Source: a virus. Taken from it: a DNA stretch of 23,936 nucleotides. The notes beneath the pieces were generated by a model that saw only the letters and a list, made by a program, of their open reading frames with translations, made no database searches and was not told the origin of the DNA. This document shows, piece after piece, positions 1 to 23,936 of the stretch. The number at the start of each line of letters is the position of its first letter. Position 1 is the first letter of the stretch. A program made the translations under genes and the position numbers. The stretch spans positions 1-23,936 of the IMG/VR virus record IMGVR_UViG_3300046028_000466. One strand, written 5' to 3'.

Positions 1-1
1 C

Positions 2-349
2 CCAACCAAGCGCGACATTCGTTCTAAGTACATTACCGAAAACGATACCGTTATTGCGCTGATTACAACCAAAGCGTTTCGTAAAAAAGACAAGCAACAG
101 TTTTACGAATCGAACGCGGGGCTTTACGAAACTGACAAAGCCGCGTATGACAAAAAGTTAAAAGAAGCAAAGCGACTAAGCGGGGTTCTATCGGATGCCC
201 GTGCAATGGCGCAAGAATTTGGCACGGCTAGGAATGGCGCACAACCATTTTTACGCCCTGCTTTGGAATCCCAAGCCGACCAAACCGCCAAGCGGCTAGG
301 GGAAATTTTGGCAAGGCGTATCAGTAAATATAGGATAAAAAATAAATGA
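2..349 (+). CDS. HK97 gp10-like head-tail joining / tail completion protein (5' partial)
   Basis: The reading frame is open from base 2 to the TGA at 347-349, so the start lies outside the window and 115 residues are visible. The C-terminal part carries the hallmark of the HK97 gp10-like family: an EFGT stretch, then a short gap, then PFLRPALE, then a basic helix rich in Arg and Lys. Proteins of this family sit at the head-tail interface or act in tail completion of long-tailed phages. The stop overlaps the next gene by four bases (ATGA at 346-349), so the two are probably translationally coupled. In many siphophages a tail terminator and the major tail protein lie between this gene and the chaperone; here they are absent and may lie upstream. 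The family call is good; the exact role is inferred. Confidence 0.75.
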   Translation, partial: PTKRDIRSKYITENDTVIALITTKAFRKKDKQQFYESNAGLYETDKAAYDKKLKEAKRLSGVLSDARAMAQEFGTARNGAQPFLRPALESQADQTAKRLGEILARRISKYRIKNK

Positions 350-828
350 CAAAACTAGGTTCTGCATTTGGTGAAAAGTACCAAGCAAAAAGAAAAGACC
401 TTTTGACCCGTTCGTTTGTGTTGAACGGTCACACATTCAAAGTTCGCATCCCTTTGGTTGCCGAATCTGATGCTATCTACAAAAGGGTTTCCGACCCTGA
501 TGAACAAATTGTAGAAAAGGTTTACCAAGAAATTACCGCACCATTGCGACAGTTTGAGAATAATCAAACTGAAGATTTCCAATTTACGGATGATGATATT
601 TTGGTTGAAGGGCGTTCCATGCGCGAAGCCGCCAAGAACAAAGCCATTACCGAAGCGCGTATTACTGAATTTTTTAAACTGCTAATTCCTGAAATGGAAG
701 GCGTAAGTTTGGAAGATTTGACTTATGCCGACATTGAAGAAGAATTCCCAATTTCCGTACAAATGATGATTGTGGAAAAGATTGGCGAAGTGATTAGCCC
801 AACCTATAGGGAAGCGCGGGGAAACTAA
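346..828 (+). CDS. Tail assembly chaperone, short form (lambda gpG-like)
   Basis: A 160-residue, largely charged and helical protein placed one frameshift product upstream of the tape measure gene, the conserved position of the tail assembly chaperone in long-tailed phages. Such proteins coat the tape measure during tail assembly and are absent from the virion. The last two sense codons are GGA AAC, preceded by G, giving GGGAAAC directly before the TAA. This is a canonical -1 slippery heptamer, and it allows a fraction of ribosomes to read on into the next frame. Length (160) and fusion length (about 281) are close to lambda gpG (140) and gpGT (279). The ATG overlaps the previous stop. The role rests on position, length and the slip site rather than on a recognised sequence motif. 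Confidence 0.8.
   Translation: MTKLGSAFGEKYQAKRKDLLTRSFVLNGHTFKVRIPLVAESDAIYKRVSDPDEQIVEKVYQEITAPLRQFENNQTEDFQFTDDDILVEGRSMREAAKNKAITEARITEFFKLLIPEMEGVSLEDLTYADIEEEFPISVQMMIVEKIGEVISPTYREARGN
819..825 (+). promoter_or_regulatory. Programmed -1 ribosomal frameshift site GGGAAAC
   Basis: The heptamer G GGA AAC is in the correct phase with the upstream gene (X XXY YYZ) and is followed at once by the zero-frame stop TAA at 826-828. After a -1 slip the reading continues CTA ATA GGC TCG TTG without a stop until 1188-1190. Weak inverted repeats lie just downstream (GGCT 831-834 with AGCC 843-846; TAGGC 829-833 with GCCTA 850-854) and could help pausing. Lambda uses the closely related GGGAAAG at its G/T junction. 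Confidence 0.85.
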
Positions 829-1190
829 TAGGCTCGTTGAAAAGCCAATGCCTAGCCGCAATGATTTTCAACGGGCATACCCTAGAAACAATTGAACAAT
901 TAGACGATGTAACCTTGGCAAACATTCAAACAATGTATGCTGACGGGTTGATTGGAAACTTTGGAATTCTTACGCAATTAGCCACCTTAACCAATGGGGT
1001 GTTTAACTATATGCGCCCGCCCAATACGCCCACATATAAACTAGCCAACATTTTGGGTAGTGCGTATGATTACATATACCCGCCTTTGTCGCCCGAATTG
1101 CAAAAGGCGGTGGTAAACGATAGTCTATTGGCGTTCATGTCAATGGCGCACGGATTCGACAAAACATTGTTTGGGGTTAAAGATGGCTAA
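825..1190 (+). CDS. Tail assembly chaperone frameshift extension (gpGT 'T' domain)
   Basis: This frame is best read as the C-terminal part of a fusion made by -1 frameshifting at 819-825. It adds 121 residues to the 160-residue short form. An independent start is possible at TTG 837 or ATG 861, but neither has a convincing ribosome binding site. In lambda-like phages the T domain binds the tape measure protein and recruits the major tail protein. The peptide has a mixed hydrophobic/charged composition with no recognised motif, which is usual for this fast-evolving domain. Its stop (TAA 1188-1190) lies inside the start of the tape measure gene at 1183. Confidence 0.8.
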   Translation, partial: LIGSLKSQCLAAMIFNGHTLETIEQLDDVTLANIQTMYADGLIGNFGILTQLATLTNGVFNYMRPPNTPTYKLANILGSAYDYIYPPLSPELQKAVVNDSLLAFMSMAHGFDKTLFGVKDG

Positions 1191-3189
1191 TATGATTGCC
1201 CGCCTAGGCGTAGCCCTAGGGATAGATACCGCGGAATTCAATAAAGGTATTGAAGCCGCGGGGAAGAAATTAGAAAAGTTTAGCGAATCCGCAGAAAAGT
1301 TTGGCAAGATTGGCGCGACTGCATTGGTTGCCGCTAGTGCCGCGGCGCTTCAATATGCCGATGAACTAGCCGATGTAGCCGAAGCAAACGAAGTAGCCAT
1401 AGGCACGGTTTTACAGTTATCTAACGCCCTTGCTAATTCAGGCGGCAAAGCGGATAACGCGGGCAAGATGCTATCGGCATTTGCCAAGTTTATTGACGAT
1501 GCCGCGGGCGGTTCTGCCGAAGCGCAAAAAACTGCCGCTAAATTGGGCATTAGTTTTCAAGATTTGGGCAAACTTTCCCAAGAAGAATTGCTAAACAAAG
1601 TTGTTGCAAATTTAGCAAAAATTGAAGACCCGATTACCCGTAACGCCAAGGCGATGGAGGTTTTCTCTAAAGCCGCTAAAGGTGTTGACATGGTTGGCTT
1701 TGCTGACCAAATGTCAAAAGCAAACCCGCTTATTGATGAACAACAAAAAGCGATTAAAGCCGCCGCAGAAACTTACGATTTGTTAGCGCAAACATCGCGT
1801 GATGTAATGGTGGTGTTGGCTACAGAACTTGGGCCAATTCTGAAATTGACCGTTGATTACATGAAAACATTAAGTGATAGCGGTGTATCACTTAGCGCAA
1901 TTTTCAAAACAGTATTTCAAACGGTTGCGGTTTTAGGTTCTGAAGTTTTTTATTTCTTCAAAGCAATTTTTGATGAAATTGGGCATACCTACAACAACGC
2001 AGTTATCTTAGTAACTAAAGGCGTTGATGCCGCAATTGAAGCAAACAAAAAATACAACAATTCTGTTTTAGCGCAAAGAATACAACTTGATTTGTACCAA
2101 GCCGATGTTATGGGAGTTCCCAAATACGGCAATTCTATTGATGCGTTAGCGGCAAAAGGGGGTTCAAAATCTGCCGCCGCAAGTGGTGGAAGAAATGTTA
2201 TTAAACCCCGCGATAAAGATGCTGAAGCCGCCGAACGCGCAAGAATTAAAGCAATCAATGATTTAAACCGCGAACAACAAAAGTACGCTAAAACACTTTT
2301 TGAAATTGAAGGTCAACAAGTAGCCGCATATACAAGGGAAGCAAATCGCATTGAAAATGAAGAACGCAATTTGCAAATTAAAAATGAATTGCTATTCATT
2401 GACCAAAAAACAATGGGGATGCGTTCGGAAGATGCGCAACTAACAAGGGATTTGTATTTGTCAGAACAAAAACGGTTAGATGCTATTCAAGAAATTAACC
2501 GCAACAATATGTTAGACGCGGATGCTAAAGAACAATTAGTACAGAGAGAAAACGCGTTAGCCGATGCAACCGAACGCTATCTACGCGCACAAAACCAAGC
2601 GGTTAAAGCGCAACGCGAAGGAACTGGCGAACAAGGTTTCTTTAAAGAAGGCGCTAAATTTTTCCGCGACTTGCCAACCGAATTAGAAAACGGTGCAAAG
2701 GCTTTTCAATCCGTAATGGGAAACATGGAAAGCGCGTTAGATAACTTTGTACGCACGGGCAAATTGTCGTTTAAATCTTTGGCGCGTAGCATCATTCAAG
2801 ATTTGATTGCCATTCAATTACGCGCATCAGCAACGGGTTTGTTTAAATCGTTGTTTGGAATGTATGCAAGCGGTGGCTTTGGTACTGGCAACGCATACGG
2901 CAATCAAGACCTTGGCGGGTTCTTAGCCGATGGTGGTTCTGCTAATGCCAATACGCCTTATGTTGTTGGTGAACGCGGGCCTGAACTGTTTGTTCCCCGT
3001 TCATCGGGTACAGTAATTCCTAACCATGCTTTAGCGGGCGCGGGAGGCACTACGATGGTCACAAACAACTACATTAACGCCATTGATACTAAATCGTTTG
3101 AAGAACGCCTATACGGTAGTTCTAATGCAATTTGGGCGGCAAATCAGTACGCTAACAAATCGTTGGCGGTGAATAGGGGTCGGGCATGA
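1183..3189 (+). CDS. Tail tape measure protein
   Basis: A 668-residue protein that sets tail length and is threaded inside the tail tube. The N-terminus (residues 1-20, ARLGVALGIDTAEFNKG) is typical of lambda-type tape measures. An Ala/Lys-rich helical region follows, then hydrophobic stretches near residues 220-285, a long coiled-coil region around 340-490, and the classic C-terminal motif of this family, VVGERGPELFVPRSSG, near residue 600. ATG 1183 is chosen over TTG 1171 and ATG 1192 because it gives the conserved MAN-x-IARLG start. By the usual rule of about 0.15 nm per residue the tail should be near 100 nm, shorter than lambda. It overlaps the chaperone extension by 8 bases and the next gene by 4. 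Confidence 0.93.
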   Translation: MANMIARLGVALGIDTAEFNKGIEAAGKKLEKFSESAEKFGKIGATALVAASAAALQYADELADVAEANEVAIGTVLQLSNALANSGGKADNAGKMLSAFAKFIDDAAGGSAEAQKTAAKLGISFQDLGKLSQEELLNKVVANLAKIEDPITRNAKAMEVFSKAAKGVDMVGFADQMSKANPLIDEQQKAIKAAAETYDLLAQTSRDVMVVLATELGPILKLTVDYMKTLSDSGVSLSAIFKTVFQTVAVLGSEVFYFFKAIFDEIGHTYNNAVILVTKGVDAAIEANKKYNNSVLAQRIQLDLYQADVMGVPKYGNSIDALAAKGGSKSAAASGGRNVIKPRDKDAEAAERARIKAINDLNREQQKYAKTLFEIEGQQVAAYTREANRIENEERNLQIKNELLFIDQKTMGMRSEDAQLTRDLYLSEQKRLDAIQEINRNNMLDADAKEQLVQRENALADATERYLRAQNQAVKAQREGTGEQGFFKEGAKFFRDLPTELENGAKAFQSVMGNMESALDNFVRTGKLSFKSLARSIIQDLIAIQLRASATGLFKSLFGMYASGGFGTGNAYGNQDLGGFLADGGSANANTPYVVGERGPELFVPRSSGTVIPNHALAGAGGTTMVTNNYINAIDTKSFEERLYGSSNAIWAANQYANKSLAVNRGRA

Positions 3190-3782
3190 GTTTCCAAACC
3201 ATCTTTAACATTCAGCAATCCATGACGGTAAACAATCGCCGTATGGTTGGGCAACAAGTTGCGCGTTCGGGCTATATCACCGTTGCGCAATACTTAACCG
3301 CCGTGCCTTGGGTGTTTACCATTCAACCCCATGCGTACCTTTACTATCCGCAAGTTCGGGATGTAATCCAAACAATTGATAACCTTGATAGGCAATTGCC
3401 CGAAACAATTACTTTCAACACATCGAACCTTTCTTGGTTTACAGAAATGCGCGGCACGGCTACATCGGCTACGCTAAATGGTACGCCTACGCCAAACACA
3501 CAAACACTTGCGCTAACTTCTAACGGTACATTCAAGGCGGGTGACTTTATTATGATTGGCGGCTACACCTACAAAGTGACTGCCGATAGCGCGGGTTCAT
3601 CAGTAAGCATTAACCGACCTTTGATTGGTACGCCATCATCAGGCGCAACGGTTTCTATCGGCAATGCTTGCACATTTACAGTAGTTGCGGAATCATGCCC
3701 AACATATACACTTAACCCTATGACCGATGGCGCTTTTGTGCAATGGGATTCGCCGTTTGTTTTTAGAGAATACATCGTATGA
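3186..3782 (+). CDS. Minor tail protein, distal tail (lambda gpM-like position)
   Basis: A 198-residue protein immediately after the tape measure, where lambda-like phages encode distal tail or tail-tip proteins. It starts with an ATGA overlap on the tape measure stop. The N-terminal half has aromatic-rich segments (residues 35-60), while the C-terminal half is Thr/Ser/Gly-rich and looks beta-sandwich-like, with TGTPT and similar turns. It ends in a hydrophobic, aromatic tail (WDSPFVFREYIV). I do not recognise a named family; the role is inferred from position and composition. It is followed by another 4-base overlap, so this gene, the next and the acetyltransferase are probably translated in a coupled series. 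Confidence 0.6.
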   Translation: MSFQTIFNIQQSMTVNNRRMVGQQVARSGYITVAQYLTAVPWVFTIQPHAYLYYPQVRDVIQTIDNLDRQLPETITFNTSNLSWFTEMRGTATSATLNGTPTPNTQTLALTSNGTFKAGDFIMIGGYTYKVTADSAGSSVSINRPLIGTPSSGATVSIGNACTFTVVAESCPTYTLNPMTDGAFVQWDSPFVFREYIV

Positions 3783-4426
3783 CAACAATTAACGCGGTAA
3801 CTGGTTATCAAATTAACCATGCGGAATTTGTAAAACTAACCGTTGGTAATGCGGGAACGGTTTACACATTCTGCAACGCCGCCGCACCTATCACGGTTGG
3901 CGGAATCACCTTTTCAAACCTTGGCGCATTGTTATCCGTTGGCGATGTTCAACGCGACATTAAGGCTACATCGGATGACATGACAATCCAATTGACGGGC
4001 ATCAATCCAAGTAATGTTGCATTGATTCTTAGTAGCGACATTAAAGGTTCGTTGGTGGAAGTATGGCGCGGGTTTTTTGATTCAAACAATCAAATCATTA
4101 CTACGCCTACAACGCAATTCTTTAAACGCTACCAAGGCATTATTAACAGCGTTTCAATTACTGAAGATTTCAATACTGATGCGCGTACACGGATTGCAAC
4201 TTGTTCTATTTCTTGTTCATCGATGCGCCGCATTTTGGAAAACAGATTGTCGGGCGTAAAAACTAATCAAAACAATTGGCAATTTATTTATGCGGGCGAT
4301 ACATCAATGAACCGCGTAAGTGAAATTTCTAATACGTTTTTTGACTTTGGTTCGCCACCAAAAACACAAACACAAGCAAGCGAAACTACAGTAACAGATA
4401 ATTCAGCAGGTGACGCATCCCCATGA
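3779..4426 (+). CDS. Minor tail protein (DUF2163-like hub / gpL-like position)
   Basis: A 215-residue protein whose N-terminus (residues 5-80: HAEFVKLTVG, then GGITFSNLGALLSVGD) resembles DUF2163-type tail-hub proteins of gene transfer agents and siphophages, in which a YxF(C/T)N... turn is followed by a GI-x-F-x-N-x-G beta strand. The middle (GSLVEVWRGFFD, then YQGIINSVSITED) fits the usual strand pattern of hub domains. Three Cys residues cluster near 170-180 (ATCSISCSSM), but I see no CxxC pairs typical of the Fe-S version found in lambda gpL. The C-terminus is Thr/Ser-rich and ends abruptly where it meets the acetyltransferase start (ATGA). Tail-tip hub is the best guess. Confidence 0.6.
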   Translation: MTTINAVTGYQINHAEFVKLTVGNAGTVYTFCNAAAPITVGGITFSNLGALLSVGDVQRDIKATSDDMTIQLTGINPSNVALILSSDIKGSLVEVWRGFFDSNNQIITTPTTQFFKRYQGIINSVSITEDFNTDARTRIATCSISCSSMRRILENRLSGVKTNQNNWQFIYAGDTSMNRVSEISNTFFDFGSPPKTQTQASETTVTDNSAGDASP

Positions 4427-4869
4427 TAAGACAAGCGACAAGATACGACATCCCTAGACTGTTAGAAATCGTGGAGGCTTACGCCTATGAAAACCCAATT
4501 AAAAAACTTGGTCAATCGCATAATCACTTTCCCCGCTATGTTGAAGAACTATTGTTTAGCATCATTCAAGGGCGTGGGTTCATTTTTGTGGATTCGCATT
4601 TGCGCGGTGCGATTGTCGCTTACAAAACTTCGAACATTTGGTCGCCAAAAGTAAAAGAGTTAAACGAACTATTGTGGTGGGTTGAACCTGAATATCGCAA
4701 TGGTACGGTTGGCGGTAGGCTTTGGAAAGCATTTGATGAACGCGCAAATGCAATGCTAAACATGGGTGAAGTAGATATTATTTGTACATCAATTTCGGCT
4801 AATGGGCCATTGATTGATTACACGCGCCGCGGCTATAAGCCATTGGGCGCAACTTTTGTTAGGGAATAA
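4423..4869 (+). CDS. GNAT-family-like N-acetyltransferase in the tail module
   Basis: A 148-residue protein of the usual single-domain GNAT length. It opens MIRQATRYDIPRLLEI, the typical first strand and helix of GNATs, followed by a strand with GAIVAYKTS and the core WWVEPEYRNGTVGGRLWKAF near residues 85-104. The acetyl-CoA loop is slightly degenerate (RNGTVGG instead of R-G-x-G-x-G), a variant I associate with phage GNATs. The C-terminal YTRRGYKPLGATFVRE also fits (GF/GY-K-P turn). GNATs transfer an acetyl group from acetyl-CoA to an amine; the substrate here is unknown. Its place between the hub and the tip protein is striking, since it is unlikely to be structural. It could modify a virion or host protein. 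Confidence 0.75.
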   Translation: MIRQATRYDIPRLLEIVEAYAYENPIKKLGQSHNHFPRYVEELLFSIIQGRGFIFVDSHLRGAIVAYKTSNIWSPKVKELNELLWWVEPEYRNGTVGGRLWKAFDERANAMLNMGEVDIICTSISANGPLIDYTRRGYKPLGATFVRE

Positions 4870-4871
4870 AA

Positions 4872-7800
4872 ATGGTTGCAACTTTAATTGCGGGCTTAGA
4901 AGTAATTGGCTTTTCAACAGCAATGGCAACATTTGCCGTTAACTTTGCTGTTTCCTATGTTGTTACCCGTGCGTTTGCTGACAACCCCGAACAACAACAA
5001 GACATGGGCGTAAGGCAACAAGTACCGCCAAGCGCAGTTAACGCAATTCCTATTGTGTACGGCAACGCGTACATGGGCGGCACATTTGTTGATGCGGTTC
5101 TGACAACCGACCAAAAGACAATGTACTATGTGTTGGCTATTTCAAGTATTAGCCCTAATGGTCAATTTACTTTTGATACCGCCGATATGTACTACGGCGA
5201 TAGAAAAGTAACTTTTGATGGTACAGATTTAACCAAAGTTGTTAGCCTAACTGATGAAGCGGGCAATGTAGATACAAAGATTAGCGGCAACCTTTACATC
5301 AATCTTTATACATCTACAGCGGGCGGCACAATCACATCCGCAAACGGCGCATCAGCACCTAGCACCGTAATGGGTGGTTCTGACATTGCAAGCGCACAAC
5401 GATGGACAGGCACACGCCAAATGAATGGTTTGGGCTTTGCTATTGTCAAACTTGTTTACAACCGCGATGCAGATACAACCCAACTGCAACCAATTACATT
5501 TAAAGTAGCCCATACACTTAACGGAACGGGTGTAGCCAAAGCGGGTGATGTTTGGTATGACTACATCACCAATTCAGTTTATGGCGGCGCAGTAGATGCG
5601 GCGTTTGTTAACAGTTCAAGTGCAACAGCGTTAAACACTTACGGCGACCAAAACATAACATTTACAAACAGTAGCGGCGTACCATCTACGCAACCTCGTT
5701 ACCGTATTAACGGCGTATTGGATGCAGGGCAATCGGTTCTTTCTAACATTGACCGCATCATGTCATCGTGCGATTCATGGATGACGTACAACGCGGCATT
5801 GGGTCAATGGTCGGTGGTTATTAACAAAGCCGAAACAACAGCCTATGCGTTTGATGATGACAACATCATTGGCGAAATTCGCGTTAGCGCAACTGACATT
5901 ACAAGTTCAATTAACCAAGTTGAAGCGCGTTTCCCATTCAAAGAAAACCGCGACCAAGCCGCATTTGTAAACATTGAAACACCTAGCGGTTTACTGTATC
6001 CCAACGAACCCGTTAACAAGTATTCTATTACTTACGACATGGTTAACGATTCCGTGCAAGCGCATTACCTTGCTAATCGTTTGTTGGAACAAGCACGCGA
6101 AGATTTGATTGTAGGTTTCAGCACAACTTACTACGGCATCCAAGTTGATGCGGGCGATGTTGTTAGCGTCACCAATGCCGACTACGGATGGAACGCAAAA
6201 CTTTTCCGCGTGATGAAGGTTAACGAAGCGTCATTGCCTGATGGAAATTTAGGTGCGCGTTTAGAACTTAGCGAATACAACGCACAAGTTTATGATGACC
6301 AAGACATAACGCAATTTACGCCCGTGCCAAATAGTAATTTGGCATCGCCCGTTTACTTTTCAGCATTAACAGCGCCTACGGTTACAGCATCACGCCCATC
6401 GGATGCCGTGCCTAGTTTTGATGTGCAAGTATCAATACCCGCAACGGGTCGCGTAACTTTTGGCACTTTGTTTTATACATCTACGCCCGCTGATTCAACA
6501 AGTTGGAAAGTTCTTAACACCGCAACATCGCCTAACAATGTACCCGTAGCAAATGGCACTACTTACACATTTGCCAATCAAGTATTGCCCGCGGGAACTT
6601 TCTACTTTACCTACACGGTTGGAAACGAAATTGCATCATCGCAAAAAAGTTCTAACAGTTCTGCATTTGTTTGGTCGCCAACAGGAACGGCGGGAACAGC
6701 GGGCATTAGTTTTATAACTGCTTATAAGGTTCAAAGCCAATCAAGCGCCACACCCACATTTACAACGCCCACAAGCGGCGCTACAGCCCCTACAGGTTGG
6801 ACATTAACAGCGCCTACCGTTTCGGTTGGTCAAGTAATGTGGTACATCCAAGGTCAATACAACAGCAACGCGGTTACTGTAAATAGCGTTCCCGCAAATA
6901 GCACGGCATGGACAGGGCCAGTAGCGGCAAGCATTTTTCAAGACATTCGTTCTGACAACTGGAACGGTTCAACACCGCCTACATACGGAACACCCGCAAC
7001 ATACGGAACGCAAGGCTATTACATTCAGCAATCTACAGGCGATGTATTTTTTAACAACGGTATTTTTAGGGGCAACTTAATTGGCGCTAGTAACATTGAA
7101 ATTACTGGTTCTGCCAAGTTTAATGGTGCGGTTACAACTATTGCGGGAACTGCCGCGGTTACAGCCAATGTAACTTTTGCCCAAAAATACGGCATCATTG
7201 CATTTGCTGATAACGCACCTTACAACCCCGTTATTGAAGCCGCGGGCGTTTATGGTTATGGCGATAACAATGCGTTTGGTGTACGCGGTGTATCTTTTGG
7301 TTCGGGTGGTACAGGCGTGTTTGGTAGCGGGCCATTCGCGGGCATCGAAGGCAACGCAAGCGGAACAAGTGGCGTAGGCGTTAAAGGTTACGGTAACGGT
7401 TCTGCGGGCGTTGGTGTATTTGGTTTATCCAATGGTTCGGGTGCGGGTGTTTATGGCATTTCCGCGAGTGGCCCTGCCGTTTGGTGTAACGGCCCTTTTA
7501 AATGGGATGCCTATACATTTGCAGTACCTACAGGCTCAGTAACCGATGTGTTGCGCGGTAACGGAACTTGGGGCGCGGTATCTATTACAAGTTCAACCGT
7601 TACAACGGCTTTGGGCTATACGCCGTTATCAACAACGGGTCAAGCCTACGATACCGCCCGAATGGATGGCTATACCGCTTCATCATGGGCGCGTATTTTC
7701 CCTTGCAACAGCGGAACAGCAAATGCCGCGGGTTCAGGAATTAACATTTTAGGTTCAAGCACTACAGGCATTGTTAACGCGTATGTAGGAACAACTGGTT

Positions 7801-8156
7801 CGGGTAACACCGTTACTTTAGATGTTCGTACAACAAGCCCATCGGATGTAAGACTAAAAGAAGAAATTACAGATTGTGATTTAGGCTTGGCATTTGTTAA
7901 ACAATTGCGCCCCGTTTCTTACAAACTTATTGCCGACCCTAAACACCAAAAAGGTTACGGCTTAATTGCTGATGAAGTAGAAGATATTATTCCGCTTGGG
8001 TCATCTTTGGTTTACGAAGAACCTGATTGGAAAGTTGGCGATGAAGTTGGTTTTAAAACAATTCACTATCCATCGTATGTAGCGGTTTTAATTAAAGCCG
8101 TACAAGAACTTTCAGCACAAGTTGAAGAATTGAAAAAACAGATTCCCAAGATTTAA
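4872..8156 (+). CDS. Tail tip / receptor-binding protein with C-terminal S74 chaperone
   Basis: A 1094-residue protein combining a tail-tip base with a fibre. Residues 1-40 are hydrophobic and followed by the ADNPEQQQD segment usual in such tip proteins. Around 345-480 there is a Phage-tail_3-like domain (VDAGDVVSVTNADYGW, then ARLELSEYNAQVYDD). Residues 490-760 look like Ig/fibronectin-type and beta-rich modules including the conserved SIFQDIRSDNWNGS stretch. About 787-873 is a Gly-rich GxxGVxG repeat block. The end is a peptidase S74 intramolecular chaperone: PSDVRLKEE places the cleavage Ser at residue 991 and the partner Lys at 996, so about 104 residues should be released after trimer folding. 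A short coiled coil (VQELSAQVEELKKQI) ends it. Confidence 0.85.
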   Translation: MVATLIAGLEVIGFSTAMATFAVNFAVSYVVTRAFADNPEQQQDMGVRQQVPPSAVNAIPIVYGNAYMGGTFVDAVLTTDQKTMYYVLAISSISPNGQFTFDTADMYYGDRKVTFDGTDLTKVVSLTDEAGNVDTKISGNLYINLYTSTAGGTITSANGASAPSTVMGGSDIASAQRWTGTRQMNGLGFAIVKLVYNRDADTTQLQPITFKVAHTLNGTGVAKAGDVWYDYITNSVYGGAVDAAFVNSSSATALNTYGDQNITFTNSSGVPSTQPRYRINGVLDAGQSVLSNIDRIMSSCDSWMTYNAALGQWSVVINKAETTAYAFDDDNIIGEIRVSATDITSSINQVEARFPFKENRDQAAFVNIETPSGLLYPNEPVNKYSITYDMVNDSVQAHYLANRLLEQAREDLIVGFSTTYYGIQVDAGDVVSVTNADYGWNAKLFRVMKVNEASLPDGNLGARLELSEYNAQVYDDQDITQFTPVPNSNLASPVYFSALTAPTVTASRPSDAVPSFDVQVSIPATGRVTFGTLFYTSTPADSTSWKVLNTATSPNNVPVANGTTYTFANQVLPAGTFYFTYTVGNEIASSQKSSNSSAFVWSPTGTAGTAGISFITAYKVQSQSSATPTFTTPTSGATAPTGWTLTAPTVSVGQVMWYIQGQYNSNAVTVNSVPANSTAWTGPVAASIFQDIRSDNWNGSTPPTYGTPATYGTQGYYIQQSTGDVFFNNGIFRGNLIGASNIEITGSAKFNGAVTTIAGTAAVTANVTFAQKYGIIAFADNAPYNPVIEAAGVYGYGDNNAFGVRGVSFGSGGTGVFGSGPFAGIEGNASGTSGVGVKGYGNGSAGVGVFGLSNGSGAGVYGISASGPAVWCNGPFKWDAYTFAVPTGSVTDVLRGNGTWGAVSITSSTVTTALGYTPLSTTGQAYDTARMDGYTASSWARIFPCNSGTANAAGSGINILGSSTTGIVNAYVGTTGSGNTVTLDVRTTSPSDVRLKEEITDCDLGLAFVKQLRPVSYKLIADPKHQKGYGLIADEVEDIIPLGSSLVYEEPDWKVGDEVGFKTIHYPSYVAVLIKAVQELSAQVEELKKQIPKI

Positions 8157-8239
8157 ATTGGGCATTAAAATATTGAAAAGATAAGACACCACCGCCCGCG
8201 GGTACGCGGATGTTCGACCTATGTATAGGGAACGCTAAC
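8157..8239 (+). promoter_or_regulatory. Leader before the fibre genes, with weak promoter and inverted repeat over the RBS
   Basis: This 83-base gap is the largest in the otherwise overlapping tail module. A weak promoter candidate is TTGGGC (8158-8163), 16 bases, GATAAG (8180-8185). A GC-rich palindrome CCCGCGGG lies at 8195-8202. The inverted repeat CCTAT-GT-ATAGG (8218-8229) covers part of the Shine-Dalgarno sequence AGGGAA (8227-8232) that serves the ATG at 8240. Masking of that site is possible but unproven; no U-run follows, so it is not a terminator. Confidence 0.3.
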
Positions 8240-8722
8240 ATGGCGCTATTTTCCAAAAATGTAATCACGCAAGTAAGCGGGTTTGATAACCCCTTGATTA
8301 CTGGTGAACTTGTTTATAACCAACGAACCTACTGGAATCTGCAAATGACTTCAGAAGGCGCACCCGTTGACTTGACAGGCACAACAATCACCGCGTCAAT
8401 TGTTCGCCGTACAGTTTCCAATTTGATTGATACGCGTAACGGTTTATCGTTTGATGTAGCCAACTACACGCCTACACCTACGCCAATCAGTTTGACAATT
8501 ACAAACCAAGTAGATGCCCAAGGTTCTTTTACTTTGGTTATTGATGATTCTGCTTGGAGTTTGATTACAACTGACCCCGAATTAGATATTGATGCCGTTG
8601 ACCCCGTTTGTTTTACAGGGCGCATCAAAATTAGTTTTCCCGCTAACACACCTACACCCGCACAAGATAACATTATCTTTTTAATGTTCTTGGTTCGTTC
8701 GGATGGTGTTGTTGTTGTTTAA
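8240..8722 (+). CDS. Baseplate/fibre-associated protein, BppU N-terminal-like (tentative)
   Basis: A 160-residue protein between the tip protein and the large fibre. I start at ATG 8240 because AGGGAA lies eight bases before it; the in-frame ATG at 8210 has no such site. Residues 10-60 (YNQRTYWNLQMTSEGAPVDL, then TITASIVRR) resemble the immunoglobulin-like N-terminal domain of BppU/tail-fibre-associated proteins, in which a stretch of linear combination terms (D/V-L-T-G-T) is followed by a strand with an Arg pair. The C-terminal half contains Pro/Thr repeats (TPTPTP) and a hydrophobic end (DNIIFLMFLVRSDGVVVV). It probably links fibre to tip. Family assignment is tentative. Confidence 0.5.
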   Translation: MALFSKNVITQVSGFDNPLITGELVYNQRTYWNLQMTSEGAPVDLTGTTITASIVRRTVSNLIDTRNGLSFDVANYTPTPTPISLTITNQVDAQGSFTLVIDDSAWSLITTDPELDIDAVDPVCFTGRIKISFPANTPTPAQDNIIFLMFLVRSDGVVVV

Positions 8723-8731
8723 GGGGAAATC

Positions 8732-11700
8732 ATGTCAAATATTAAAGTTACCGTTCAGAACGAAAACAATGTTCTGTTAGAAGTTACGCCCGTACCAATT
8801 CAAACAATTGCGATTAGCCGCGGTGTAGCGGGTCGGGGCGTAGCGGATGTTACTGCCGTTGAAATTGATAACGCGCTTTATCTTGAATTTACGTTTACTG
8901 ATGGCACAACGGAATTGGTTGGACCTGTCGGTACGATTCAATACATTGGTCAAGCGCCAATCGTTGTTACTGGTTCTACCATCAGTTTAAGCACCGTACC
9001 CGTTAACTTAGGCGGCACGGGCGCAACTACTGCAAGCGGTGCGCGTACCAACTTGGGTTTGGGTACGATTGCCACACAAAACGCAAATGCAGTTTCTATT
9101 ACTGGTGGCACTATCACGGGCATTACCGACTTAGCGGTTGCCGATGGTGGTACAGGCGCAAGCACCGCGGCGGGTGCAATGGTTAACTTGTTGCCATCAT
9201 ATACAGGCAATGCAAATAAACGCCTTTCTTTAGATGGCACGGCTACAGGCTTAGAATGGGTAACTGATGGTGGCGGTACGGTTACATCGGTTGATGTATC
9301 AGGAGGCACTACAGGTTTGTCGTTCACGGGTGGCCCTATCACCACAAGCGGCACAATCACATTAAGCGGTACATTGGATGTTGATAACGGCGGTACAGGC
9401 GCTACAACTGCGGCGGGTGCAAGAACTAACCTTAACGCCGCCGACCAAGCCTTAACGCTAACCGCGGGTACTGGTTTATCAGGTGGTGGCGACCTTACGG
9501 CAAACCGTAGTTTTAGCATTGCCAACACAACTGTTACTGCGGGCGCATACGGCGCGGCATCTAAAACGCTAACAGCAACGGTAAATGCACAAGGTCAATT
9601 GACCGCTTTAGCCGATACGCCTATTGCTATTGCCAACACCCAAATTTCGGGTTTAGGCACAATGTCAACGCAAGATGCTAATTCGGTTGCGATTACAGGC
9701 GGTTCAATTACAGGCATCACAGATTTGGCGGTTGCTGATGGTGGCACGGGTGCTAGTGATGCTTCAGGCGCACGAACTAACTTGGGCGCGGCGGCATCGG
9801 CAATTACGATTAGCGCGGGTACAGGTCTATCGGGCGGCGGTGATTTAACTGCTAACCGTACTTTGTTTATCGCTAACACCGCGGTTACTGCGGGCGCGTA
9901 TGGTTCTGCATCAGATACGCTAACTGCTACAGTAAATGCGCAAGGTCAACTAACAGCATTGGCGGCAACACCGATTGCAATTTCAAATACTCAGGTTAGC
10001 GGCTTGGGTACTATGTCAACGCAAAATTCTAATTCCGTAACTATTACGGGTGGAAGCATCACAGGAATCACCGACCTTGCCATTGCAGACGGTGGTACAG
10101 GGGCTTCAAACGCCGCTGATGCGCGTTCTAACCTTGGCTTGGGTACTGCGGCAGTATTGAACGCGGGCGTTGCCTTGGGCGTTGCTACGCTAGATGCGGG
10201 CGGTACTGTACCTTTGTCGCAAATCCCTGCAAGTATTCAAGGCGGCGTAAGTTACCAAGGCGCATGGAACGCATCCACAAACACGCCTACGCTAACTTCT
10301 AGCGTTGGTACAAAAGGGCATTACTATGTTGTTTCCGTTGCGGGTAACACAAACCTGAACGGCGTAACTGATTGGTTAGTTGGCGATTGGGCAATCTACA
10401 ACGGTACAGCATGGGAAAAAATCGATAACACCGACCAAGTGGCAAGCGTCAACGGCTACACGGGCGTTGTTGTTCTGACCAATACTGATGTTGGTGCGCC
10501 ATCTACTAGCCTAACAATCAGCGCGGGAACGGGTTTAACTGGTGGTGGCAACCTAACTACTAACCGTACCATTTCAATCGCTAATACAGCGGTTACGGCG
10601 GCTTCTTACGGTACTGCAAGCGCAGTTCCTACATTCACAGTAAATGGTCAAGGTCAACTAACCGCCGCCGCCGATGTAAACATTGCGATTACAAACACGC
10701 AAGTTTCAGGGCTTGGCACTATGTCAACCCAAAACGCCAACAGCGTGACAATCACGGGCGGTAGCATTACGGGCATTACCGATTTGGCAATTGCCGATGG
10801 CGGTACGGGTGCAAGCAATGCCGCTGATGCGCGTACAAACCTTGGTGTAACTGCTACTGGCGGTGACACAACTTATCTTTTCCGTGCAAACAATCTTTCT
10901 GATTTGGCAAGCGCATCTACTGCCCGAACTAACTTAGGTTTGGGTACAGCGGCTACGCAAGACAGCACAGCGTTTGCTACAGCGGCACAAGGTGCAAAAG
11001 CCGATACAGCAATTCAAACAGTTACATCAACCGATGGTTCTATTGTTGTTACGCCTACAGGAACTACAATTGATTTGGCGGTGTCTGCGGCATCCCCTGC
11101 TTCTACTTTGTTAACGCAAGTTCGTAACACTACGGGCGCGACTTTAACCAAGGGTACTGTTGTTTATATCTCAGGCGCTACGGGTCAGATTTCAACCGTA
11201 TCAAAAGCGATTGCAACAGGCGACACTACATCGGCTCAAACCTTGGGCATGATTACCGCTGACTTGGCAAACAATACAAACGGTTATGTAACTGTTTTTG
11301 GTTTGATTACCAACATTGATACATCGTCTTATACCGATGGCGCACAACTGTATCTAAGCGGCACTACAGCGGGTGCGGTAACAACTACAAAGCCATCAGC
11401 ACCAATTCATTTGGTTTATGTTGGTATTGTTGAATATGCACACCCAACGCAAGGCAAGATTCTTGTTAAAGTTCAAAATGGATATGAACTTGATGAAATC
11501 CATGATGTATCAATTGTTAGCCCCGTAACAGGACAAACACTTGTTTACAACTCTAGTACCGATTTATGGGTTAACAACACCGTATCTTTGACTGCGGGTG
11601 TTAACGGTACATTGCCTATTGCTAATGGTGGTACAGGGCAAACAACGGCTAACGCGGCGTTCAATGCTTTAGCACCTAGCCAAACAGGTAATAGCGGCAA

Positions 11701-14257
11701 GTATCTAACAACCGATGGTACGGATACATCTTGGGCATCAAACCCATTGGGTACAGTAACTAGCGTTGCGGCAAGTGTTCCATCATTCTTGTCTATTGCG
11801 GGTTCACCCATCACGACAAGCGGCACATTAGCAATTAGTTTGTCGGGTACTGCATTGCCTACAACATCGGGCGGCACAGGCTTGACATCATTTACATCAG
11901 GCGGTGTTGTTTACGCATCTAGTTCTAGTGCATTGGCTACTGGTAGTGCGCTTACTTTTGATGGGACTACGCTAACTTCTACACAGTCCGTTGCGTTTTC
12001 ATCAAATGCTATTTTTAACCAAACAGCATCTGTTGGTGGTGTTGCGGCTATTAAAGTGCAAAGCAATACAGCGTCTATTGATTTAATGTCTGGTGGCGTT
12101 ACTTATGCCACCAACTATATGGGTGCAGATGAAGCAGGCTTGATTACTCAAGGCGCTGATGGGATGCGTTTCAATATAGGCGGTTCTTACGCTAGATGGA
12201 CATTTATAGGCTCTGAAGCCATGCGCCTCACCTCAACAGGGTTGGGTGTTGGTACAAGTTCGCCTCAATCAAAACTACATATCTCAGGTGCAAACGTATC
12301 TGGCTATGGACAACTGAGAGTTAATGCAACCGATACAGCACAGATGACGCTATCGGTAGCAGAAACAAACTATGCAAATATGTATGCCGATACCACTCAA
12401 CTGGTATTTGGCACAACAGCGGCTATTCCAATTCTTTTTAGAACTAACTCAACTGAGCGTATGAGGCTTGACTCATCAGGCAATCTAGGCTTGGGAGTTA
12501 CTCCGAGTTCGTGGACTGGTGTAGGTGTTGCTTTTGAAACACTTGGCGGTGCAATAATTGGACAGGGTAATAACAACATTAGTTATTTCCAAAATACTTA
12601 CTATGCTTCTGCCGCTTTTAGGTACAAAACAACAAACCCTGCTTCTTTTTACGAACAATCCTCTGGTAAACACGTTTGGTACAACGCCCCATCAGGCACA
12701 GCAGGAAACGCTATCACCTTTACTCAGGCGATGACTCTGGATGCAAGTGGAAATTTGGGTGTGGGGACTACAAGCCCACAATCGCTAGGCGCTGGATACC
12801 AAACAATAACTGTGAACGGAACCACAGGTAGCGGTTTTGTAATGAAATCCAATAATAGCAATCGAGGCTATTTATGGACTGATGGTTCTTCTTACCAAGT
12901 TTTTGGTATTGGTGCTTATCCAATGGTTTTTAGCACTAACAGCACAGAGCGTATGCGCCTTGATTCTTCAGGAAATCTAGGTATTGGTACAACTTCGCCC
13001 GCAACATATTTACAAGTAGCATCAAAAACTGCTGGAGATTCTCCAACAATCCGCATTTCAAATGACACAACTGCAACAGGGTCGGCCACATTAAGTCTTT
13101 ACAGAAACGCAAGCGACAATGCATCTGTAATCCACAATCCGGCTGGTCTAAGAAAAACATTACAATTTCTTGCTACGCACCCATCCAGCGTGGGTATGCT
13201 TTGGAGTACTAGCGATGGTACGACAACAACAGATAGGATGACCCTCGACTCCTCAGGCAATCTAGGCTTGGCAATTACTCCCCATGCTTGGGGTGGTGGT
13301 TACAAAACCATTGACAATCAAATATACAACTCAATGTACTCCAATAATGGAGGTTTTGCGGGGATGGCGTGTAACGCCTACAACGATGGTACAAATTGGA
13401 TTTATAAAATTACCACTACTGCAAATCGTTTTGAAAGCACATTAAATTCTTTTAGATGGTTTACAGCCCCATCAGGCACAGCAGGAACTGCTATCTCCTT
13501 TACTCAGGCGATGACTCTGGATGCAAGTGGTCGCCTTGGTATTGGCACTACATCACCAGCCTGTAAATTAAATGTTGATGGCACAGGTGAACTATTAAGG
13601 CTTTCTGGCACAACGCCATTCATGCAATGGTTTGGCAGTAGTGCTTGTTACATCGGTGATGCTAGTCAATTAGTTAGTGGAACTGCTGGTGACTTTGTAA
13701 TTAGGGTTGGTAATTCCAACACTAATAATCTTATATTTGCAACTGGCACAACACAACGAGCCAGAATAGACACTAACGGAAACTTGCTAGTTGGGGCTAC
13801 AAGTGTTGTTGGTTCATCAGTATCTGGTTTGGCATTGCGGAATGGTGGAACAAGTGGAAATTTGTTGAGTGCAGTAAGTTCTACTTCTTCTGTTGACCAC
13901 ATGATTTTCTACAACCCCAATGGAACTTGTGGAACTCTTTACACAACTGGCACATCATTTGGTTTGTATAACGCATCAGATGCTCGTTTAAAGCAGAACA
14001 TTTCTACAGCAGATAATGCTTCTGTGTTGATTGACGCTATCCAAGTTCGTAAATTTGATTGGAAAGTAAATGGAGAGCATCAGCGTTATGGATTTATAGC
14101 GCAAGAACTTGCCACAGTATTCCCCGAAGCAGTTAAACAGCCAGAAAATCCTGACGAAATGATGGGCGTGGATTACGCCAAGTTAGTTCCAATGCTCGTC
14201 AAGGCTATTCAAGAACTCAAAGCAGAATTCGATGCCTACAAAGCATCACACCCTTAA
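8732..14257 (+). CDS. Large modular tail fibre with C-terminal S74 chaperone
   Basis: An 1841-residue fibre, RBS AAGGGG (8721-8726). Residues 1-90 form the likely attachment region. Residues 100-710 are repeat modules built on GGTGA(S/T) and ITGGSITGITDLA(V/I)ADGG motifs; three long copies start near residues 244, 361 and 597. Between copies two and three lies a different module (about 473-596, containing VGDWAIYNGTAWEKIDN). Residues 790-920 form another conserved fibre module (TKGTVVYISGATGQ). From about 1160 to 1690 there are seven ERMRLDSSGNLGIGTTSP-type repeats. The S74 domain begins at ASDARLK, giving cleavage Ser 1749 and Lys 1754, so the last 93 residues are probably released. Base use changes near residue 1120. 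It is the most probable host-range determinant with the tip protein. Confidence 0.9.
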   Translation: MSNIKVTVQNENNVLLEVTPVPIQTIAISRGVAGRGVADVTAVEIDNALYLEFTFTDGTTELVGPVGTIQYIGQAPIVVTGSTISLSTVPVNLGGTGATTASGARTNLGLGTIATQNANAVSITGGTITGITDLAVADGGTGASTAAGAMVNLLPSYTGNANKRLSLDGTATGLEWVTDGGGTVTSVDVSGGTTGLSFTGGPITTSGTITLSGTLDVDNGGTGATTAAGARTNLNAADQALTLTAGTGLSGGGDLTANRSFSIANTTVTAGAYGAASKTLTATVNAQGQLTALADTPIAIANTQISGLGTMSTQDANSVAITGGSITGITDLAVADGGTGASDASGARTNLGAAASAITISAGTGLSGGGDLTANRTLFIANTAVTAGAYGSASDTLTATVNAQGQLTALAATPIAISNTQVSGLGTMSTQNSNSVTITGGSITGITDLAIADGGTGASNAADARSNLGLGTAAVLNAGVALGVATLDAGGTVPLSQIPASIQGGVSYQGAWNASTNTPTLTSSVGTKGHYYVVSVAGNTNLNGVTDWLVGDWAIYNGTAWEKIDNTDQVASVNGYTGVVVLTNTDVGAPSTSLTISAGTGLTGGGNLTTNRTISIANTAVTAASYGTASAVPTFTVNGQGQLTAAADVNIAITNTQVSGLGTMSTQNANSVTITGGSITGITDLAIADGGTGASNAADARTNLGVTATGGDTTYLFRANNLSDLASASTARTNLGLGTAATQDSTAFATAAQGAKADTAIQTVTSTDGSIVVTPTGTTIDLAVSAASPASTLLTQVRNTTGATLTKGTVVYISGATGQISTVSKAIATGDTTSAQTLGMITADLANNTNGYVTVFGLITNIDTSSYTDGAQLYLSGTTAGAVTTTKPSAPIHLVYVGIVEYAHPTQGKILVKVQNGYELDEIHDVSIVSPVTGQTLVYNSSTDLWVNNTVSLTAGVNGTLPIANGGTGQTTANAAFNALAPSQTGNSGKYLTTDGTDTSWASNPLGTVTSVAASVPSFLSIAGSPITTSGTLAISLSGTALPTTSGGTGLTSFTSGGVVYASSSSALATGSALTFDGTTLTSTQSVAFSSNAIFNQTASVGGVAAIKVQSNTASIDLMSGGVTYATNYMGADEAGLITQGADGMRFNIGGSYARWTFIGSEAMRLTSTGLGVGTSSPQSKLHISGANVSGYGQLRVNATDTAQMTLSVAETNYANMYADTTQLVFGTTAAIPILFRTNSTERMRLDSSGNLGLGVTPSSWTGVGVAFETLGGAIIGQGNNNISYFQNTYYASAAFRYKTTNPASFYEQSSGKHVWYNAPSGTAGNAITFTQAMTLDASGNLGVGTTSPQSLGAGYQTITVNGTTGSGFVMKSNNSNRGYLWTDGSSYQVFGIGAYPMVFSTNSTERMRLDSSGNLGIGTTSPATYLQVASKTAGDSPTIRISNDTTATGSATLSLYRNASDNASVIHNPAGLRKTLQFLATHPSSVGMLWSTSDGTTTTDRMTLDSSGNLGLAITPHAWGGGYKTIDNQIYNSMYSNNGGFAGMACNAYNDGTNWIYKITTTANRFESTLNSFRWFTAPSGTAGTAISFTQAMTLDASGRLGIGTTSPACKLNVDGTGELLRLSGTTPFMQWFGSSACYIGDASQLVSGTAGDFVIRVGNSNTNNLIFATGTTQRARIDTNGNLLVGATSVVGSSVSGLALRNGGTSGNLLSAVSSTSSVDHMIFYNPNGTCGTLYTTGTSFGLYNASDARLKQNISTADNASVLIDAIQVRKFDWKVNGEHQRYGFIAQELATVFPEAVKQPENPDEMMGVDYAKLVPMLVKAIQELKAEFDAYKASHP
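12686..12750 (+). repeat. 65-bp near-identical direct repeat in fibre gene, copy A
   Basis: The segment from GCCCCATCAGGCACAGCAGG to ATGCAAGTGG is repeated 780 bases downstream with only three mismatches in 65. It encodes the APSGTAGxAIxFTQAMTLDASG motif in both places. Identity this high at DNA level, above that of the flanking coding repeats, points to recent duplication or gene conversion within the fibre. Confidence 0.85.
13466..13530 (+). repeat. 65-bp near-identical direct repeat in fibre gene, copy B
   Basis: Second copy of the repeat at 12686-12750. The three differences are two adjacent bases in GGAACTG versus GGAAACG and one in CTATCTCC versus CTATCACC. Recombination between the copies would delete 780 bases (260 codons) in frame. 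Confidence 0.85.
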
Positions 14258-14275
14258 TCAACTGAAAGGTAAATT

Positions 14276-14605
14276 ATGTCAGCAACAACAACATGGATTA
14301 TTGAATGGATGCAATGCAAACCTACAGAGGGTTCTTTAACCGATGTAGTGGTTACTGCGGGATGGCGTTGCAATGGTGTTCAAGACACCTATAACGCAAC
14401 CATTTATTCAACTTGCTCATTCCCTATGCCTGAAGGCACATTTACGCCATACGCGGATTTAACGCAAGAACAAGTGTTAGGTTGGTGTTGGGCTAATGGC
14501 GTTGATAAAGACGCTACCGAAGCGGCTATTCAATCCGACATTGACAATCAAATTAACCCGCCAATCGTGCAACCGCCTTTGCCGTGGGCTACTTCTTTGG
14601 CATAA
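14276..14605 (+). CDS. DUF7936-like small phage protein
   Basis: A 109-residue protein directly behind the fibre, RBS GAAAGGT at 14265-14271. Its pattern matches what I recall of the DUF7936 family common in aquatic phages: an N-terminal aromatic strand (TWIIEWMQCKP), the segment LTDVVVTAGWRCNG, a strand AxxYSTC, then FTPYADLTQEQVLGWCWAN and a Pro-rich C-terminus ending in PPLPW. The conserved E-Q-V-x-G-W stretch is around residues 65-71. No enzymatic motif is visible. Its position after the fibre and before the terminator suggests a tail or adsorption accessory role, but that is inference. Five Cys residues are many for its size. Confidence 0.65.
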   Translation: MSATTTWIIEWMQCKPTEGSLTDVVVTAGWRCNGVQDTYNATIYSTCSFPMPEGTFTPYADLTQEQVLGWCWANGVDKDATEAAIQSDIDNQINPPIVQPPLPWATSLA

Positions 14606-14619
14606 TATTTATGGGTAAA

Positions 14620-14645
14620 CCGCCAACCCTAATGGCGGCATTTTT
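14620..14645 (+). terminator. Rho-independent terminator after the tail module
   Basis: A perfect six-base stem CCGCCA (14620-14625) / TGGCGG (14633-14638) encloses a seven-base loop and is followed by CA and five Ts (14641-14645). It lies between the fibre operon and the lysis genes and would act on forward transcripts. The next gene's RBS (AAGGAAC) begins right after it, so partial read-through probably supplies lysis mRNA unless a promoter inside the fibre region does. Confidence 0.8.
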
Positions 14646-14656
14646 AAGGAACGACA

Positions 14657-14815
14657 ATGCAAGACATTACACTAACTTTGACCGTTGAAGAAACAAACGC
14701 AATTCTGCAAGTGTTGGGCGATTTGCCTACAAAAACTGGCGCATGGAACTTGGTCGTAAAGATTAAAGGCCAAGCCGAACAGCAGATGAAAGCACCGGAA
14801 GATGTTGTTCAATGA
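14657..14815 (+). CDS. Small conserved phage protein, 52 aa
   Basis: A 52-residue frame starting with ATG 14657, six bases after AAGGA (14646-14650). It begins MQDITLTLTVEETNAILQVL and continues with GDLPTKTGAWNLVVKIKGQA, a strand-helix-strand pattern I recognise from small proteins often found next to phage structural and lysis genes (a beta strand of alternating T/L, then E-x-N-x-I-L-x-x-L-x-x-L-P, then a helix). No function is known to me. It overlaps the next gene by 14 bases (14802-14815), which argues for coupled translation. Confidence 0.65.
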   Translation: MQDITLTLTVEETNAILQVLGDLPTKTGAWNLVVKIKGQAEQQMKAPEDVVQ

Positions 14816-14978
14816 AACAGATGCACGATTAAATAGCCATGAAGCGGTTTGCGCTTTACGCTATGAGCAAATAAACGCCCGCTTAAAACGCCTTGAAGGA
14901 ATCTTAATCAAGGCGTGCGGCATCATGCTTGTCGGCATGGCGGGTGTTATTTGGACAACCTTGCAGTTTCCAAAATGA
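14802..14978 (+). CDS. XhlA-like small membrane protein (holin-associated), 58 aa
   Basis: A 58-residue frame starting at ATG 14802 inside the end of the previous gene, preceded by CACCGGAAG. Residues 1-33 form an amphipathic helix (ARLNSHEAVCALRYEQINAR, then LKRLEG). A single hydrophobic segment follows (residues 34-51, about ILIKACGIMLVGMAGVIW). This helix-plus-one-TM layout is that of the XhlA hemolysin/holin-associated family, though slightly shorter than usual (70-90). XhlA proteins associate with the membrane and help lysis. Its stop overlaps the next start (ATGA at 14975-14978). Confidence 0.55.
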   Translation: MLFNETDARLNSHEAVCALRYEQINARLKRLEGILIKACGIMLVGMAGVIWTTLQFPK

Positions 14979-15070
14979 AAGATTACGCCGAAGCATTTAT
15001 TGCGGCGGTTTGTATTGTGGTGTTTGTTATCTTTTGCACATACATAATTGTTTGGGCAGGATGGAGTTAA
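14975..15070 (+). CDS. Single-TM small membrane protein, 31 aa
   Basis: A 31-residue frame with an ATGA overlap on the XhlA-like stop. After MKDYAEAF it is nearly all hydrophobic (residues 8-28) and ends WAGWS, so it spans the membrane once. It could be an additional holin-type or antiholin-like peptide, but I know no matching family. Support comes from its overlaps on both sides (its TAA adjoins the next ATG at 15071) and from the coherent TM composition. Confidence 0.5.
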   Translation: MKDYAEAFIAAVCIVVFVIFCTYIIVWAGWS

Positions 15071-15217
15071 ATGCGTTTTTTGCTTGTGATTTTTCTATCA
15101 GCATCACAAGCGGCATCCGACAAGACAGAATATAGATGTATCCGATGGCAATGGTCGGGTGATGTTTATAACCGCAAGGTTGTTTGCCTTGAATGGGTAA
15201 AGGTTGTACGGAAATGA
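15071..15217 (+). CDS. Small secreted protein, 48 aa
   Basis: A 48-residue frame starting directly after the previous stop. It begins with a signal peptide (MRFLLVIFLSASQAAS, probable cleavage after SQA) and leaves a periplasmic peptide of about 33 residues with two Cys (YRCIRWQWSG, then VVCLEW) that could form a disulfide. There is no lipobox Cys after the signal, so it is not a typical Rz1 outer-membrane spanin. Similar small secreted proteins with C-x-R-W-x-W occur beside phage lysis genes in my recollection. The stop overlaps the next start (ATGA at 15214-15217). Confidence 0.55.
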   Translation: MRFLLVIFLSASQAASDKTEYRCIRWQWSGDVYNRKVVCLEWVKVVRK

Positions 15218-15711
15218 TTATCGACCCAATAACGGCGTTAGAAGGACTACAAAGCGCAATAGCAGTAGTTCGTAAAGCCGCAAAGATTGCAAACGATTTA
15301 GGCGGTTTAGCGGGCGTTGTTGGCAAACTTTTTGATGCGCGTAGCCAAGCGACCAAGGCTATGCTTGAAGCCAAAAGGTCAGGCAACAAATCCAATTTTA
15401 GCGTTGCAATGCAAATCGAAAATGCGTTGATGGAAACCGCTAAGTTGGAATCCCAATTGCAATTGCTTTATATGCAGACGGGCAATATTGACGTTTGGAA
15501 CAAGATTAAAGCCCGCGCCGCTGAAATGGACAGGGATGATGCCATAGCCGCCCGTAAAGCCAAAGAAGAAGAACAACGCCAAAAGGATTTAGAAGCCGAA
15601 CAAATGCAATGGGCGGTTGCGATTGTTGTTCTTGTTATGTTGATTGGTGCGGTAGGTTGGGGGCTTACACAAATTGCCGAACTATGCGCTACGACAAGGT
15701 GCGGGCGGTGA
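15214..15711 (+). CDS. Coiled-coil protein with C-terminal membrane segment, 165 aa
   Basis: I start at ATG 15214 (ATGA overlap) rather than the upstream in-frame TTG at 15193. The 165 residues comprise an Ala/Leu-rich amphipathic N-terminus (residues 1-45), a helical middle, a highly charged coiled coil (about 105-130, with AARKAKEEEQRQKDLEAEQM), and one hydrophobic segment (about 132-153, WAVAIVVLVMLIGAVGW) followed by a short Cys-containing tail. This layout could suit a lysis or virion-membrane protein. It is not an obvious spanin because the TM is at the C-terminus. The family is not recognised. GTGA overlap with the next gene supports coupling. Confidence 0.55.
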   Translation: MIIDPITALEGLQSAIAVVRKAAKIANDLGGLAGVVGKLFDARSQATKAMLEAKRSGNKSNFSVAMQIENALMETAKLESQLQLLYMQTGNIDVWNKIKARAAEMDRDDAIAARKAKEEEQRQKDLEAEQMQWAVAIVVLVMLIGAVGWGLTQIAELCATTRCGR

Positions 15712-15860
15712 ATGAGTATCAAAAACAGTTTGACCAATGGCTAAAAATATTTGTGCGATTATGTATCGCATGGTATGTGCTTGGCCTACTTCAGCGATTG
15801 CCCGATGAATTGGCTTCAAAAATTGTAGATAAACTTCTTGGAATGATTGGACTTGGATAA
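15708..15860 (+). CDS. Small membrane-associated protein, 50 aa (GTG start)
   Basis: The frame is open from upstream. I choose GTG 15708 because it overlaps the previous stop (GTGA 15708-15711) and has AAGGTG at 15695-15700. ATG 15684 (58 residues) is the alternative but lacks a clear RBS. The peptide has a basic/aromatic N-terminus (NEYQKQFDQWLKIFV), a hydrophobic stretch (LCIAWYVLGLL) and an amphipathic C-terminal helix. It could be a small holin partner or antiholin, though this is a guess from its place one base before the holin. Confidence 0.45.
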   Translation: MNEYQKQFDQWLKIFVRLCIAWYVLGLLQRLPDELASKIVDKLLGMIGLG

Positions 15861-16363
15861 TGCTTTCTTTATTTTCTACCCTTGGTGGTTTGCTGATTTC
15901 AGGCTTGCCTAAACTACTGGAATATTTCCAAAACAAATCTGACCAAGCGCACGAACTAGCCTTGGCGCGTGTGCAAACAGAACGCGAATTACAGTTAGCC
16001 GCGGCAGGATTTGCGGCACAAGCGCGTATGGAAGAAATACGCACCGACCAAATCGCAATGGAAACCGAAGCGGCGATGACCGAAGCGGCATTGAAGCACG
16101 ATGAAAAGATTTTAGAACGCGCATCAACTTGGGTAGCAAACTACATTGGTACGGTACGCCCTACCGTTACTTATATCTTTGTGTTTGAACTTTGTGCAAT
16201 TAACGCTTGGATTGCGTACTACATTTACACGCGCCCTAGCCTTGTACAAAACATGGATGATTTAATCCGCTTGTCAGATATTATTTTTTCTAGCGATGAA
16301 ATGGCTATGCTTGGCGGCATCATTGGTTTTTGGTTTGGTTCACGCGGTTGGTCTAAAAAATGA
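15860..16363 (+). CDS. Holin, GTA 3-TM type
   Basis: A 167-residue protein whose ATG shares one base with the previous stop (TAATG). It matches the GTA_holin_3TM pattern: a hydrophobic N-terminal helix (residues 1-22), a long charged Ala/Glu-rich helical domain (about 25-85), then VRPTVTYIFVFELCAI (about 98-120) as TM and a last TM with GGIIGFWFGSR (about 150-160). In this family the protein permeabilises the inner membrane so that the endolysin can escape. It directly precedes the endolysin, with an ATGA overlap, which supports the role. Confidence 0.8.
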   Translation: MLSLFSTLGGLLISGLPKLLEYFQNKSDQAHELALARVQTERELQLAAAGFAAQARMEEIRTDQIAMETEAAMTEAALKHDEKILERASTWVANYIGTVRPTVTYIFVFELCAINAWIAYYIYTRPSLVQNMDDLIRLSDIIFSSDEMAMLGGIIGFWFGSRGWSKK

Positions 16364-16863
16364 AAATCAGCGACAAGGGCGAACACCTGATGCACTTCTT
16401 TGAAGGCTACAGGACGCGCCCGTATCGATGTAGTGCCGCGATTTGGACGGTTGGTTGGGGTCACGCTATGTATGCCGACCAACTAGCCTTGCCAAACATT
16501 CGTAAAGAAGGTTACACGGGGCTAACCCGTAGTGACTATCAATTAAAAGAAGGTGATAACCGTGCGTGGTCAAAAGATGAATTGGTTGAACTATTCAAAA
16601 AAGACATCGAACTTTTTGAACGCGGTGTTCTTAGACTTTCTCCCAATCTTGCTAATCATCAAAGTAAATTTGACGCTGTGGTTTCATTTGCCTACAACGC
16701 GGGGCTTGGGAATTATCAGCGTTCTACCATTCGCATGAAAGTAAACCGCGGTGAATGGGATGCCGCCGCTGATGCCTTTATGTCATGGACAAAAGCGGGC
16801 GGGAAAGAAGTGGCGGGCTTGGTTAAGCGTAGAAAAGCCGAACGCGCCTTGTTCTTAGGTTGA
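16360..16863 (+). CDS. Endolysin, GH24 lysozyme (muramidase)
   Basis: A 167-residue T4/P21-type lysozyme that cleaves the N-acetylmuramic acid-GlcNAc bond of peptidoglycan. The catalytic triad follows E-x8-(D/C)-x5-T: E15 (in FFEG), C24 (in YRCS) and T30 (in IWTVGWGH). Cys in place of the T4 Asp20 is a known variant. C-terminal features (SFAYNAGLGNY, FMSWTKAGGKEVAGLVKRR) are typical. There is no signal or SAR segment at the N-terminus, so release depends on the holin. It ends 9 bases inside the convergent mazG-like gene, so transcripts from the two strands collide here without a visible terminator. Confidence 0.93.
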   Translation: MKISDKGEHLMHFFEGYRTRPYRCSAAIWTVGWGHAMYADQLALPNIRKEGYTGLTRSDYQLKEGDNRAWSKDELVELFKKDIELFERGVLRLSPNLANHQSKFDAVVSFAYNAGLGNYQRSTIRMKVNRGEWDAAADAFMSWTKAGGKEVAGLVKRRKAERALFLG

Positions 16864-17163
16864 TTCTTTTACAAAGATGCCATCGGCATTAAGGTAGCCT
16901 TTACGGTGTTTGATTTCATCGTATGCGCCTTTAAGACATTCGACCAAATCCAAATCAGCACAGGCGCAACCCATGATAAGCGTAACCAAAATATCGCCGT
17001 AGGCATCTTTCATTGCGGCTACATCTTTGGCTTCAATTGCTTCAAACAATTCGTTTAGTTCTTCTTGGGTTTTTAATGCTTGCGCATAGGGCGTACTGTT
17101 TTGTACGATGCCGCGGGCTTCACCCCATTGGATAACTGCTATTTCTGTATTTGCGTAACTCAT
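16855..17163 (-). CDS. MazG-like nucleotide pyrophosphohydrolase
   Basis: A 102-residue protein with a MazG-type all-helical domain. The metal-binding elements are EELNE (residues 34-38) and D53/D57 in KDAYGDILV, the spacing of small phage MazG proteins (EExxE, then DxxxD). The family hydrolyses (d)NTPs, or (p)ppGpp in some cases, to monophosphates, and phage copies are thought to tune host nucleotide or alarmone pools. It is the last gene of the leftward operon; its ATG overlaps the upstream stop (ATGA on the reverse strand). Its end overlaps the endolysin by 9 bases tail to tail. Confidence 0.8.
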   Translation of the reverse strand: MSYANTEIAVIQWGEARGIVQNSTPYAQALKTQEELNELFEAIEAKDVAAMKDAYGDILVTLIMGCACADLDLVECLKGAYDEIKHRKGYLNADGIFVKEST

Positions 17164-17654
17164 ATTGCTTCTTTATAAAATCGTGAACTCATGGCTTCTT
17201 CAAGGTTGAAGTATTCTTTAAAACATTCTTTAAAATAAACTTGTTGTTCGCCAAAGCCAACCAACTGGCGATTGTAAATAAATACTTTCTTAGGCAATCG
17301 CATTTTGCCGCTTATGTAGTCAACGCCTTTTTGTGTGATGCGCCAATAGCCTGAACCTTTTACATCTTTTCTATCGTTTGGGTGCGCTTCAATCAACCCC
17401 CAATAACGCATATTGGTAAAAGTTTTAGCCCGCATGAATTCGCGTGGTGCATTTTTAGCGGTGTTCACCCAACCATCAACCGCGGCACTCTGATAAATCC
17501 ACACCAAGGCTTGCGCGTTCTTATGCGTGATGGTGAACCCGTTGTACTTACCAAAGCGTTTACAGCATGGGCAATGCCCGCCATCGCCTTGCAAGACTTT
17601 CAAATAATCTTTACTAATCTTGGCTAAGTATTCTTTTTCAAACAAATCATCCAT
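17160..17654 (-). CDS. Zinc-finger plus winged-helix-like phage protein
   Basis: A 164-residue protein of unknown function. Near the N-terminus is HCPCC (residues 27-31), a likely metal site. The centre looks like a winged helix: AREFMRAKTF-type helix, then RYWGLIEAHP and GYWRITQKGVDYISG (about 100-115), as in DNA-binding wings. The C-terminal 25 residues contain FKECFK (141-146), whose DNA is repeated exactly in the HNH gene upstream. ATG 17654 follows a short leader with CCTTATAGGACA. It could bind DNA or act as a regulator; no catalytic motif is visible. Confidence 0.6.
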   Translation of the reverse strand: MDDLFEKEYLAKISKDYLKVLQGDGGHCPCCKRFGKYNGFTITHKNAQALVWIYQSAAVDGWVNTAKNAPREFMRAKTFTNMRYWGLIEAHPNDRKDVKGSGYWRITQKGVDYISGKMRLPKKVFIYNRQLVGFGEQQVYFKECFKEYFNLEEAMSSRFYKEAI

Positions 17655-17723
17655 TTTGTAGTGTCCTATAAGGCGGGGGTACTAGCGTTCGTCCGGCAAA
17701 ATTGCCCGCGTTCCCCCCATTGT
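17655..17723 (-). other. Leader between HNH gene and zinc-finger gene
   Basis: A 69-base gap in an otherwise overlapping operon. On the reverse strand it holds a run of Gs, a short inverted repeat (GGCAA-TT-TTGCC type at about 17699-17710) and the sequence CCTTATAGGACA just before the start at 17654, which resembles the leader at 20421-20431. No gene or clear terminator is visible. Confidence 0.35.
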
Positions 17724-18158
17724 TCAGAATTCGGCTTTTAATTCTTTGTGCCTTTGCTTATGACATGGTTGGCAAAGCCACATAACATCAATAGGCTTGT
17801 CGTAATCTTCATGATGAGCAAGTGATTTTTTTTCTCCGCATCTAATGCACGGCATCCTAACTAAATCGCCATTTCGTATTGCTTTTGCAACGGCTCTATG
17901 TGCTATAGACCTACGCAAATCTTCATTTCTCCAAGCCTTATTTACTTCAGCATTTACTTTCATTCGTTCTAAAAGTTTGCCCCTTTGCCTGTCGTAAGCG
18001 CGTACTTTTTCAAGATTGTTATTTCTATGCGTTGTTACATCATTTTTGTTGCACTCTTTACATTTGTTTACATGGCCATCAACCATTTTTGGATGTTTGT
18101 AAAAATCTTCTAATGGCTTGATGGTTTTGCACTTAAAACATTCTTTAAAACGAATCAT
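17724..18158 (-). CDS. HNH endonuclease with N-terminal zinc ribbon (possible homing endonuclease)
   Basis: A 144-residue protein; I start at the ATG at 18158 because AGGAGT sits seven bases upstream, rather than the longer frame from 18191. Two Cys pairs (C7/C10 in CFKC, C33/C36 in CKEC) form an N-terminal zinc ribbon. An Arg/Lys-rich linker follows, then an HNH core: C104xxC107, H115H116 in LAHHEDYD, and CQPCH with C129/C132/H133. The family nicks or cuts DNA; free-standing phage copies are often homing endonucleases. It has its own promoter-like TATAAT upstream and gaps on both sides, unlike the overlapping neighbours, which suggests insertion. Confidence 0.8.
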   Translation of the reverse strand: MIRFKECFKCKTIKPLEDFYKHPKMVDGHVNKCKECNKNDVTTHRNNNLEKVRAYDRQRGKLLERMKVNAEVNKAWRNEDLRRSIAHRAVAKAIRNGDLVRMPCIRCGEKKSLAHHEDYDKPIDVMWLCQPCHKQRHKELKAEF

Positions 18159-18203
18159 GTTGTACTCCTGTGCTTTTGGCGGTACAACCATTATAGACCC
18201 GTT
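18159..18203 (-). promoter_or_regulatory. Candidate promoter for the HNH gene
   Basis: On the reverse strand the gap contains a perfect TATAAT (forward coordinates 18190-18195) preceded by GGGTC, and an AGGAGT RBS close to the ATG. The -35 region (around 18213-18218) is poor. The element may allow the HNH gene to be expressed apart from the operon. Confidence 0.4.
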
Positions 18204-18452
18204 TTAATTAAAAGGTATGTCATCCATATCATCAGGCATAGGCGCGGCTTGGCGTTGCGGTGTGCGCGGCTCAAGCGGTGGCCTAGCACTTAACCAACCA
18301 TCCCAACTAACGGGTATGTGGTCAATTTTTAAACTAATACCTTGTTGGCCTTTATCCCAAAGCGTACCAATTTTAGAAAAGCGTTTTTTGTTGTTGCCTT
18401 GGGCATCGGTGTATTCGCCGACTACCGCGATAAGGTCTAATTTAGTTGACAT
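18204..18452 (-). CDS. Small SSB-like protein with DDIPF C-terminal tail
   Basis: An 82-residue protein. The first 55 residues look like a short beta-rich domain (LDLIAVVGEYTD, then KKRFSKIGTLWDKG, LKIDHIPVSWDGWL). A Pro/Arg-rich linker follows, and the last residues are DDMDDIPFN. Bacterial SSB ends in an acidic DDDIPF tip that recruits repair and replication enzymes; here one residue (N) follows the F. The body is too short for a full OB-fold of the E. coli type. It lies beside YqaJ and ERF, fitting a role in recombination. It overlaps the exonuclease stop by 11 bases. Confidence 0.6.
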   Translation of the reverse strand: MSTKLDLIAVVGEYTDAQGNNKKRFSKIGTLWDKGQQGISLKIDHIPVSWDGWLSARPPLEPRTPQRQAAPMPDDMDDIPFN

Positions 18453-19074
18453 GGTTCAATCTTTCGTTCAGTTTAAAAATTTTTGCATCAAGTTCGGCTA
18501 AGAACTTTGTTACTTCTACTTCTAGCGTTGCCGCATATTCCGTATCAAATTCAACGCGTTTAACAAACATTTGTAACCCGTTAGGTAATCGTGGGTCGAA
18601 CGATACGAAATCACACCAAGCGCGTTTAGTACAAGCCATTTGCCATTGCATTTGTGTGATGTACTTTGTTGGCACTTGATTGCTTAACAATGTGTCAATG
18701 TGTGTAGCGGTGTTAGGGCATTTGATTTCTAACAGGCCATCAGCACCTACCAAGCCATCAGGCGAAGCCCCTGCGCGTTCAATTGATGGGTGCTGAACAT
18801 ACCCTACTTCATCAACCAAAACATCGGCTAGGGATTCATAGGCGGCACGGGCTAACGGTTCTGTTTCTGTACCCCATTGCATAGCCGCACTACTAAACGA
18901 TTCTGCAACCGTATTGGTCATGCGTTCGCAAATCAATTGCGCCATGTAGTTATCGCGTGATGCTGAATAACCGCTTTTGGTTTTGGCAATCACATCAGCA
19001 ACGCGGGATGCCGTGACATTGCCCAAGCGGGCGGCAAACCATTCGGGTGTATTTTGTTCAATCTTTTCAATCAT
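18442..19074 (-). CDS. YqaJ-like viral recombinase / lambda-type exonuclease
   Basis: A 210-residue PD-(D/E)XK nuclease of the YqaJ/lambda Exo type. Conserved parts: an N-terminal substrate-binding helix (TPEWFAARLGNVTASR, residues 9-24), the MQWGTETEPLAR motif (65-76), then GASPDGLVG with D106, and LEIKCP with E116 and K118, followed by QMQWQMACT. The enzyme resects double-stranded DNA from the 5' end to give 3' single strands. Its partner ERF is encoded immediately upstream with an ATGA overlap at 19071-19074, giving a classic two-component recombination pair. Length is normal for the family. Confidence 0.9.
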   Translation of the reverse strand: MIEKIEQNTPEWFAARLGNVTASRVADVIAKTKSGYSASRDNYMAQLICERMTNTVAESFSSAAMQWGTETEPLARAAYESLADVLVDEVGYVQHPSIERAGASPDGLVGADGLLEIKCPNTATHIDTLLSNQVPTKYITQMQWQMACTKRAWCDFVSFDPRLPNGLQMFVKRVEFDTEYAATLEVEVTKFLAELDAKIFKLNERLNHVN

Positions 19075-19619
19075 AGTTTTGCCTTTACTTTATCTTTGGC
19101 GGCAATCACTTTCTTTTGCCAATCAGAATTGCCATTGCAAGCGGCATAGGCGGCTTTGTAGGCGGCTTTCAAACCATCTTGGTCGGTTGATGCGTCTATA
19201 GCGGCTAAGTGGTCTATAAGGGCGCTTTCATCTACATTCTTTGCAGGGATAGTTGCCATTGCGCCATCGTCATCTTCAGGTGCAATACCGCAAGCCGCCA
19301 TCAACGAACCGCGGCGGGCGTAGGTCAATGCCGACATATACGCGGGCGGGTCATTTTTGACTACAGGAAATTGCAAGATGCCACATTCAAGCATTTCGCC
19401 CGATTCGTGAACAAATACAGTTTCAACCATGATGCCGCCAACACAATCGTAAGACTTTTGCACAAGGGCAATGCCGTTATTGTTTAGGGCATCTATAACC
19501 GCTTCAACACACGCGGCAAGGTCAGCGTACTTGTTTTTGAAATGCGGGTTGTAGGCGTTCTTTAAAGCGGGTGCAAATGCCTTTTGTGCTTGCACCAATG
19601 CCGTGGCGATTTGTTTCAT
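19071..19619 (-). CDS. ERF-family single-strand annealing protein
   Basis: A 182-residue protein carrying the ERF signature: NPHFKNKYADLAACVEAV (about residues 24-41), ALNNNGIALVQ, VFVHESGEMLECG, then LTYARRGSLMAACGIAPEDDDG near residues 98-119. ERF proteins anneal complementary single strands in phage recombination and repair and can support genome circularisation. It is encoded with YqaJ and the SSB-like protein in one leftward operon. The C-terminal 60 residues are Ala/Lys-rich and less conserved. The ATG at 19619 overlaps the upstream stop. Confidence 0.92.
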   Translation of the reverse strand: MKQIATALVQAQKAFAPALKNAYNPHFKNKYADLAACVEAVIDALNNNGIALVQKSYDCVGGIMVETVFVHESGEMLECGILQFPVVKNDPPAYMSALTYARRGSLMAACGIAPEDDDGAMATIPAKNVDESALIDHLAAIDASTDQDGLKAAYKAAYAACNGNSDWQKKVIAAKDKVKAKL

Positions 19620-19774
19620 TGTGCAATCCTTTTTACTTGTTTAGCAACTAACCAGTTATCACCCAAGCGGCGAACCGAACGCACCCATTGGCGTTGATAG
19701 GAACGGATAACTTCAGGTGGTGCATCGTAGGTGGCAAAGATGGCGCGAACGCGTTTTAAAAATCGTGTGTTCAT
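19616..19774 (-). CDS. Small basic protein, 52 aa
   Basis: A 52-residue peptide; I start at the ATG at 19774 because GGAGGGG lies about eight bases upstream, not at the longer frame from 19837. It is rich in Arg and Trp (FLKRVRAIFATYDAPP, QRQWVRSVRRLGDNW, KQVKRIAQ), so it probably binds nucleic acid or a membrane surface. Its RBS is inside the end of the upstream 30-residue gene and its stop overlaps the ERF start. Function unknown. Confidence 0.55.
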   Translation of the reverse strand: MNTRFLKRVRAIFATYDAPPEVIRSYQRQWVRSVRRLGDNWLVAKQVKRIAQ

Positions 19775-19776
19775 GC

Positions 19777-19869
19777 TTAACCCCTCCAAGCCAATAGTAC
19801 GCCCCAACCGCCAAAGATGACGATAGCCAAGGCACATTCAATAATTGTGGTGATGATTTTGTGTTTCAT
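19777..19869 (-). CDS. Single-TM small membrane peptide, 30 aa
   Basis: A 30-residue frame with AAAGGA about nine bases before its ATG. It begins MKHKIITTIIE and continues as a hydrophobic helix (CALAIVIFGGWGVLLAW) ending in RG. The end of the gene carries the GGAGGGG RBS of the next gene, so both must be translated in series. Such early-operon TM peptides may block superinfection or host functions, but I see no direct evidence. Confidence 0.5.
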   Translation of the reverse strand: MKHKIITTIIECALAIVIFGGWGVLLAWRG

Positions 19870-19887
19870 TTTGTTTTGTCCTTTGAT

Positions 19888-19903
19888 GGGGGACTAAGCC
19901 CCC
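19888..19903 (-). other. Leader hairpin GGGGG/CCCCC before the 30-aa gene
   Basis: A five-base perfect stem (19888-19892 with 19899-19903) around a six-base loop lies in the 41-base gap between two reverse-strand genes. No U-run follows on the reverse strand, so it is more likely a processing or leader structure than a terminator. Similar CCCC-n-GGGG hairpins precede the next two gene starts upstream. Confidence 0.4.
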
Positions 19904-19910
19904 GTTTGTT

Positions 19911-20177
19911 TTAGTTAAAAGAAAAATGCAAGCGTTCTTTTTGTTGTTCTTGCCAAACTGATTCTGCGGCATCGCAATCGGCAAGGTAGTCATCCCATTG
20001 GGCTTTTTCTTCTGCGGTTAAATAAGAAAGCCAAGTTTGATAACCTTTTTCATCTTCATTTTCAGAAAAAGTTTCAAATGTTTCGCCCTCATCGTTAACA
20101 ATCAAATAAATTACTTCATAAGTTGTTGAATCGACTACGCGTTGAATGTAGTTAAAAGAAAAAGATGGTTTGTTCAT
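19911..20177 (-). CDS. Acidic early protein of unknown function, 88 aa
   Basis: An 88-residue, strongly acidic protein. It opens with an aromatic strand region (SFSFNYIQRVVDSTTYEVIY) followed by NDEGETFETFSENEDEKG and a helical part (LTAEEKAQWDDYLADCDAAE). The acidic charge and early-operon place are reminiscent of DNA-mimic or inhibitor proteins, but there is no family match I know. The leader carries AGAAAG before the ATG. Confidence 0.5.
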   Translation of the reverse strand: MNKPSFSFNYIQRVVDSTTYEVIYLIVNDEGETFETFSENEDEKGYQTWLSYLTAEEKAQWDDYLADCDAAESVWQEQQKERLHFSFN

Positions 20178-20195
20178 TTGGTGCTTTCTAAAAGA

Positions 20196-20209
20196 CCCCT
20201 GAAGCGGGG
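20196..20209 (-). other. Leader hairpin CCCC/GGGG before the 88-aa gene
   Basis: On the reverse strand CCCC-GCTTCA-GGGG is followed by TCTTTTAG and then the start at 20177. With a four-base stem and four Ts it could be a weak terminator or attenuator. Its form repeats that at 20433-20449. Confidence 0.4.
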
Positions 20210-20215
20210 CAAAGG

Positions 20216-20413
20216 TTAAATTGCTTTTTTGGAATCTTGGCGGTTGTTAAATTCAAACTGTTTGCTTGTTACGCATTTAACGCAACGGTATTCAGTAGGT
20301 TCGGTTTTGAATTCAGACCAATTAACAGAAATTGGAGTGCGCAAGATGTTGCGACCGCAAGCCGTTTTGGAAGCCATCCCGTAGCCGCCTTTGTTTAAGT
20401 GAGTTACACGCAT
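20216..20413 (-). CDS. Zinc-ribbon-like small early protein, 65 aa
   Basis: A 65-residue protein; I start at ATG 20413 because GGAG lies eight bases upstream (TAGGAGAAACTCAA), instead of the longer frame from 20452. It contains TACGRN (single Cys) and YRCVKC, a possible three- or four-ligand zinc site with His near the N-terminus. It is the first gene of the leftward operon, next to the control region, as expected for an early gene. Function unknown; small zinc-ribbon proteins of this shape are common in phages. Confidence 0.55.
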   Translation of the reverse strand: MRVTHLNKGGYGMASKTACGRNILRTPISVNWSEFKTEPTEYRCVKCVTSKQFEFNNRQDSKKAI

Positions 20414-20549
20414 TTGAGTTTCTCCTATAAGACCCCAAGAAGTTTGGGGCATGGGTGAATTCTAACCATAAATCTAGCCTTGCAACACTTTGTTTAAAAT
20501 ATTTTCACAATTTGTTTAAATTTTTATGGTTTGTTGTTATGATGCAACT
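20414..20549 (+). promoter_or_regulatory. Divergent control region with operator-like palindrome and promoters
   Basis: An AT-rich stretch between the leftward and rightward early operons. An imperfect 21-bp palindrome TTGT-N2-AAA-N3(centre)-TTT-N2-ACAA spans 20490-20510, and its left half TTGTTTAAA recurs at 20512-20520, 22 bp further on (two helical turns). Toward the right, an extended -10 (TGT-TATGAT, 20535-20543) lies seven bases before the Cro-like ATG. Toward the left there is a hairpin (CCCCAA 20433-20438 / TTGGGG 20444-20449) followed by CTTATAGGAG. The exact leftward promoter is not clear to me. Confidence 0.55.
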
Positions 20550-20729
20550 ATGAACAAAAACCTAGAATCTGACAAAGCAATGATTGCCACATTGGGCGGC
20601 CCTACGGTTCTTTCAAAGCGCCTTGGGTTAAATTCGCCCCAACGGGTACACAATTGGTTAACTAGGGGAATACCCGCATCAGTTAAATTGGCGCACCCTA
20701 AAATCTTTTTGAAAGGTTTACGCAAATGA
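20550..20729 (+). CDS. Cro/YdaS-like HTH transcriptional regulator
   Basis: A 59-residue DNA-binding protein. The segment LGGPTVLSKRLGLNSPQRVHNWLTRGIP (residues 15-43, with helix-turn-helix about 19-38) has the Cro/YdaS pattern: Gly-Gly-Pro, then a helix LSKRLGL, a turn, and a recognition helix QRVHNWLTRGIP. The ATG at 20550 is used as it gives MNKNLESDK; the in-frame ATG at 20526 would add eight unlikely residues. No Shine-Dalgarno is seen, and the -10-like element ends at 20543, so the mRNA may be leaderless. Position at the divergent promoter fits a repressor of early genes. No CI partner is in the window. Confidence 0.75.
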   Translation: MNKNLESDKAMIATLGGPTVLSKRLGLNSPQRVHNWLTRGIPASVKLAHPKIFLKGLRK

Positions 20730-20923
20730 CAAAGATAGAAAAATACTTACATCACAAATCTTTGATGATGGAACACCTTGGGTTTGCGTATGCGAATCAA
20801 TCAATGGATGATTCTTTGTATCACCTGATTTGCTATCACTTGCACAAAGATTACACACAAGGGTACTATTATTTTATGACCCATGAAGAACGCAAAGATT
20901 TGCACACGATGATGATTCTTTGA
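20726..20923 (+). CDS. Small early protein of unknown function, 65 aa
   Basis: A 65-residue protein with an ATGA overlap on the regulator stop and AAAGGT ten bases before its start. It is rich in His, Tyr and Met (EKYLHHKSLMMEHLGFAYAN, YHLICYHLHKDYTQ) and probably all-helical. Not recognised. The coupling to the HTH gene suggests it is made with the regulator. Confidence 0.5.
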   Translation: MTKIEKYLHHKSLMMEHLGFAYANQSMDDSLYHLICYHLHKDYTQGYYYFMTHEERKDLHTMMIL

Positions 20924-20929
20924 TACAAT
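20900..20929 (+). promoter_or_regulatory. Candidate forward promoter before the HNH/replication genes
   Basis: TTGCAC (20900-20905), an 18-base spacer, and TACAAT (20924-20929) make a plausible sigma-70-type promoter at the end of the preceding gene. It is followed by a 103-base gap without a convincing gene before the HNH start at 21027. Confidence 0.4.
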
Positions 20930-21026
20930 TTTTGAAACACGGCTAGGTTTGAAGTCATGAGCAAACCGAAAAGCGTACTCCCCGCCTGCCGCCGTTTCTT
21001 TTTGGGAGTTTTGCGGAGATGCTTAA

Positions 21027-21368
21027 ATGCGTTCAAAAACTACTTATGCCGAAAGGCTATTAGATTCCCGTTGGCAACAAATGCGTTTGCGTGTATTTGA
21101 ACGGGATGGATGGAAATGCGTAACTTGTGAAAAAAGCACAAAAACGCTAAATGCACATCATGTTCACTATCACCCATTAGCCGAAGGGCCGTGGGATTAC
21201 GACATAGAAACAATTATTACTTTATGTGCCGAATGTCATTCTGATGAACACATTGAATTAGATTGCGCCAAAGCAAATTTAATTCATGCCATCATTAAAA
21301 AAGGTTACAAAACTGCTTATGCGTTTGATTGTTTAACAACTTTACTTGAAACGGATGGCAATGTATGA
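21027..21368 (+). CDS. HNH endonuclease
   Basis: A 113-residue protein with RBS GGAG at 21015-21018. The HNH core is complete: RVFERDGWKCVTC (C31, C34), AHHVHYHP (H44/H45) and TLCAECHSDEH (C67, C70, H71). The C-terminal 40 residues are helical. Phage HNH proteins of this size serve in packaging, replication or as mobile nucleases. Here the gene sits between the regulator and the replication genes and overlaps the O-like gene by four bases (ATGA 21365-21368), so it is integrated in the operon and a replication- or recombination-linked nicking role is possible. Confidence 0.8.
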   Translation: MRSKTTYAERLLDSRWQQMRLRVFERDGWKCVTCEKSTKTLNAHHVHYHPLAEGPWDYDIETIITLCAECHSDEHIELDCAKANLIHAIIKKGYKTAYAFDCLTTLLETDGNV

Positions 21369-22114
21369 AACGCCCATCATTTCAATTTTACCCAAGCGAT
21401 TGGTTGCGTGATACTGCTTTGCGTTCATGTTCTACAGGCGCTAGGGGTTTGTGGATAGACATGATTTGTTTTATGCACGAAGGTTCACCTTACGGTTATT
21501 TAAAGGTTGCAGATAAGGTTATCCTACCCCCTAACCTTGCCCGTATGGTTGGCGAAACCTTAGAGGTTGTAGAAGGTTGGCTAAACGAATTGCACGAAGC
21601 AGGTGTTTACGATATTGATAATGGCGCAATTTTTTCAAGACGCATGATTCGTGATGAAGAATTAAGACAAAAGCGTGCAGAAGGTGGAAAATTAGGTGGG
21701 AATCCAAACTTGAAGGTTAACCATAAGGTTATGCAAGAGGATAAACAAAATACAACCCCTTCATCTTCATCTACATCTTCATCTTCAAATAAAAAAATAA
21801 AGACAGAGGCCATTCGGCCTATAGATATTTCTGAATCAGTTTGGGATGATTTCATAGCCATTAGAAACAAGGTCAAAAAACCTTTTACTGAAACCGCTTT
21901 GAAAATTATTCAGCGTGAAGCCCAAAAAGCAGGGTTCACATTGGAACAAGCCTTAGAAACTTGTTGCGCCCGTGGTTGGCAAGGATTTGAAGCCGCTTGG
22001 GTTCAAAAGGATTCAGATTTAAGCAAAACAGGCCAAATGAACCAAAGGGTAATTTCAGGCTTAACCCGTGGGCTAATCGGAGGTGGCGGCAATGTCAAAT
22101 TACTTGGAAACTAA
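21365..22114 (+). CDS. Replication initiator-like protein (lambda O-like position)
   Basis: A 249-residue protein. The N-terminus (RPSFQFYPSDWLRDTALRSC, then STGARGLWIDMICFMHEG, residues 3-41) is a winged-helix-type domain common in phage replisome organisers, with the RP-x-FQFYP-x-DW signature. A Ser-rich linker lies at about 132-142, and a C-terminal helical domain contains VWDDFIAIRNKVKKPFTETA (about 160-180), resembling the DNA-binding end of DnaT/O-like proteins. It probably recognises the origin and recruits the helicase through the next gene product. No iteron array is visible inside the gene. It overlaps the P-like gene by 23 bases. Confidence 0.7.
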   Translation: MKRPSFQFYPSDWLRDTALRSCSTGARGLWIDMICFMHEGSPYGYLKVADKVILPPNLARMVGETLEVVEGWLNELHEAGVYDIDNGAIFSRRMIRDEELRQKRAEGGKLGGNPNLKVNHKVMQEDKQNTTPSSSSTSSSSNKKIKTEAIRPIDISESVWDDFIAIRNKVKKPFTETALKIIQREAQKAGFTLEQALETCCARGWQGFEAAWVQKDSDLSKTGQMNQRVISGLTRGLIGGGGNVKLLGN

Positions 22115-22487
22115 TTTCTGTACCCAAGACCAAGGGCTTGATTACATATTTGGGCGAATGATGGCTATTTTTGGCGCACCATTTAATCGTCACTTTGATG
22201 GCCTAGACCCTGAATTTGTACGCGATGAATGGAAGGTTCAACTTGGCAAGTTTTTAACCTACCGCCCAAGCATGGACTTTGCCATTGCCAAACTTGATGG
22301 TGAATTTATCCCTAGCGCAATCAAGTTTCGTAATTTGTGCAACCAAGGCCCACAAATCCCAATCAAGCCATTGGTTCAAATTGAACGCAAAAAAACATTG
22401 CATGAGCAAATCGAAGCCGATAGGGTGAAAGCCGAAGCATTAACAAAACTCGCACAACTTAAAAAACACTTTGGAGATAAAGCATGA
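22092..22487 (+). CDS. Lambda P-like replicative helicase loader (short)
   Basis: A 131-residue protein. I start at ATG 22092 because GGAGG (22079-22083) lies eight bases upstream; GTG 22083 would use the RBS itself. The pattern FGRMMAIFGAPFNRHFDG, then EFVRDEWKVQLGKF, then FIPSAIKFRNLCNQGP fits phage replication protein P-like families (IFG..W/F, then WxxxL, then PPS/PS-x-x-F-x-x-L-C). Lambda P loads DnaB helicase at the O complex. It is about half the length of lambda P and lacks an ATPase Walker motif, as P does. The stop overlaps the PP-loop gene (ATGA 22484-22487). Confidence 0.6.
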   Translation: MSNYLETNFCTQDQGLDYIFGRMMAIFGAPFNRHFDGLDPEFVRDEWKVQLGKFLTYRPSMDFAIAKLDGEFIPSAIKFRNLCNQGPQIPIKPLVQIERKKTLHEQIEADRVKAEALTKLAQLKKHFGDKA

Positions 22488-23323
22488 GCAACCCATACAA
22501 AATCATTGAACCAACTTGCATTAGTTTTTCAGGCGGTCGAACTTCTGCATTTATGCTTTACAAAGTTTTGGAAGCACACGACATGACTTTGCCAAATGAT
22601 GCAATTATTTGTTTTGCTAATACTGGAAAAGAAGATGAAGCAACTTTAAAGTTTGTCCATGATATTGAAACTAAATGGAATGTTCCTATACATTGGATTG
22701 AGTACCGCAACGATGAAGTTGGTTTTGCTAAAGTTAATTATGAAACTGCTAGTAGAAATGGTGAACCCTTTGAAGAACTTATCCATAAAGTTCAATTTTT
22801 ACCAAATTCAGCAATGAGAATATGTACAACACATTTAAAAATAAGACCATTTCGTAAATATTTAGATTCAATTGGTGTTGATAGGCCAAATCAATTTGTC
22901 GGAATTAGAGCAGACGAAATGCGAAGGGTTGTAAAAATTCGCGCAAATCCTGAAGCCGAAGGAATGGAAAGGTCATTACCACTTGCAACAGATGGAGTAA
23001 CTGTTAAGGATGTTAATGATTTTTGGAATAAACAAGAATTTAATCTTGAATTGACAACATTTAATGGGAAAACTTTGGCTGGTAATTGTGACCTTTGTTA
23101 TTTAAAACCATCAGCACAAATTTTAAGTTTGATACAAGAAAAACCTGAACGAGCAATTTGGTGGGCAAAAATGGAGGCTTTAACATTAGAAAAAACTACT
23201 AATGGGAAAAATCAATTTTCAAAAGATAGACCAAGTTATGCACAAATGTTGAAATTTAGTAAAGAACAAAAGGATATGTTTGACCCTAATGAAGAAGCCA
23301 TTTCTTGTTTTTGCGGTGATTAA
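22484..23323 (+). CDS. PP-loop / PAPS reductase-like protein
   Basis: A 279-residue adenine-nucleotide alpha-hydrolase-fold protein. The PP-loop SFSGGRTSAFML (S16-S21 core) binds ATP or adenylyl sulfate. FANTGKEDEATLKFVHDIE follows, typical of phosphoadenosine phosphosulfate reductase and DndC-type proteins. Cys residues at 114 (RICTTH), 202/205 (CDLC) and 275/277 (CFCGD) could bind an Fe-S cluster. The actual chemistry may be sulfur transfer, DNA/tRNA modification or something else; the family is common in phages and mostly unassigned. The gene is clearly more AT-rich than its neighbours and uses AGA, TTA and ATA codons, a sign of recent transfer. Confidence 0.75.
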   Translation: MSNPYKIIEPTCISFSGGRTSAFMLYKVLEAHDMTLPNDAIICFANTGKEDEATLKFVHDIETKWNVPIHWIEYRNDEVGFAKVNYETASRNGEPFEELIHKVQFLPNSAMRICTTHLKIRPFRKYLDSIGVDRPNQFVGIRADEMRRVVKIRANPEAEGMERSLPLATDGVTVKDVNDFWNKQEFNLELTTFNGKTLAGNCDLCYLKPSAQILSLIQEKPERAIWWAKMEALTLEKTTNGKNQFSKDRPSYAQMLKFSKEQKDMFDPNEEAISCFCGD

Positions 23324-23446
23324 ATGACTTACGAAACAGCAATGAGAATCCTAGACAAGGTACGGGAAGGAGTGCATTACCCGCAATGGGTGATTCTCAA
23401 AGCCTTGGAACTAACTGGCGATATTGATGGACATGGAACACTTTAA
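23324..23446 (+). CDS. Small conserved phage protein, 40 aa
   Basis: A 40-residue frame starting right after the PP-loop stop: it opens MTYETAMRILDKVREGVHYP and closes QWVILKALELTGDIDGHGTL. The MRILDKVREG.....I..ALELTGD pattern is one I recognise from short helical proteins in phage replication regions. GGTGAT upstream could be its RBS. It overlaps the next frame by 20 bases. Function unknown. Confidence 0.55.
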   Translation: MTYETAMRILDKVREGVHYPQWVILKALELTGDIDGHGTL

Positions 23447-23639
23447 AGATTGCGAAGCGCGGGAATGGGTTGCGCGTTTCCGCAAAAAGCAATTAGAAGA
23501 AGGTAGGGGCGAAGCAATCGAATGGTGGAACAAAATCATTAAAGACATTGCAACCAAACGCGGGCAATCCGCCGCTGATGAATTAAAGCAAAGAATGAAT
23601 ACAGTAAAGGATAAAAATGCGATACGCCGCAAGGGTTGA
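23427..23639 (+). CDS. Small helical protein, DUF7696-like
   Basis: A 70-residue protein, start uncertain among ATG 23427, ATG 23433 and TTG 23424; none has a strong RBS. It contains CEAREWVARF and WWNKIIKDIATKRGQSAADE, resembling what I recall of the DUF7696 family (CEAR-x-W, then a helix, then KRG-x-x-AA-x-x-L). Charged and helical throughout. It overlaps the next gene by 23 bases. Role unknown. Confidence 0.5.
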   Translation: MDMEHFKDCEAREWVARFRKKQLEEGRGEAIEWWNKIIKDIATKRGQSAADELKQRMNTVKDKNAIRRKG

Positions 23640-23883
23640 TGCAAACCAAACACAAATCGTTAGTGCCTTACGCGCCGCGGGTGCTTATGTTTGGATTATT
23701 GGCATACCCGTTGACCTTTTAGTAGGCTACCGCGGGCATACATTCTTGGTAGAGATTAAAAGCACCAACAAAGGGCGGCTAACGCCCCTACAAGCCGATT
23801 TTTTTGAGAATTGGGGCGGTAGTACCCTTTCCCGCGTTGATAGCCCTGAAGCCGCACTACGAATGATTGGAGTTATTAAATGA
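23617..23883 (+). CDS. VRR-NUC / PD-(D/E)XK-like nuclease
   Basis: An 88-residue compact nuclease-like protein. After an N-terminal helix (QTQIVSALRAAGAYVWII) come PVDLLVG with D33 and FLVEIKS with E46 and K48, the D-(x)n-E-x-K core of the restriction-endonuclease fold. RLTPLQADFFENW completes the conserved Gln-containing helix. Single-domain VRR-NUC proteins of phages are thought to process branched DNA, consistent with the replication/recombination context. RBS AAGGAT precedes ATG 23617. Its stop overlaps the next start (ATGA 23880-23883). Confidence 0.75.
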   Translation: MRYAARVDANQTQIVSALRAAGAYVWIIGIPVDLLVGYRGHTFLVEIKSTNKGRLTPLQADFFENWGGSTLSRVDSPEAALRMIGVIK

Positions 23884-23936
23884 ACCCGCCTTACAAAACA
23901 GTAGATTTCATTTTAGAAAACGCGCCAAATTATGCA
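23880..23936 (+). CDS. Start of an unidentified gene (3' partial)
   Basis: The ATG at 23880 overlaps the previous stop and the frame stays open to the window end (19 codons, beginning MNPPYKTVDFILENAPNYA). Too short to assign; the ATGA coupling seen through this operon supports it as real. Possibly a small helicase- or DNA-related protein start, but nothing in the sequence shows this. Confidence 0.4.
   Translation, partial: MNPPYKTVDFILENAPNYA

What the first reader, a model, noticed from the sequence alone, without database searches (positions are those of the whole stretch)
22484..23323. AT-rich PP-loop gene with a possible Fe-S cysteine set in the replication operon
The SGGRTS loop and the Cys at 114, 202, 205 and 275/277 suggest an ATP-using sulfur-transfer or reductase-type enzyme. 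The base composition and codons differ strongly from the genes on both sides, yet it is joined to the P-like gene by an ATGA overlap. It could modify phage DNA or tRNA, perhaps linked to the restriction-site avoidance seen across the window, or it may take part in sulfur metabolism.
Basis: partly seen in the sequence, partly recalled or inferred. Interest (0 to 1): 0.5.

Follow-up and report, generated by a model that had tools for sequence, protein, structure and literature searches.

The report
Phage NinC-like sulfur enzyme gene
The gene is a distant relative of phage lambda's unexplained NinC protein, built like the sulfur-handling enzyme of bacterial DNA-sulfur systems but found without that system's partner genes, so it is a known kind of phage gene whose job is still open but now easier to test.

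Summary
The ORF at 22484-23323 is real: 279 aa, joined to the upstream gene by ATGA, under strong purifying selection (dN/dS 0.028 against L002). It is the most AT-rich of 28 window genes tested. The named residues are right: SGGRTS, C114, C202, C205, C275 and C277 are invariant in 65 close relatives. Over 170 sequences C114, C202 and C205 occur in all, a C-terminal Cys pair in 169. It belongs to phrog_424, the family of lambda NinC (profile E 3.5e-28). The nearest cellular kin tested is SspD of DNA phosphorothioation (2.8e-14, 1.6e-13); CysH is hardly detectable. The fold is the PP-loop fold, with APS/PAPS reductases ranked first. No SspB or cysteine desulfurase was found in 21 phage records. 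Best reading: a stand-alone sulfur transferase with a three-Cys Fe-S site and a C-terminal Cys relay, fed by host IscS; target unknown. Blanket protection of phage DNA is unlikely: the window strongly avoids restriction sites (0 GATC, 0 AGCT). It is a new member of a known, uncharacterised family, probably acquired by exchange between phages.

The parts
22484..23323 (+). NinC-like (phrog_424) PP-loop protein, 279 aa
22529..22546 (+). PP-loop SGGRTS (residues 16-21); the Asp of canonical SGGxDS is Thr here
22823..22825 (+). C114 of the RxCTxxLK motif (putative Fe-S ligand; aligns with the second Cys of the APS-reductase CC pair)
23087..23098 (+). C202-x-x-C205 of GNCDLC (putative Fe-S ligands)
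23306..23314 (+). C275-x-C277, C-terminal Cys pair in a tail modelled with pLDDT under 50
22095..22487 (+). upstream gene in the position of lambda P; no PHROG match; overlaps the next start by ATGA
   Evidence: DNA similarity of 22027-22343 to L048 just upstream of its NinC-like gene
21365..22114 (+). O-like replication initiation protein (phrog_678)
21027..21368 (+). HNH endonuclease
   Evidence: (below Pfam cut-off)
23324..23446 (+). small ORF, 40 aa, directly downstream; homologues in 23 of 161 loci (window counted), 20 of them within 1.5 kb of the NinC-like gene
23424..23639 (+). DUF7696-like small protein (below Pfam cut-off)
23617..23883 (+). endonuclease, phrog_93 (VRR-NUC-like by recall, not by a call)

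Best explanation
The gene encodes a phage NinC-family protein: a stand-alone, SspD-like PP-loop enzyme. Shown: membership of the NinC family, the PP-loop fold with APS/PAPS reductases as nearest structures (predicted model), five family-wide cysteines, no SspB and no cysteine desulfurase found in 21 phage records, and purifying selection. Inferred: the PP-loop binds ATP and activates a nucleic-acid or nucleotide oxygen with AMP; C114, C202 and C205 hold a [4Fe-4S] cluster with one open iron site, as reported for DndC (three Cys), TtuA and [4Fe-4S] LarE; the mobile C-terminal Cys pair, in the place of CysH's catalytic tail, relays sulfane sulfur from host IscS or resolves a disulfide; the product is a thiolated nucleic acid or nucleotide made during early phage replication. 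My odds for the steps: NinC-family member 0.97; three-Cys Fe-S cluster about 0.6; sulfur transfer to a nucleic acid or nucleotide about 0.4.
For: phrog_424 E 3.8e-45. Lambda NinC: BLASTP 29% over 216 aa, profile E 3.5e-28. SspD: PADLOC model 1.8e-18, profile E 2.8e-14 and 1.6e-13 for two sequences. DndC 1.3e-4 and 6.7e-8. In a 37-row tree the 29 NinC-like rows split from SspD, DndC and CysH with 97/93 support; SspD lies on their side with 90/84, below the tool's starred level. C114, C202, C205, K119, R142, D144 and E145 occur in 170 of 170 sequences, the tail pair in 169 of 170. The 80 lambda-NinC relatives kept of 150 (49 distinct) all keep the five Cys. The three SspD tails read GSCxVC. Fold: Z 13.7 to APS reductase 2goy, 12.3 to [4Fe-4S] LarE 8cp4, 11.4 to [4Fe-4S] NcsA 6scy. 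Papers, passages only: DndC has a 4Fe-4S centre held by three cysteines plus a Cys dyad thought to pass on sulfur (PMC10853773); LarE of T. maritima binds its cluster with three Cys and takes sulfur from IscS (PMC9283937); SspD forms a complex with the desulfurase SspA (PMC7188994).
Against: The PP-loop lacks the Asp of SGGxDS (residue 20 is Thr in 165, Ser in 3, gap in 2 of 170), so ATP pyrophosphatase activity is not assured. No constant neighbour that would define a pathway was found. Lambda ninC is dispensable for plaques once Q is supplied (PMC10695390). Foldseek's best matches are sulfonucleotide reductases, not transferases, and GMP synthetases and other PP-loop enzymes score only 1 to 3 Z below the top, so the fold does not tell the reaction.
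Confidence: 0.45

Rival explanations
1. Phage auxiliary sulfur metabolism: a PAPS/APS reductase (CysH-like) that boosts sulfite and cysteine supply in the infected cell, the usual database label of such genes.
For: Pfam PAPS_reduct just over cut-off (24.1 against 22.5 bits); best Foldseek matches are CysH structures; some distant members carry ECGLHC-like tails near CysH's ECGLH.
Against: E. coli CysH and a Pseudomonas APS reductase are hardly detectable by profile (E 0.073 and 0.05, probability about 1%); separate tree group; no CysH or APS-reductase model among the 3 NCBIfam matches up to E 1; PP-loop SGGRTS, not the altered loop of CysH; only one of the two tandem Cys of APS reductase is kept; the gene lies in the replication operon.
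Confidence: 0.12
2. It installs a protective phosphorothioate or other sulfur mark on phage DNA, so that the phage escapes restriction.
For: SspD/DndC-like Cys architecture; position in the replication operon; two clusters of DNA methyltransferases among the neighbours, in 9 and 2 of 93 loci.
Against: No SspB in 21 phage records (the 14 control genomes did not ring, but the model rings in 3 of 3 genomes with a true SspD) and no cysteine desulfurase, although a host desulfurase could serve. The window has 0 GATC and 0 AGCT, and this gene copy has none while its 94%-identical homologue in L002 has 3 and 2, so restriction seems still to select. For the gene alone this is weak: about 5 sites of the four motifs would be expected from its dinucleotides.
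Confidence: 0.13
3. tRNA thiolation of the TtcA/NcsA/TtuA kind, tuning host translation during infection.
For: Same PP-loop fold as [4Fe-4S] NcsA and LarE and a CxxC-plus-C pattern.
Against: No TtcA or NcsA model among the 3 NCBIfam matches; TilS_N matches weakly (E 0.02, 14.8 against a cut-off of 93.6 bits). No RNA-binding domain in the Pfam scan; residues beyond about 214 are barely tested by the fold comparison.
Confidence: 0.12
4. A counter-defence decoy: an SspD/DndC mimic that binds SspA or IscS, or the SspB-SspC complex, and blocks host phosphorothioation-based defence.
For: SspD is reported to bind SspA (PMC7188994, passages); NinC-like proteins share the SspD core while its partners were not found.
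Against: Catalytic-type residues are kept in 170 of 170 sequences, which suggests an enzyme; whether hosts carry Ssp or Dnd was not tested.
Confidence: 0.08

Closest known systems
NinC (Orf290) of phage lambda, PHROG 424
   Same: Homologous along the PP-loop domain; same five Cys (80 of 80 NinC relatives examined); downstream of replication genes O and P.
   Different: About 29% identical; lambda has ren and ninB between P and ninC; tail pair is CxxxC in lambda and CxC here.
SspD of the SspABCD phosphorothioation system
   Same: Core motifs RxCTxxLK, R[AS]DE, CxxCF and a C-terminal Cys pair.
   Different: SGGKDS loop; SspB-type DUF4007 gene about 3.3 kb away; SspD model scores 449-461 bits for true SspD against 65 here.
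DndC
   Same: PP-loop and the RWCTDRLKI motif; three-Cys cluster plus Cys dyad reported (PMC10853773).
   Different: Longer; weaker profile match (E 1.3e-4 and 6.7e-8); no DndC model match here.
CysH (APS and PAPS reductases)
   Same: Same fold (Z 13.7 to 2goy); C-terminal Cys tail.
   Different: Altered PP-loop, CC pair (APS type), ECGLH tail, separate group.
LarE, NcsA and TtuA sulfur insertases with a three-Cys [4Fe-4S]
   Same: PP-loop fold; three conserved Cys including a CxxC.
   Different: No sequence-family match; SGGxDS loop; whether a cluster is bound here is unknown.

Membership tests
NinC / PHROG 424 | Family model match over most of the protein | tested here: met
   phrog_424 E 3.8e-45, residues 2-277; lambda NinC profile E 3.5e-28
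NinC / PHROG 424 | SGGRTS-type loop, CTxxLK, GNCxxC and C-terminal Cys pair | tested here: met
NinC / PHROG 424 | Place in the replication operon after an O-like gene, as in lambda | tested here: met
   O-like phrog_678 upstream; lambda order O-P-ren-ninB-ninC
SspD | Full-length SspD model match at the level of true SspD | tested here: not met
   65 bits over 4-209 of 277 against 449-461 bits for three true SspD
SspD | SspB (DUF4007) in the same locus | tested here: not met
   0 of 21 phage records, window included; 3 of 3 true-SspD genomes ring. Several virus records may be fragments
SspD | Three core Cys and C-terminal Cys pair | tested here: met
SspD | SGGxDS loop | tested here: not met
   SGGRTS
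DndC | TIGR03183 match | tested here: not met
   not among the 3 NCBIfam matches up to E 1
CysH | Model match and clade | tested here: not met
CysH | ECGLH catalytic tail | tested here: not met
   window tail SCFCGD; but ECGLHC-like in some distant members
QueC / TtcA | Family model match | tested here: inconclusive
   neither is among the 3 NCBIfam matches up to E 1; I did not check that both models are in the library
[4Fe-4S] sulfur insertases (LarE, NcsA, TtuA) | Cluster bound by three Cys with an open iron site | not testable with these tools
   only the conservation of three Cys is shown

The most novel reading that the evidence does not exclude
The NinC family, lambda's own NinC included, is a widespread class of stand-alone phage sulfur transferases: the SspD/DndC chemistry (PP-loop, three-Cys cluster, Cys relay) uncoupled from SspB/SspC and coupled to phage replication and recombination, putting sulfur into a phage or host nucleic acid that nobody has looked for.
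Probability: 0.2. Interest if true: 0.8.

Novelty: new member of a known kind. Interest (0 to 1): 0.4.

Why it matters
I found no assigned function for lambda NinC (10 paper searches in an open-licence library, lists capped), although relatives occur in hundreds of phage records and prophage contigs. The family-wide five-Cys set, the SspD kinship and the missing SspB and desulfurase turn a vague 'PAPS reductase' label into concrete tests: iron-sulfur content, IscS sulfur transfer, thio-nucleoside mass spectrometry. They also warn that weak PADLOC SspD hits in prophages (1e-11 to 1e-15 in PMC12429752) may be NinC-like proteins (1.8e-18 here; 7.5e-15 to 3.3e-7 in four bacterial genomes) rather than phosphorothioation systems, and that counting such genes as assimilatory cysH in viromes may mislead.

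Tried and rejected
A solved relative by sequence: none (only chance-level matches). A fixed partner gene: not found; neighbours are mixed and no BLAST cluster occurs in more than 10 of 93 loci (up to three same-strand genes each side within 1.2 kb; window itself not in this set). Only 20 of the 25 listed cluster representatives were scanned; 4 of these had no PHROG match at 1e-5, the largest cluster among them. The 40-aa ORF and the DUF7696-like gene as partners: 23 and 16 of 161 loci only, on either side of the gene. AT-richness as a family trait: rejected; mean GC difference from flanks is -0.014 in 80 viral and +0.007 in 77 genome loci, none at -0.09 or below, against -0.111 in the window. 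Changes on the window branch lean to A/T only mildly (15 to 7 synonymous; 5 to 2 with the wider outgroup). SspB absence: the control rang nowhere, so one search was run. Papers: the 10 searches gave capped listings in which I saw no functional study of NinC; I opened passages of 10 papers and read none whole. PMC3349717, which names NinC once, was not opened.

Full report
Observation. The ORF 22484-23323 codes for 279 aa and begins in the stop codon of the preceding ORF. Among 65 sequences (window plus 64 of 80 IMG/VR loci; near-duplicates left out) S16-S21, C114, C202, C205, C275 and C277 are invariant. Selection is purifying: dN/dS 0.028 and 0.033 against L002 and L003, 0.069 and 0.071 against L004 and L006; dS was saturated against L007.

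Composition and origin. GC is 33.2% and GC3 18.9%, lowest of 28 genes tested. This is a trait of this copy, not of the family: L002 and L003, 94% identical in protein, have GC3 0.33 and 0.31, and across 80 viral and 77 genome loci the gene is on average close to its flanks. DNA similarity to L002 (86.7%) spans 22479-23327, almost exactly the ORF; the rest of the window has no blastn match to that contig at E 1e-5, apart from a second hit of the same gene to a paralog. L002, L003 and L164 hold two diverged copies. An exchange of the gene between phages fits; a mild A/T lean on the window branch was seen.

Family. Pfam PAPS_reduct is just above cut-off. PHROG 424 matches at 3.8e-45 and the PADLOC SspD model at 1.8e-18 over 4-209 of 277. 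NCBIfam gives nothing specific. Lambda NinC matches by BLASTP (29% over 216 aa) and by profile (E 3.5e-28). SspD follows at 2.8e-14 and 1.6e-13, DndC at 1.3e-4 and 6.7e-8, then a Pseudomonas APS reductase at 0.05 and E. coli CysH at 0.073. In a 37-row tree 29 NinC-like rows form one group (97/93) apart from three SspD, two DndC and three CysH rows; SspD lies on the NinC side (90/84, not starred). The tool flags long branches (lambda NinC, E. coli CysH; DndC meeting CysH), so fine placement is unsure. 210 phage records hold a relative at E 1e-5 or better, 61 of them over at least 80% of the query.

Cysteines. Over 170 sequences (window, 160 loci, 9 named phages; the 161 include 144 distinct) C114, C202, C205, K119, R142, D144 and E145 occur in all 170. 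A C-terminal Cys pair occurs in 169, CxC in 153; the miss, L140, gives a 434-residue frame from a match whose length is not a multiple of three, so it is probably frameshifted. C61, present in 161 of 170, is Ile in the window. The loop is SGGRTS in 161 of the 168 sequences that have it. All 80 lambda-NinC relatives examined (49 distinct) keep the five cysteines. Against APS reductase, C114 aligns with the second of two tandem Cys and C202/C205 with a CxxC; by recall those four are its cluster ligands, so three of four are kept. SspD has the same three and a C-terminal CxxC. In one branch with alpha-proteobacterial phages and a Microcystis phage the tail reads ECGLHC, ECGLWC, ECGLLC, ECGLMC, ECGSHC or ECGTYC, very like CysH's ECGLH tail, which suggests that the tail pair descends from, or mimics, CysH's catalytic tail (its catalytic role is recalled).

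Structure. AlphaFold2 gave mean pLDDT 85.3 and pTM 0.82, residues 274-279 below 50. Foldseek's best matches are CysH structures (1.4e-6), with [4Fe-4S] LarE (3.4e-5) and [4Fe-4S] NcsA (1.0e-4) below. VIA-align gives Z 13.7 to APS reductase 2goy over 179 residues (rmsd 3.6), 12.3 to LarE 8cp4, 11.4 to NcsA 6scy; GMP synthetases reach 12.3. So the fold is the PP-loop fold; it does not settle the reaction. Residues beyond about 214 are barely tested.

Context. Upstream lie an HNH nuclease, an O-like initiator and a gene in the P position; downstream are two small ORFs and a phrog_93 nuclease. In 93 of 161 loci, kept as non-redundant, the 299 neighbours are mixed. PHROG scans of 20 of 25 listed cluster representatives found RusA and RuvC-like resolvases, a phrog_93 nuclease, NinB, HNH, primosomal/O-like proteins, primase, helicase, exonuclease and DNA methyltransferases, and a second NinC-like copy; four gave nothing. 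So the gene sits in replication-recombination operons but has no fixed partner. No cysteine desulfurase and no SspB was found in the window record, 11 other virus records and 9 named phages. The SspB model rang in none of the 14 control genomes, but in 3 of 3 genomes that hold a true SspD, about 3.3 kb from it. Some of the records may be fragments.

Restriction sites. The window has 0 GATC (38 expected from dinucleotides), 0 AGCT (65), 3 CCGG (66), 6 ACGT (94) and 23 GGCC (83). The gene copy has none of the first four (about 5 expected in all) and one GGCC, while the L002 copy has 3 GATC and 2 AGCT; contigs L004 and L005, with 0 GATC of 20 expected each, also lack GATC in their copies. The gene thus follows the site avoidance of its genome. 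This is evidence against a blanket protective DNA mark made by this protein, though old avoidance could persist.

Mechanism. Papers seen as passages only: DndC is described with a [4Fe-4S] held by three cysteines and a separate Cys dyad proposed to carry sulfur (PMC10853773); T. maritima LarE uses a three-Cys [4Fe-4S] charged by IscS (PMC9283937); SspD binds the desulfurase SspA (PMC7188994). NinC-like proteins show three invariant Cys and a Cys pair. I infer a sulfur transferase fed by host IscS that acts on a nucleic acid or nucleotide. The missing PP-loop Asp is a caution. Lambda ninC is not needed for plaques once Q is supplied (PMC10695390), so the function is probably conditional. Thermus phage authors already noted PAPS-reductase homologues in lambda and other mobile elements and called for study (PMC11437467). 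A prophage survey reported PADLOC SspD hits of 1e-11 to 1e-15 (PMC12429752), near what NinC-like proteins gave here.

Verdict. New member of a known but uncharacterised family.

Noticed in passing
window 1-23936: Extreme avoidance of several 4-base palindromes: GATC 0, AGCT 0, CCGG 3, ACGT 6, GGCC 23, against 38, 65, 66, 94 and 83 expected from dinucleotides.
   Followed up: partly
L004 and L005: Both related contigs have 0 GATC of about 20 expected, while AGCT is only reduced; site avoidance differs between phages carrying close copies of this gene.
   Followed up: no
L002:5501-6340 and 7097-7909; also L003, L164: Two diverged NinC-like copies in one phage, with what reads like a RusA-type gene between them in L002 (not searched); may mean different substrates or partners.
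   Followed up: partly
window 22664-22666 (residue 61): A Cys found in 161 of 170 relatives at position 61 is Ile in the window copy.
   Followed up: no
L158, L159, L083, L181, L203-L205 gene ends: Tails such as VECGLHC resemble CysH's ECGLH motif with an added Cys.
   Followed up: partly
window 18442-19619: YqaJ exonuclease and Erf-type annealing protein side by side on the minus strand: a Red-like recombination pair.
   Followed up: no
window 4872-8156 and 8732-14257: Two large tail-region proteins each end in a Peptidase_S74 chaperone domain (Pfam, E 6.6e-11 and 5.2e-13).
   Followed up: partly
window 4423-4869: A possible GNAT acetyltransferase (Pfam E 0.0032, below cut-off) lies within the tail gene block.
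   Followed up: partly
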